Virus record (IMG/VR): IMGVR_UViG_3300023179_003680
Span: 1-47,764 of that record
Strand: one strand, 5' to 3'
Length of the DNA stretch: 47,764 nucleotides
From: a virus
The position numbers were made by a program, and so were the translations under genes. The notes beneath the pieces were generated by a model. That model searched no databases. It was given only the letters and a program-made list of their open reading frames with translations, and had not been told where the DNA came from. Shown here in pieces: positions 1 to 47,764 of the stretch. The first letter of the stretch is position 1. Each line of letters opens with the position of its first letter.

Positions 1-376
1 TTTGAATAAAGCCAGCAATAAGATCGTCAGCCTCAAGATTGGGATGTTGAAGAACCGTGGCATTCGTTTTCTCAATTAAGAACTCCTTAAAAGTATCAAA
101 GGCTTCCCAAAAAATACGATCTTCTTCTTGCTCACGTTCGCTAGCAGCCGCACGAGCCTCAGCACGATTACGCTTGTAGGGCTCATAATAGTCCTTACGC
201 CAGCTACGACCCTCCAAACAGAACACAAGATGACTACCATCAAAGTCGTTCCAAGCCTTTTTGATACTGTTTAGTGTAATATGGAATGCCATACCCAGTT
301 TAATATCAGTCGAACCGTTGATAACGTGACGGCTACGGAAGAACGTATTGGCAGTATCAATCAAAATGTAGGTCAT
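1..376 (-). CDS. rnh: T4 RNase H-like 5'-3' exonuclease (FEN/PIN family), C-terminus outside window
   Basis: Partial gene: the ATG is at 376 and the frame is open to base 1, giving 125 residues. The N-terminus reads MTYILIDTANTFFRSRHV, then LVFCLEGRSWRKDYYEPYKR and NLEADDLIAGF. The early Asp, the W-R-K/Y-K-x-N-R segment and the EADD motif are the metal-binding and arch signatures of the flap endonuclease family that includes T4 RNase H, which removes lagging-strand RNA primers. The start overlaps the upstream stop as ATGA. The C-terminal half cannot be judged. A FEN-type nuclease is nearly certain; equating it with T4 rnh is inference. Confidence 0.85.
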   Translation of the reverse strand, partial: MTYILIDTANTFFRSRHVINGSTDIKLGMAFHITLNSIKKAWNDFDGSHLVFCLEGRSWRKDYYEPYKRNRAEARAAASEREQEEDRIFWEAFDTFKEFLIEKTNATVLQHPNLEADDLIAGFIQ

Positions 377-822
377 TTTACCTCAGATTTAGTATCATTA
401 AGTTTAGTTACGTTAATAAATCCTGCACCTCTGGTAATATCCTGACCTTCTTCGGCTAATATATTGCGTACGATGTCACGAAACCAGCGGTCCACAATTT
501 CCTCTTCTGGATCACCATCCAAACCGTATCCATTACGCTTTAATTCTACTATAAAATACTCGTTCCAGTCAAGCTCAAAAAAGCCATTTCGGATATTATC
601 TTTGTTGACGTGTGTATCTAACACACTGACCCAAGGCTGCTTATGAAATGTGGCACGTTCTTTTGGGCTTAGTTTAGCTTCTTCCTCTTTGGCCTTAGCT
701 TCTTCAGCCGCTTTTTCCGCACGTTGTCGTTCTTCTTCAGCAGCCTGAGCAATGGCACGTGTCTCTGCAATGGCACGTTCCATCTCATCAATGCCAAATA
801 TACGTCTTAATATTTTTTTCAT
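373..822 (-). CDS. Small conserved phage protein with N-terminal coiled coil
   Basis: 149 residues. Residues about 12-52 are almost pure Ala/Glu/Lys/Arg heptads and should form a charged coiled coil. The rest is a compact domain with aromatic residues (KQPWVSVLDTHV, FFELDWNEYFI) and DRWFRDIVRNIL near the end. I do not recognise a catalytic motif. It sits one base after the methyltransferase stop and overlaps the exonuclease start (ATGA), so it is probably co-translated with the exonuclease and may act at the replication fork. That role is only inferred from position. Confidence 0.75.
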   Translation of the reverse strand: MKKILRRIFGIDEMERAIAETRAIAQAAEEERQRAEKAAEEAKAKEEEAKLSPKERATFHKQPWVSVLDTHVNKDNIRNGFFELDWNEYFIVELKRNGYGLDGDPEEEIVDRWFRDIVRNILAEEGQDITRGAGFINVTKLNDTKSEVK

Positions 823-823
823 A

Positions 824-1495
824 TTAGCCTAAAGGATTTGGATATGGATTTGGTCTGATCCATTTTGGCTGACCTTTGGTAAATGTAACCATACTATTAT
901 TGAATTGCACACTACCAATATCACCAAATGTACGCATAATAAAATCAGTCTCTGGAGTAATCATACCTTGCCAATGATTTAAATTGACAATATCAATCAA
1001 CTTTTTGCTATATTCCATAAAAGTGTGACCGTGTAATAGTCCATTACCCCAATCTAAATAATAGCTGGTATGTGTATCCTCTACCATATACACACCACCT
1101 AATCTAATATGAGGCCATACTTTGATCATAGTATCAATTTGATGCTGCATTTGATGACTGCCATCATCCAAGAAAACATCAATAGTACCAACTTTAGGTA
1201 ATACTTCATTCCAAAAGTCTATATTACCCTGATCACCTACAAACATTTCCACATTCTCAGCACGACGATTAAGGATTTCTGGATCAATGTCCATACCAAT
1301 AACTCGTGCCTTATTGCCAAAGTATTGACGCCACATCTGTAAGCTACCACCACCCTGTACGCCAACTTCTACAAAGGTTAGGTCAGTATTTCTATACCTA
1401 CTAAAATACTGTTCATACACTGGAAAGTAGGGTAAGTATTTGTCACAATGTAAGGTTAGGTCATTTAAAAATATTTCTAACAAACTTTTCTGCAT
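824..1495 (-). CDS. Class I SAM-dependent methyltransferase (TylF/CmcI-like)
   Basis: About 223 residues from the ATG that overlaps the queE stop (TAATG, with GGGGA just upstream). An upstream in-frame ATG at 1507 adds four residues. The SAM-binding loop FVEVGVQGGGSLQMW, the acidic end of strand 2 (GMDIDPEI) and VFLDDGSHQMQHQIDT are typical of small-molecule and sugar O-methyltransferases related to the cephalosporin hydroxylase/TylF group. The D-D-G-S-H segment would bind metal and substrate. Its place in an operon with a glycosyltransferase and sugar dehydrogenases suggests tailoring of a sugar, but the substrate is unknown. Confidence 0.8.
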   Translation of the reverse strand: MQKSLLEIFLNDLTLHCDKYLPYFPVYEQYFSRYRNTDLTFVEVGVQGGGSLQMWRQYFGNKARVIGMDIDPEILNRRAENVEMFVGDQGNIDFWNEVLPKVGTIDVFLDDGSHQMQHQIDTMIKVWPHIRLGGVYMVEDTHTSYYLDWGNGLLHGHTFMEYSKKLIDIVNLNHWQGMITPETDFIMRTFGDIGSVQFNNSMVTFTKGQPKWIRPNPYPNPLG

Positions 1496-2340
1496 TAGGT
1501 TCCCCATTCGTTCTTGAACAAAGGTACTTGTAGTCTGTCACTGTAACGAAGACCGCACTGCATAGCCAACTCGGCTACACGACGATTGTTCATAGTATAT
1601 ACGCTTTCTACACCACCTACTGGCATAAGATAGATATCGCCTTTGAATCCAGCCTTTCTATATTCTAAACTGGCCTTAAGAGCATCTTCCACATCTACTT
1701 CTGTAGCCACTACAAACTTAAGATATACGTGTCCAACTTCTTCATATTCACATACTACATTGGGCAGTATTGCTTCTTCCCATAGTTCACCACTACCTGG
1801 AAGTTTAGCACTGACACTGAAAGTAACTTCACGATCAGTCCAATCACTCCATTCCGTCAAATATTGTTTGAACTCTGGTGTTAGTTTTTGAGTACCATTA
1901 GTTTCAAAAGTTAGTTGTTTCAAAGGCTGCATGAACGCATGTTCTAATAGGTCAGGATAACTACGTTGCCAACCTAATAAGGGCTCACCACCTGTAATAA
2001 CAAGATGTTCTCTGGTCCATCGCTTAAAGGGCAACAAGCCTACAATAGTTTCTGCTATGCTGGCACTGTCAAGTACTGGACTAAAGTCTTTAAACCTTGG
2101 ATCCCAGCTAGCATAACTGTCACAGCCTGTGTGTACTAGGGGAAGGTCTTTATATGTTTTAAATTCTATAATACGATCTGCTGCCAAGTCACGTTCGTTG
2201 CTACGTTCTCCTCTGGGCATACCAAATCCATCACAGGTAAAGTTACAGCCAAATGTGCGTAAGAACACACTGGGCACACCCATAAACCTACCTTCACCTT
2301 GGATACTATAAAATAGTTCACTTATTTTTAATTTTGACAT
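1495..2340 (-). CDS. queE: QueE-like 7-carboxy-7-deazaguanine synthase (radical SAM)
   Basis: 281 residues from ATG 2340, preceded by AGAGAA; the longer frame to 2394 lacks conserved sequence. QueE converts 6-carboxytetrahydropterin to 7-carboxy-7-deazaguanine. The start KISELFYSIQGEGRFMGVPS and TGGEPLL (residues about 135-141) are QueE signatures, followed by LTFETNGT. The cluster cysteines are unusual: Cys32 and Cys36 are spaced CxxxC, but the next matching Cys (GCDSYASWD) is Cys73, so about 36 residues separate the second and third ligands instead of two. Noncanonical cluster loops are known in this family. It works with FolE, the QueD-like protein and DpdA in this window. Confidence 0.88.
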   Translation of the reverse strand: MSKLKISELFYSIQGEGRFMGVPSVFLRTFGCNFTCDGFGMPRGERSNERDLAADRIIEFKTYKDLPLVHTGCDSYASWDPRFKDFSPVLDSASIAETIVGLLPFKRWTREHLVITGGEPLLGWQRSYPDLLEHAFMQPLKQLTFETNGTQKLTPEFKQYLTEWSDWTDREVTFSVSAKLPGSGELWEEAILPNVVCEYEEVGHVYLKFVVATEVDVEDALKASLEYRKAGFKGDIYLMPVGGVESVYTMNNRRVAELAMQCGLRYSDRLQVPLFKNEWGT

Positions 2341-2668
2341 TTTGTTCTCTAAAAGTTTCCACATCTTTAATAGCAGATTGTAACACACTAGCATAGTTTA
2401 ATGCTGCCTGTTTGGAAAGAATAAGATGACTTTCTCTACTAACATATCCAGTGAACAGTAGTTTAAAAATATGACTCCATCTATCCTTACTCCAAAAGTT
2501 TGTTTTAGTATTAGTATAGACAGTTACTGTGACATCACTATCATCTGCTTCAATGTCAATAACATGGGTATGAGTATCATCTCCGCAATTACACACAGCC
2601 TGATACATTTTGCTACTGCCCCAGTCGTTTATTCGTAAAATGCCCTGTGCTGGAGTTTCTGGTGTCAT
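2318..2668 (-). CDS. Conserved hypothetical protein with CNCG motif
   Basis: 116 residues. The N-terminal part contains YQAVCNCGDDTHTHVI, a Cys/His cluster that could bind a metal. It is followed by a beta-rich segment (DSDVTVTVYTNTKTNFW) and a helical end (KQAALNYASVLQSAIKDVE). The architecture looks like a small zinc-stabilised binding domain, but I cannot assign a function. It overlaps the queE start by 23 bases and its own start overlaps the neighbour as ATGA, so it belongs to the same transcript. Confidence 0.7.
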   Translation of the reverse strand: MTPETPAQGILRINDWGSSKMYQAVCNCGDDTHTHVIDIEADDSDVTVTVYTNTKTNFWSKDRWSHIFKLLFTGYVSRESHLILSKQAALNYASVLQSAIKDVETFREQNVKIKNK

Positions 2669-2946
2669 GTCTTTAAACTTTCCAATGTGGCGATTTTAGC
2701 AATGCGTTCTCCAAAGTCTTGATCATTGGTGATAATATAAGTTTGGTTATGATTACGATCTTTACCACGATCATAATACCTAAACTCAACTACCTTACCA
2801 CCAACAGCGTTATACACTTTAAAGTTAAGCACAGGGTCAGCACATAAACTTTCGCTATCTGATACTAAAAGTTGAGGGGACTCCTTACTTAAACTTATCG
2901 AATCATCGTTAAGCCACTGTCTTATCCAACGTTTTAACTTTCTCAT
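2665..2946 (-). CDS. Hypothetical protein
   Basis: 93 residues. A basic amphipathic N-terminus (MRKLKRWIRQWLNDD) is followed by a mixed beta region (NFKVYNAVGGKVVEFRYYD) and an acidic-hydrophobic end. No recognisable motif. The start overlaps the 49-residue CDGSH-like gene as ATGA and the end overlaps the next gene as ATGA, which supports real translation in this tightly packed operon. Confidence 0.65.
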   Translation of the reverse strand: MRKLKRWIRQWLNDDSISLSKESPQLLVSDSESLCADPVLNFKVYNAVGGKVVEFRYYDRGKDRNHNQTYIITNDQDFGERIAKIATLESLKT

Positions 2947-3092
2947 TTTTGTTGTGTAGTATTTTGTTTTGCTTGGTATTCTGCCAATTTAGCCTGATAT
3001 GCTGCTTCTGTTAGGTTGTGCCAGCCAATACAGTTGCCAGTTGGGCTACGGCCACATCCACAAGTTCCTTTGGGTTTATTATCTGTCGTCAT
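2943..3092 (-). CDS. 49-residue Cys/His-rich protein, CDGSH-like metal site
   Basis: A short gene I translated directly: MTTDNKPKGTCGCGRSPTGN then CIGWHNLTEAAYQ and a Lys/Gln-rich tail. C11, C13, C21 and H25 with the intervening R-S form a C-x-C-x2-S-x4-C-x3-H pattern, close to the CDGSH iron-sulfur signature but one residue shorter and lacking the D-G-S. It could bind a 2Fe-2S cluster or zinc. It ends in an ATGA overlap with the next gene and overlaps the end of the previous one by 14 bases, so the reading frame is well supported by context. Confidence 0.7.
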   Translation of the reverse strand: MTTDNKPKGTCGCGRSPTGNCIGWHNLTEAAYQAKLAEYQAKQNTTQQK

Positions 3093-3309
3093 AATCAAAT
3101 TCTCCTTCATTAGTAAAATAATTTGCTAATATGTTTAACTTATCCTCATATTCGGACATATGAGCGATTTCTTTTTCTATAGCCGCCATAATATCTGTAT
3201 GATCGTGTATGGCTCTAGGATTTTCTAGCATAACTTCTATGTTAATGCGATGTCTATCTATTTGGCTTTGGAAATGTTTTTCCAGTGTGTATAATATTTT
3301 CTTTCTCAT
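3079..3309 (-). CDS. Small conserved all-helical protein
   Basis: 76 residues, predicted to be two or three long helices (KKILYTLEKHFQSQIDRHR, then AAIEKEIAHMSEYEDKLNIL). No catalytic motif. Its pattern resembles small helical proteins common in marine T4-like phages; function unknown. It follows folE with an ATGA overlap (3309/3306). Confidence 0.7.
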   Translation of the reverse strand: MRKKILYTLEKHFQSQIDRHRINIEVMLENPRAIHDHTDIMAAIEKEIAHMSEYEDKLNILANYFTNEGEFDYDDR

Positions 3310-4079
3310 CTTGGCGCAAATTCCTGTTGTAGTTTAATATTATCCATAAATTCTTTTTTAGTGCCAGCATCATTTTTGAAAGCACCCTTTAGTACAGTGG
3401 TTTGTGTAAGGCTACTATGTGCCATAATGCCCCTGTTTTCACAACATCCGTGTGTGGCTTGTATATATACGCCTAAGTCTTTAGCACCAGTTGCTAGTTC
3501 AATTTCCCTAGCAATATCATTACAAAGTTCCTCCTGGAGAGTTCCTCTACGGGCACACCATTGTGCGATGCGTGTGTACTTTGATAGTCCAATAAGTTTT
3601 TGAGCGGCAATAATGCCAATATAAGCAACACCATTAACGGGCTGGTGATGATGACTACACATACTACGCAATTCACTACGAACCACCAACATACCCTCAT
3701 ATCTTTCCTCCGTATTATTAGGAAACGCTGTGGCATCTGGTCTAGGCTCATAGCGCCCACTCATGATCTCATATACATACATTTTAGCCAATCTACGAGC
3801 AGTATTATGACTATTTGGATCATTCTGTCTATCAATGATCAAACTATCCAATACACCCTCAAATTTAGTAGTTAATTCATCGACTAATAGTTCACGTTCG
3901 GCATCATCAATATATTCGCTAATATTATCACCAGCAAAATATCTGCCACCGCCCTTTTTAATACGATCACGAATGATTTTACTCAAAGGAGTTCCATACG
4001 GATCCGAAAAAACAGCACATTCATATCCAGGATGATATGGTGCTTCTTCTACAAGTTTTTTATTCATTAAGGTATCCAT
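3306..4079 (-). CDS. folE: GTP cyclohydrolase I (FolE)
   Basis: 257 residues, with a longer N-terminus than the roughly 220-residue bacterial enzyme. It hydrolyses GTP to 7,8-dihydroneopterin triphosphate, the first step to folate or 7-deazaguanine. SMCSHHHQPVNGVAYIGI carries the zinc ligands Cys141 and His144, and ATHGCCENRG gives the third, Cys212. IGLSKYTRIAQWCARR is the conserved T-fold helix. The start overlaps the upstream methyltransferase stop as TAATG; an internal ATG four residues later is also possible. Its company with queE, a queD-like gene and dpdA points to 7-deazaguanine supply, not folate. Confidence 0.93.
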   Translation of the reverse strand: MDTLMNKKLVEEAPYHPGYECAVFSDPYGTPLSKIIRDRIKKGGGRYFAGDNISEYIDDAERELLVDELTTKFEGVLDSLIIDRQNDPNSHNTARRLAKMYVYEIMSGRYEPRPDATAFPNNTEERYEGMLVVRSELRSMCSHHHQPVNGVAYIGIIAAQKLIGLSKYTRIAQWCARRGTLQEELCNDIAREIELATGAKDLGVYIQATHGCCENRGIMAHSSLTQTTVLKGAFKNDAGTKKEFMDNIKLQQEFAPR

Positions 4080-4579
4080 TATATTATTTTCTCCGCTACC
4101 ACTGTAAAACTATGGTTTAAATCTTTTTGTCCATGTAGTATGTTAACATATTTTCTATCCTGTAAATAGTCGTAAATATGCTCAAAAGTTAGGATATGAA
4201 CGTGTTTAGGATTATTCCAAGGACGCCAATATTGTTGATCATAGTGAGGTAGATATAAAAATAGTATGCCATTCTTTTTTAATCTAGTGGTCCAATGATC
4301 TAGAGCAGTGACCCAATTAGGCAAGTGTTCTAAACAATGACTACTAAAAATATAATCTACCTGACGATCTGGTAAATTATAAGCATCATACCCATCTTCA
4401 TATTTTAGATCAATTCCTTGGGCACCAGGAAGGCACCATTCTGGACGGCCACATCCAATATCAAACCCATCACCTTTACAGAAGCGTTGGGCAAAAGACC
4501 AACAAAATTGACTGCTAAATCCTTCAGCTTGAAATTTAGGATAACGCCAAGGGCCAAAATTAATAAATTCTATACTCAC
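4079..4579 (-). CDS. Class I SAM-dependent methyltransferase (type 11-like)
   Basis: 166 residues. GFDIGCGRPEWCLPGAQGID is a SAM-binding motif I with the acidic residue ending strand 2, followed by DYIFSSHCLEHLPNWVTAL (motif IV region) and KKNGILFLYLPHYDQQYW. The small size fits a compact small-molecule or sugar methyltransferase. The substrate is unknown. Overlaps both neighbours (ATGA upstream, TAATG into folE), so it is co-expressed with the pterin pathway, which makes a modified-base substrate conceivable but unproven. Confidence 0.82.
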   Translation of the reverse strand: MSIEFINFGPWRYPKFQAEGFSSQFCWSFAQRFCKGDGFDIGCGRPEWCLPGAQGIDLKYEDGYDAYNLPDRQVDYIFSSHCLEHLPNWVTALDHWTTRLKKNGILFLYLPHYDQQYWRPWNNPKHVHILTFEHIYDYLQDRKYVNILHGQKDLNHSFTVVAEKII

Positions 4580-4989
4580 CAGTTAACACTTTCTACAATA
4601 GGATCTATGTTTTTATTTTTATAATTTCCTCGGTCAGGGATAACATGTCTTATTCCACCACTTGGGTCAGCCATATCACCTGTGCGACGTGGGATCATAT
4701 GTACGTGAGGATACATTACCGTTTGACCAGCAGCAGTCCCACAGTTTTGGCCAATGTTAAATCCGTCCCAGCGTTCGTTGTCGATGCCATCGTAGCCCCA
4801 TTGATATGCTGCTTGGAAGCAGGCATATAGGCATTCCGTTGTTTGATAGGTAGGCACAAATAACAAATGCCCCGGGGTAACTGGATATGCGTCTTTAAAG
4901 ATCCAGAAGTGTTTAGTTCTAAACTCGATTTCTGTCCATGGAACAGTTTTTTCATTTAATGCCCTTTCTAAGTCATTCATGTCATTCAT
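4576..4989 (-). CDS. HIT-family nucleotide hydrolase/transferase-like protein
   Basis: 137 residues. The C-terminal half has NIGQNCGTAAGQTVMYPHVH followed by MIPRRTGD, matching the histidine-triad loop of Fhit/HinT proteins, which act on nucleoside phosphoramidates or dinucleoside polyphosphates. The first His of the triad is replaced by Tyr93; His95 and His97 remain, and the middle one is the nucleophile in the family. FKDAYPVTPGHLLFVPT is the conserved substrate-binding strand. Two in-frame ATGs lie at 4989 and 4980; the first overlaps the upstream stop as ATGA. Confidence 0.88.
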   Translation of the reverse strand: MNDMNDLERALNEKTVPWTEIEFRTKHFWIFKDAYPVTPGHLLFVPTYQTTECLYACFQAAYQWGYDGIDNERWDGFNIGQNCGTAAGQTVMYPHVHMIPRRTGDMADPSGGIRHVIPDRGNYKNKNIDPIVESVNW

Positions 4990-5174
4990 GTTAGATCCTT
5001 AAACATCTTTTTACGATTTTCTATACCCAAATGATTATCATAAATGGATTTGGCAGTTACCATCATACAACTGGCCATCATTAATAAATCATTAACATTA
5101 TCGCACATCATGATAGTTTTGTCAATAGGTTCAAACAATTCTTTCATCCGTTTTAAATCTTCGTCTCTATTCAT
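4986..5174 (-). CDS. Small helical hypothetical protein
   Basis: 62 residues from the ATG at 5174, which overlaps the upstream stop as ATGA; a longer frame to 5192 exists but is less likely. The sequence is Met-rich and helical (KTIMMCDNVNDLLMMASCMM). No motif that I recognise. Position in the overlapping chain is the main evidence that it is real. Confidence 0.65.
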   Translation of the reverse strand: MNRDEDLKRMKELFEPIDKTIMMCDNVNDLLMMASCMMVTAKSIYDNHLGIENRKKMFKDLT

Positions 5175-5488
5175 TTTTTTAGCTCTTCCCACATACGGCG
5201 TTTGCTTAATTCTTTAATATACTCTTCAAATAATCGTTTAAGTTTAGGACATTTCTTTTCTAATTCTATATCACGTTCTGGAATCTGTAATACTTGTTCT
5301 ATAGTTTGTAATCTTTCTTCCAAGTCTCTACCATTATGTATGATCTTACCCTTGACTTCTAAGGATGAAGAATCATTATTGAATGTGACATTTGGACTGA
5401 TAGTATAGCCATTATCGTTACTGACCCATCCTGCTGAACCATTAGTGATTTTAAGTATTTGATTTGCGGAGTTGAAAGTATTGCTCAT
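5171..5488 (-). CDS. Conserved hypothetical protein with helical C-terminal domain
   Basis: 105 residues. A Ser/Asn-rich, beta-prone N-terminus (about 1-45) precedes SLEVKGKIIHNGRDLEERLQ and a charged helical end containing IPERDIELEKKCPKLKRL. I associate this C-terminal pattern with small proteins of marine T4-like phages, without a known role. The layout (beta part then helix) would suit a small virion or assembly protein. The start overlaps the cupin gene by 38 bases; GGATACC precedes the ATG. Confidence 0.65.
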   Translation of the reverse strand: MSNTFNSANQILKITNGSAGWVSNDNGYTISPNVTFNNDSSSLEVKGKIIHNGRDLEERLQTIEQVLQIPERDIELEKKCPKLKRLFEEYIKELSKRRMWEELKK

Positions 5489-5936
5489 TTGGTATCCATT
5501 TATTATCTACTAAAAATCCCCATTCCTTACGCTGTGGACCGGGCATAAACATAGTCCAACATTCTACATCTTGTTTTAATTCTATACGATGAAAACTATG
5601 AGAATGATTATAGCGGAAATGACCAGGTCCTCTCCAATGCTTATTTTCTCCGACCTTCTTTTCATTAGAATCGAATATAGGAACGTATTCATAGTAACCA
5701 CCACGAAGTATCAATGTAAAATAAGGCCAAGGGTGATCGTGTACATCGTCTGGATCACTCTTGAGAAACTTATGTACAAAAATGTTGAAAGGAAACCGCT
5801 TACGATCTTTTAAGAACACATAATAACGAACAAGATATGGTTCCTCACTTTGTCTATCTAGGATAATACGCTTACGATCTAAACGGACCATAAGTTGGTT
5901 GAGTTTATCTTTTAGGCGTTGGATTATCATAATCAT
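5451..5936 (-). CDS. Cupin-fold protein (putative metal-dependent enzyme)
   Basis: 161 residues. DPDDVHDHPWPYFTLILRGG carries the His-x-His cupin motif 1, and HFRYNHSHSFHRIEL plus ECWTMFMPGP provide the second His-rich strand. The single-domain cupin fold binds a divalent metal and often serves as a sugar epimerase/isomerase or dioxygenase. It lies next to the glycosyltransferase and in an operon with sugar dehydrogenases, so sugar tailoring is a reasonable guess. Start codons at 5936 and 5930 are both possible. Confidence 0.78.
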   Translation of the reverse strand: MIMIIQRLKDKLNQLMVRLDRKRIILDRQSEEPYLVRYYVFLKDRKRFPFNIFVHKFLKSDPDDVHDHPWPYFTLILRGGYYEYVPIFDSNEKKVGENKHWRGPGHFRYNHSHSFHRIELKQDVECWTMFMPGPQRKEWGFLVDNKWIPNEQYFQLRKSNT

Positions 5937-6336
5937 CTTTAACTAGGTTATAAACAGTTTCAAGTTGAGTTAGGGCTCGGTCCAGACTGGGATATTGCTT
6001 ACGCATATTTTGTACTTTAAACCATTCTGGCCAGTTATCCTTAAAGGGAACAGGGTTCCAAGGTTGTATGGTAGCCCAAGTACTAGGATCAATGGCGCCA
6101 ATCTGTCCTGTAGTTAATGTAGCAATTTGATCAGTGCCAAGAGTAGGCCATATATAATTACTAGTAGTACCACCAGTTCCAGTCAATGTAATAGTATCTG
6201 AACCAGAACTATTCATAGTAATATAACTATTAAGATCAATAGATTTCAAATCATCTAAAGTGATTGTAAAACTATTATCTTGTGTAGTATCAGTTGAGGT
6301 TATCGTAAAGTCCTTGGGCTGTGAAGAATCGTTCAC
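5905..6336 (-). CDS. Conserved hypothetical protein, GTG start
   Basis: 143 residues. The start is GTG at 6336, preceded by AAGGAG with seven bases of spacing, which justifies its 47-base overlap with the glycosyltransferase. The first 90 residues are Thr/Ser-rich and beta-prone (DTITLTGTGGTTSNYIWPTL), as in small fibre or decoration proteins. The C-terminus (WPEWFKVQNMRKQYPSLDRA then LTQLETVYNLVKDDYDNP) is a helical module that recurs in marine T4-like phages by my recollection. Function unknown. Confidence 0.7.
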   Translation of the reverse strand: MNDSSQPKDFTITSTDTTQDNSFTITLDDLKSIDLNSYITMNSSGSDTITLTGTGGTTSNYIWPTLGTDQIATLTTGQIGAIDPSTWATIQPWNPVPFKDNWPEWFKVQNMRKQYPSLDRALTQLETVYNLVKDDYDNPTPKR

Positions 6337-7393
6337 TGAGGCTCTCCTTTTGTTGTTGTATGAGTTTTAGCCGCATATCATAATTATCCATATGTTGTAT
6401 TATGGTATAACAAAGTTTATGTCTATGTACAGTGTATCTTTCCCAATCTTCAGTCATTTCAGTAGCATATTTGAATACGTCAAAATACATTTCTTTATAA
6501 CTTAGTCGATCTGGTACCATGGGAATAGCATCAAGTACGCAGCCTTCATAACAACTAATACCTAATGTTTCCTGTAGATTTGCTGAAAATACTATTTTAG
6601 CCTGGGCCAATAGTTTATGATATTCTTGTTTGGTTAAGTTTTGTTCTTGGCAAACAACAAATTCATATTGAGGCAAGTGTGTGGCCAAGTCTTTAAAAAT
6701 ATCAACCTGTTTTTCTGGTGCTATACGATGTGGGAATAGGATTAGATCACGCTTTGGTGTATCTTTATATGGAGCCAATATAGCGTCCATATATTCCATG
6801 GGCCAACCACATCTTGTGATTTTGGGATACTTGCCTGCCAACACATCGTGAATATCTTCTTCAAACCATGGATTTTCTGTTTCCATGCCATCGTTAAGAA
6901 GATTACGCATAAACATTTCAATATGAAAGTTTGTGGCAAAGTAGTTATGATCTACAGCGTGGAAGAAACTCTTCTCAGCGTGTCTTACCCAAGGAGCATC
7001 TCCAATAAGCCTGCCCAAAAAGTCCTGCGGATCATAACTACCGGCGTGCCAAAGTGCGTGAATTTTTACAGGAATCTGTAATAGTTCACTCATATATTTT
7101 AAGTTTATGATCCCCGGATGCCAAGCATCAGTAAAAATAAAATGGTCGCCAGATGAGATGCGTCCCTCGCAAAATAATCTACTGACCTGTTCAACCTGTC
7201 TAGACTTATAGATATTAGTACCACCAAAGTTAAGAAAGGCACCAGGAGTAGTGGCTCGAGGAATATCTTCCGGACCAGAAATAACTTCAACTTCATGTCC
7301 TAGATTCCTTAGTTTTTCAGGAAGTGCCCATTTCCACTCGACGGTATATCGAGTGGAAACACTTTCCAAATCAATGAGAAAGATTCGGCTCAT
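6290..7393 (-). CDS. GT-B fold glycosyltransferase (GT4-like)
   Basis: 367 residues from ATG 7393; the frame runs on to a GTG at 7408. The C-terminal half has LILFPHRIAPEKQVDIFKDL and AKIVFSANLQETLGISCYEG, the retaining GT4-type nucleotide-sugar site where the E-x7-E region binds the donor. The N-terminal half would hold the acceptor. Phage enzymes of this kind glycosylate DNA bases, virion proteins or host surface sugars. With a 7-deazaguanine pathway nearby, DNA base glycosylation is possible, but nothing in the sequence fixes the acceptor. Confidence 0.85.
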   Translation of the reverse strand: MSRIFLIDLESVSTRYTVEWKWALPEKLRNLGHEVEVISGPEDIPRATTPGAFLNFGGTNIYKSRQVEQVSRLFCEGRISSGDHFIFTDAWHPGIINLKYMSELLQIPVKIHALWHAGSYDPQDFLGRLIGDAPWVRHAEKSFFHAVDHNYFATNFHIEMFMRNLLNDGMETENPWFEEDIHDVLAGKYPKITRCGWPMEYMDAILAPYKDTPKRDLILFPHRIAPEKQVDIFKDLATHLPQYEFVVCQEQNLTKQEYHKLLAQAKIVFSANLQETLGISCYEGCVLDAIPMVPDRLSYKEMYFDVFKYATEMTEDWERYTVHRHKLCYTIIQHMDNYDMRLKLIQQQKESLSERFFTAQGLYDNLN

Positions 7394-7610
7394 TACGCTT
7401 TTTTCCACTACGCACGTAGTTGGTTTGGCGACGAGGCTTCCTACTGTTTAAGTAAGCACTGTAGGTTGGGCTGCTCTTGCGATAAAGATCAGCCTCATTA
7501 AAAGGTGCTAGTTCCCAACGACACCAATCATGATATGCCTCAAGATCGTCAAAGATTTTTGATACCTCTGGCTTCATTGTTAGGTATTTGTTAAGCCAAC
7601 TTGCTGCCAT
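7371..7610 (-). CDS. Small conserved hypothetical protein
   Basis: 79 residues. KYLTMKPEVSKIFDDLEAYH and DWCRWELAPFNEADLYRKSS form a compact acidic-aromatic core, followed by a basic tail rich in Arg/Lys/Asn that could touch nucleic acid. No catalytic motif. GGGA lies about eight bases before the ATG. It overlaps the glycosyltransferase start by 23 bases. Confidence 0.65.
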   Translation of the reverse strand: MAASWLNKYLTMKPEVSKIFDDLEAYHDWCRWELAPFNEADLYRKSSPTYSAYLNSRKPRRQTNYVRSGKKRNEPNLSH

Positions 7611-7632
7611 TTTTTACATTCCCTTAAAAAGA

Positions 7633-8019
7633 TTAAAATTTAATAAAACAACCATTTTCTCCATCTTCACTTACTTCGATCCAAATCTCTCGATTAGGAT
7701 ACCTATCCGTGATCACAGCGTGGAGATCTTCTGCAATCATTTCACAGGATTTGAAATTCAATTCAAGTGTGCCTTGATATAACTTTTCCAGCCAACGTTT
7801 GAATTGGATAAACTCAATGTCTCTATCATCGTGGAATACTTCAATATATACTTGAAAGTGGAAGATATGACGATGAGGAGTAGCCAAAAAACTGACGTCA
7901 TATTCGTCGCCAGTTTTAAGTTTGGGGTCTGTTGCGGCTGCTGGGTAACAGTGGATACCTTCTTTACGAAAGGTTACCCATATCATTTTTTTAGGTCTGA
8001 TGTCTTGCTTGATAATCAT
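7633..8019 (-). CDS. queD: QueD-like 6-carboxytetrahydropterin synthase (T-fold)
   Basis: 128 residues from ATG 8019, behind GAGTAA of the preceding gene; the frame to 8034 starts with TTG. QueD turns dihydroneopterin triphosphate into 6-carboxytetrahydropterin. A His in EGIHCYPAA, then the H-x-H pair in LATPHRHIFHFQVYIEV, fit the three zinc ligands of the family. DIEFIQFKRWLE resembles the conserved strand-helix, and IWIEVSEDGENGCF the C-terminal Glu segment. The match is weaker than for FolE or QueE. The otherwise missing step between those two enzymes supports the call. Confidence 0.62.
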   Translation of the reverse strand: MIIKQDIRPKKMIWVTFRKEGIHCYPAAATDPKLKTGDEYDVSFLATPHRHIFHFQVYIEVFHDDRDIEFIQFKRWLEKLYQGTLELNFKSCEMIAEDLHAVITDRYPNREIWIEVSEDGENGCFIKF

Positions 8020-8026
8020 GATTGTT

Positions 8027-8581
8027 TTACTCAAAAAGTCTATTGAAAGGTTTGCTATTTCCGGACATGGTAAATAGTTTTTTTATTGCACTATTAGATA
8101 TTCTAAATTTATAATTATCCGTATCGTATATTTGTTCAAAATAGCCATATCCTTTAGTTGATATTTTTTCCTTATTTATAAGTTGCTGTTTAGAGCAGTC
8201 ATAAGCCTCTTTTATTTTATCTTGGATATAAGGATCAGTTAGATCATATGTTTCTGTCTTTTTAACAGTTTTATTATCGTGAGTAACGATAAGAACTGTT
8301 TGTGTTTTTTGATATATAGGTGAATCTTTATAATCTGTATTTTTAATATCTTCGACATTCATACTACCTATAGTAAAGGAAGCCTTTGAAGTTTCTAGTC
8401 GAGATTTAACTTCTGTATTATAGTCAATAAGATCGACAGGGCCGGCAGTATCAACACGAAACCCCTCTTTAGCTAAAAGAGTTTCTATGTGTCTACCAGC
8501 TGCTCCGTTATCAACAGTCATATCTGGTACATGCTCGTCAACAATATTAGTTTTAATCTTGGTTACTTTGATTTTTCTCAT
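8027..8581 (-). CDS. Putative PD-(D/E)xK nuclease
   Basis: 184 residues. NGAAGRHIETLLAKEGFRVD is followed by GPVDLIDYNTEVKSR: a helix with Glu33, then Asp50 and Glu57-x-Lys59 in the order E...D...ExK that defines restriction-endonuclease-like folds. Next comes a strand with ASFTIGSM and a region (QKTQTVLIVTHDN) that would be the following core strand. The C-terminal 60 residues are basic and could bind DNA. It sits inside the modification and sugar operon, so a nuclease that spares the modified phage DNA is attractive but inferred. ATGA overlap with the upstream gene. Confidence 0.6.
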   Translation of the reverse strand: MRKIKVTKIKTNIVDEHVPDMTVDNGAAGRHIETLLAKEGFRVDTAGPVDLIDYNTEVKSRLETSKASFTIGSMNVEDIKNTDYKDSPIYQKTQTVLIVTHDNKTVKKTETYDLTDPYIQDKIKEAYDCSKQQLINKEKISTKGYGYFEQIYDTDNYKFRISNSAIKKLFTMSGNSKPFNRLFE

Positions 8582-8775
8582 TTTAGTCCTTGGATAAGTA
8601 GGTCGATTTCAGTTTCGGTTAAAAATAAGTTGTAGGTACTAACATTAGTGACCTTGCCTTCTTTTAATGTTTCCTGTGCGAATTCAATAGTATACATGGT
8701 TTTAGGATTGTCACACTGTTTTTTGACTACTCTAATTCTGTAGTCTACTATATTTTTAATAATGAATTCTTTCAT
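8578..8775 (-). CDS. Hypothetical small protein
   Basis: 65 residues of alternating beta and polar sequence (KEFIIKNIVDYRIRVVKKQC, then TMYTIEFAQETL), ending in a short helix. No motif recognised. It is fixed in the operon by ATGA overlaps on both sides. Confidence 0.6.
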   Translation of the reverse strand: MKEFIIKNIVDYRIRVVKKQCDNPKTMYTIEFAQETLKEGKVTNVSTYNLFLTETEIDLLIQGLK

Positions 8776-9275
8776 AATGGGATATCTCCTTCATATTCAC
8801 GCCAATCAGTGTAGTTACTGCGACGTTTTAGGTTGTGTAAGTAATGACACCATACACCAGGGTTGCTATGACCCCAAGTAGTGTCGTCGATTTTTAGTAC
8901 AGCATTATAGTTATAAAGACTAATATAGGGAAGTTTTACACTGATCACGGGAATAAAGTTATTACTTTCGCACCAACCTTGTTCGTGTATAGTGTCAGCG
9001 TATTTTGAGTCAAAGTCTAAAGTGACCCAATAGCCCAAGTCCAATAAACCCATAACCATATTGTCCCAATCCTGCCAATCTCCATAAGTTTCTGGACGGA
9101 AACTTTGACTAGTGCCAAGATAGATATGTTTTAGGTTGTATACCTTACTCACAATCTCATCAACAGGTTTAACACCAACTACGAACAATGTGCGTTCGCC
9201 CTTCATTGGGGTATGTTCCACTTCAGTGCCAATAAAGTAATCTACATCTTGCCTACCTTCTGTGTCTATTGCCAT
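8772..9275 (-). CDS. Conserved phage protein of unknown function
   Basis: 167 residues. It opens with MAIDTEGRQDVDYFIGTEVE and has several conserved-looking aromatic blocks: LGYWVTLDFDSKYADTI, FIPVISVKLPYISLYNYNAV, LKIDDTTWGHSNPGVW. The alternating hydrophobic strands suggest an alpha/beta fold. I recall close relatives in marine T4-like phages but know of no assigned function and see no catalytic signature. It overlaps the dehydrogenase gene by 10 bases. Confidence 0.75.
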   Translation of the reverse strand: MAIDTEGRQDVDYFIGTEVEHTPMKGERTLFVVGVKPVDEIVSKVYNLKHIYLGTSQSFRPETYGDWQDWDNMVMGLLDLGYWVTLDFDSKYADTIHEQGWCESNNFIPVISVKLPYISLYNYNAVLKIDDTTWGHSNPGVWCHYLHNLKRRSNYTDWREYEGDIPL

Positions 9276-10144
9276 ACAATATAACCTCTGCTATAGTTTT
9301 CTGGTCTATTCAATGAATCTGCGAATGCTTGTTGCCACTCTGTGTCTCTATTATACGCACGAGTCCAGAACTTGTCAACATCTAAACTACCTTCGTCTAT
9401 CCATTTAGCAGCATATTCCATAGAATTATGAAATGTTGGACTGCGTGGGCTTGGACGCACAGTCATTACACTGCGCCAAAGTAAATCTTCTTCTTGTTTT
9501 TTACTCGCTGCTTTGGCCACACAGTTAACTAGTATGCCATTATTGGCAATAGGATATAAGTCATCACCCTTAAGATCAATGATTACGTCATATTCTCCTT
9601 CGTAGGTACTTTTTAGATCTCTGCCAAATAGTTCTTGGTTATGATAGCCCAATACCGTTATGTCAAAGTTAAAGTTATTGATTTTTAGTGTACGATATGC
9701 CACACTGGCTAAAAAACCAGAGCCATTAAGTAGTAGCCTTCCACCATCTTTACGTTTGAGGCAGTAGTAGAATTGATTAACAGCGTTGATGCCACAGGCT
9801 ACTGGTTCAAGTATATAGCGGGGATGAGCCTCTGGGACCTTAATATATTCTCTTGCTCGTACGTTGTAGAAATCGGCGTAAGCAGGTTCACCACGAGTAG
9901 CAACAATATCACCAATCTGAACATCATATACCATTTTTCCTACTTCAATTACTTCACCTAAACCTTCGTGTCCCTGCATATTATCGGGTAACGGCCCAAA
10001 CTCACCTACCATCATATCAACATCACTACGACAAACACCAGTCATAATGTTTTTGACACGAATTTCAGTACTAGCCATTTCTGGTATTATATAGCTAGTC
10101 TCATAAAAAGTTCCATTCCCCAAGGTCATCAATAATCTATTCAT
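9266..10144 (-). CDS. Zinc-type medium-chain dehydrogenase/reductase
   Basis: 292 residues from ATG 10144, which overlaps the upstream stop as ATGA; the longer frame to 10264 is spurious extension. TGVCRSDVDMMVGEFGPLPD followed by MQGHEGLGEVIEVG gives catalytic zinc ligands Cys and His-Glu, and ILEPVACGINAV the next conserved block. The nucleotide-binding region (LLLNGSGFLASVAYRTL) is shortened, and there is no four-Cys structural zinc loop. Family members oxidise sugar alcohols or sugar nucleotides. Directly coupled to a Gfo/Idh/MocA oxidoreductase, so the two probably act on the same sugar. Confidence 0.82.
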   Translation of the reverse strand: MNRLLMTLGNGTFYETSYIIPEMASTEIRVKNIMTGVCRSDVDMMVGEFGPLPDNMQGHEGLGEVIEVGKMVYDVQIGDIVATRGEPAYADFYNVRAREYIKVPEAHPRYILEPVACGINAVNQFYYCLKRKDGGRLLLNGSGFLASVAYRTLKINNFNFDITVLGYHNQELFGRDLKSTYEGEYDVIIDLKGDDLYPIANNGILVNCVAKAASKKQEEDLLWRSVMTVRPSPRSPTFHNSMEYAAKWIDEGSLDVDKFWTRAYNRDTEWQQAFADSLNRPENYSRGYIVWQ

Positions 10145-11034
10145 AGTTTTTCCACCTTTGTGTGTATCCAACTGTCCTGATGGAACTGATCGTCCCAAAA
10201 TTCTTGGTCGTCTATTTTTTGTATAGCAGTTTTGATCATACGCTTGTAGGCACTCTCTGGACATAAGCCTAATGGTTTAACGTATTTGTGCCCAGTGTAT
10301 AATTCAAACTCTACTCCGATATTATCTTCTTGTAGACTACGCCAATCTGCTGTAATAGTCCACATGGTTTCCTGACCTAAAAAGCCTAACCTACAATAGT
10401 CATCTACGTTATATACACCGTTAGGATTCACAGTACCATAGTCTGTAGCAGTTAGATCGGGTAATGTCCAGTTCTGTTTAACTACCTTACGAGTACGATC
10501 TGCTTGGTCATACCAAGGATCCATAGCCATCCAAAGGCTCAGTAAATGTGGAACTAGGTCACGACTAACTCCGCCAAATGCTAGTTCTTTATTAGTAAAC
10601 CAACTACCAGGATTAGGCACACGATCACGATTAATCCAGTTAAGATTAACAATAACACTGGCATTGGCCAAATCCTTAAACTCTTGAATATCATCTCTGT
10701 ATTGATTATTCTTAACCATCATTATTCTAGTGTCAGGATGGCCTTCAACCAACAAGTCCCAAGCACTGGCAGTGGCTAATCCAGGCTTTTCAATAAAGAG
10801 AATACGTGCCTTATCCACTACTTCTAGTGCTATAGTGCCGTGTGTATAGTTTGGAGTACAGATATGTACAGTATCAAACTTATCAGTATGTGACAATGCC
10901 TGTTCAAGATCAGTATAGTCAGCCAATCTTTTAGGATCCTGATCCACAGTGACAACATCGTGACCTAATTCTTGTAGGACATCTTTATATAGTTGTCCGA
11001 TACCCAAGCCAATAACTAGACTAGTTTTGTTCAT
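10141..11034 (-). CDS. Gfo/Idh/MocA-family oxidoreductase
   Basis: 297 residues. The Rossmann start SLVIGLGIGQLYKDVLQELG, the VHICTPNYTHG strand and the IEKPGLAT segment with the family's E-K-P motif define an NAD(P)-dependent sugar or inositol dehydrogenase. GGVSRDLVPHLLSLWMAM holds the conserved Asp/His pair of the second domain. The substrate is not readable. Coupled by ATGA to the dehydrogenase downstream. Its upstream partner is a 90-residue helical protein with a 14-base overlap. Confidence 0.85.
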   Translation of the reverse strand: MNKTSLVIGLGIGQLYKDVLQELGHDVVTVDQDPKRLADYTDLEQALSHTDKFDTVHICTPNYTHGTIALEVVDKARILFIEKPGLATASAWDLLVEGHPDTRIMMVKNNQYRDDIQEFKDLANASVIVNLNWINRDRVPNPGSWFTNKELAFGGVSRDLVPHLLSLWMAMDPWYDQADRTRKVVKQNWTLPDLTATDYGTVNPNGVYNVDDYCRLGFLGQETMWTITADWRSLQEDNIGVEFELYTGHKYVKPLGLCPESAYKRMIKTAIQKIDDQEFWDDQFHQDSWIHTKVEKL

Positions 11035-11275
11035 TTTTACTTAGTTCGTATTTTTTAAACATTCGTGTCACAGGTTCCATTTCTTTGGCAAACTCTTCGG
11101 GTATTCTTTCACAGATCAAGTCCAAGTGATAATCGCTTGGAAAATGTTTAAGCAAACCTAGAGCTTCCTTTCTAACTGCTCGTGGAACTCTAGGACTCAA
11201 CCTAGGGCTACATAATTGAACAAGAAAGTATTTGGTTGCTATTAGGCTACGATATCTTTCATCAGGTAAGGTCAT
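11021..11275 (-). CDS. Small helical protein (MTLPDER family)
   Basis: 84 residues from the ATG at 11275; six extra residues are possible to 11293. It opens with MTLPDERYRSLIATKYFLVQ and continues with PRVPRAVRKEALGLLKHFPS. This MTLPDER...LRHYPS layout resembles a small bacterial and phage family annotated BPSL0761-like, function unknown. The start overlaps the dpdA stop by 14 bases. Confidence 0.68.
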   Translation of the reverse strand: MTLPDERYRSLIATKYFLVQLCSPRLSPRVPRAVRKEALGLLKHFPSDYHLDLICERIPEEFAKEMEPVTRMFKKYELSKNEQN

Positions 11276-12866
11276 CTTCGTTTTCCAGTTCAAGTTCTTC
11301 TAAACGATCATATTGTTCTTCAGTAAAATCAATTTCATCAACGATTTCGACTTCCTCATCAGATTCAAGATCATCATCGTCTAAGTTAGATTTTACACTA
11401 GATTGGCCTACAAAGTCAAATAACTCGTGAAATTTAGGTCCTGCACTTGTGGCTCTTTTACCACTGGCACCCCTAGTGCCAATGACCTGGTCATAAAAGA
11501 ACCCAAAGTCATCAACTATATTATCGGCCACTGCTCTATTGCTGGTTGAAAATATAGCGTTAACAATATCTCTAAAATAGATACGATCAATTTTTTCTTT
11601 TACTAGCATAGCTGGGCAAAGTCCATTATCATATTGACGATTAGCTTCTTGTACAGCATTAATATGATGCCAAATATTATGAGCCATCATAATACCATAA
11701 CTGAAGCTATCCCAACTAGTCTTATTACTTTTACCAAATTTATTCTTATCACCAGGACCATACACACAAATATCATTAGCTTTAATTTGATCCATTATAG
11801 GACTATTTTCAAAACAAGGAAGAACGCCAGAGTTTACTACTACATCTCGATATAACCTAGTATCAGTTTTATATCTTTTATCATCTAAGCCTGCACTCAT
11901 TCTATAGGTCCATTTAGATCTATCTATGGTTTCAGTTTGATAATATATTTGTCCATTAGCTGTAGCTAAAAATGGACTTGCACAATCATAACTAATAGTA
12001 AAATTAGGGTTGTGATATTTTCGTACTGCACGTTGAATATCAGTGAGCAGCACAGCCCATTCTAATTTACTAGTACCAAGAAAGTGCATCCAATCTTGAT
12101 ACCTAGGTTCCAGTAAATTATCAAACCTAAGATCAACAAGCCTTTTTAGTACAAGATGTATATCACACATATTTTGACCACCCATAGCCCAACCATTGAA
12201 GTGTTCGTTAGGATATTGTTTAGGATCACTATATTTTTTCATTTGATCGTACCAACGATCTGCTTCGGGGTGGTTTTCACCTTGTAATACGTTCAGGAAT
12301 TTACAGTTTCCATTACGATTGCGTATAAAGTATTCGTTGTTAATATGTGTACCTGCTACTGCATCATCGAAATCTTCAATTTTAGTTTTAGCCACAGCTT
12401 CATTGAAATTGCCAATCCAACTAGGAATATCCAATACCATTCCATAGTCCATTAGCGTATCCATCCATTCTAGAACCTGTTTGCGTTTTTTACTAGCCTT
12501 CGGACAATTAGGATCCTTCCAATTACCTTCCCAGCGACCTTTACCAATCTGGAATCCTCCGCTATCACCCAGTACCCAGCTATTTGAGCGATTACGATTT
12601 CTAAACATATCTTCACGCCAACTAACTTTACTCAAATCAAGATTAGCGTGTCCAGCACTGTACAAGCACCATTGATAGTAAAATTGGCCCTTTACTGGAT
12701 CAAGAAAGTTCAAACTTTCCATACCGTTAGTAAAACTAGGTGGAATCCTTGAGGGATCCACATAGTTCATATAACGCTGTTTACCTACAAATGTAGCATA
12801 AAAAGTGCTAGTAGCTGGTAAAAACTTAGCATAATCTAGTTGGGTACTGGTGAGATCACGATTCAT
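11262..12866 (-). CDS. dpdA: DpdA-type DNA 7-deazaguanine transglycosylase (TGT paralogue)
   Basis: 534 residues. TGT-like enzymes swap guanine for a 7-deazaguanine; DpdA does so in DNA. Catalytic landmarks appear in TGT order and spacing: VLGDSGGFQIGKG (Asp101), VLDIPSW (Asp146), FLNVLQGE (Gln195), FNGWAMGGQN (Gly229-Gly230) and TISYDCASPF with the nucleophile candidate Asp294. I do not see the C-x-C-x2-C zinc site of tRNA TGTs near the C-terminus. The last 45 residues are an extremely acidic tail. FolE, QueE and QueD-like genes in the same operon support a DNA-modifying role. Subfamily cannot be settled by eye. Confidence 0.85.
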   Translation of the reverse strand: MNRDLTSTQLDYAKFLPATSTFYATFVGKQRYMNYVDPSRIPPSFTNGMESLNFLDPVKGQFYYQWCLYSAGHANLDLSKVSWREDMFRNRNRSNSWVLGDSGGFQIGKGRWEGNWKDPNCPKASKKRKQVLEWMDTLMDYGMVLDIPSWIGNFNEAVAKTKIEDFDDAVAGTHINNEYFIRNRNGNCKFLNVLQGENHPEADRWYDQMKKYSDPKQYPNEHFNGWAMGGQNMCDIHLVLKRLVDLRFDNLLEPRYQDWMHFLGTSKLEWAVLLTDIQRAVRKYHNPNFTISYDCASPFLATANGQIYYQTETIDRSKWTYRMSAGLDDKRYKTDTRLYRDVVVNSGVLPCFENSPIMDQIKANDICVYGPGDKNKFGKSNKTSWDSFSYGIMMAHNIWHHINAVQEANRQYDNGLCPAMLVKEKIDRIYFRDIVNAIFSTSNRAVADNIVDDFGFFYDQVIGTRGASGKRATSAGPKFHELFDFVGQSSVKSNLDDDDLESDEEVEIVDEIDFTEEQYDRLEELELENEDDLT

Positions 12867-13060
12867 TTATTTTCTTCTTTTAAATAATCTATGTGTTGCA
12901 TGCACAATAAAACTTTAATCTGTGTAGGATCAAGTGTACTATTCTTTTCTATACTTAAATGAACCAAAACATTATTATTGTGTAGGTCATTAAGAATATT
13001 ATTTAGAGTTTGTACAGTATACTTTAGATCCTGCACTTTACTTTGTATTTCTGGGTTCAT
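12863..13060 (-). CDS. Hypothetical small helical protein
   Basis: 65 residues, mostly helical with Asn/Gln-rich stretches (KVQDLKYTVQTLNNILNDLH). No motif. ATGA overlaps join it to gp45 upstream and dpdA downstream, so dpdA may be translated as an extension of the sliding-clamp transcript. Confidence 0.62.
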   Translation of the reverse strand: MNPEIQSKVQDLKYTVQTLNNILNDLHNNNVLVHLSIEKNSTLDPTQIKVLLCMQHIDYLKEENK

Positions 13061-13791
13061 TTTGTTTGTGCTGGAAGAATATAGTTGTATTCTGCGATAC
13101 CACTATCTACAGTAATCATCATGGCACCTTGATCACTGATTTTCATAATCATATCTCCGTCCAAATTAAGAATACTTAATACCTGTTGAATAGGCCAATT
13201 CCATTCCTGTTTTAATTTTCCTTCTACTTGTGGTTGAAAGATAAACTCACCTGCGTGTGTACTTGCATCACCAAAGCTAAAAATCAAATCTTTATTTTCT
13301 ACTCTTACTTTGAATTTAGATTCTTCACTGTGAACCTGAGCCTGCAATTTAAGCCTATTCGCACTGTTTATGCTAGGAGTAAACTCAACATCCCAAGATG
13401 TTCCTTTAAATTTTACACTTTTAAGTTTTTCATTAATGATTTGAGCACTCATAAATCTAAAATCATTAGTGTAATCTTTATCTGAATTTTCAAAATGAAG
13501 ACCAGTAGCAACCTCTTCACCATTACGTTTTCCAGTTACTAGCTCAATAGTTGCATTTTCCTTGTACTCTGGATTCTTAAGTAAAAGGTTAAGTTTATCC
13601 AAATTAGGCATACCAAAAACTCCCATAAATTCTGTCACTGGATTATGTGTTTTTGCCATTAGAATAACACTACGATCTTCAGCCATACTCTCAATAACAG
13701 TTTCTATATCTTCCCCAGTAATTTTAACCAAAGGTAAAAATCCTAGGCTATGTGTATGTGCTACAATATCTGTTAATACATCTTTAATCAT
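13057..13791 (-). CDS. 45: Sliding clamp (T4 gp45-like)
   Basis: 244 residues, close to the 228 of T4 gp45. The clamp trimer tethers gp43 to DNA and in T4 also activates late transcription. Two repeated clamp-fold halves can be seen (about 1-110 and 115-244). NPVTEFMGVFGMPNLDKLNL matches the gp45 inter-domain region and the end has MITVDSGIAEYNYILPA. Start ATG 13791 with AAGGAG seven bases upstream. A consensus-like sigma70 promoter lies in the short gap to gp43, so the clamp has its own promoter. Confidence 0.88.
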   Translation of the reverse strand: MIKDVLTDIVAHTHSLGFLPLVKITGEDIETVIESMAEDRSVILMAKTHNPVTEFMGVFGMPNLDKLNLLLKNPEYKENATIELVTGKRNGEEVATGLHFENSDKDYTNDFRFMSAQIINEKLKSVKFKGTSWDVEFTPSINSANRLKLQAQVHSEESKFKVRVENKDLIFSFGDASTHAGEFIFQPQVEGKLKQEWNWPIQQVLSILNLDGDMIMKISDQGAMMITVDSGIAEYNYILPAQTK

Positions 13792-13840
13792 AAAAAATCT
13801 CCTTTATATATTTTATTTAGAAAAAAGTTAAATGTCAAGA
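13792..13840 (-). promoter_or_regulatory. Sigma70-type promoter upstream of gp45
   Basis: Minus strand: TTGACA (13833-13838), 17-base spacer, TAAAAT (13810-13815), then AAGGAG and the gp45 ATG. The -35 is perfect and the -10 matches five of six. It lies in the only gap between gp43 and gp45. The 17 bases at 13804-13820 recur upstream of the DsbA-like gene. Confidence 0.75.
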
Positions 13841-16504
13841 CTAAAAATCAAACAATTTATTAAATGTGTTCGATTCTTGTGTGTTGATAATATGCCAGTT
13901 TAATACACCGATCAAATTTTCCAGCTTATTATCTATAATAGTATTTTCCATTGCATCATGATCAAATGGAAGTTCCTTAAACCATTGAGGTAATCTTAAT
14001 TCATCTACAGGGTAAGCTACACTGGTATAGCCTAATGGATTGGATTTTAGTTTACAAACAACGACTTTCATACCATCTACAATCTGCATACTGTATTTGT
14101 CACTGTTCATTCTACGTAGTGTATTCCAGTTAATGGCTGCTCTTACGTGACCAGGCAAATTAGCCTTACCTTGTTTGCGTTCTTTTTCCTCATACTCTGT
14201 AATATTATTAGCACGACGAGGACTACCTTTCTCCCAACCTGGTCTAGACTTAAAATTAATTCTAAAATCACTTATGTATTCTAATACTTGATCTTCGTTA
14301 CTACCAGTCAAGACCATTTCTAATACTTTGCTTAAAAAATCCTGTATGAATTCTGGAGTATCACTACGCTTCAAGTCCAAACCCATGGCCTTAATTTTAC
14401 CAGGTTTATCTTCTACATCCTGACGTTTACCTTCTTTATCATAGTACAGTACGCTATAACGCTTTTTGGTAATAAACAATCCCTTACTGGCCACAAGTTC
14501 ACGTCCTGCTTTAATCACTTGACCTCTTGATTTAGGACAATGAAATGCTTCAAGCATAAAATCAGGGAAGGTTTTATTCACTTCTTCGGCTACGCCGTCA
14601 TATAGTTGAATAATAGTTTCCTTGGTCCAAGGAATCAATCCTTTGTTAATATCCTTTTGTAGTGTACGATATGCGCTAAAATATGCACTATCAGTGTCAC
14701 CATAAATTATGCTACGACCAACGTGATCATAGTCGCCTGTGATCACTTCATTTATCTTAGCTGCCATATGCTTGGTAATTTGTCTTCCACTAAGGGTAGT
14801 GCTTTGACCAATGCGTTTATCAAAAAACCTACAGCCAGGATTAAGAATAGCACCATAAAGACTATTTAGATTAATCTTCTTAACCAACTGTCGTTTATCC
14901 CAATATTCTTCCTCAATTTTATTTCCAGCATTGATAGCATCCTTTAGTTTAGCCTGCATTTCTTTACGCTCTTTATACCAACGTTCTAAAAGGCCAGGTA
15001 TCACACCTTCCTTCTCATAGGTAAAGATTGTACCATTAGCACTGAGCATCCATGGTTGATTACTTTCGAAGATTAGTTTATATGCTTCGGCAGCACTGAC
15101 CATATCACGATTACCATCTTCCCAATCAATAACAATTTCAGTGCCAATTTCCTTATTCATTACAGCATCGTATTCCATACTGCCAAAGCGTCCTTCCCAA
15201 CTACCTGCAAAACTTTTGCCTTTGGCCATTTGTTCTTGCATATATGCACCAGTCATTGTTTGACGTAATTGGCCAACAATAGTTTCTGGACCCATGTTTA
15301 AAGCACGAATAGTTGATGGATATAGACTGTTAATATCCACGCTGCCTATCCAATCGTGTATACCTTCTTTAGGATGAGCAACATAAGCACCTGCGGCACT
15401 ACCATCATCACGTTCAGCCATCTTAGTACGATTGGGTACTGCTAGTCCTCTACGATGTGCCTCATTGATAATGGCCTGTTCTGTGACTGCCACAGCACCC
15501 ATTGTAGTCTGTAGTAGTACAGTATTTTCGTGGGCCAGTGTATTGGCCAGATCAATAAATCTTAATTTACGATCTAGTTTATCCAACAAGGCCACGTCTT
15601 GACGATTGTATTCAATGAACGTGGCAAAGTCATTGTTGTACAGTTGGTCTAGTGTGCCTTCGTAGACTGTTTTGCGTTCGCCGATTTCCATTTCGCCGAT
15701 AGCGTCCAACCTGTAGGTGTGCCTTTCTTCATAGGTGTACCTACGGTATAATTCGAGGCTGTCGAGGTGTACTCGTCCCACCAAGTCATAGGTCGTGGCT
15801 GCTTTGCCAAACTTTTCATATTCCCTCCGTTTAGGATAGTGGTTCCAAAGACAAAATCTGCGTGTATCATCTTTACTCAATGCTTTAGTCACACGATTCA
15901 CAGTGTAGGGAATATCATAGCCCTCACTGTTCCAACCTGTTATAACATCGGCATCTTCAATCAAATGTAAGAAAGTGTCCAGCATTTCTGCTTCACTTTC
16001 AAAAAGTTGTGTATTAGGAAATTTAGCTACAAGTTCTTCTGCTTCACTTAGACTCAATGTTTTAGGTGGCACTGCCAATGTGACCAATGTGTCCAGCCAT
16101 TGTAAATGTATGCTTATAGCAGTGATTGGCATAAAGGCATCATCTGGTGATGCATATCCACGTTCTGGATCAAAGTCTACTTCAATGTCAAAAAATGCTA
16201 CATTGATTTTTGGGGCTTCATCATTTAAGTAGTGTTCACTCAAGCAAACAAAGATTTGATTAATATCAGCTTCGTAGATACGTTTGTTTGAATTGATTTT
16301 AAGTTCTTTATGAAAATCCTTTTGTGTTTTACAAATAGTTCTACTTACTGGTGTACCATATATACTGGTATATTTTCCTTTGGGATCCTCATAGTAAAAA
16401 ATATACTTGGCAGGATATTCTACAAAGCGGCGTTGACCCTTGCGGTCACGCTCCACAACCTTGACAATATCATTGTCTCGGTCGAAATAAGCATCGACAT
16501 ACAT
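13841..16504 (-). CDS. 43: Family B DNA polymerase (T4 gp43-like)
   Basis: 887 residues, near the 898 of T4 gp43. The 3'-5' exonuclease motifs are present: FFDIEVDF (Asp106, Glu108), ITGWNSEGYDIPY and EYNRQDVALLDK. Polymerase motifs follow: GSVDINSLYPSTIRALNMGP (motif A), KKINLNSLYGAI (motif B) and IIYGDTDSAYFS (motif C with both catalytic Asp). The C-terminus ends NTFNKLFDF, a likely clamp-binding tail like that of other gp43 proteins. Start ATG 16504 with AGGAG upstream. It appears complete, with no intein or split. Confidence 0.97.
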   Translation of the reverse strand: MYVDAYFDRDNDIVKVVERDRKGQRRFVEYPAKYIFYYEDPKGKYTSIYGTPVSRTICKTQKDFHKELKINSNKRIYEADINQIFVCLSEHYLNDEAPKINVAFFDIEVDFDPERGYASPDDAFMPITAISIHLQWLDTLVTLAVPPKTLSLSEAEELVAKFPNTQLFESEAEMLDTFLHLIEDADVITGWNSEGYDIPYTVNRVTKALSKDDTRRFCLWNHYPKRREYEKFGKAATTYDLVGRVHLDSLELYRRYTYEERHTYRLDAIGEMEIGERKTVYEGTLDQLYNNDFATFIEYNRQDVALLDKLDRKLRFIDLANTLAHENTVLLQTTMGAVAVTEQAIINEAHRRGLAVPNRTKMAERDDGSAAGAYVAHPKEGIHDWIGSVDINSLYPSTIRALNMGPETIVGQLRQTMTGAYMQEQMAKGKSFAGSWEGRFGSMEYDAVMNKEIGTEIVIDWEDGNRDMVSAAEAYKLIFESNQPWMLSANGTIFTYEKEGVIPGLLERWYKERKEMQAKLKDAINAGNKIEEEYWDKRQLVKKINLNSLYGAILNPGCRFFDKRIGQSTTLSGRQITKHMAAKINEVITGDYDHVGRSIIYGDTDSAYFSAYRTLQKDINKGLIPWTKETIIQLYDGVAEEVNKTFPDFMLEAFHCPKSRGQVIKAGRELVASKGLFITKKRYSVLYYDKEGKRQDVEDKPGKIKAMGLDLKRSDTPEFIQDFLSKVLEMVLTGSNEDQVLEYISDFRINFKSRPGWEKGSPRRANNITEYEEKERKQGKANLPGHVRAAINWNTLRRMNSDKYSMQIVDGMKVVVCKLKSNPLGYTSVAYPVDELRLPQWFKELPFDHDAMENTIIDNKLENLIGVLNWHIINTQESNTFNKLFDF

Positions 16505-16567
16505 AATAATCTCCTATGTGACTTCAGGCTCACAAATACCAAACTTGCGACTTATGGCTCGCCAACC

Positions 16568-16783
16568 TTACCAATATACTTTAATTATGCCTACAACATA
16601 GATTAAAGTAATAACTATCTGCATGGCTATCAAACTCCATTTGCGCCATATCCAACCTAATATTACCCATCCTAAGTTTCCAAAAAATAATACCCAAAGA
16701 TTTAATGGAAAAATATTGAAACTGGTTAATGCCACACCTGCTAGCAATACTATTGAACATAGCCATTCAAACGCAGTAAGCAT
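16568..16783 (-). CDS. Small membrane protein with three predicted TM helices
   Basis: 71 residues from ATG 16783, overlapping the upstream stop (TGATG). Three hydrophobic stretches can be seen: FEWLCSIVLLAGVALTSF, LNLWVLFFGNLGWVILGWIW and SLIAMQIVITLIYVVGIIKV. No charged catalytic residue. Inner-membrane location is likely. The site between DNA polymerase and the DsbA-like gene suggests early or middle expression. Function unknown. Confidence 0.72.
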   Translation of the reverse strand: MLTAFEWLCSIVLLAGVALTSFNIFPLNLWVLFFGNLGWVILGWIWRKWSLIAMQIVITLIYVVGIIKVYW

Positions 16784-17040
16784 CAAATTTTTTTGGTAAT
16801 ATCCAAAATTGCTTCTACTTCTTTCCAATCATTATCGTAGTTGCTCCAATCACCCTTATGAGCGATTTTGATAGCACGATTAATAATGCTGGTCTTTATA
16901 TTTAGTTCCTCGGCCACTGCTCTTACTGTATCTTTCAAACCATCTTGTAGGTCTTCGATTTCACGTAGTACAGTACTGCCTTCGTTAATAAGTTTTTCTA
17001 GTTTAGCCTTTTCTTCAGGCCCGTAAATTCTTGTTGACAT
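16783..17040 (-). CDS. dsbA: DsbA-like double-stranded DNA-binding protein
   Basis: 85 residues, near the length of T4 DsbA (89), which binds double-stranded DNA near late promoters. The pattern is a helical N-terminus (KAKLEKLINEGSTVLREIED), then KDTVRAVAEELNIKTSIINR and AIKIAHKGDW, like a helix-turn-helix. The same arrangement is seen in cyanophage proteins annotated DsbA, from memory. Preceded by AAGGAG and by a promoter with a perfect TATAAT. Confidence 0.7.
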   Translation of the reverse strand: MSTRIYGPEEKAKLEKLINEGSTVLREIEDLQDGLKDTVRAVAEELNIKTSIINRAIKIAHKGDWSNYDNDWKEVEAILDITKKI

Positions 17041-17060
17041 AACAGCTCCTTGACCTGTTT

Positions 17061-17089
17061 ATTATATATTTTATTTAGGCCTAGAGCAA
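17061..17089 (-). promoter_or_regulatory. Promoter upstream of dsbA-like gene
   Basis: Minus strand: TATAAT at 17061-17066, 17-base spacer, weak TTGCTC at 17084-17089. The -10 is perfect while the -35 is poor, which would suit an activated or extended promoter. Bases 17062-17078 equal 13804-13820 in front of gp45. Confidence 0.55.
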
Positions 17090-17101
17090 GTATTTAGGTT
17101 A

Positions 17102-18514
17102 TCAAAGATCAATAGGAATATTATTTCTAATCAGTTGAGCTCGAACTTGGGCTACTTTATCACCCAATAATTTTGATTCTGCTGGAGTAAATCCATTATC
17201 TGGATCTTTTAGTTTGGCCTGTATTTGATCTACCATATCAACTACTTTACGTCCACCTCGACCTGCTCGTCTTGCATCTGCTGCTGCCCCTGCTACATAT
17301 CCTCCTAGGCCAAGAGTTATACCAAAAGGAGTTAATTTTGCTGGTATACTTAGTGCATAGGCCAAACCACTAAGTGTACCTAATGCTGCTGAACCTAAAT
17401 CACCTTCTTCAAAATCTCGTTGAATTTGACGTCCTTGGTCAACCAAACCCCATAGACCAACTCCAGCCCCTATAAAAGGTGCTGCTTTTTTAGCAAAATT
17501 ACCAGCAGTCCTAGCAATATTGCCAGCAGTCTTAAGTCCACCCAATGCTTTTTGTCCAAAGCTTTGTCCTGCTGCTGCTGTGGTCGCTGCTGGTGCTGCT
17601 GTTGTCGCTGCTGGTGCTGCTGTTGTCGCTGCTGCTTCACCGATCCATGAATTATTCGTATATTCGTCTATATTTTGATCTGCTCTTTCAACTATTGATT
17701 TATATTTTTTTATTTGTTCAGTTGGGTCGTTTCTTTGGCTCTCTTTTAATTGTGCTTGTTTCACTAGTTTATCTAATAGCTCAGCCATAGCCTTTACTTC
17801 AGGTCTTACAGCATTAGGATCTGTTGGCTTAGTATCTGCTGGCTTAGTAGTATCTGCTGGATTAGGATCTTTTGGTTTTGGATTTGAACCACCGTCAGTA
17901 TCTGTTTCTGGTGGTGGTTTTGTTCGTTGACCACCTTTTATTGCCTTACCTGATCCTGGAGGAGCATCAGGCATCTTAGCTGCTTCTGGATGTTTAGCAG
18001 TGATCTCTGGAAATTTGGCCATAGCAGCTCTAGTATATTTGCCCATTAGCCCATCTACACCGTCATTTTCAAATGGACCAAGATCGGCACCTGCTGCCTT
18101 GAGATCTTGTTGTAGTGCTGCTACTTTTGGATCACCTGATGTAGGTTTATCAATAGCGTTATCTACTTTACGTACATCTGCTTGAGTGGCAGTTGTAGGT
18201 TGTTGTTTATTTTGTTGATCCATGGGACTGTCTGGAGGTACTATACCAGGAGTTTGTCTTGGAGCAGTATTGCCAGTTGATAGTTGTTGTGCTGCGGCCA
18301 TTAATCTTATTTCGGTTTCTTTATATAGATTAGTAGGAACAGGTTTACCATTTATTTCTACAGGCACACCACCACGACTTTTTACTTTAATATTATTTGG
18401 ATCTATGCCCATTTGTTGGGCTAGTTCTCTGGCTCTTTGTTTAGATTGTTGCTCATTAGGTACTGGTATAGTTTCCTCTTCAACTAATCTAATATATTGT
18501 CGTAAAATACTCAT
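17102..18514 (-). CDS. Probable internal virion protein with capsid-targeting N-terminus
   Basis: 470 residues from ATG 18514; eight more are possible from a TTG at 18538. The start MSILRQYIRLVEEETIP has an L-V-E site at residues 10-12, like T4 prohead-protease sites. A central Pro/Thr/Lys-rich linker carries KVAALQQDLKAAGADLGPFE followed by DGVDGLMGKYTRAAM, a peptidoglycan-binding-type fold. An Ala/Thr-rich spacer follows, then a Gly/Ala-rich hydrophobic segment (FIGAGVGLWGLVDQG, GITLGLGGYVAGAAADA) that might insert into membrane. The layout suggests an ejected protein acting at the cell envelope. Function is inferred. Confidence 0.68.
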   Translation of the reverse strand: MSILRQYIRLVEEETIPVPNEQQSKQRARELAQQMGIDPNNIKVKSRGGVPVEINGKPVPTNLYKETEIRLMAAAQQLSTGNTAPRQTPGIVPPDSPMDQQNKQQPTTATQADVRKVDNAIDKPTSGDPKVAALQQDLKAAGADLGPFENDGVDGLMGKYTRAAMAKFPEITAKHPEAAKMPDAPPGSGKAIKGGQRTKPPPETDTDGGSNPKPKDPNPADTTKPADTKPTDPNAVRPEVKAMAELLDKLVKQAQLKESQRNDPTEQIKKYKSIVERADQNIDEYTNNSWIGEAAATTAAPAATTAAPAATTAAAGQSFGQKALGGLKTAGNIARTAGNFAKKAAPFIGAGVGLWGLVDQGRQIQRDFEEGDLGSAALGTLSGLAYALSIPAKLTPFGITLGLGGYVAGAAADARRAGRGGRKVVDMVDQIQAKLKDPDNGFTPAESKLLGDKVAQVRAQLIRNNIPIDL

Positions 18515-18518
18515 AACG

Positions 18519-18526
18519 TATTTATT
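18519..18526 (-). promoter_or_regulatory. Late-promoter-like AATAAATA before 17102-18514 gene
   Basis: Minus strand AATAAATA matches NATAAATA but ends only four bases before the ATG at 18514, which would leave no leader and no ribosome site. It may be chance, or the mRNA may be leaderless. Confidence 0.3.
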
Positions 18527-18531
18527 AAAAT

Positions 18532-18560
18532 TTGACAATTTGTAGGATCGAAAGTATAAT
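18532..18560 (+). promoter_or_regulatory. Consensus sigma70 promoter for the plus-strand HExxH gene
   Basis: TTGACA at 18532-18537, exactly 17 bases, TATAAT at 18555-18560. Both hexamers are perfect. The predicted transcript starts about 25 bases before the ATG at 18591. Confidence 0.88.
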
Positions 18561-18590
18561 GTACATATGTAAACTTAATTCATTAAAGTC

Positions 18591-18908
18591 ATGAAAAAAT
18601 TACTTGTTGGTTTATTATTGGTTAGCCAAACTACATTTGCACAGGTTAATAAGGACGTTCCCACCTACGTTTTTGACATAGGACGTATGAATCGAAAGGT
18701 CACATTAAATATTATCACTGTTGAAGATCCAGTTAAATCTTGTGCTGAAGTTAGTAAAAAGTTTAATTTTGGTTGGAGTTTGCCCAGCGAAAGTTGTGCG
18801 TATTGGACTACAGACTTTCAAGAATGCACCATAATTCTAGCTAGGAGAACTACGATGCATCATATTGGTCACGAAATGTTACATTGTATGATTGGCAACT
18901 GGCATTAA
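18591..18908 (+). CDS. Secreted small HExxH zincin-like protein (moron candidate)
   Basis: 105 residues on the strand opposite to all its neighbours. MKKLLVGLLLVSQTTFA is a signal peptide with likely cleavage after Ala17, so the mature 88 residues should be periplasmic or secreted. The end is HHIGHEMLHCMIGNWH: His94-Glu95-x-x-His98 is the zinc-protease motif, with a further His105 as possible third ligand, one residue further than in metzincins. C51, C69, C79 and C99 could form disulfides. It has its own perfect sigma70 promoter and its stop overlaps the stop of the convergent gene. No typical ribosome site is visible. Proteolytic activity is not proven. Confidence 0.8.
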   Translation: MKKLLVGLLLVSQTTFAQVNKDVPTYVFDIGRMNRKVTLNIITVEDPVKSCAEVSKKFNFGWSLPSESCAYWTTDFQECTIILARRTTMHHIGHEMLHCMIGNWH

Positions 18909-20299
18909 ATTTTGATACTTCGAATCATATTTAGAATCCTATCATCCTCTGGTATATTGACCTTACCTTCTTTGACAGGAGTCCATTTTCTTGTTTTGGC
19001 ATCATAGTAACCCGGTCTACCCTGTGATGTTTGTATGGGCTCACCGTTAGGACCAGTTTTACCAGGAACTACATTTTGTCCACCATTAGTTGCTGGCTGA
19101 TTTGCCATAGCTTGAGCTACATTGGCATCACCTGTTCCAGGTTGAGGACCAGGAGGTACCACCATAGGAGCAGGAGATCCAATTGTAGTGGGCAATCCTG
19201 GTCCTGATGGATCATTATTAAAACCTTGAGCATGTCCGCCTGCGTTGGCAGGATTCCATTGAGTTGCTTTCTGAGCACCTGCTGTACCACCTGGTGGTTT
19301 AGCTCCAGGGTACTGTTTTGCACCGCCTAATTCTCCAGCATACTTAGCTGCAATCTCTGGCTTACGAGCCATAGCGTCTCTGGTCTTAGGACCAATTTTT
19401 CCATCTGGAGTTACACCTAATTCTCGCTGCATATTCATTATTGAAGCTATTTGATCTTTACTGCCAGCAGTAGCAGGCTGTGCTCTATTTAAAGCCTGCT
19501 GATCTGCTGCTGGACCTAGTGGACTATTTTGTCCACCAGTAGCTGCTGGTTCTTCAGGTGTTCCTGGAGGTTCTGAAATTAATGGACTAACCTTTGGAGG
19601 TAATGGAGTATAAGGATCGCCTGTCTCAGGATTTATACCTGGAGGTACTACCATGGGTGCAGGAGATCCAATTGTAGTGGGCAATCCTGGTCCTGATGGA
19701 TCATTATTAAAACCTTGAGCATGTCCGCCTGCGTTGGCAGGATTCCATTGATCACCAGTTTTTCGTTGGCCCTGTGGACTTGTCGTTTGTAAATTACCTC
19801 CGCTTGCCACTCGTACAGGCTGACCTGATCCATCACGCACAGGCTCTGCATTGGGATTTTTTCCATACCAAGGACCATCTGTTTCTTGATTCCAACCGTC
19901 TGGAGGTAACTCGCCACTAGCCTGTCTTGCTTTATAGTCTGCTGCATTTTGTCTAAAATAATTCCCTATTTTATCTGAAAATTCATTTACAGGTCGAATA
20001 TCGTCATAAACACCAAATTCTTTCATTAATGCTCTAGCAATACTGCCTTCCTTAGTTGGTTTATCTCTTGATCTAGCAGGCTTAAATCCTGGTTGCGCTC
20101 GTTTAGCAGATTGTTCAGCATCATCTGCTGCCTTGTACATGCCTTTTTCTTTGAACTGGTCAATATGTTTTTGCCAGTTCTTAATCTTTTCTGCATCAGT
20201 GCCGCCCTTATATTCAACTACTGGTGCTGCTGACTCAGAGATATATTTTTTACCTTTTTCAATAGCATCAATACGTGCTATAAGATTTTTCATATTCAT
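18905..20299 (-). CDS. Probable internal virion protein with PG-binding-like domain and repeats
   Basis: 464 residues. The start has a helix then KKYISESAAP, with I-S-E at residues 20-22 as the candidate prohead-protease site. An in-frame ATG two codons later is also possible. The middle is Pro/Gly/Asn-rich with two identical 92-base segments encoding a glycine-rich linker (QWNPANAGGHAQGFNNDPSG). Between them ASIMNMQRELGVTPDGKIGP and KTRDAMARKPEIAAKYA form a peptidoglycan-binding-type repeat similar to that in the neighbour 17102-18514. Shares the targeting plus PG-binding layout with that gene, so they may be paralogues. Confidence 0.68.
   Translation of the reverse strand: MNMKNLIARIDAIEKGKKYISESAAPVVEYKGGTDAEKIKNWQKHIDQFKEKGMYKAADDAEQSAKRAQPGFKPARSRDKPTKEGSIARALMKEFGVYDDIRPVNEFSDKIGNYFRQNAADYKARQASGELPPDGWNQETDGPWYGKNPNAEPVRDGSGQPVRVASGGNLQTTSPQGQRKTGDQWNPANAGGHAQGFNNDPSGPGLPTTIGSPAPMVVPPGINPETGDPYTPLPPKVSPLISEPPGTPEEPAATGGQNSPLGPAADQQALNRAQPATAGSKDQIASIMNMQRELGVTPDGKIGPKTRDAMARKPEIAAKYAGELGGAKQYPGAKPPGGTAGAQKATQWNPANAGGHAQGFNNDPSGPGLPTTIGSPAPMVVPPGPQPGTGDANVAQAMANQPATNGGQNVVPGKTGPNGEPIQTSQGRPGYYDAKTRKWTPVKEGKVNIPEDDRILNMIRSIKI
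19171..19262. repeat. 92-base direct repeat, copy 1
   Basis: Identical by eye to 19660-19751; the offset is 489 bases (163 codons), so recombination between copies would keep the reading frame. Lies inside the 18905-20299 gene. Confidence 0.9.
19660..19751. repeat. 92-base direct repeat, copy 2
   Basis: Second copy of the 92-base segment at 19171-19262. Both encode the same glycine-rich linker flanking a PG-binding-like domain. Confidence 0.9.
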
Positions 20300-20302
20300 A
20301 GT

Positions 20303-22678
20303 TTAGTCCTTATCGCTACCGTCTGCTTTTTTATGACTCTTGTAGCCTTTGTTTTTCATATGCCAAGCTAATGCCCAAGGATTCTTTTCCTTGCCATCTT
20401 TGGTCTTACCCTTGGTAAGTTCAGGGTGTTTTTTCATTGCCTTCACTGTGCCCTTAAAACCAGGTGGGCTTTTTTCCTGTAAACCTTTTTGTTGTGCTGC
20501 CATTATATCACGTTTAACATTTGCCATTGCCATAGTTTGTGCTATTTGATGACTAGTGGCACTATTTGGATTACGCAAATATTGTTGATAATATTTTTTA
20601 TAGTTAGGATGATTGACAATTTGATCTCCAGTCACACCACTCAATGTGCCTGACATTGTTTGTTGTTCCATCTTCACACAGTTATCCACCGTACGACGAC
20701 CTTTCTTCTTTGTGCCCATACGCTTGTAGCCTTTCCAGCAGGCCTTACCATCTACACCTTTTTGCTTTTCTTCAATCATACGCACGATGTTTTTTAGTTC
20801 TGGATAACTTACTGTTTCTAATGTATCTTTTTTAACACCACTTACTGATTCTAAAATATAGTTGATGTATAAGTTTTTTAGATTACTCTTAGCACCGCTG
20901 CTCAGTTGTAGGTAGTAACTATCAGGAAGTTTTAGATCACGCTGTATAGATTCATATAATAGTTTTGCTCTAGAATCTCCTAGTCCTTCCGCTATATCTT
21001 TCTTTTCTTTTTCTTCACGCTCTTTTTTCTGCTTGTCTAGTAAATCTTGTAATCTTTTAGCACAAGCATCCATATCATATCCGGCACGTTTCATAGAGTT
21101 TTTAAACTTCTGTTGTGCCGATACTTTTTGATATCTGGCTTCTGCCACACTTTTCTTAATTTCTCCTGTTTTAGGATTTTCGTGGTCACCTTTATTCGCA
21201 CCTGATTTATATACTTTTTTACCAGTGCTTGGACTTATATGATATTCACCTTTATTATCTTTACCAATAGATTTTACTTTATATTTTGCTCCACTGCCTT
21301 CCCCCATCGTAGGACGATCAATAGTCAGTGTGATAACATCGTCTTCAATATATCCTGTAGCAGATACTCTTGGCACACCTGGGCCTGGGCTGTATCTAGC
21401 ACGAAGGTCGCCTTGTAATACCACAGCATATTCTTTACCACCTAATACAACTGATGCCTTGGGAATGACATTTCCGCCTTGTTGAGCAAAACTAGGTCCA
21501 CTGCCTTCCCCCATCGTAGGACGATCAATAGTCAGTGTGATAACATCGTCTTCAATATATCCTGTAGCAGATACTCTTGGCACACCTGGGCCTGGGCTGT
21601 ATCTAGCACGAAGGTCGCCTTGTAATACCACAGCATATTCTTTACCACCTAATACAACTGATGCCTTGGGAATGACATTTCCGCCTTGTTGAGCAAAACT
21701 AGGAGACATAGTTCCATCTGGTTGAGGTGAGACTCTTTCTGTTACTTTTTTAGCTAATTTCTTTTGTGATTTTATTTTTCCTGCTGATTCTTTGGTAGTC
21801 TTTGTCGGAGGTAGAGTTGTAGGCTTAGGTGTTTGCGGGGTTGTTTGTGTTTTTGATTTTTTCTCTGCATCAACTTGTGCCTGTGTTTTCTTCCCAGAAA
21901 GTATGTCTACTATTTCATCGGGGGTATAGTCTTGTTCGTATATAGGCTTTTTATGTTTTTCCTTACCCTGTTTCTGATCTTTCTTTTTATCCCTATGTTT
22001 GCCCGCACCTGTTTGTGGGCGTAGTGGACCTTGTCTTGGTTTTTGTGGAACACGAGCATCTTCCATCATACGATCTACAATTCTGCGTACCTGCTCACTG
22101 CTTTCATAAGTTTCTTGAACACCACCAGCACCTATTTTTTGTAGGGCTCTTTGTGTAGCTGGACCTAACTCTTCCCAACGTAAACCATAGTATGTTTTTT
22201 CCTGACCATCCTGTATAACTGTGATATTAAAAGTATCAGGTACTTTATTACTGATTAAAATAAGTTTGCCAGTGTGTGTATCCCTAACACCTTTTTGACC
22301 ATTATGATCTACAGTGTCAAACCCATCACCTAAGTTTCCTGCAGGCTTTGGCCTTCTAGTTTTGTTAGCAAATGCGTTAGGTGCATTTGGATCCTTTGGG
22401 GCTCTCATTGGAGGTTCAGCAAGATGATCAGGTTCTGCTGCTGGTCGTATATAGTTTGGATTCTTAGACAACCAATCTAATGCGGCTTTGGCATCGTCGG
22501 CTGAAATCAGCTTTATTCCTGGAGCACCGCTTGCTGCCTTTTCCAAATAGCCAATGCCATAGTTAACATATGGAGGTGGAGTATTTGCTTGTTGCGCTGC
22601 CTGTTCAGGAACCTTATAGCTACCTGGGTCATCTATATTGACTCTTTCAACTATTCTAATATATTTTGCTAGACTCAC
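20303..22678 (-). CDS. Large virion-associated protein with targeting peptide, GTG start
   Basis: 791 residues from GTG 22678, overlapping the previous stop as GTGA. The start MSLAKYIRIVERVNIDD has I-V-E at residues 9-11. It is a mosaic: a Pro-rich N-terminus, a highly basic linker (KHRDKKKDQKQGKEKHKKPI), two identical 69-residue beta modules (KASVVLGGKEYAVVLQGDLR), then SPSTGKKVYKSGANKGDHEN. A helical region follows, then Lys-rich segments containing KACWKGYKRMGTKKKGRRTV and NPWALAWHMKNKGY, which recur in marine phage proteins by my recollection. The basic linkers would suit a DNA-associated internal protein. No enzymatic motif. Confidence 0.68.
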   Translation of the reverse strand: MSLAKYIRIVERVNIDDPGSYKVPEQAAQQANTPPPYVNYGIGYLEKAASGAPGIKLISADDAKAALDWLSKNPNYIRPAAEPDHLAEPPMRAPKDPNAPNAFANKTRRPKPAGNLGDGFDTVDHNGQKGVRDTHTGKLILISNKVPDTFNITVIQDGQEKTYYGLRWEELGPATQRALQKIGAGGVQETYESSEQVRRIVDRMMEDARVPQKPRQGPLRPQTGAGKHRDKKKDQKQGKEKHKKPIYEQDYTPDEIVDILSGKKTQAQVDAEKKSKTQTTPQTPKPTTLPPTKTTKESAGKIKSQKKLAKKVTERVSPQPDGTMSPSFAQQGGNVIPKASVVLGGKEYAVVLQGDLRARYSPGPGVPRVSATGYIEDDVITLTIDRPTMGEGSGPSFAQQGGNVIPKASVVLGGKEYAVVLQGDLRARYSPGPGVPRVSATGYIEDDVITLTIDRPTMGEGSGAKYKVKSIGKDNKGEYHISPSTGKKVYKSGANKGDHENPKTGEIKKSVAEARYQKVSAQQKFKNSMKRAGYDMDACAKRLQDLLDKQKKEREEKEKKDIAEGLGDSRAKLLYESIQRDLKLPDSYYLQLSSGAKSNLKNLYINYILESVSGVKKDTLETVSYPELKNIVRMIEEKQKGVDGKACWKGYKRMGTKKKGRRTVDNCVKMEQQTMSGTLSGVTGDQIVNHPNYKKYYQQYLRNPNSATSHQIAQTMAMANVKRDIMAAQQKGLQEKSPPGFKGTVKAMKKHPELTKGKTKDGKEKNPWALAWHMKNKGYKSHKKADGSDKD
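21290..21496. repeat. Perfect 207-base tandem repeat, unit 1
   Basis: Identical by eye to the adjacent 21497-21703; the unit is 69 codons and lies in frame inside the 20303-22678 gene. Confidence 0.92.
21497..21703. repeat. Perfect 207-base tandem repeat, unit 2
   Basis: Second unit of the head-to-tail duplication. The lack of differences implies a very recent event, active homogenisation, or an assembly duplication. Confidence 0.92.
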
Positions 22679-23952
22679 GATTTCAAACGTCCATCTTTTT
22701 CAGCACTCTTAAGCATGGCAGCACGATCACTATAACCCTTTACACCAGGCTTAATATCTTTTGCTGCTTTTTTTTCACCTGCTGTAGGATTCTTAACGTG
22801 CTTCATTGTGGTCTTGGCCTGATGACTGGCTTCACTCATACTGCCACATTCTTTTATACCATGTACTGGACAACTTTTACCTTTTGGGCTATGATTACAT
22901 TTGGCTGCTTCACTTACCTTCTTATCCTTGGCTGCTTTTTTCATTGGCTCTTTTTTGTTGCCATCCTTGTCCAAGTCGATATAATCTGGTTTGGCTGCTT
23001 CTTTAAATGGCTTACCTGACTTAGCAGCGGCCTTAGCACGACTACCCCATACTTCATCTTTAGGAGTTTCTACCTTGCCATCACCATCATAATCCTTTTT
23101 AGCCTTTTTTGACTCAGATGTTTTCTTACGTATGCTATCTACACTATAGCCTGTGCTCTTATGATCACGTCCAGCACGATCACGTACATCACCTTCGCTT
23201 TCACCCTCATCTGCATCATAGTGAACGTTCTTAGTCTTAGCACCATCTTTGTGCATTAGTTTTACGCTGTACTGTGATTTAGTACTGGCAGCAGCCTTTT
23301 TCTCTGCTGTACCAACACCTTTACCAGCCCTATGACCTGTAGCCTCAGATGTTTTTTGACGAATACTATCTACACTATAGCCTGTGCTCTTATGATCACG
23401 CCCAGCACGATCACGTACATCACCTTCGCTTTCACCCTCATCTGCATCATAGTGAACGTTCTTAGTCTTAGCACCATCCTTGTGAACTAGTTTTACACTG
23501 TATTGTTTTTTAGTGCTGGCAGCAGCCTTTTTCTCTGCTGTACCAACACCTTTACCAGCCCTATGACCTGTGGCTTCTTCTACTTTTTCATCCTTTTTCT
23601 TCATCTTTAGAGCCTGGGCTTTCTTAAGAGCTTTCATTTTCTCTTTAGCTTCCATTAGCTTGTGACCAAGAATTTTCTTTTCTTCAGGAGTGTACATATC
23701 ACTCATTTCAAGTTTTTGTCCATACTCGCTGAATTTCATTTCATATTCTAGATAATGATATACACTGGCCATATAGTCTGCGGCCTTGGTGATTTTAGCC
23801 TGTACCCAACCATCTAGTTGTGCATTATCTTCCATCATTTTAAATAGTTTTAACGCATATCTAGCCGTCTTATAAAGGTCGGCCTTGGCCATCTTACCTT
23901 CATCATCATGTTCTGGACTTGGTATTGTACCTTGTTGCATAATAGGATCCAT
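22675..23952 (-). CDS. Virion core or scaffold-like protein with repeats and EF-hand-like loops
   Basis: 425 residues. The N-terminal 110 residues are helical (KADLYKTARYALKLFKMMED, YHYLEYEMKFSEYGQKLE). Two 77-residue Lys/Asp-rich units follow (ATGHRAGKGVGTAEKKAAAS), then DYDGDGKVETPKDE and DLDKDGNKKEP, both like calcium-binding EF-hand loops, and a Cys/His cluster (KCNHSPKGKSCPVHGIKECG). Several segments end in x-x-E before Ala or Ser (VEE-A, TSE-A, FKE-A, VSE-A, MSE-A), which could be internal prohead-protease sites. Unlike its neighbours it lacks the N-terminal targeting pattern. A late promoter and GGAG precede it. A scaffold/core role is inferred. Confidence 0.65.
   Translation of the reverse strand: MDPIMQQGTIPSPEHDDEGKMAKADLYKTARYALKLFKMMEDNAQLDGWVQAKITKAADYMASVYHYLEYEMKFSEYGQKLEMSDMYTPEEKKILGHKLMEAKEKMKALKKAQALKMKKKDEKVEEATGHRAGKGVGTAEKKAAASTKKQYSVKLVHKDGAKTKNVHYDADEGESEGDVRDRAGRDHKSTGYSVDSIRQKTSEATGHRAGKGVGTAEKKAAASTKSQYSVKLMHKDGAKTKNVHYDADEGESEGDVRDRAGRDHKSTGYSVDSIRKKTSESKKAKKDYDGDGKVETPKDEVWGSRAKAAAKSGKPFKEAAKPDYIDLDKDGNKKEPMKKAAKDKKVSEAAKCNHSPKGKSCPVHGIKECGSMSEASHQAKTTMKHVKNPTAGEKKAAKDIKPGVKGYSDRAAMLKSAEKDGRLKS
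23113..23343. repeat. 231-base tandem repeat, unit B
   Basis: A 77-codon unit, nearly identical to 23344-23574 with a few scattered differences. It encodes one Lys/Asp-rich module starting ATGHRAGKGV. Confidence 0.85.
23344..23574. repeat. 231-base tandem repeat, unit A
   Basis: First 77-codon unit in translation order. Divergence from unit B shows this duplication is older than the perfect one at 21290-21703. Confidence 0.85.
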
Positions 23953-23972
23953 GTTCTACTCCGAATTTAGTA

Positions 23973-23980
23973 TATTTATC
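23973..23980 (-). promoter_or_regulatory. T4-type late promoter GATAAATA
   Basis: Minus strand GATAAATA overlapping the stop of the 23976-24203 gene, 20 bases before ATG 23952, with GGAG between. Position and leader length fit a late promoter for the 22675-23952 gene and the genes after it. Confidence 0.68.
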
Positions 23981-24203
23981 GTTTTAATATAGTTTGACCA
24001 AATAAGCTGATATCAGTATCTATAGCGTTTTTAGCTGTTCCGTTAGAGTTTTTTGGTGTTTCTACTCGTGGTGGTTTGGGCTTACGACCTTTACCATATT
24101 GTTTTATATTGCCTATAGCTATATGAGGATTAGGCACTGCTACTACATTTCCTGCACTTGTAGCACCTGCACTAGCCGTTTCAAATAGCTCTCTCAGTCT
24201 CAT
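23976..24203 (-). CDS. Small virion protein candidate with targeting peptide
   Basis: 75 residues. MRLRELFETASAG has L-F-E at residues 6-8, almost the same start as the HxGH enzyme two genes upstream in the transcript (MRLRQLFENLART). The rest is Ala/Pro/Lys-rich (GKGRKPKPPRVETPKNSNG), basic and likely unstructured, which would suit a DNA-neutralising internal peptide. The start abuts the upstream stop (TAAATG). Confidence 0.65.
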   Translation of the reverse strand: MRLRELFETASAGATSAGNVVAVPNPHIAIGNIKQYGKGRKPKPPRVETPKNSNGTAKNAIDTDISLFGQTILKR

Positions 24204-24581
24204 TTATATTCCGTATTGATTACGCTTGATCTTGGCCACAGGGCTAACTTTATTAGTGGTTTTAAGTTCAAGACTACGCATATCACCTTTGTTTAAATCT
24301 TTGTATTTGGCACCTACTGCTTTACTGGCCTTTTTGAACATGTCATTTTCAACCTCTGTATAAGGGTGTATGCTTTTACTTTTGCCAATCCAACTCTTAG
24401 CATCTATATCAGGAATAGTTTTACCATCAGTTGCAGCCATGGCTTGGCCTAACTTAAAAGCCACATAGTCACTATTCCAACGTTCGGCATCACTATAGAT
24501 ACTAACTCCTCTTGTTGGTTCTTTTTGTCTCTTGGTAAGTTTACCTTGTTTACGTTCGTTAATGATCTCACGTATTTTCAT
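24204..24581 (-). CDS. Small conserved virion protein candidate with targeting peptide
   Basis: 125 residues. MKIREIINERKQGKLTKRQK has I-N-E at residues 7-9. The body (DYVAFKLGQAMAATDGKTIP, then KSIHPYTEVENDMFKKASKA and KVSPVAKIKRNQYGI) forms a compact module that I associate with marine T4-like phages. Overlaps the upstream gene as ATGA. A packaged protein is inferred from the start peptide and context. Confidence 0.68.
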   Translation of the reverse strand: MKIREIINERKQGKLTKRQKEPTRGVSIYSDAERWNSDYVAFKLGQAMAATDGKTIPDIDAKSWIGKSKSIHPYTEVENDMFKKASKAVGAKYKDLNKGDMRSLELKTTNKVSPVAKIKRNQYGI

Positions 24582-24808
24582 CGCATACCCTTTCCAATAG
24601 GCTTCTCACCTGTGAGATATGGTAAGCTAAACCATAGTTGAAACCATTCTTTAGTACCTGGTTTAATATTATGTTTCTTTTGTAGTTCACCCTTCTCATT
24701 ACCACTTAAACTGATATTGATGCCAGAGTAGGGATCCACTGGGTCGTACTTAACATAGCCCTTAAACTCATTAATACCTGCTAACTTTTTTAGTTCGCTC
24801 AGTGTCAT
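24578..24808 (-). CDS. Small virion protein candidate with targeting peptide
   Basis: 76 residues. MTLSELKKLAGINEFKGYVK has I-N-E at residues 12-14 after an amphipathic helix. The body is short, with NIKPGTKEWFQLWFSLPYLT. No catalytic motif. ATGA overlaps with both neighbours place it between the HxGH enzyme and the 24204-24581 protein. Confidence 0.65.
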   Translation of the reverse strand: MTLSELKKLAGINEFKGYVKYDPVDPYSGINISLSGNEKGELQKKHNIKPGTKEWFQLWFSLPYLTGEKPIGKGMR

Positions 24809-26163
24809 TGCTTAAACATATCCTTCTGTCCAAATACGCTTTGGAATTGATTACCTAACATATTCTTTAACTTGTCTCTCTGATCTGCTCTAAGTATGAT
24901 TTGATTACCATCAAACTTAAATCCCATACTGCGTAGTTTAGGTAGTAGATCAGTTTTCAATAATGTGTACTTAAACGTATCTGGTTGTGCCACAGCGTGT
25001 CCACCCATCTGTGTATTAGGCTTACCTGGTATGGCCACACGATGTCTCTTACCATCTGGACCTACCACAAAGTGATCTACACCACTGGCCTTACGATCTG
25101 GTTCGCCTGGTTCTTTATCTACATATAGTTTATAGCGTTCATCGCCACCCTGTTCTATATAGTCTTTGATTTGATATAGTTCCGGGCCCTGTTCGCTACG
25201 CATTACACTGGGTGGGAATACAAACTGAGCCTTTTCAGCACCAATAAAGTCTACATCACGTAAACTATCTTCAAGTTCTTGTATAGCAGTGGTAGCATCT
25301 GTAAATAGGAAGTTTACTCTCAATGGACGAACTTTGCCACCCTTCTTATCCTTAATACCAACAGCATTGGCTTTTTGTACAACTTCTTGAGGACGGGTAC
25401 CAAAGTCTCCAACAACACGTACATTGCCTGTGTTGTCTAGTTTGAATACGATATATAGTGTGCCACTGGGCTGTTCTAATTCATATAGTCTCATTTCCTT
25501 AACCTTCTTTTTAGGTTTAGCAGCAGTCATCTGTGCCATACGTTCTTTAGCCTTACGCATAAGATCCATAACTGTATCGTCATCAATCTCTGGGCTCATA
25601 GCATCACGCCAAACTGCGAATTGTTCTCTTTCACTCTTGCTTGGATCAGTCAATACCTGACGCATTGGTGTAGCACGTGGTCCTTCTTCACCAGCACTGG
25701 GATCACCAGTCTCTTGTCGACTTATAACATCTAAACTGTCGAAGTTAAAGGGAACTTCACCTTTCTTATTAGGTTTACCATTATATTGTTTAAGATATTG
25801 GAAAGCAGTGACCTGATCAGCACCAACTACCACTGTGACATTATTATAACCTTGTTGATTAAGATTAGTTAGTACTCTTGTTAGATCTGGTAGTTCATCT
25901 GTAGCAGTTTGAAATATATGACTGCTATCAGGGAACACACGTTTATAGATGCTGAGTTTTTCTTCAGGTTGTAAAGGGTCATCAGGACCATATGTCCTAC
26001 TAACCACAAAGTAAGGATCACCTCCAATCTTATCGCTATAGGTTAGTACACTACTGGCCAACATCATATGACCTTTATGCCCCATACCTCTACCCCAACC
26101 TACTACAGCAGTGTTTTTTTCTCCGGTACGTGCCAAATTTTCAAATAGTTGTCTGAGCCTCAT
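24805..26163 (-). CDS. HxGH nucleotidylyltransferase-like protein with targeting peptide
   Basis: 452 residues. MRLRQLFENLARTGEKN has L-F-E at 6-8. Then AVVGWGRGMGHKGHMMLASS carries the H-x-G-H motif (His29, His32) of the cytidylyl/adenylyltransferase superfamily, NNVTVVVGADQVTAFQYLK the central V-V-G-x-D strand, and GPRATPMRQVL resembles the IS-x-T-x-x-R motif. Residues 1-190 would be the catalytic domain. The C-terminal 250 residues are a separate domain (LYIVFKLDNTGNVRVVGDFG) of unknown role. Substrates could be NMN, CTP-linked sugars or another nucleotide. The start suggests packaging in the head. Confidence 0.72.
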   Translation of the reverse strand: MRLRQLFENLARTGEKNTAVVGWGRGMGHKGHMMLASSVLTYSDKIGGDPYFVVSRTYGPDDPLQPEEKLSIYKRVFPDSSHIFQTATDELPDLTRVLTNLNQQGYNNVTVVVGADQVTAFQYLKQYNGKPNKKGEVPFNFDSLDVISRQETGDPSAGEEGPRATPMRQVLTDPSKSEREQFAVWRDAMSPEIDDDTVMDLMRKAKERMAQMTAAKPKKKVKEMRLYELEQPSGTLYIVFKLDNTGNVRVVGDFGTRPQEVVQKANAVGIKDKKGGKVRPLRVNFLFTDATTAIQELEDSLRDVDFIGAEKAQFVFPPSVMRSEQGPELYQIKDYIEQGGDERYKLYVDKEPGEPDRKASGVDHFVVGPDGKRHRVAIPGKPNTQMGGHAVAQPDTFKYTLLKTDLLPKLRSMGFKFDGNQIILRADQRDKLKNMLGNQFQSVFGQKDMFKQ

Positions 26164-28052
26164 TCGTCTTTCCTCGGGGCCCAGGCACCTTGATCTATGG
26201 CCTTAATAAATTGTCCTGGTAAATCATTTTGAAAAGTAGTACCAGGGTGTGCGCTGACATAGCCTTCTGGACGAGTTTGTCTAATACCACTGTGTGTGGC
26301 AGTGCTTAGATTTTGAATCATTTCCATTTTGGCCTTTGTCAATAGTTCTACAGCAGTTAATACAGCATCTAAACCAGCACGATCTTTTAATATTGTTTCG
26401 GCCTGTTTGGCACTGACATTACGACCTACCCATTCAATGAATTTTTGTTTAACACCTACAATACGTAGGTTTTGATTATAAAATTTATAAAGAATATCTC
26501 CTGGTTTACTTAATCCTGGCTTAGGGGCTAGGAAATTATTAATTAGATTAGCATTTTCTTTTATGAAGTTTTGTATGCTATCTAGATTATTATCAATAAA
26601 TTCAGGTGTTTGTTCTGCGTATGTAGTGCCTTGAACAATAGTATCAGGTGTTGAAAATTCTTCGGCATTAGGAAGTCTACCCTCATCACTGCTGCCTAAC
26701 TCTGGGTAATAGCCAGTAGCAGCTACCATTACCTTAGCACTTCTTATTCTACGGCCTAGGTCACTATTTTTACCAATATGGAAAGTAGTGATATTTGGAG
26801 TGAATTCATACTCCTGTGTCTGAGGATTTAGTATAGGTTTAGCTGGTGAACCATCGGGTTTCGTGCCAGGATAAAATAGTAGCCCACCCTCTATAAATCC
26901 ATCTTCTGGACTGGCCTGTTCAAAATAAGGCCAAAGACTGGATAGTTGTTTAGCATATTGACGACGTTGAGCAAGTTTGTCTGGATCTGCCTTGCCAGTA
27001 CCCATTAAAAATTTTTGTACTTCTTCCGCACTTCTTGGTATTACACTAGTACCATTAGCTAGTTCTGTTTTGCCACGTTTGATATAATCCCAAGCATTTT
27101 TAGGGATCATCATAAACATACCGTCTTGTTTACCCCAATATACTACAGGACTCCCATCCCATTTTAGTTCAATGTTGCCACCTTGACTACTCATATATCT
27201 CATACGTTCTACGGCATGTAGGCCACCTTGAGCACCATTAGTAAAAACTAAGTCCTCAATATGTTGATACTTACGTCCTATAGTTGGTGCTGCTGCTTCA
27301 AAAAACTTTTGTTCTGGGCCTTTTAATGGAGCACTTTTCCAACTTTGTCCACCAGCAGCCAAACTATAAATTTTTTGTCGTGTAGCAGCATCAGGTAGTG
27401 CTGCCATAATACTTTCCACACTGCCTAAACTACGGGCACTAGCATTTGGGCCAATTAGATAACGTGCTATTTCATCTAAGTCAGTGCTGATCAAATCTGC
27501 TTTTTTGCCTTGTTCATTTCTAGCATATAGACCCTCGTCTGGACTCCATAGCAAGTTTTGACTACTGGCCAATGCGTTCATGATCATTTGTTTATGTACA
27601 CCTTTATATGAGCTACCTTTTGGTATTTCATGTACATGGAACTTGTGTACATTAGCAGCATTGCGTACTACTTTGACGTCTACTTGATGACAAGTTGATC
27701 CAAATGGTAATCTAACGTGTACTGTGACTGCTATGCGTTTGGTTTCTAACCCTTTGCTGTTTAGATACTTTTCTAACTCTATGCGTATCTTTTTAGGATC
27801 TTCTTCATTGAATAACTGAGCAGCAGTGTCCAAGTCCACCATAACATCTAAATCACCACTCATAACACCTGGTGTTGGTGTTGCTCCGCTGCCTATTCTA
27901 TATACTTTGAGTCCTGTGCCTCTAAGATATCTTTCAAGTTGTGCTTCAATTTGAGGAGCCTGACTTTGATCGAATGGTTCACAATCGTCCCAAATATTGC
28001 CACCCTCCATCAAAGGAGTACGTACCTTAGAGAACAACTCACGCAGCATCAT
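26160..28052 (-). CDS. Pol-beta-type nucleotidyltransferase joined to KxDG ligase-like domain, with targeting peptide
   Basis: 630 residues. MMLRELFSKVRTPLMEGG has L-M-E at residues 14-16. The first domain has Gly-Ser at 54-55 then SGDLDVMVDLD (Asp67, Asp69) and CHQVDVKVV (Asp125), the three-Asp pattern of polymerase-beta nucleotidyltransferases. The second has IELKWDGSPVVYWG (Lys297, Asp299, Gly300), like motif I of ATP-dependent ligases and capping enzymes, and EDGFIEGGLLFY (Glu388), like motif IV. The last 130 residues are helical. Transfer of a nucleotide and nucleic-acid joining are plausible; neither substrate is known. ATGA overlap downstream; TAAATGATG upstream. Confidence 0.68.
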   Translation of the reverse strand: MMLRELFSKVRTPLMEGGNIWDDCEPFDQSQAPQIEAQLERYLRGTGLKVYRIGSGATPTPGVMSGDLDVMVDLDTAAQLFNEEDPKKIRIELEKYLNSKGLETKRIAVTVHVRLPFGSTCHQVDVKVVRNAANVHKFHVHEIPKGSSYKGVHKQMIMNALASSQNLLWSPDEGLYARNEQGKKADLISTDLDEIARYLIGPNASARSLGSVESIMAALPDAATRQKIYSLAAGGQSWKSAPLKGPEQKFFEAAAPTIGRKYQHIEDLVFTNGAQGGLHAVERMRYMSSQGGNIELKWDGSPVVYWGKQDGMFMMIPKNAWDYIKRGKTELANGTSVIPRSAEEVQKFLMGTGKADPDKLAQRRQYAKQLSSLWPYFEQASPEDGFIEGGLLFYPGTKPDGSPAKPILNPQTQEYEFTPNITTFHIGKNSDLGRRIRSAKVMVAATGYYPELGSSDEGRLPNAEEFSTPDTIVQGTTYAEQTPEFIDNNLDSIQNFIKENANLINNFLAPKPGLSKPGDILYKFYNQNLRIVGVKQKFIEWVGRNVSAKQAETILKDRAGLDAVLTAVELLTKAKMEMIQNLSTATHSGIRQTRPEGYVSAHPGTTFQNDLPGQFIKAIDQGAWAPRKDE

Positions 28053-28435
28053 TTATAAAGACCGTCCTTCATATTTTTTACTTCAGTATCGTATATATGA
28101 TGTGCTACTTGTTCTGTAAATTCTTCTTCTAAAGTATCATCCAATTCTTTAATAGGAAATTCTTTTCTATAGCTTTCGTAGGCTTTTTCAATAACTTTTT
28201 TGAATACTCTGTGAGTAAACTCACCACCGCTTTCTAATTGTGCCTTACAGGTTTTTAATACTGGAAAGAAATGACGACGATAAAAATCATCATTGTTATG
28301 CATAAAAAATACTAGATCTTCTGCTAGATCAAATTCGTATGCCCCCATTGCATCCTTAATAGTCTTTTTAGGACCACTATGTAGCATATCTTCAATTGGG
28401 AGTTCTTTGTCACCAAACATTTCAAATAGTTTCAT
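28049..28435 (-). CDS. Small conserved acidic helical protein, targeting peptide possible
   Basis: 128 residues from ATG 28435, one base after the upstream stop; the frame to 28492 reads back into the upstream gene. MKLFEMFGDKELPIEDML resembles the leucine-phenylalanine starts of its neighbours, with P-I-E at residues 13-15. The remainder is helical and acidic (MGAYEFDLAEDLVFFMHNND, KVIEKAYESYRKEFPIKELD). No motif recognised. Confidence 0.68.
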   Translation of the reverse strand: MKLFEMFGDKELPIEDMLHSGPKKTIKDAMGAYEFDLAEDLVFFMHNNDDFYRRHFFPVLKTCKAQLESGGEFTHRVFKKVIEKAYESYRKEFPIKELDDTLEEEFTEQVAHHIYDTEVKNMKDGLYK

Positions 28436-28436
28436 A

Positions 28437-29003
28437 TCACCAAGCCCTACAACTCCAATAACGAGCTTTCCATTTTGGACCAGGATTGGCACAATTATGT
28501 CTTGCTCTAAAATTTTTACGTCTACTAGGTATGTGACGTTTAATACTTAATTCTTTATCACCAAAGTTTACTTTAACAATTTTACCATTTGGTTTACGCA
28601 CATATACTTTAGACTTTTTAACATCACCCTTCATGGGTTTACCTATAGGAACATTCTTACCTTGATGCATGGCTTCTGCTGCTCCCCCTACCAGTTTACC
28701 CTTAGGGTTAGTAGGCCCAGGACTGCGTAATTGTCCAGCCTGACCTATTTTATGTTTGCCTAATCCAGCAAATGGCCAACTGGATTCGTCTAATTCTTCA
28801 AAAAATGTCATTCCAATTTCTTGTAATAAGGATAATGCTAAGTTATCAAGCTCAACTAATATGACATCTTCAGATACTAGTAAAACATCCGTTTCAATAG
28901 CATCTCTCTCATTGAGATCAAAATAGAAGCCATCTCCAGGATGTATATCTAAATCCTCGGACTCTACTTGTTCTACATATTCTAATATACTTTTATTAGT
29001 CAT
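28437..29003 (-). CDS. Conserved phage protein with Cys/Arg-rich C-terminal module
   Basis: 188 residues from ATG 29003; the frame extends to a GTG at 29015. The acidic N-terminus (ILEYVEQVESEDLDIHPGDG) contains L-E and Y-V-E sites. The C-terminal module SKVYVRKPNGKIVKVNFGDK, then KNFRARHNCANPGPKWKARY ending in WSCRAW, is a basic Cys/Arg-rich domain that I have seen at the ends of marine phage proteins. First gene after a GATAAATA late promoter. Confidence 0.72.
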   Translation of the reverse strand: MTNKSILEYVEQVESEDLDIHPGDGFYFDLNERDAIETDVLLVSEDVILVELDNLALSLLQEIGMTFFEELDESSWPFAGLGKHKIGQAGQLRSPGPTNPKGKLVGGAAEAMHQGKNVPIGKPMKGDVKKSKVYVRKPNGKIVKVNFGDKELSIKRHIPSRRKNFRARHNCANPGPKWKARYWSCRAW

Positions 29004-29019
29004 AGCGATTCCCACTTAA

Positions 29020-29027
29020 TATTTATC
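29020..29027 (-). promoter_or_regulatory. T4-type late promoter GATAAATA
   Basis: Minus strand GATAAATA in the 40-base gap before the 28437-29003 gene, 16 bases ahead of its ATG. It would start transcription of the whole run of targeting-peptide genes down to about 24 kb. Confidence 0.7.
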
Positions 29028-29055
29028 GATATTAAAGGGAATAGTATAGCCAAAT

Positions 29056-29703
29056 TTAAGCAGGATTTTTTACAACTCGGTCGATTCTTTGTATATTTGA
29101 ACCTAAAAACATCTGTACCATGCTTAATGTTTTAGCGTCTTTTACATAGAAATAACTGTCACCACTACGCCAACCACGTCTAACATGGTCACGACAACGT
29201 CTAGGCATACGGATTTTATCATTTCCTGTACACCATTTAAAGAAACTTTCATTGTTAGGAACACGTTGTGTTATGGTGATTTTGAAGTCATAATCAATGC
29301 GTTTGAGATAAACTGTATTTTTTTCTAGTACAGGCCTAGTGTCCTCGGGCATACTGATATATTTGACATAATCAAAAAGTTCTTTACTTACCTGTTTAAA
29401 ATCATCAAACTTATCTGTGTAGAAAGTTAGGAAAGGACTACTTACCATAAGTTTATAGTCACTGACCTTTTGAAATGCTTTTACTATATTAAATGCTCGG
29501 TCCAAGTCACTAGCAACGCCGTTATAAACCCAACCAGGAAAAGTTTTATTTTCCCTCCAGTGGGCGATTTTTTCTGCGGCGTCCTCAATGTCCCTACCTC
29601 TAAAAGTTGTGGCAAGTTTAGATACGAGAACTATCTTATACCTATACAGGTCTAAAAACAGTTTATTGGTTTTCTTTGTGGGTAATAATTTCAAGTGGTT
29701 CAT
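29056..29703 (-). CDS. Conserved hypothetical protein
   Basis: 215 residues, basic. MNHLKLLPTKKTNKLFLDLY opens a mixed alpha/beta sequence with DYKLMVSSPFLTFYTDKFDD and YFYVKDAKTLSMVQMFLGSN. PRRCRDHVRRGWRSGDSYFY is strongly basic and could contact nucleic acid. No catalytic motif seen. It overlaps the clpA stop by 41 bases, so it may be co-translated with the unfoldase. Confidence 0.68.
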   Translation of the reverse strand: MNHLKLLPTKKTNKLFLDLYRYKIVLVSKLATTFRGRDIEDAAEKIAHWRENKTFPGWVYNGVASDLDRAFNIVKAFQKVSDYKLMVSSPFLTFYTDKFDDFKQVSKELFDYVKYISMPEDTRPVLEKNTVYLKRIDYDFKITITQRVPNNESFFKWCTGNDKIRMPRRCRDHVRRGWRSGDSYFYVKDAKTLSMVQMFLGSNIQRIDRVVKNPA

Positions 29704-31930
29704 TATCTGTAACTCTACTTTGTCTTATGCGTTTTGTCAATGTAATTTGGTCACCGTCTAAGCCAATAACCAAACTACCTCCATCTTTAAGTTCACCAAA
29801 TAACATCATACGACTTAATGGGCGTTTGATCTCTTTGTCGATCACACGCTGTAATGGACGGGCACCCATTTTACTATCAAATCCTTTTTCAATCAAATGA
29901 TTTATAGCAGCATCGTTAATTTTAATGCGAATGCCCTTGTCTGATACTTGTTGTTTAAGTTCGTCAATAAACTTAACAACAATCTTATACATAGTTTCTT
30001 TTGTAAGTTTGCCAAATGTGATAATAGCATCCAATCTATTTCTAAACTCAGGCGCAAAGAATTTCTTAAGATCCTTATCATCATAATCCTTTTCCTGTTT
30101 GCCAAAGCCTATTTGATTCTTTTCAGCACTTTGAGCACCAGCATTGGTAGTTAAGATAAGGATGATATTACGGCAATCCGCTTTTTTACCGTTGCTGCCT
30201 GTGACAAAGCCATTATCCATCATCTGTAGTAGGATAGTACTTACATCTGGATGACTCTTTTCAACCTCATCAAATAGTAGTACACAATAGGGATTTTCTT
30301 GAATCTGTGTAATTAATAACCCAGCGTTTTCCTCAAAGCCAACATAACCTGGTGGGCTACCAATCAGTTTACTTACGCTGTGTTTTTCTTGATATTCACT
30401 CATATCAAAGCGTATGAGTTTGACACCAAGATATTTGGCCAATATTTTAGCTGTTTCTGTTTTACCACAACCAGTCGGACCCATAAAAACAAATGATCCA
30501 ATTGGTTTATTCTCAGGCTTAAGACCGGCACGGGCAACTAGAATTTTATCCACCAGTTCAGTCACCGCAGTAGCTTGTCCAAATACTTCGCCATTAATCT
30601 GTGTTTCAAGATTAGCCAAATTATTACTTTCAGTTTCAGCAACCTGTTCTTCAGGCATTTGAATAGCCTGTGCTAGTTCATATTGAATTTCACTTTCACC
30701 AATAACACGTTCTTGATCCATCTTTAAGTTAAAACGACTACAGGCGCAGTCAATAAGATCAATAGCTTTATCAGGAAGTTTCTTATCACTTTGATATTTT
30801 ATACTCAATTTAATTGCTGTTTGTATTGCATCATCTGTAATTTTAACTTTATGGAATTGTTCGTAATACTTTTTTACACCTTTAAGTATTTGTACAGTAG
30901 TTTCCATATTGGGTTCGTCCACAGTGATACGTTGGAAACGACGCATTAGAGCACGATCTTTTTCAAAATATTTTCTATATTCTTCCCAAGTAGTACTAGC
31001 AACTACTTTGATATTTCCCTTACTCAGTGCTGGTTTCATCATATTGGCTAAGTCGTTAGCACTATTACCAGCACTACCTGCTCCGCTGATCATATGAGCT
31101 TCGTCAATAAACAATATAGTTTTTCCTTTAGTTTGTAGACCTTTCAATACCATTTTAAAACGTTCTTCAAAGTCTCCTCTGTATTTGCTACCAGCTAACA
31201 TACTACTGATATCTAAACTGTATACTTTGTATTCTTTTAGGAATTCTGGAACGTGACCTTTTACAATATTAAATGCTAGGCCTTCTGCAATAGCAGTTTT
31301 ACCAACACCAGGATCTCCAACTAGCATTACGTTGTTTTTATTACGACGACCCATAGCTAGAGCAATATTTTCTAGTTCACTAACACGACCAATTACAGGA
31401 TCTATTTTATTCTTTTTAACACTTTCATTAAGATTTGTAGTAAAGGCCTTAAGAGCACGATCAACCTGATGATCTGCTACCTGTTCATCTTCATCAACCT
31501 GTACCTCATTTTGTAAGTAGTCTGCAAACTTATTTTTATCAATGCCTGCCTGTTGTATATAGTAACTGGCATAGCTACGCTTTTCACCCATGATGCTGAC
31601 AAATAGATCACTGATCTCCATAGTTTGACGACCATTGAATAAAGCCTGTGTGAAAGCACGATTAAGTACACGTTCAACTGCCTGTGTTTTCTTTGGCTTA
31701 GTAACGTCTTCTTTTATAATATCGTCAAGTTTAGTTTTTAGATAGTGATCTAAATTTACCTTAATATACTCTGAATCTGCTCCGTATCCTTGTAATGTAC
31801 TAATAAAATGTTCTTCGTTGAGCATACAGAACAGTAAGTGTTCTATGGTTAGATATTCGTGCTTTAAACTTTTGGCTAATTCAATAGCCTGTTCAAATAC
31901 TGCTTTAAGCTTGTCGCTGGGCTCTACCAT
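29663..31930 (-). CDS. clpA: ClpA-type AAA+ protease unfoldase
   Basis: 755 residues, close to E. coli ClpA (758). Residues 1-140 are the Clp N domain (ELAKSLKHEYLTIEHLLFCM). D1 has Walker A GDPGVGKT and Walker B ILFIDEAH; D2 has GPTGCGKT and VLLFDEVEKSHP. EKNQIGFGKQEKDYDDKD matches the I-G-F/L loop that docks on ClpP, and there is no ClpB-type middle domain. So the phage could steer host ClpP. Host-derived acquisition is likely but not shown. AAGGA precedes the ATG, which overlaps the deformylase gene. Confidence 0.93.
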   Translation of the reverse strand: MVEPSDKLKAVFEQAIELAKSLKHEYLTIEHLLFCMLNEEHFISTLQGYGADSEYIKVNLDHYLKTKLDDIIKEDVTKPKKTQAVERVLNRAFTQALFNGRQTMEISDLFVSIMGEKRSYASYYIQQAGIDKNKFADYLQNEVQVDEDEQVADHQVDRALKAFTTNLNESVKKNKIDPVIGRVSELENIALAMGRRNKNNVMLVGDPGVGKTAIAEGLAFNIVKGHVPEFLKEYKVYSLDISSMLAGSKYRGDFEERFKMVLKGLQTKGKTILFIDEAHMISGAGSAGNSANDLANMMKPALSKGNIKVVASTTWEEYRKYFEKDRALMRRFQRITVDEPNMETTVQILKGVKKYYEQFHKVKITDDAIQTAIKLSIKYQSDKKLPDKAIDLIDCACSRFNLKMDQERVIGESEIQYELAQAIQMPEEQVAETESNNLANLETQINGEVFGQATAVTELVDKILVARAGLKPENKPIGSFVFMGPTGCGKTETAKILAKYLGVKLIRFDMSEYQEKHSVSKLIGSPPGYVGFEENAGLLITQIQENPYCVLLFDEVEKSHPDVSTILLQMMDNGFVTGSNGKKADCRNIILILTTNAGAQSAEKNQIGFGKQEKDYDDKDLKKFFAPEFRNRLDAIITFGKLTKETMYKIVVKFIDELKQQVSDKGIRIKINDAAINHLIEKGFDSKMGARPLQRVIDKEIKRPLSRMMLFGELKDGGSLVIGLDGDQITLTKRIRQSRVTDNEPLEIITHKENQ

Positions 31931-32432
31931 ATTTTTTCCTTAATTTGTTAAACTTTCTAGTGGCTAAATCTTGCTTTAATTTACTTACTCGATCAATCAT
32001 ACAAATTCCATCTAAATGATCTAACTCGTGTAAAAAACATTTAGCATCAATGCCGTGTAGTGATATTACAGCATTATTACCTTGGCTGTCAAGATACTCT
32101 GCAACCACTACCTGAGGTCGTTTAATAGGAATGAGTAGTCCTGGAAAACTTAAACAACCTTCGATTGCTTCAATTTGTTTGTCGCTTGCTGCCTGTAATT
32201 TGGGATTGAACATGGCAAAAGGTCCCATTTCTAAACTCATATCTTTGGGGAATATAGTTATAACTCTGGCCCTTATCCCAACTTGATTTCCACTGAGACC
32301 TATACCACGTTCTTTTACCATTAATTCTACCATTTCTTTTTCCAATTGCATTGGATCCATAATGGGATTATCAAAGTCAAAATCTGGCATTGATTCTCTT
32401 AATATTTCATTTGGGAAGGTTATCAATTTCAT
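31905..32432 (-). CDS. def: Peptide deformylase
   Basis: 175 residues, full length. All three catalytic motifs are present: GIGLSGNQVG, EGCLSFPG and HELDHLDG, giving Cys and two His as metal ligands and the catalytic Glu. It removes the formyl group from nascent protein N-termini. Marine phages often carry it; in cyanophages it is thought to support photosystem protein turnover, which cannot be asserted here. AGAGG lies upstream; the gene overlaps both dnaJ and clpA. Confidence 0.95.
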   Translation of the reverse strand: MKLITFPNEILRESMPDFDFDNPIMDPMQLEKEMVELMVKERGIGLSGNQVGIRARVITIFPKDMSLEMGPFAMFNPKLQAASDKQIEAIEGCLSFPGLLIPIKRPQVVVAEYLDSQGNNAVISLHGIDAKCFLHELDHLDGICMIDRVSKLKQDLATRKFNKLRKKYGRAQRQA

Positions 32433-33264
32433 TTTTTATATCCTCTAACTTTTTTATTATATTTTCATTATAGACAGCAGGAATTTTAATATACACGATT
32501 ACTATAAAGTCTCCTAGGATATTGAATTTTATATTTTTAAATCCCATACCTTTGGCACTATATTCACCACCGTGTGTCATTCCAGGTTTTAGTTTTATAT
32601 TAAGTATTTTGCCATCAATTGTCTCTATTGGTTTTTTACATCCAATCATTGCTTCTATAGCATCAATTTCTATGACTGTGACTATGTCATCTCCTCTTCT
32701 ATGAAAGTTTAAATCTTCCGCCACAGATATACTTACATTGAGATCTCCACGTATGACCTGAGGATAGGTATCATCCCCCATTTGGGCAAATTTAATTACA
32801 TCTCCATCTTCGACGCCAGCTGGTATATTGATTACTACAGTTTCCTTACGTCCAGAAGGCAGCATAAAACTAGCTTCTATTTCTTTACCTATGTAGCTAT
32901 CTAGTAAAGTAATCTTAACTCTAATATTAAGATCTAAATTTTTAGCTCGAGTTCTACCATGTCCCGATCGTCCTCGGCCAAAATCAAATGCACTATTACC
33001 TTTAAACATCTGATTGAACATATCATGAATATCTTCAAAACTACGATGATTAGGATTATTAGTGAATCTAGGTCCTGCCTGATTGTCATACATACCACGT
33101 TTATTATTATCACTTAAAGTGTCGTAGGCTTGATTGATTTTTTGAAAAGTGGATTCATCACCACCTCGATCTGGATGATGTTCCATGGCCAGCTTACGAT
33201 AAGCTGCTTTTATTTCCTGTGGTGTTGCTTGTCTTGAAACACCTAATATATCGTAATAGTTCAT
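32407..33264 (-). CDS. dnaJ: DnaJ/Hsp40 co-chaperone (class II, no zinc finger)
   Basis: 285 residues. The J domain is MNYYDILGVSRQATPQEIKA...HHPDRGG with the HPD motif, residues 1-65. A short Gly/Arg linker (GRGRSGHGRTRA) leads to the client-binding domain (EASFMLPSGRKETVVINIPA, GDLNVSISV, IKLKPGMTHGGEYSAKGMG). The CXXCXGXG zinc domain is absent, as in CbpA. It would recruit host DnaK. No ribosome site is visible; the ATG follows a terminator-like hairpin directly. Confidence 0.94.
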   Translation of the reverse strand: MNYYDILGVSRQATPQEIKAAYRKLAMEHHPDRGGDESTFQKINQAYDTLSDNNKRGMYDNQAGPRFTNNPNHRSFEDIHDMFNQMFKGNSAFDFGRGRSGHGRTRAKNLDLNIRVKITLLDSYIGKEIEASFMLPSGRKETVVINIPAGVEDGDVIKFAQMGDDTYPQVIRGDLNVSISVAEDLNFHRRGDDIVTVIEIDAIEAMIGCKKPIETIDGKILNIKLKPGMTHGGEYSAKGMGFKNIKFNILGDFIVIVYIKIPAVYNENIIKKLEDIKNEIDNLPK

Positions 33265-33294
33265 AAAAATTAAGGCTGTGTGTGCAGCCTTAAT
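33265..33294 (-). terminator. Intrinsic terminator-like hairpin just before dnaJ
   Basis: A perfect 10-base inverted repeat (ATTAAGGCTG at 33269-33278 and CAGCCTTAAT at 33285-33294) with a six-base loop, followed on the minus strand by five T, then the dnaJ ATG at 33264. It should stop most transcripts from the envelope genes, or control dnaJ translation. Confidence 0.72.
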
Positions 33295-33318
33295 ATTTAA
33301 CCTACTAGATTTAGACTA

Positions 33319-33552
33319 TTACTTTTTTGTGTCTTTCTTTGCGTCTTCAATCTTAGTTGCTTCGTGTTTTTCGTGCTGCTTAACTTCTTTACAATCTTGT
33401 TTAGGCTTGTTGGTTTTTGGATCCATTACTGGCTTACCATCTTTACCCTGTACATCAACACATACTTTACGTGTTTCTGCTTTCTTTTCTTCAGCATAAA
33501 CTGCTGGAAATACTAGACCTACTGCTAATAATGCTGTTAAAAAATATTTCAT
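33319..33552 (-). CDS. Secreted small Lys-rich protein
   Basis: 77 residues. MKYFLTALLAVGLVFPAVYA is a signal peptide with cleavage after AYA-type VYA. The mature part is hydrophilic and Lys/Glu-rich with two Cys (RKVCVDVQGKDGK, KQDCKEVKQHEK). Periplasmic location is likely. AAGGAG precedes the ATG. It is the last gene before a terminator-like hairpin. Function unknown. Confidence 0.75.
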   Translation of the reverse strand: MKYFLTALLAVGLVFPAVYAEEKKAETRKVCVDVQGKDGKPVMDPKTNKPKQDCKEVKQHEKHEATKIEDAKKDTKK

Positions 33553-33561
33553 AATTGCTCC

Positions 33562-34059
33562 TTATAGTTCTGGAAATGGTGGTTGTCCAGGCATTGGTTT
33601 GCCTCGACTACTATTACTTACTTGTCCCCAGTTATCCATCTGAGGCATTGGTGCTGCGCCAAACCCACCTCCAAATGCTGGTGGTGCTCCAAAGCCTCCT
33701 GGTGAGCCAAACCCGCCTGTCATTGTAGTTGTTGTAGTCATTGATGGGGGTGGTGCTGGTGGAGGGGGTGGTTTATTGGCCGCTTCTAATGCTTTGGCCT
33801 GTAGGTCCTTATCGTTACCCGCTAGCATAATACCAGATAGTGTACCTGTTAAAAATGTAGCAATTGGAACAATAAGTTCAAAAAACTTTTGATCAATTGG
33901 ACTGATAGCGTTCAGAGGTTGTGTTACAAATATTAAACTATACAATACTACGAACACAATACCAGTTAATGTCAATGACAAACAAATTCCAATAAAGAAT
34001 TTGAGTCTTGCCATCAGTTGTTCTTCAGTATAGATTAGTGGTTGATGATTATTTTCCAC
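33562..34059 (-). CDS. Two-TM membrane protein, holin candidate (GTG start)
   Basis: 165 residues from GTG 34059, preceded by a perfect AGGAGG; the longer frame to 34134 reads into the upstream gene. Two TM helices: KFFIGICLSLTLTGIVFVVL and LIVPIATFLTGTLSGIMLAG. The C-terminal 75 residues are a Pro/Gly/Met-rich tail (KPPPPPAPPPS). Small size, two helices, and a neighbourhood with endolysin and Rz-like genes make a holin plausible. T4's own holin has one TM, so this is not a T4 t homologue. Confidence 0.7.
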   Translation of the reverse strand: MENNHQPLIYTEEQLMARLKFFIGICLSLTLTGIVFVVLYSLIFVTQPLNAISPIDQKFFELIVPIATFLTGTLSGIMLAGNDKDLQAKALEAANKPPPPPAPPPSMTTTTTMTGGFGSPGGFGAPPAFGGGFGAAPMPQMDNWGQVSNSSRGKPMPGQPPFPEL

Positions 34060-34354
34060 AGTTGCCTCCTTGTGCGTTGTTTGCTGTGTTCTGCCCCCAA
34101 ACAGGAGCGCCCGGACCCGTGTTAGGTATTTCATTTTTTCCCTTTCCTAATGTTCTTGGATCTATTTGACCTTTGAATACGTGTTCTGGACAAGTTCTTG
34201 TTACATCGCATAATGGCACTTTACAAATTTCCTTTTCCCAATTAGCGGGATCTTGACAAGGATATCTAAACCTATCCCCACCAAATACTGCCACCCCTAA
34301 TGGTAAAACTATTAATAGGGCTAGCCATTTAAATAACTTTTTATCCTCTGCCAT
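34049..34354 (-). CDS. Cys-rich membrane-anchored protein
   Basis: 101 residues. One N-terminal TM (FKWLALLIVLPLGVAVFGGD) is followed by a Cys-rich domain (CQDPANWEKEICKVPLCDVT, RTCPEHVF) that would lie in the periplasm, where disulfides can form. The C-terminus is Gly/Asn-rich. AAGGAG precedes the ATG. Overlaps the holin candidate by 11 bases. Confidence 0.7.
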   Translation of the reverse strand: MAEDKKLFKWLALLIVLPLGVAVFGGDRFRYPCQDPANWEKEICKVPLCDVTRTCPEHVFKGQIDPRTLGKGKNEIPNTGPGAPVWGQNTANNAQGGNCGK

Positions 34355-34384
34355 TACACGCTCCTTATAATTGGCATAATGTAT

Positions 34385-34630
34385 TTACTTTATTTCTATT
34401 CTATTTTTATACTCGTTATACTTGTGTTGAGCAGCCAACAGTTCTATGTTACGTTCTTCTTCACCTAATTGTTCAGCACTGTGAATATCTTTTTGATATT
34501 CTTCTTCAATAAGTTTTAAAGCCTGTTCTTGAGATTTAGTCAGTTGTTTATAAACAAGATTGAATTCACCAATAGCAAATTCAATCTTACGCTCTCGACT
34601 TAAAAACAAATCTAACAACTTTTTAAACAT
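34385..34630 (-). CDS. Small helical protein
   Basis: 81 residues, almost entirely alpha-helical and charged (SQEQALKLIEEEYQKDIHSA). No motif, no signal peptide. Starts in a TAATG overlap with the lipoprotein gene. May be a cytoplasmic partner of the lysis genes, but nothing shows that. Confidence 0.65.
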   Translation of the reverse strand: MFKKLLDLFLSRERKIEFAIGEFNLVYKQLTKSQEQALKLIEEEYQKDIHSAEQLGEEERNIELLAAQHKYNEYKNRIEIK

Positions 34631-35616
34631 TAAGGAGTACCGCCAGTATTCACACTACTTGTGGTTGTAGTATTTGTAGTTGTGGTTGTAGTTGTGGTAG
34701 TTGTTCCTGTTAGTTTATCAGCAATATTATTCACAATATCTTTATTAGCATTGGTTAATGTAGTGATATTAGTAGTTGCCTGATTACCTAATGTCTGTAG
34801 TGTAGCATTATTAGAAGTATTAATATTAGTAATAGTAGTTAAAGCGCCACTAGTAGCAGTATTAACACCAGTAATACCTGCCGTGCCTACATTAGTCACT
34901 GCTGTGAGTCCTGCGGCGGCAGTATTGCTTACACCTGTAATACCTGCTGTGCCCAAAGTAGTTGCAGTAGTCAAACCTGCTTGGGCAGTATTGTTTACAC
35001 CTGTAATACCTGCTGTGCCTACATTAGTAACTGCTGTGAGTCCTGCACTAGTAGTATCTTTCATAGCATTAAATCCTGCTACGCTAACACCTTGTAGTGC
35101 GTTAAATGCTGCTGTGCCTTGCGAACTTATAGCATTGAATCCAGCAGTGTTACTGGTGAACCCACTAGCAGCAATATTACTATTAGCAGTATGTCCTGCT
35201 GCGTTCATATCTGTAAATGCTTTATTTGTGCTAATAGCAATAGCGGCCTGGTTATCACTTTGACGCATAGCCACAGCACTATTTCTTTGTACGGTGTAAA
35301 GTTGTGTAAATGTTGGTAATAAAACACTGGCCCACTTAAGAGCAGTATCACCAAGATCTTGTGGAGCAGCGACCTGTTGTGGTTGTTTTTGTTGTCCACC
35401 TCCCATCTGTATGCTTAATACAGCGGCTACTCTAGCAGCACTGTCGCCATTTTTAGCGATTTCAGCAAGGGCATTGTATCTTGCTGTCTCTGCCACAGCA
35501 TTGGCCTGTGCTATTTTTGCCTGTGTTTCAGCATAGAGTTGATAGTTACTTGGGCCAGTAGCAGCACAACCTGCTAGGGCTAGTACGGGTACGAGAGCGA
35601 TTAGTTTAACGTTCAT
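34630..35616 (-). CDS. Lipoprotein with 22-residue repeats
   Basis: 328 residues from ATG 35616, overlapping the upstream stop as ATGA. MNVKLIALVPVLALAGCA is a lipoprotein signal with lipobox LAGC. After a helical Ala-rich section comes GLTAVTNVGTAGITGVNNTA, a 22-residue beta-prone unit repeated three times and flanked by degenerate copies, then a Thr-rich end (TTTTTTTTNTTTT). Such repeats resemble stalks of surface proteins. A membrane-anchored lipoprotein within a lysis region is unusual. Repeated GITGV blocks could be a beta-helix. Confidence 0.75.
   Translation of the reverse strand: MNVKLIALVPVLALAGCAATGPSNYQLYAETQAKIAQANAVAETARYNALAEIAKNGDSAARVAAVLSIQMGGGQQKQPQQVAAPQDLGDTALKWASVLLPTFTQLYTVQRNSAVAMRQSDNQAAIAISTNKAFTDMNAAGHTANSNIAASGFTSNTAGFNAISSQGTAAFNALQGVSVAGFNAMKDTTSAGLTAVTNVGTAGITGVNNTAQAGLTTATTLGTAGITGVSNTAAAGLTAVTNVGTAGITGVNTATSGALTTITNINTSNNATLQTLGNQATTNITTLTNANKDIVNNIADKLTGTTTTTTTTTTNTTTTSSVNTGGTP
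34862..35046. repeat. 66-base tandem repeat (three units)
   Basis: About three 66-base units, each coding a 22-residue Gly/Thr/Val module of the lipoprotein. Units differ by scattered changes; boundaries are approximate. Confidence 0.75.
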
Positions 35617-35894
35617 TTCTTTTTCTCCCAAAGATTTTTTTGTGTTCTATACCATTCATTCCAGCCTTCATTTTTTAGACTACATTGATAGTAAAGAGTA
35701 TAGTTATCCACTATGGATTTTAACAAGTCTGTTATGGCCACTTGATCACCCTCTATTTTTTTCAAATCAGGACAGGACTGTAATAGAGTTTGATCTTTTT
35801 GTTCTGGCCATTTTTGTTGAACAGGAATAAACCTATTAAACATTCCACATCCTGCCAGACTGGATACGAGAAGAACAAATATTAACTTTTTCAT
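35613..35894 (-). CDS. Outer-membrane lipoprotein, o-spanin (Rz1-like) candidate
   Basis: 93 residues. MKKLIFVLLVSSLAGCGMFN has a lipobox LAGC, so the mature protein of about 79 residues is lipid-anchored. The mature part (QKWPEQKDQTLLQSCPDLKK, DLLKSIVDNYTLYYQCSLKN) has two Cys and a helical end. It sits directly downstream of the TM/coiled-coil gene 35891-36508, as spanin pairs do. ATGA overlaps with both neighbours. Confidence 0.72.
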   Translation of the reverse strand: MKKLIFVLLVSSLAGCGMFNRFIPVQQKWPEQKDQTLLQSCPDLKKIEGDQVAITDLLKSIVDNYTLYYQCSLKNEGWNEWYRTQKNLWEKKK

Positions 35895-36508
35895 TTTTGT
35901 TCTCCTGCTTTAAGCTTATTAGTAGATGCTTGATTAATTTGATCAATAATAAATTTTGGAACAACTGGACAATCTTTTGAATTTTTGACCAGTTCTTCTA
36001 TTTGTTGTTCGTACTTGGCTTTTTGTTCTGCGTTCATAGATTCGTATTTTTTACGTTCTTCATCACCTAAATTCTCAACCACAATCTGTGTTACAGTCTT
36101 TGTGCCACCAGGCTGACTTCTAGCAGCCGCTATAGCCTGACCAAGTTTATTAGTTAGTTCTTGTTGTTTTTTATTAGCCTCTTCTAATATGCGTCTCTTA
36201 TCTGCGTTTTCCTTGGCTAACTTTTCGCTGGCTTCATCGGCAAGTTTTTCTTTAGCAGCAATAGCCTCTTCAGCCTTTTTAATACGTTCTTCCCAGATAT
36301 TATTGATTTCAGTGCCACCATACATAAACACACTACCCAATATTACTAAACCACCTATTGGTTTGACCAATGTCATATAAGGACGTAGATGAGGAATATG
36401 ACTAAAAATACTGGCAAAGAAAAATGCTGCGAATCCTACACCCGAACTAACTAACCAAAACCATCCGGGTAAGTTGAGTAAAATACTGGTGATGATCCAT
36501 TCTATCAT
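35891..36508 (-). CDS. Membrane/coiled-coil protein, i-spanin (Rz-like) candidate
   Basis: 205 residues. Two hydrophobic stretches (NLPGWFWLVSSGVGFAAFFF, and KPIGGLVILGSVFMYGG) are followed by about 80 residues of Ala/Lys/Glu coiled coil (KKAEEAIAAKEKLADEASEK) and a Cys-containing C-terminus (KDCPVVPKFIIDQINQ). That is the organisation of an inner-membrane spanin, although classical Rz has one TM. Next to the GH19 endolysin and lipoprotein genes. Confidence 0.72.
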   Translation of the reverse strand: MIEWIITSILLNLPGWFWLVSSGVGFAAFFFASIFSHIPHLRPYMTLVKPIGGLVILGSVFMYGGTEINNIWEERIKKAEEAIAAKEKLADEASEKLAKENADKRRILEEANKKQQELTNKLGQAIAAARSQPGGTKTVTQIVVENLGDEERKKYESMNAEQKAKYEQQIEELVKNSKDCPVVPKFIIDQINQASTNKLKAGEQK

Positions 36509-37137
36509 TATGATACTCCAAATACGTGTAAGGCGTGCTTATAATGTTTTTCACGATCTGCTAGGCCAATAGTGCCGCCATTAATTTTCTTAGTTAATGT
36601 TAGTATATCGCCCTGGTCTGCCCAGGTATTTAGTTTATTCATTTCCCAAAAGAAACAACCACTTTGTACAGCGCCTTCAAATGTTTCCAAATATTCGCTG
36701 GCTTCTTCTACAGGAATATCCAAACTACCAGCAAAAAATGTATAATTATTTTTACCTGTTAATTGTATAAGTCCTCGGCCACAATATCTAAAACCATCAC
36801 CGCTTGCTTCGTCTCCATTGCCCATACGATTAGCATAAACACGATTAGCAATTTTTTCTGGCTTATTAGCATAGGCAGCAGCAGTGGCATCATCTGGAAA
36901 GTATTTAGGAAACACTTTGCGTAGGCTTGCTGCTTTATAGTTTAAGTTTTCTTTAAGGAATTTGAATCCGCCACTCTCGTGAGCACACTGAGCAATAAAG
37001 GCTGCTACTCTTTGTGGTGTATTAATTTCATATTCTGGAAGTATAGTATGTAAAGCATTGAACCAATAATCAATATATGGATTACCTGGTATCATCTGTT
37101 TAAGTTGCTCTTTGTTAAAATCAAAAGTAAAACTCAT
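36508..37137 (-). CDS. Endolysin, glycoside hydrolase family 19 (chitinase-like)
   Basis: 209 residues, single catalytic domain. AAFIAQCAHESGGFKFLKEN has the catalytic Glu of GH19 and DGFRYCGRGLIQLTGKNNYT the conserved substrate loop. GH19 enzymes in phages cut peptidoglycan glycan strands. There is no signal peptide, so a holin would be needed for release. ATGA with the upstream gene and TAATG with the Rz-like gene. Confidence 0.93.
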   Translation of the reverse strand: MSFTFDFNKEQLKQMIPGNPYIDYWFNALHTILPEYEINTPQRVAAFIAQCAHESGGFKFLKENLNYKAASLRKVFPKYFPDDATAAAYANKPEKIANRVYANRMGNGDEASGDGFRYCGRGLIQLTGKNNYTFFAGSLDIPVEEASEYLETFEGAVQSGCFFWEMNKLNTWADQGDILTLTKKINGGTIGLADREKHYKHALHVFGVS

Positions 37138-37865
37138 CTCGCTCTCTCCAATACTAATGCTTGCCCTTCGTTTTCAAAAACAAAGGCATTTCCTATTTTG
37201 GTAATGTTATAATTTCCTATATATTTGGTTAAGAACATACTTTCGCTCACAGCACTACTACCTATATCTATATGTCCACCTAAGTTTTCATAAACCTGTT
37301 TACTAGGACCAAATTCCTTAACCTTCATACGTAGACTTTCTGCAAATACCTTTTTAAAGGTGATGTCATCATCTAATAGTTCAATATTTTCTAAATAACT
37401 ACGACTAAAAAAGTTACGCCAATTGTTCAATCTATTTTCTTGCACACTAATGGAATAACTATCCTTATCTAACGGCACAGTATTTCTAATATTTTCCTCA
37501 TCAGCAGGTAGTGTTCTAAAACTTTTATAATATCTAAACCTAAAATTTTCAATGTTAGTTAGTTTTTTAACTGCTTCTAATAGCTTTAATAATCTTTCAG
37601 GAACGTGTTTGTTACGCTCTAGTTCTACAAATACTTTATATTTGCCAGTGTCTAAAGGTCCATCAGTAGCATCAGCATCCACCACCCAATCAAATCCTAG
37701 TTCTAAAAAACGTGCTAGATCATCTGCTGGCTCTTTGTCGTCAACATTAAAACTCAGCACCACCATCTTTTCATCTTCACCGATCTTGCTTTTATAGCTA
37801 TCAATCTCCACCACACTGCTGACCAATAGTTGTAAATCACCTGCTAATAATGTTTCGTTCAGCAT
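37134..37865 (-). CDS. Conserved hypothetical protein
   Basis: 243 residues, acidic. LQLLVSSVVEIDSYKSKIGE opens an alpha/beta domain, then a long segment (LDTGKYKVFVELERNKHVPE, NIENFRFRYYKSFRTLPADE) and a C-terminal region with FVFENEGQALVLE. No known motif. It overlaps the upstream gene as TAATG and the endolysin as ATGA. By position it may be structural or regulatory; I cannot choose. Confidence 0.7.
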   Translation of the reverse strand: MLNETLLAGDLQLLVSSVVEIDSYKSKIGEDEKMVVLSFNVDDKEPADDLARFLELGFDWVVDADATDGPLDTGKYKVFVELERNKHVPERLLKLLEAVKKLTNIENFRFRYYKSFRTLPADEENIRNTVPLDKDSYSISVQENRLNNWRNFFSRSYLENIELLDDDITFKKVFAESLRMKVKEFGPSKQVYENLGGHIDIGSSAVSESMFLTKYIGNYNITKIGNAFVFENEGQALVLERAR

Positions 37866-38452
37866 TACATTGGTGCTCCTGCTACGGGTGCTGCTGGTGC
37901 TCCTCCCATAGGTGCTGCTGGTGCTCCTCCCATAGGTGCTGCTGGTGCTCCTCCCATAGGTGCTGGTGCCATTGGTGGCGCCATTGGACTAGGCTGTTGT
38001 TTTTTTTCGTCACCTTTACGTTCTTCTCTAATACGATCCATATAACTATTAAAAATATCAAATACTAGTTTTTTAGGCATAAGGATTTTAACTACCCATA
38101 CTGGGTGAGCGTCAAGTTTGCCCTTTTTAGTATTTGGTCTAAAGTCATCTGGACTGCGTATTTTACGTGGTTCTATCATTTCATCACGTGAATATTTTAT
38201 TTTACATCCAATCTCTATAAGACGTCGGGCACCATCTGGATCAGGCATTTTATCTTTGGGCCACATGAATTCAGCACTAACCCAATGACGACTGATCTTA
38301 GGGCCGCTAAGTAGTTCACCATCTAACCAGTTTTTATACACATAAATGTCCATTTCGTCGAGGACACGCTCAAAGTCTTTCAACACAGCTAGGCTGCTAT
38401 TATTGTTATAGATAGTATCTACATTGCGAATAACGTCTAAAATGTCTTTCAT
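37865..38452 (-). CDS. Conserved phage protein with Pro/Gly/Ala repeat tail
   Basis: 195 residues from ATG 38452; the frame to 38497 includes the promoter region. KDILDVIRNVDTIYNNNSSL opens a helical and mixed domain (KNWLDGELLSGPKISRHWVS, HPVWVVKILMPKKLVFDIFN). The C-terminal 40 residues are PMGGAPAAP repeats. Late promoter GATAAATA precedes it, so it is probably a late, virion-linked protein. It heads the operon that runs into the endolysin. Confidence 0.73.
   Translation of the reverse strand: MKDILDVIRNVDTIYNNNSSLAVLKDFERVLDEMDIYVYKNWLDGELLSGPKISRHWVSAEFMWPKDKMPDPDGARRLIEIGCKIKYSRDEMIEPRKIRSPDDFRPNTKKGKLDAHPVWVVKILMPKKLVFDIFNSYMDRIREERKGDEKKQQPSPMAPPMAPAPMGGAPAAPMGGAPAAPMGGAPAAPVAGAPM
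37886..37962. repeat. 24-base tandem repeat (three units)
   Basis: Three almost identical 24-base units coding MGGAPAAP at the end of the 37865-38452 gene. The complementary strand gives a Cys/Ser-rich open frame that is a shadow. Confidence 0.85.
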
Positions 38453-38475
38453 AGTGGGCTCGTAATTACTAGTAT

Positions 38476-38483
38476 TATTTATC
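38476..38483 (-). promoter_or_regulatory. T4-type late promoter GATAAATA
   Basis: Minus strand GATAAATA 23 bases before ATG 38452, in the divergent region next to phoH. Fits a late promoter for the operon that ends with the lysis genes. Confidence 0.7.
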
Positions 38484-38538
38484 GCGAGCGAAATCAACTA
38501 TAACCTTATGATTATTTCGTAGAAGATTAAATAAAATT

Positions 38539-38602
38539 GTAGGACCTCTGTAGATATCGGGCGGTACTACAAGTCCTACTTTTCTAAGTAGGAGTTACTG
38601 GA
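38539..38602 (+). promoter_or_regulatory. phoH leader with alternative hairpins around the ribosome site
   Basis: TCCTACTT (38574-38581) can pair perfectly with AAGTAGGA (38586-38593), which includes the ribosome site AGGAG before ATG 38602. It can instead pair, as GTCCTAC (38573-38579), with GTAGGAC (38539-38545) upstream, around an inner stem TGTAG/CTACA. The two structures exclude each other. This looks like a translational switch. Whether it responds to a ligand, a protein or ribosome transit is unknown. Confidence 0.6.
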
Positions 38603-39318
38603 TGAGCAAAAGAGTGAAAAAACGCTTTACCTCAAATGTGAATGTGATAGATTTTACCACATTTATCCCCCAAAAAAACAGCAGGGTACACTTGTATCCT
38701 CGAAATGAAACCCAAAAATCATATATACAAAAACTTCAAAATGAAGAAAATAGTATACTATTTGCTATAGGACCAGCAGGTACAGGTAAGACCTTATTGG
38801 CAGTTCAAGCAGGGATTAAGTTTTTTCAAGAGGGCAAAGTAGATAAACTCATAGTAACAAGACCCGCCGTTAGTGTAGATGAGGACTTGGGATTTTTACC
38901 TGGTACATTAAATCAAAAGATGGAGCCATGGACCAAGCCCATATTTGACGTTTTAGGAGAATATTATAGTCAAAAAGATATAGTAGAAATGTTAAGTGAG
39001 GGTGTGATTGAGATCAGCCCTTTGGCCTATATGAGAGGGCGCACATTCAAACGTGCCTGGATCATAGCCGATGAGATGCAGAATGCTACAGCAAATCAAA
39101 TGAAAATGCTACTGACAAGATTAGGAGACCAAAGCCGCATGGTAGTCACAGGTGATCTGGCACAAGCAGATAGACTAGAGGACAATGGATTGGTCGAATT
39201 TTGCAACCTACTCGGGAAACATAAACGAACAGAGCATATCGATATCGTTAGATTTGAAGCCAAAGATATCGAACGCCATCAAGCCGTGAAGGAGGTGTTA
39301 TCAATATACGGTGATTAA
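38602..39318 (+). CDS. phoH: PhoH-like P-loop ATPase
   Basis: 238 residues on the plus strand. FAIGPAGTGKTLLAVQAGIK is Walker A, AWIIADEMQNAT is Walker B, and VVTGDLAQAD the sensor segment, as in PhoH, a protein often found in marine phages and linked by some to phosphate starvation or RNA metabolism. The N-terminal 45 residues are basic and precede the ATPase core. Its stop overlaps the stop of the convergent 39315-39803 gene by three bases. The ribosome site is in a hairpin. Confidence 0.94.
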   Translation: MSKRVKKRFTSNVNVIDFTTFIPQKNSRVHLYPRNETQKSYIQKLQNEENSILFAIGPAGTGKTLLAVQAGIKFFQEGKVDKLIVTRPAVSVDEDLGFLPGTLNQKMEPWTKPIFDVLGEYYSQKDIVEMLSEGVIEISPLAYMRGRTFKRAWIIADEMQNATANQMKMLLTRLGDQSRMVVTGDLAQADRLEDNGLVEFCNLLGKHKRTEHIDIVRFEAKDIERHQAVKEVLSIYGD

Positions 39319-39803
39319 TTAACTGGCTCGCCTTGGGCGTCTACTTCTATCCAGCTGTAGTCGCCCAGCCATTTAACACGAGTTATATACTCGTACTCTT
39401 TAGGTGCTGCTGTATACCAATCATCAGGCCCTAATAAACTTAATCTTGTACAGCTATCTTTATTGTCGTACAAGAGCCAATAAGTATTCCCATGAAAAAT
39501 CTGAAACTGATATTTAGCTGCGTGTACAGCATCAGTAACTTCTAACCTACGTTTGATTTGATCTGCCTGTTTTTGTAGCACTGCTACAAGATCCATAATA
39601 CGTTGATATTCCTGTTGAGCATGTAGGCGTGCTACATTGACCATTAGATCCTTTTGTTTTTCAATAGGGATCAGATCAAACTTTGGAGCACCTATATCTG
39701 TAGGGTAAGGAGTAACATTCTTATTAAAGAAGTTAATTAGTCCTCCGCCTGCTGTAGAATCATAACTAGTACGACCCTTAGCACTATTTGGTTTATCAGT
39801 CAT
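39315..39803 (-). CDS. DUF2452-like protein
   Basis: 162 residues from ATG 39803; another ATG is at 39809. LPIEKQKDLMVN-type helices (QQEYQRIMDLVAVLQKQADQ) are followed by AAKYQFQIFHGNTYWLLYDN, then LGPDDWYTAAPKEYEYITRV. The helical region plus the F-x-G-x-x-Y-W-L-Y strand resembles DUF2452 proteins of bacteria and phages. No known function. It overlaps the clamp-loader stop and converges on phoH. Confidence 0.72.
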   Translation of the reverse strand: MTDKPNSAKGRTSYDSTAGGGLINFFNKNVTPYPTDIGAPKFDLIPIEKQKDLMVNVARLHAQQEYQRIMDLVAVLQKQADQIKRRLEVTDAVHAAKYQFQIFHGNTYWLLYDNKDSCTRLSLLGPDDWYTAAPKEYEYITRVKWLGDYSWIEVDAQGEPVN

Positions 39804-40719
39804 TAACATGGGCCAATTTAATTAGTGTAGCAGCTAGATTAATTTCGGGGTCAGCAACTAGAGAATGATCTACTAGTCCTTGTTTAATTATATAAACAGC
39901 TTTATCTTGTTTTTGTTCATCACCAAACATACTAATATTATCATAGAGCCAGCGATAAATGTCTACCATTTCTTCTGGCCTAGCCTGACTACAGATTAAT
40001 TTTCTAGCTTGATTAATTTTACCCTCTTTGAATAATTCTACCATTTTAAGTTTATAATCGGCAGAATCATCACTATCACTAGTAGGTAGCTGCAATTTAT
40101 TATCTGTAATATTTTGTTGTACAGTATTAAGAGTTTTTCTAAGGTCAGGATAATAAGCAGCAACAAAATTAGCTAATACTTCATCGCTGAATCTAATATC
40201 CTCCTCTATTAGTACGTGTTCTACTCGCTTAAAGAATTCAAGCTGATCTGGTCTTTCAAAATGAAATCCCTGACACCGACTGTGTAGTGCAGGAATAATT
40301 TTGTTAGGATAGTTACAGGTAAATATAAATCTTGCATTAGAGTGATATTCTTCTAGTACTCCACGCAATGCTGCCTGTGCATTGGGGCTTAGGTAATCAG
40401 CCTCATCCAATAATACAACTTTAAATGGACTTCCAAAAGGGATCATTTGTACAAAGTTAATGACCTTATCTCTTACATCTTCAACACCGTTAGTACGACT
40501 AGCATTGATCTCTAGTATATCATATTCTACAATATTAAGTTCATTCAATAATATCTTGGCTAATGTAGTTTTACCAACTCCTGCACTACCGCTGAATAAT
40601 AAATGCGGTATTGATTGTTCCTTAATCCAAGTTTGGATCAGTTTTTTCTGAATATTGTTTTGATATACATAACCATCCAGAGTTTTAGGCCTATATTTTT
40701 CTACCCACAGTTCTTTCAT
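39796..40719 (-). CDS. 44: Clamp loader large subunit (T4 gp44-like)
   Basis: 307 residues, close to T4 gp44 (319). WVEKYRPKTLDGYV opens it, LLFSGSAGVGKTTLAKILLN is Walker A, VVLLDEADYLSPNAQAALRG Walker B, and FTCNYPNKIIPALHSRCQGF includes the SRC arginine-finger motif. It uses ATP to open and load gp45. The small subunit gp62 was not recognised in this window. ATGA overlap with the 56-residue Cys-rich gene; a perfect sigma70 promoter sits upstream within that gene. Confidence 0.95.
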   Translation of the reverse strand: MKELWVEKYRPKTLDGYVYQNNIQKKLIQTWIKEQSIPHLLFSGSAGVGKTTLAKILLNELNIVEYDILEINASRTNGVEDVRDKVINFVQMIPFGSPFKVVLLDEADYLSPNAQAALRGVLEEYHSNARFIFTCNYPNKIIPALHSRCQGFHFERPDQLEFFKRVEHVLIEEDIRFSDEVLANFVAAYYPDLRKTLNTVQQNITDNKLQLPTSDSDDSADYKLKMVELFKEGKINQARKLICSQARPEEMVDIYRWLYDNISMFGDEQKQDKAVYIIKQGLVDHSLVADPEINLAATLIKLAHVND

Positions 40720-40886
40720 TTTTGCCTCTTGAAAAGTTTTTTAAAGTTAGTGAATAGATTATAAAATCTTAAGTGATGCGTGTCAAGAAAACTTGGATGA
40801 TGTGGGCAACGTCCCTGCCTATAATCACAGGCAGGGCTATACTCTTTACGACAAATGCTACATTTAGAATTCGCTGGGTCGTTCAT
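40716..40886 (-). CDS. 56-residue Cys/His-rich protein
   Basis: Short gene read directly: MNDPANSKCSICRKEYSPAC then DYRQGRCPHHPSFLDTHHLR and a basic tail. C9-x2-C12-x7-C20-x7-C28-x-H30 looks like a zinc-ribbon or zinc-finger arrangement. It starts inside the GroES-like gene (23-base overlap) and its stop overlaps the gp44 start as ATGA. An unusual point is that a perfect sigma70 promoter lies in its 3' half. Function unknown. Confidence 0.75.
   Translation of the reverse strand: MNDPANSKCSICRKEYSPACDYRQGRCPHHPSFLDTHHLRFYNLFTNFKKLFKRQK
40758..40786 (-). promoter_or_regulatory. Consensus sigma70 promoter for gp44
   Basis: Minus strand TTGACA (40781-40786), 17 bases, TATAAT (40758-40763). Both hexamers are perfect. 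It lies within the coding end of the Cys-rich gene, about 40 bases before the gp44 ATG. Confidence 0.85.
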
Positions 40887-41184
40887 CGGCTACAGCCATA
40901 ACACAGTCGTTATCAATACGTCTAATAACTGATTCGTTACCATTCTCATCTTCTACTTTAACGCCACGAGTCCAGCGGCCGTGTTCCACTAATACCCAAT
41001 TACCTACTTTGAGATGTTTTTGTTCGTCGCCTACGGCCCAAACACGACCCCAACGTGGTCTGATGCCAGTATCTTTACCATCGTCATTTAATAGAAAAAT
41101 ACCATTCTTAGTTGTTCTAGAATCAAATTCCATATCAGCTACTAGGATATGGTCACGAATTGGAGTAACTTTTCCTTTTATCAT
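40864..41184 (-). CDS. GroES-like co-chaperonin (gp31-type) candidate
   Basis: 106 residues. KVTPIRDHILVADMEFDSRT is followed by a mobile-loop-like segment (KNGIFLLNDDGKDTGIRPRW), then GRVWAVGDEQKHLKVGNWVL and a C-terminal strand. The order (P-x-x-D-x-x-L-V, loop, G-x-V-x-A-V-G, V-G-x-W-V-L) matches the chaperonin-10 fold. T4 gp31 replaces GroES for capsid folding. Sequence similarity is low, so the assignment is moderate. Strong AGAGGAAGG upstream. Confidence 0.68.
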   Translation of the reverse strand: MIKGKVTPIRDHILVADMEFDSRTTKNGIFLLNDDGKDTGIRPRWGRVWAVGDEQKHLKVGNWVLVEHGRWTRGVKVEDENGNESVIRRIDNDCVMAVADERPSEF

Positions 41185-41193
41185 ACCTTCCTC

Positions 41194-41391
41194 TTAGTTA
41201 TTTCCTTTGTAATAATCGCCTTGAATTTCTTCTCGTTTGCGAACAATTTTACCACCTGGGCCTAATTCGTCGCCTCTGGCATTTACTCTAGCATTACCCA
41301 CTGCCACAGCAGTTTCATTCATACTACGAAGCTTTTCAATGTCAACTTCCTTACCCATTGCGCTTTTATAGATTTTTTTTGGTTCTTTCAT
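41194..41391 (-). CDS. Small conserved hypothetical protein
   Basis: 65 residues. KKIYKSAMGKEVDIEKLRSM and NARVNARGDELGPGGKIVRK form a conserved-looking, basic, Gly-rich module that I associate with marine T4-like phages. No catalytic motif. AGGAG precedes the ATG. Located between the DnaE fragment and the GroES-like gene. Confidence 0.7.
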   Translation of the reverse strand: MKEPKKIYKSAMGKEVDIEKLRSMNETAVAVGNARVNARGDELGPGGKIVRKREEIQGDYYKGNN

Positions 41392-41400
41392 CTCAGTCTC

Positions 41401-41889
41401 CTATCTTAAAAATTCTCTGAAATCTAAATTGTATTTAATAGGATCTATTTTGTGAACACCTATCAAATATAATACATAACTGGCTACACTACTTCCTCTA
41501 CCTACTCCCCATACTATGTTATTTTTCCTACAAGTATCTACAAAATATTTTAACCAACGTAGTAAAGACATCATATTTCTTGATTCAAATTCTCTAAGTT
41601 CTTCAAATAGTCTATCATTACCATCATCCCAAGGTGGGATTTGATTGAATAACCAAGTTATGATATCAAATTCCTTATATTCCTCGGGCATGAGCCATTC
41701 AGTTTGACATACCTTATCATACTGTTCTACTGCCATATCGTATAAAGAAGTGTCAATCTTCTTTATTGCATCTATATTCACATCCTCAGTACAGAAAATT
41801 TTGTCTAAATAATGATCGTTTTTTTGATATATTAGTTCTAATATATCCTTTTCTTCATATAGACAGTGCCCGAATTTATCAGTTTTCAT
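41401..41889 (-). CDS. Stand-alone DNA polymerase III alpha-like fragment
   Basis: 162 residues. The C-terminus IVWGVGRGSSVASYVLYLIG followed by VHKIDPIKYNLDFREFLR copies the DnaE palm segment that reads G-x-G-R-G-S-x-x-x-S, then DPL-x-Y-x-L-x-F-x-R-F-L. It stops just before the place where DnaE has its catalytic P-D-x-D-x-D-F. So it cannot polymerise. The N-terminal 100 residues resemble the preceding DnaE helices (MPEEYKEFDIITWLFNQIPP). It could bind nucleic acid, the host replisome or a nucleotide; the phage has its own gp43. Confidence 0.75.
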   Translation of the reverse strand: MKTDKFGHCLYEEKDILELIYQKNDHYLDKIFCTEDVNIDAIKKIDTSLYDMAVEQYDKVCQTEWLMPEEYKEFDIITWLFNQIPPWDDGNDRLFEELREFESRNMMSLLRWLKYFVDTCRKNNIVWGVGRGSSVASYVLYLIGVHKIDPIKYNLDFREFLR

Positions 41890-41897
41890 ACTGTATA

Positions 41898-42128
41898 CTA
41901 ATTTATATTAACAAGTTTGTCAAGGCCTTTATCATCAGATTTTTGAAAACTTTCTTCATATGTTTTCATTCTTCTATTGTGCATTTCCATTTTATAAATG
42001 TCCAGCATATTGACTAGTTGATTTCTTAATTCTGCGCTCATAGGCATAAAATATTTTTTAGATAGCTCTTGGATTTTCTCTTCCAATTGTTTATCATTTA
42101 ATGTTGTTAAGTCTACTAAGGGATGCAT
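41898..42128 (-). CDS. Small helical hypothetical protein
   Basis: 76 residues, mostly helical with Met-rich stretches (NMLDIYKMEMHNRRMKTYEE). Starts in a TAATG overlap with the tail-fibre-like gene. No motif. Could be a fibre-assembly or regulatory protein. Confidence 0.65.
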   Translation of the reverse strand: MHPLVDLTTLNDKQLEEKIQELSKKYFMPMSAELRNQLVNMLDIYKMEMHNRRMKTYEESFQKSDDKGLDKLVNIN

Positions 42129-43051
42129 TATTTTCCTAAAAATTTATTAATATAGTTAACAAAAACTGTTTCGCCTTGGTCGTAACTCCATATTTCAAAT
42201 ACGTGTTCATATTCTCCTACATCATCTGTAAGTAATTGTCTTACTACACTGTTATTTTCGTGGGTAGCTGGTGTTGTACTATTGGCACCTCTTAAACCCC
42301 CGTTTGCAGTGTTAATTACTAGACTTGTAGAAGTTTTACTTGTATATTTAATTTGTTCATTGTCAATTAAAATAGTTCCTGAATCTGGAAAATGATCTGT
42401 ACTAGTAACAGGTATAATTAGTTCAGATGCAGTAACAGGTATAGGTAATTTATTCTCATCTATGTTATAAATGGTAGTAATACGACCAAATTCAATACTA
42501 GGTCTTAGGAACCAACTAGGCTTATTATTAATCATTTCATATTCTAGATTATTTGATGCCTTAATTAATCCACCAAGTTCTGTAGTAAATTTTAATTTAT
42601 AGTTAAATCTATTAGGATCACTTAGTGCTACATTAAATTTGACCATTAATATAACTTTATGATATCTTGCTTGAGTAGTATATTCTGGCCAATGACTAAA
42701 TTTTATCGTAGTATTACCTACTACACCAATTTTTTGTACTAGTCCATAACGTAGATCCAAAAATACCTGTGTGCCTGTTAGATCAGTTTCACCAGGAAAG
42801 AAGCTCAATCCTGTATAGTCTAAAATACCATCTTGTATGACATTGCCATTAAAGTCATTATATTTTATACCATTATCTGTGGTAACTACAACACCTTTGG
42901 CTGTTGTAGATTCTAATGTATCTATTTCATTTTTAGCTTGGGTAAGAGCAGTTTTAATGGCTGCAAAATTATCTCTAAATCCTTGGCTAGGGTTATCTTC
43001 TCCTAGCACCGGAAAGTTTTGATCTATACCACTTACATTAATTAAGCTCAT
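42128..43051 (-). CDS. Tail-fibre or baseplate-associated structural protein
   Basis: 307 residues. INVSGIDQNFPVLGEDNPSQ followed by GFRDNFAAIKTALTQAKNEI is a start often seen in T4-like tail proteins, and the similar N-terminus of 46212-46694 shares the D-D-x-R-T-A-F-x-x-x-N-x-N-F layout. The rest is beta-rich. No enzymatic motif. ATGA overlap with the fibre gene 43048-45486. Confidence 0.72.
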   Translation of the reverse strand: MSLINVSGIDQNFPVLGEDNPSQGFRDNFAAIKTALTQAKNEIDTLESTTAKGVVVTTDNGIKYNDFNGNVIQDGILDYTGLSFFPGETDLTGTQVFLDLRYGLVQKIGVVGNTTIKFSHWPEYTTQARYHKVILMVKFNVALSDPNRFNYKLKFTTELGGLIKASNNLEYEMINNKPSWFLRPSIEFGRITTIYNIDENKLPIPVTASELIIPVTSTDHFPDSGTILIDNEQIKYTSKTSTSLVINTANGGLRGANSTTPATHENNSVVRQLLTDDVGEYEHVFEIWSYDQGETVFVNYINKFLGK

Positions 43052-45486
43052 ACTACAACCTCTTTATTTTGAAATACTAGGAATTTATCGGCACCATAGC
43101 CGTTTACATTATCTATAATATATCTATCTACAGTAAAGTCTAATCGTTTAAAATCAAAATTACTATTTTTGATATTTAATAAAATTTCTTCACCTGTGTT
43201 TGGTAAACAAAAACATAAAGGTAGTGCTAGATTAAATCCCAGATCCTGTCTATTTTCCTGAAAACTACGCATCCATAACGGCAAATACTTAGGTTGATTA
43301 ACTACAGTAGTGCCTCCTAGATCTTTAAATGATTTAATTCTCTTACGCCAGTTAGTGTATGTATTAGGATATCTAATTCTACTTCTAAAATCACTGACCT
43401 GTAGATCATTTCTATCAACAGTAATATATTCTAAAGGTCTTTTAACTGCTGGCTCTTTGGTAACATACATACTTTGATCACTGGACTTCCAAAAATAGTT
43501 ACTAGCATCTGCACTGATAACATTATTGGCCTTGACCATTTTTATAGTCAAGTCCAAATGTCTTTTGTTAAAATTATCAACAGTAAGATTCATTGGCAGT
43601 TTATCATCTTTGAAATCCTGATGATCAATCATTTGCACATATATTACTTCATAGACAGTTTGTCTTGTACCAGGCATAGTGGCTATGGCCTTTTTAATTT
43701 CACCAAATCTGAATCTTTTCTTTTTATGATTGAGACCTATCATACTGATATATTCGTTAGCATCTCTAGTCTCTATACCAGCAAACATTAACATTCTTAA
43801 ATCTCTACGTATTCCATAATTTATATCTGTTGGTCTGTACAATAGATCACTAGGAAATATACCTTCGTTATTAATAAAATCGTTGAATAATTGACGTTTA
43901 TCCAAAGGCATATATGTTGTAACATATATGTTACTAAACAGTTTATTATCAGGAGTACCGATTTCTATAATGAATTTTCTGTCAATAGCACTGTATAATG
44001 TTTGATCGCTGGCTCTTATCACAAATTTAAATATCTTATCCACTGTGGTTTGATTATTATCAAAAGTAAGATTGCTTACACGTTGACCATTCACAGTGTC
44101 ATAAAAAGTAGTTAATCCTTTACGTCCAGGGCTACTGTATTGATTAATTTTTCCTATGATTTCCCCACCAGAATCTAGTGTAAGACCAGGCGGTAACTGT
44201 CCGCTGATCAGTGTGTATCTTATCTTGTTATTAGCCAAGCTACTTGATGCCTGTATTTTTAGGTTTGATATAAGGTTCACATCTAAAATGCCTAGATAAG
44301 CTGGAGTAACCCAAGTCATATTACTGTCAATTTCACCTAGTATTTTAACTGTAAATGTTTTAGATACGCTACCGCTTTCCTCACCTCTGCCAAATCTTGT
44401 AGCAGTAATGGTAAATTGATAAGATTTTAAATAATCTTCTTGATAAGGTATTATACCATATAACTCACCACTGACTATATCTAATTTCATTCCAGGTGGC
44501 AACACACTTGCTGGGCTAGTAGGATCTTTAGGATCTAAATTAGGTTCCAAATAATATTGTACTACACCATAACTGACTACTTCATATATGTCTAATTTAA
44601 TAATATGAAAGTTATTGGCTCTCAGAGTGCCCAAGTTAGCTGGTGTACTCCATATAGGAATTCTTAAATCAGTATTATCAGCACGATAAAATCCTGATGC
44701 AGCTCTTATTATAGTATTATCAGCTTTGAAGAAATCTTCACCAACAACATATATCCTAAACTTGCGTTTTTTAATTTCCGAATGTCCATCGCTAACAGTT
44801 ACTATAAATTCATAATTACGATTTAATTTTTTAGGTACTTTAGAAGGTGCAAAATAATCATAGGTAACCTGATCATAGTTAAATGTATCAAAGCCATTGT
44901 CCGAAGTTATGCCAAAGTCATAGCCATAAGCATCAAAATTCACAGCATCATAACCGCCAGTTCTATCACTTACAAACACACTGGGTAGCGGATTAATCAA
45001 TCCATGCACCCTGCCATTGCTGTCTAAAGTTAGTCCTGGTGGTAATAAGCCATCTCCACTGCTAATAAAAAATCTAAGCTCTTGACCAGCAGCAGTGTCA
45101 AAATCTTCTGCTTGAATGAAAAACTCTATAGGTGTTTTATCTAAAATAAAATATGTTTGATTAGGACCTACTGGTAGTAGTCCTTCTTCTGTAATGAATA
45201 CAGGTTGATCTGGACCGTCTATTTGTACAAAAAAGGTACGATCACTGATTTCATTATTATAACTGGCTCTAATACAAAATTTAAATGTAGTAAAATCTAT
45301 AACTTCTTTTGGAGATCCTTTGATAGACCTGCCTTCGATTCTTAGGCCAGGTGGAAATTTTCCTGATATTATTTCAAATTTTATTGGATTTGTATTATTT
45401 TTTAATGGCAATGGTATATTGATTGGTATATTTTCTATTAATGTACCAAAATTATAACCACTTTTAACATTCCATATATCGAGCAT
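43048..45486 (-). CDS. Large fibre-like protein with putative Ig (He_PIG) repeats
   Basis: 812 residues. At least four copies of the He_PIG-type turn are visible: FPPGLRIEGRSIKGSP (about 44-59), LPPGLTLDSNGRVHGLI (about 145-165), LPPGMKLDIVSGELYGII (about 330) and LPPGLTLDSGGEIIGKI (about 430). These cadherin-like modules form stalks in adhesins and phage tails. The C-terminal third is a different mixed domain. A perfect late promoter precedes it. Likely host-contact or baseplate protein. Confidence 0.78.
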   Translation of the reverse strand: MLDIWNVKSGYNFGTLIENIPINIPLPLKNNTNPIKFEIISGKFPPGLRIEGRSIKGSPKEVIDFTTFKFCIRASYNNEISDRTFFVQIDGPDQPVFITEEGLLPVGPNQTYFILDKTPIEFFIQAEDFDTAAGQELRFFISSGDGLLPPGLTLDSNGRVHGLINPLPSVFVSDRTGGYDAVNFDAYGYDFGITSDNGFDTFNYDQVTYDYFAPSKVPKKLNRNYEFIVTVSDGHSEIKKRKFRIYVVGEDFFKADNTIIRAASGFYRADNTDLRIPIWSTPANLGTLRANNFHIIKLDIYEVVSYGVVQYYLEPNLDPKDPTSPASVLPPGMKLDIVSGELYGIIPYQEDYLKSYQFTITATRFGRGEESGSVSKTFTVKILGEIDSNMTWVTPAYLGILDVNLISNLKIQASSSLANNKIRYTLISGQLPPGLTLDSGGEIIGKINQYSSPGRKGLTTFYDTVNGQRVSNLTFDNNQTTVDKIFKFVIRASDQTLYSAIDRKFIIEIGTPDNKLFSNIYVTTYMPLDKRQLFNDFINNEGIFPSDLLYRPTDINYGIRRDLRMLMFAGIETRDANEYISMIGLNHKKKRFRFGEIKKAIATMPGTRQTVYEVIYVQMIDHQDFKDDKLPMNLTVDNFNKRHLDLTIKMVKANNVISADASNYFWKSSDQSMYVTKEPAVKRPLEYITVDRNDLQVSDFRSRIRYPNTYTNWRKRIKSFKDLGGTTVVNQPKYLPLWMRSFQENRQDLGFNLALPLCFCLPNTGEEILLNIKNSNFDFKRLDFTVDRYIIDNVNGYGADKFLVFQNKEVVV

Positions 45487-45492
45487 TTTAGG

Positions 45493-45515
45493 ATCCTATA
45501 GTATATTTATAGGAT
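45493..45515 (-). promoter_or_regulatory. Perfect late promoter TATAAATA inside an inverted repeat
   Basis: Minus strand TATAAATA at 45504-45511, 18 bases before ATG 45486. It overlaps an 8-base inverted repeat, ATCCTATA (45493-45500) and TATAGGAT (45508-45515), with a seven-base spacer. A DNA-level operator or chance palindrome is more likely than an RNA hairpin, since transcription should begin inside it. Confidence 0.72.
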
Positions 45516-45516
45516 T

Positions 45517-46194
45517 CTAGCTGTCTAATTTACCCCTAACACTGGGAAAGAACTCATTATTACCGCCATAGGGTTGAGCGCTGCCTGGTAAAACTGCTAG
45601 TTTTATGTTGTTCATACCTGCTGCTAGAGGAAAACTTAGCTGATCACGACTGCTACTTTGTACTATGATATCCCACCAATTCAACATTGCGGCCTGCACA
45701 GCGGGTGTATTTTTATACATAAAGCTGGTCATTTCGTATAATCCAGCGTGAGAAGGCCAGTTACAACGTCTGAATACATCGTGCATGGCATTGAGACTTT
45801 CTACACTATCAAACTTACTCAATGCTACAATATGTATTTCCTCATAGACACAATCCCTACGAGCGTGTTTGAACACAGCCATTTCTGCATCTTGTAGGTA
45901 TTGCTCAACTATTTCTCTTGGATCAGTTTGTACTTCACAGTAGTGATCGTGCCAAATATAGTAGTCATATCCTGGCACCATCATAAAACCTAGCACTTTG
46001 GGTAGTTTAGCATTACGTCGTGCTGCGTAGTGTGGATCCTTGCTAAATTCTATAATAGGACGTTGTCTCCATACCCTTACATCGTGTAGACGATCTACAA
46101 AAGCATAGTAGTCTACGCCTTCAAATCCATCGTTGCTGGGATCACGTAATGTTGAGTTAAGTCCTGATAAACTGGTTATTACAGCTATCTTCAA
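45517..46194 (-). CDS. DUF616-type glycosyltransferase-like protein, TTG start
   Basis: 225 residues from TTG 46194, preceded by GGAGG at a good distance. KVLGFMMVPGYDYYIWHDHY matches the strand with a D-x-D-like metal site (WHDHYCEVQTD), then AVFKHARRDCVYEEI, and SSRDQLSFPLAAG near the end, the order seen in TOD1/MUCI70 DUF616 proteins. No second Asp to complete D-x-D; His-Asp-His may serve. Its place among tail-fibre genes suggests it sugars a fibre. Acceptor unknown. Confidence 0.72.
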   Translation of the reverse strand: MKIAVITSLSGLNSTLRDPSNDGFEGVDYYAFVDRLHDVRVWRQRPIIEFSKDPHYAARRNAKLPKVLGFMMVPGYDYYIWHDHYCEVQTDPREIVEQYLQDAEMAVFKHARRDCVYEEIHIVALSKFDSVESLNAMHDVFRRCNWPSHAGLYEMTSFMYKNTPAVQAAMLNWWDIIVQSSSRDQLSFPLAAGMNNIKLAVLPGSAQPYGGNNEFFPSVRGKLDS

Positions 46195-46211
46195 AAAGCC
46201 TCCGACTAGGT

Positions 46212-46694
46212 TTAGTCTGCACGGCCTCCGTCAATTACAGCACCCTCTTCTAAATTAAAAATAGTAGATGCAGCGCCGCCATCAATAGTAGCAAATGCAG
46301 CGTTTACAGGTCCTGGTTGCCAAATACCATCTCTAAATACTAGACCATCTTCATCAATAGGTTCTTTTATGTATTCAACATCCAATAATCCTGTTAGTCT
46401 ATGATTACTAATAGTATTAACTGGCCCTATAAAATTTGTAGCCTGTACTGGCCCAGTGACTGTAAACTTGCTACTATTTAATACTACAGGTTGACCACTG
46501 AATAAATTTCTACCGTTTAAGTTTAAGTTTGCACCCAGTGTTGGGTTTGGATCTTCAATAAGTCTGCTGGGCAGTACACTTTGTATATCTGCAAAGTTAG
46601 CATTGACCTTTTCAAATGCTGTACGTAGGTCATCACCTGTACCATCATTGGCATATCCACCTAAATTAATTGTTTGTAAATTTACTGTTGGCAT
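46212..46694 (-). CDS. Small tail-associated protein
   Basis: 160 residues. INLGGYANDGTGDDLRTAFE followed by KVNANFADIQSVLPSR is an N-terminal motif often seen in phage tail-fibre or neck proteins. A short beta-rich remainder ends in GGAASTIFNLEEGAVIDGGR. Probably a fibre tip or attachment component. No late promoter is seen directly before it. Confidence 0.7.
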   Translation of the reverse strand: MPTVNLQTINLGGYANDGTGDDLRTAFEKVNANFADIQSVLPSRLIEDPNPTLGANLNLNGRNLFSGQPVVLNSSKFTVTGPVQATNFIGPVNTISNHRLTGLLDVEYIKEPIDEDGLVFRDGIWQPGPVNAAFATIDGGAASTIFNLEEGAVIDGGRAD

Positions 46695-46720
46695 AATTTT
46701 ATCTCATAATGATTTTAATA

Positions 46721-47764
46721 TTACATAGTTACAGACCATACGCTACCGTCCCATACAAATTGAATTGGGAAAGGCCCAAGAGGAGTAGACAAAGTTTGAT
46801 TAATACTGGCAGTGCTAGTAGATGTATTCCAAGTTACATTTGGTGGATTAGAAACATTTGGTAATCTAATATTATTGCCATTGCCGTTAACTGTAAGAGC
46901 AGTAGTACCAAATTTAAGTTCGCCGTCATAAAGTTTAATCCAATCGCCAAGACTTGGGCTAGCCGGTAATGTCATAGTAAATCCTGCACCTGAGGTATAT
47001 TTAACCCAATATATTTTTCTTGCCACTGCATTCCAGTTGGATGTAATAATTTCATATACGCCTACTGTGACACTATTGCCATTGGAGTCTTGAATATTGC
47101 CATTTGCTGGTAGTTTCAGTATGCCATCATCTTTAAACTGCCAAACACTATTTGGTGGATAGAATTTTAAGTTTGCTCTATACGGTATAACCACAGTTTG
47201 ATCTGCTAGTTGTATTCTATATAAGTTGGTATTAGCAGCATTACCAACTGCTGCTATAGCATATCGTACTCCATTGCTATACATTTCTACAGTCCAACTT
47301 GTAGTGATATTAGCATAGTTAGCATAATCAGCCTTGACTAACCATATGACATAATCTGGGTCTGTAGCATCGTTATCTGGATTTTCATTTGATGCTGGAG
47401 CATCTATGCCGTAGGGTCTTAGTATTTCTAAATTAGCGGTTTTATTAGATGTAATACTTCCATCGTAGAAACTTACAGTATGATTATTTGTACCAATAAC
47501 TGCTGGACCGTCTTTACTTAATTTAAAGTACTTACTATCGTTGCCTACATATAGGTCAAATACATTATTATTTGTAGTATCAAAATGTAAGTGCGTTGGG
47601 TCATCACCACCTCTTACTCTAAAGTATTGTGGCCCAAGTTCTAGTCCAGGGTTTGTTTCATCACCAGTAGTAAAATCTGGTCCTGGACTGAGTCCTAGTT
47701 CATAACCTGTACCCTCTACAACATTAGTTGAAAATGTCACTTGTCCTGTATTAGCAGTACCTGG
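46721..47764 (-). CDS. Tail-fibre-like protein, N-terminus outside window
   Basis: Partial: the frame stays open past the GTG at 47740 to the window edge (in-frame PGTANTGQVTFSTNVVEG), so at least 347 residues are seen and the true start is outside. The sequence is Gly/Asn/Thr-rich and beta-prone (PQYFRVRGGDDPTHLHFDTT, ILKLPANGNIQDSNGNSVTV) with a C-terminal strand set ending FVWDGSVWSVTM, common to fibre tips. No catalytic motif. Confidence 0.75.
   Translation of the reverse strand, partial: PGTANTGQVTFSTNVVEGTGYELGLSPGPDFTTGDETNPGLELGPQYFRVRGGDDPTHLHFDTTNNNVFDLYVGNDSKYFKLSKDGPAVIGTNNHTVSFYDGSITSNKTANLEILRPYGIDAPASNENPDNDATDPDYVIWLVKADYANYANITTSWTVEMYSNGVRYAIAAVGNAANTNLYRIQLADQTVVIPYRANLKFYPPNSVWQFKDDGILKLPANGNIQDSNGNSVTVGVYEIITSNWNAVARKIYWVKYTSGAGFTMTLPASPSLGDWIKLYDGELKFGTTALTVNGNGNNIRLPNVSNPPNVTWNTSTSTASINQTLSTPLGPFPIQFVWDGSVWSVTM

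Follow-up and report, generated by a model that had tools for sequence, protein, structure and literature searches.

The window analysed here is the whole of a virus record of 47,764 bases. Between positions 17102 and 29003 it contains a run of eleven minus-strand genes (A to K), and all but one of these open with a short peptide, or tag, that ends in a hydrophobic residue, any residue and a glutamate. The DNA polymerase of the virus has its nearest counterparts in T4-superfamily jumbo phages, with 47–50% identity to Sinorhizobium phage Phosso and Agrobacterium phage Atu_ph07 and about 44% to the Escherichia 121Q/PBECO4 group. A megablast search of the window against phage records gave no match, and the close relatives are uncultured contigs only, the first of these at most 66.6 kb in length and later ones of 399,796 bases and 161 kb. 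The 399,796-base relative, G009, served as the reference genome for features beyond the window.

Genes A (17102–18514, 470 amino acids) and B (18905–20299, 464 amino acids) start with the tags MSILRQYIRLVE (18479–18514) and MNMKNLIARIDAIEKGKKYISE (20234–20299), respectively. Both contain a weak PG-binding-like stretch, a label given in an earlier sequence-only reading of the locus, and the matches are sub-threshold (17–19 bits against cut-offs of 23–24.6). A small plus-strand gene (18591–18908) with a secretion-signal-like start, MKKLLVGLLLVSQTTFAQ, interrupts the island; it has a HEMLH metal-binding-like motif, and signal-like genes are found at the equivalent place in G009 and a second relative, G001. 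Gene C (20303–22678, 791 amino acids) has a GTG start, the tag (M)SLAKYIRIVE (22646–22678), an exact 69-residue internal tandem repeat (from residues 326 and 395) and a C-terminal basic module, CWKGYKxxGTKKKG, that is common to several PHROG families. Gene D (22675–23952, 425 amino acids) is without an N-terminal tag. It has a conserved MAKADLYK domain and two repeats with xxE/A sequences at their bounds (a slash marks the bond after the glutamate); these xSEA repeats were left uncounted as additional sites because P3 is often T.

Gene E (23976–24203, 75 amino acids) carries the tag MRLRELFE (24180–24203), followed by TASAGATSAGNVV (24141–24179). Gene F (24204–24581, 125 amino acids) starts with MKIREIINE (24555–24581) and gene G (24578–24808, 76 amino acids) with MTLSELKKLAGINE (24767–24808). 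Gene H (24805–26163, 452 amino acids) encodes a cytidylyl/adenylyltransferase-like protein and has the tag MRLRQLFE (26140–26163). Gene I (26160–28052, 630 amino acids) opens with the tag MMLRELFSKVRTPLME (residues 1–16, 28005–28052), which is followed by a predicted Pol-beta-fold nucleotidyltransferase domain, a linker and a DUF6267 domain, with a predicted cleavage site, FFE/A, between both domains (residues 250–253, 27294–27305). The tag of gene J (28049–28435, 128 amino acids), MKLFEMFGDKELPIE at 28391–28435, is weak in the window, and so is that of gene K (28437–29003, 188 amino acids), MTNKSILEYVE at 28971–29003. The C-terminal basic module of gene K (28437–28676; phrog_7595, HVA1-like) is also found in Pelagibacter, Roseobacter and Methylophilales phages at 45–61% identity. 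Several of the island proteins are basic, of low complexity and repeat-bearing. In two relatives, an untagged ferritin/Dps-like gene (KYHLAxKxAFASEF...NFHWN) lies within the island (G007, 8153–8590; G004, 6840–7289; oriented coordinates).

The sequence-only reading had listed ten tag peptides in ten adjacent genes. All ten are found at the gene starts, but the genes are not strictly adjacent, as the untagged gene D and the plus-strand gene break the series. Most tags are variants of one formula: MRIKELLE/MRIQELLE in gene J, MRAKEF[IL]xE and MKIREIINE in F, MRLRELFE/MKIRELLE in E, MRLRQLFE in H and.LxxLKKLAGINE in G. MSILRQYIRLVE, MSLAKYIRIVE and MKTLREYINIVE belong to a second subtype, M....[YF]I..[VIL]xE, which resembles the T4 peptide MKTYQEFIAE. 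A putative propeptide of about 7–20 residues that ends at [LI]xE is present in the run, weak in the window for J and K and absent in D. In genes I, J, F, H, G and E, dozens of relatives retain the tag class, whereas for A, B and K it rests on few homologs and the support is thin; the gene A tag is retained in one close homolog. Of the two sites that had been considered weaker, the one in gene J is strengthened by distant homologs that start with MRIKELLEG and MRIQELLEN, while the one in gene K is seen in close relatives only. In many homologs of gene H, the site is LRE at residue 5 instead of LFE at residue 8, which counts against the reading preferred below.

A comparison with other genes of the same genome had been set as a test beforehand, with equal frequency elsewhere as the outcome that would speak against the tags. 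The motif [LI]xE with its glutamate at residues 6–16 is present in 8 of the 11 island genes and in 7 of the 53 other window genes (Fisher p=1.7e-4); the corresponding figures in G009 are 6/9 and 53/367 (p=7e-4). At residues 5–16, the density of [LIV]xE is 10.6% in island genes, compared with 1.7% in other genes and 1.0% in the bodies of the island proteins. Because the motif is enriched in both the window and G009, and site density is also higher, the equal-frequency outcome does not apply. A chance background does exist, with 13–19% of the other window genes matching a loose form of the motif. Tag-like starts elsewhere in G009 are at 163677, 264939, 333802 and 387842 (MATFKDYLAE, MKTLREYINIVE, MITIKQFMEV and MKIDEIITE). 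Also outside the island, at 319931–321226 of G009 (L122/L123), is a gene for a 431-residue protein-kinase-like protein (GSGHFGKVY loop) with the start MIMKITDIISE, possibly a further tagged enzyme.

Gene I could be aligned over 82 homologs. All 82 start with M.LRE[LM][FY], which is followed by a linker of variable length and then by [LIV]xE directly ahead of the folded domain; tag and [LIV]xE are thus kept in 82/82 despite many linker insertions and deletions. The motif is present in 100% of the distinct N-terminal linkers, as against 28% when these are shuffled. At fixed residues of the tag, L3 is encoded by six and R4 by four synonymous codons, and therefore selection acts on the peptide and not on the DNA. 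The junction between the two domains also has a hydrophobic-x-Glu sequence in all 82 homologs (FFE, INE, LLE, LQE, VNE and others). In 72 of these the junction reads [LIFV]xE[A/S]; in the remaining ten, [VMIL]xE precedes E, N or D, and these acidic or Asn P1′ residues count against the reading preferred below. Among 51 distinct junction linkers the motif is found in 100%, and in 23% after shuffling. An AlphaFold model of gene I (42 sequences, mean pLDDT 83) has pLDDT values below 50 at residues 1–17, the tag, and 252–261, the junction, and low values elsewhere only at 601–603 and the C-terminus. Sites inside proteins, of which this junction is one, are the strongest evidence.

The N-terminal domain of gene I has the motif GS..DLD, with G54, S55, D67 and D69 invariant, and its model matches Pol lambda in Foldseek (E=1.3e-6), and also Pol mu and beta by fold. 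By motif and modelled fold, it is a predicted Pol-beta-fold (family X) nucleotidyltransferase. The second domain is DUF6267 (Pfam E=3.4e-14), with an invariant KWDG that is like the nucleotide-attachment motif of ligases. The top fold matches of this domain are mostly ligases but are non-significant (E>=0.2), and an ATP-dependent ligase is no more than a lead. For gene H there is a match to phage cytidyltransferases (phrog_3041, E=1.7e-23), and it may be placed in that family, with a Pfam match that is under its cut-off.

Gene fusions in the relatives provide further sites. In four contigs (G003, G004, G005 and L008), genes I, H and F form one protein of 984–999 residues, with the joints IQE or LQE/NINRTGEG, and MRAKEFVAE or VVE/. 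The tag of gene F is thus preserved inside where F is fused to H. Similarly, 26 homologs contain the gene E module at the C-terminal end of a longer protein, and in 26/26 the module is preceded by [LIVM]xE, with Ser/Thr after the Glu. A tblastn search with gene E against phages gave no match.

A search for a gp21 homologue had been proposed with the sequence-only reading. With the PF03420 profile, no protease was found in the window or in the first relatives, all of which are fragments, and the window is without a capsid gene too. The profile does detect gp21 homologs in two relatives, G009 (91575–92201, E=3.5e-26) and G010 (E=1.5e-26), beside the portal, gp22 and gp23 genes. The order in the G009 head block is portal, a small gene, an acidic core-like protein, gp21, gp22 and gp23, where gp21 alone is assigned by profile match and the rest by order and resemblance to known T4-like proteins. 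The small gene adjoining the portal starts with MILRELF. The major capsid protein of G009 has the sequence RKYLAE/TASAGTTSAGNVATLN (in short, LAE/TASAGTTSAGNV), at a position which we take, from established knowledge of gp23, to correspond to the T4 gp23 cleavage site. Gene E of the window has LFE/TASAGATSAGNVVAVPN (in short, LFE/TASAGATSAGNV), which from the Glu on is identical to the G009 capsid protein at 12 of 13 residues. The tag site therefore resembles the predicted cleavage site of the relative's capsid protein, and gene E bears, besides its tag, a copy of the arm predicted for the mature capsid protein. The G009 copies of gene E and of the capsid protein use differing codons.

A position matrix trained on the tags of genes I, J, E, F and H only was applied to T4. 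The nine T4 open reading frames taken as gp21 substrates are all among the 38 highest-ranking of 277 (Mann–Whitney p=3.5e-8), with part of the signal coming from the requirement of a site. These nine are gp21, gp22, gp23, gp24, gp68, Alt, a 61-residue frame that shares only the first residues of Alt, and two internal proteins (IPs). In Atu_ph07, the same matrix picks out a gene array (CDS 53–63) whose tags read M[RK]W.QL[TN]E. It sits within a cluster, CDS 31–76, with 29 virion proteins identified by mass spectrometry (PMC6102473), and this support is positional only. Enrichment of tags in the virion clusters was rejected as evidence; it is non-significant by family (p=0.15) and vanishes when paralogs are collapsed, because most array members are paralogs of a single family. 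The array (L032:39484–50000 and L174:505–1593) has 11 paralogous tandem genes, with 14 in the genome. Its members carry an hYRG[M/I] motif that recalls ADP-ribosyltransferases, for which Pfam gave no confirmation, and one 778-residue member has an additional Zeta-toxin/AAA_33 kinase domain. A T4-like late promoter, TATAAATA, was uninformative; it occurs 27 times genome-wide compared with 86 in the shuffle, i.e. it is rarer, and none is directly at the island.

The closest known parallel is phage T4, where cleavage takes place after L/I-x-E and the first ten residues of IPIII target the protein (PMC9026906). T4 IPI, IPII, IPIII and Alt, together with gp21, share with the island a short amphipathic propeptide that ends in [LI]xE and precedes unrelated bodies, and a gp21-type S77 protease is present in two relatives of the window virus. 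The starts of T4 gp24 (MAKINELLRE) and of the IPs (MKTYQEFIAE) resemble MKIREIINE and MKTLREYINIVE. In contrast to T4, the protein bodies of the island are not related to the IPs, some ten tagged genes lie together in one place, sites are also found at domain and fusion joints, and one gene copies the arm of the mature capsid protein. Phage P1 DarB has a related N-terminal signal (PMC9024508). In SPN3US and phiKZ, ejection proteins are processed at A-x-E or S-x-E sites; head proteins are cut after Glu by a gp21-related protease and a large load is ejected (PMC5694885, PMC10052503), much as predicted for the island. Their propeptides, however, are mostly long (111–254 residues in SPN3US), whereas the putative ones of the island have 8–22 residues and [LIV]xE, with L, I, V, M or F at P3; the A/S-x-E motif and long propeptides of the phiKZ type are absent from the island. 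The array of Atu_ph07 is like the island in its matrix-detected tags and its position in a virion cluster defined by mass spectrometry (PMC6102473), but its bodies belong to a different family (hYRG motif and one Zeta-toxin-like kinase fusion). Atu_ph07 is absent from the phage matches of gene I, and for gene H it is absent from the best 40 of 281 matches and from the organism tally.

Polyvalent proteins (PMC5512222) offer the idea of multidomain capsid-packaged effectors, which include Pol-beta-family nucleotidyltransferases; the island differs in that its modules are split by prohead-protease-type sites and are alternately fused or separate genes. In the cyanophages P-HM1 and P-RSM6, genes for DUF6267 and a cytidyltransferase are neighbours, as in the island, and a P-RSM6 gene adjoining DUF6267 starts with MITFHVFITE/A. 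Unlike gene I, the cyanophage DUF6267 protein stands alone, without a tag and without a nucleotidyltransferase domain. The literature found on capsid-targeting sequences in cyanophages and jumbo phages deals with T4, P1, SPN3US and polyvalent proteins and nowhere describes the island; a search for a virion proteome from this clade found none.

The run is probably a packet of head-packed, head-trimmed proteins, several of them nucleotide-transfer enzymes, since the front-end tags end in a head-protease site and the same sites recur at domain joints. We put at roughly 0.8 the probability that it is a cargo island of the T4 capsid-targeting/gp21 type, in which the T4 strategy has been expanded to a multi-gene, partly polyprotein cargo with Pol-beta-fold nucleotidyltransferase/DUF6267 and cytidylyltransferase-like proteins. 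The island would then encode head-cargo proteins of a T4-superfamily jumbo phage. An amphipathic N-terminal propeptide of 8–22 residues would dock each precursor in the prohead core, and a gp21-type (S77) protease would cut after the Glu of [L/I/V]xE and remove the tag. Linkers of multidomain members would also be cut, and separate proteins freed inside the head from a cargo polyprotein. The freed nucleotidyltransferase, the DUF6267 protein with its ligase-like KWDG and the cytidylyl/adenylyltransferase-like protein would remain associated with the DNA and pass into the next host. Targeting, cleavage, presence in the virion, ejection and enzyme function in this phage are what we infer from these comparisons.

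The earlier proposal of a removable signal gains from the presence of [LIVMF]xE at domain junctions, fused-gene junctions and the capsid maturation position, and from the PF03420 protease of the two relatives. That of a shared address label is supported by near-identical tags on unrelated bodies, selection at the protein level, likeness to T4 gp21 substrates and the position of the Atu_ph07 array in a cluster of virion proteins (PMC6102473); the tagged proteins may also be injected. The internal sites, the gene fusions, the capsid-protein look-alike and the one untagged gene go beyond that reading.

The tags might be genuine prohead-protease sites on proteins that serve as scaffold or core and are digested and cleared without delivery. 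T4 core proteins gp22 and gp67 are cut to multiple fragments (PMC9026906), the small MILRELF gene is located in the head block, and the basic, low-complexity and repeat-bearing nature of several island proteins would suit such a role. We consider this unlikely, as genes I and H encode large, folded and conserved proteins of enzyme-like character, the catalytic-type motifs GS..DLD and KWDG are invariant, and the conserved sites of gene I fall in disordered joints. Amphipathic N-terminal peptides can also bind membranes or partners, and with cleavage here being a prediction, the tags could be addresses for a membrane, a phage-made compartment or a partner complex, with [LI]xE incidental. An N-terminal sorting signal, however, could not act at internal sites, and the Glu motif recurs where domains or fused genes meet as well as at the capsid cleavage position; this alternative is therefore disfavoured and very improbable. 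Chance or a bias at translation starts, such as E-rich N-termini and overlapping gene starts, might account for the tags, as the loose motif is also matched by some of the other window genes. This has already been refuted by the enrichment (p about 1e-4 to 1e-3), conservation in 82/82 homologs, the shuffle control and the wide codon variation at fixed residues, and is the least probable of all.

With the T4-type cargo island as the preferred reading, fused genes that retain the cut site at the joint suggest maturation of a cargo polyprotein inside the head. A more specific and tentative version is that the fused enzymes are matured by the prohead protease in the capsid as a head-delivered cargo polyprotein, that a ready-made nucleic-acid end-repair or nucleotide-transfer kit is injected, and that gene E anchors in the shell via its copy of the capsid arm. 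Delivery, along with the genome, of a kit for nucleotide transfer or DNA/RNA end processing is a possible function, and only a lead. Most jumbo-phage head proteins are without a known function or a predictive sequence rule. The rule of tag plus cut site, checked over about 80 related contigs and on T4 and Atu_ph07, may make head cargo predictable from T4-superfamily sequences, including enzymes that are likely delivered, and the tags themselves are candidate portable signals for loading chosen proteins into large phage heads.
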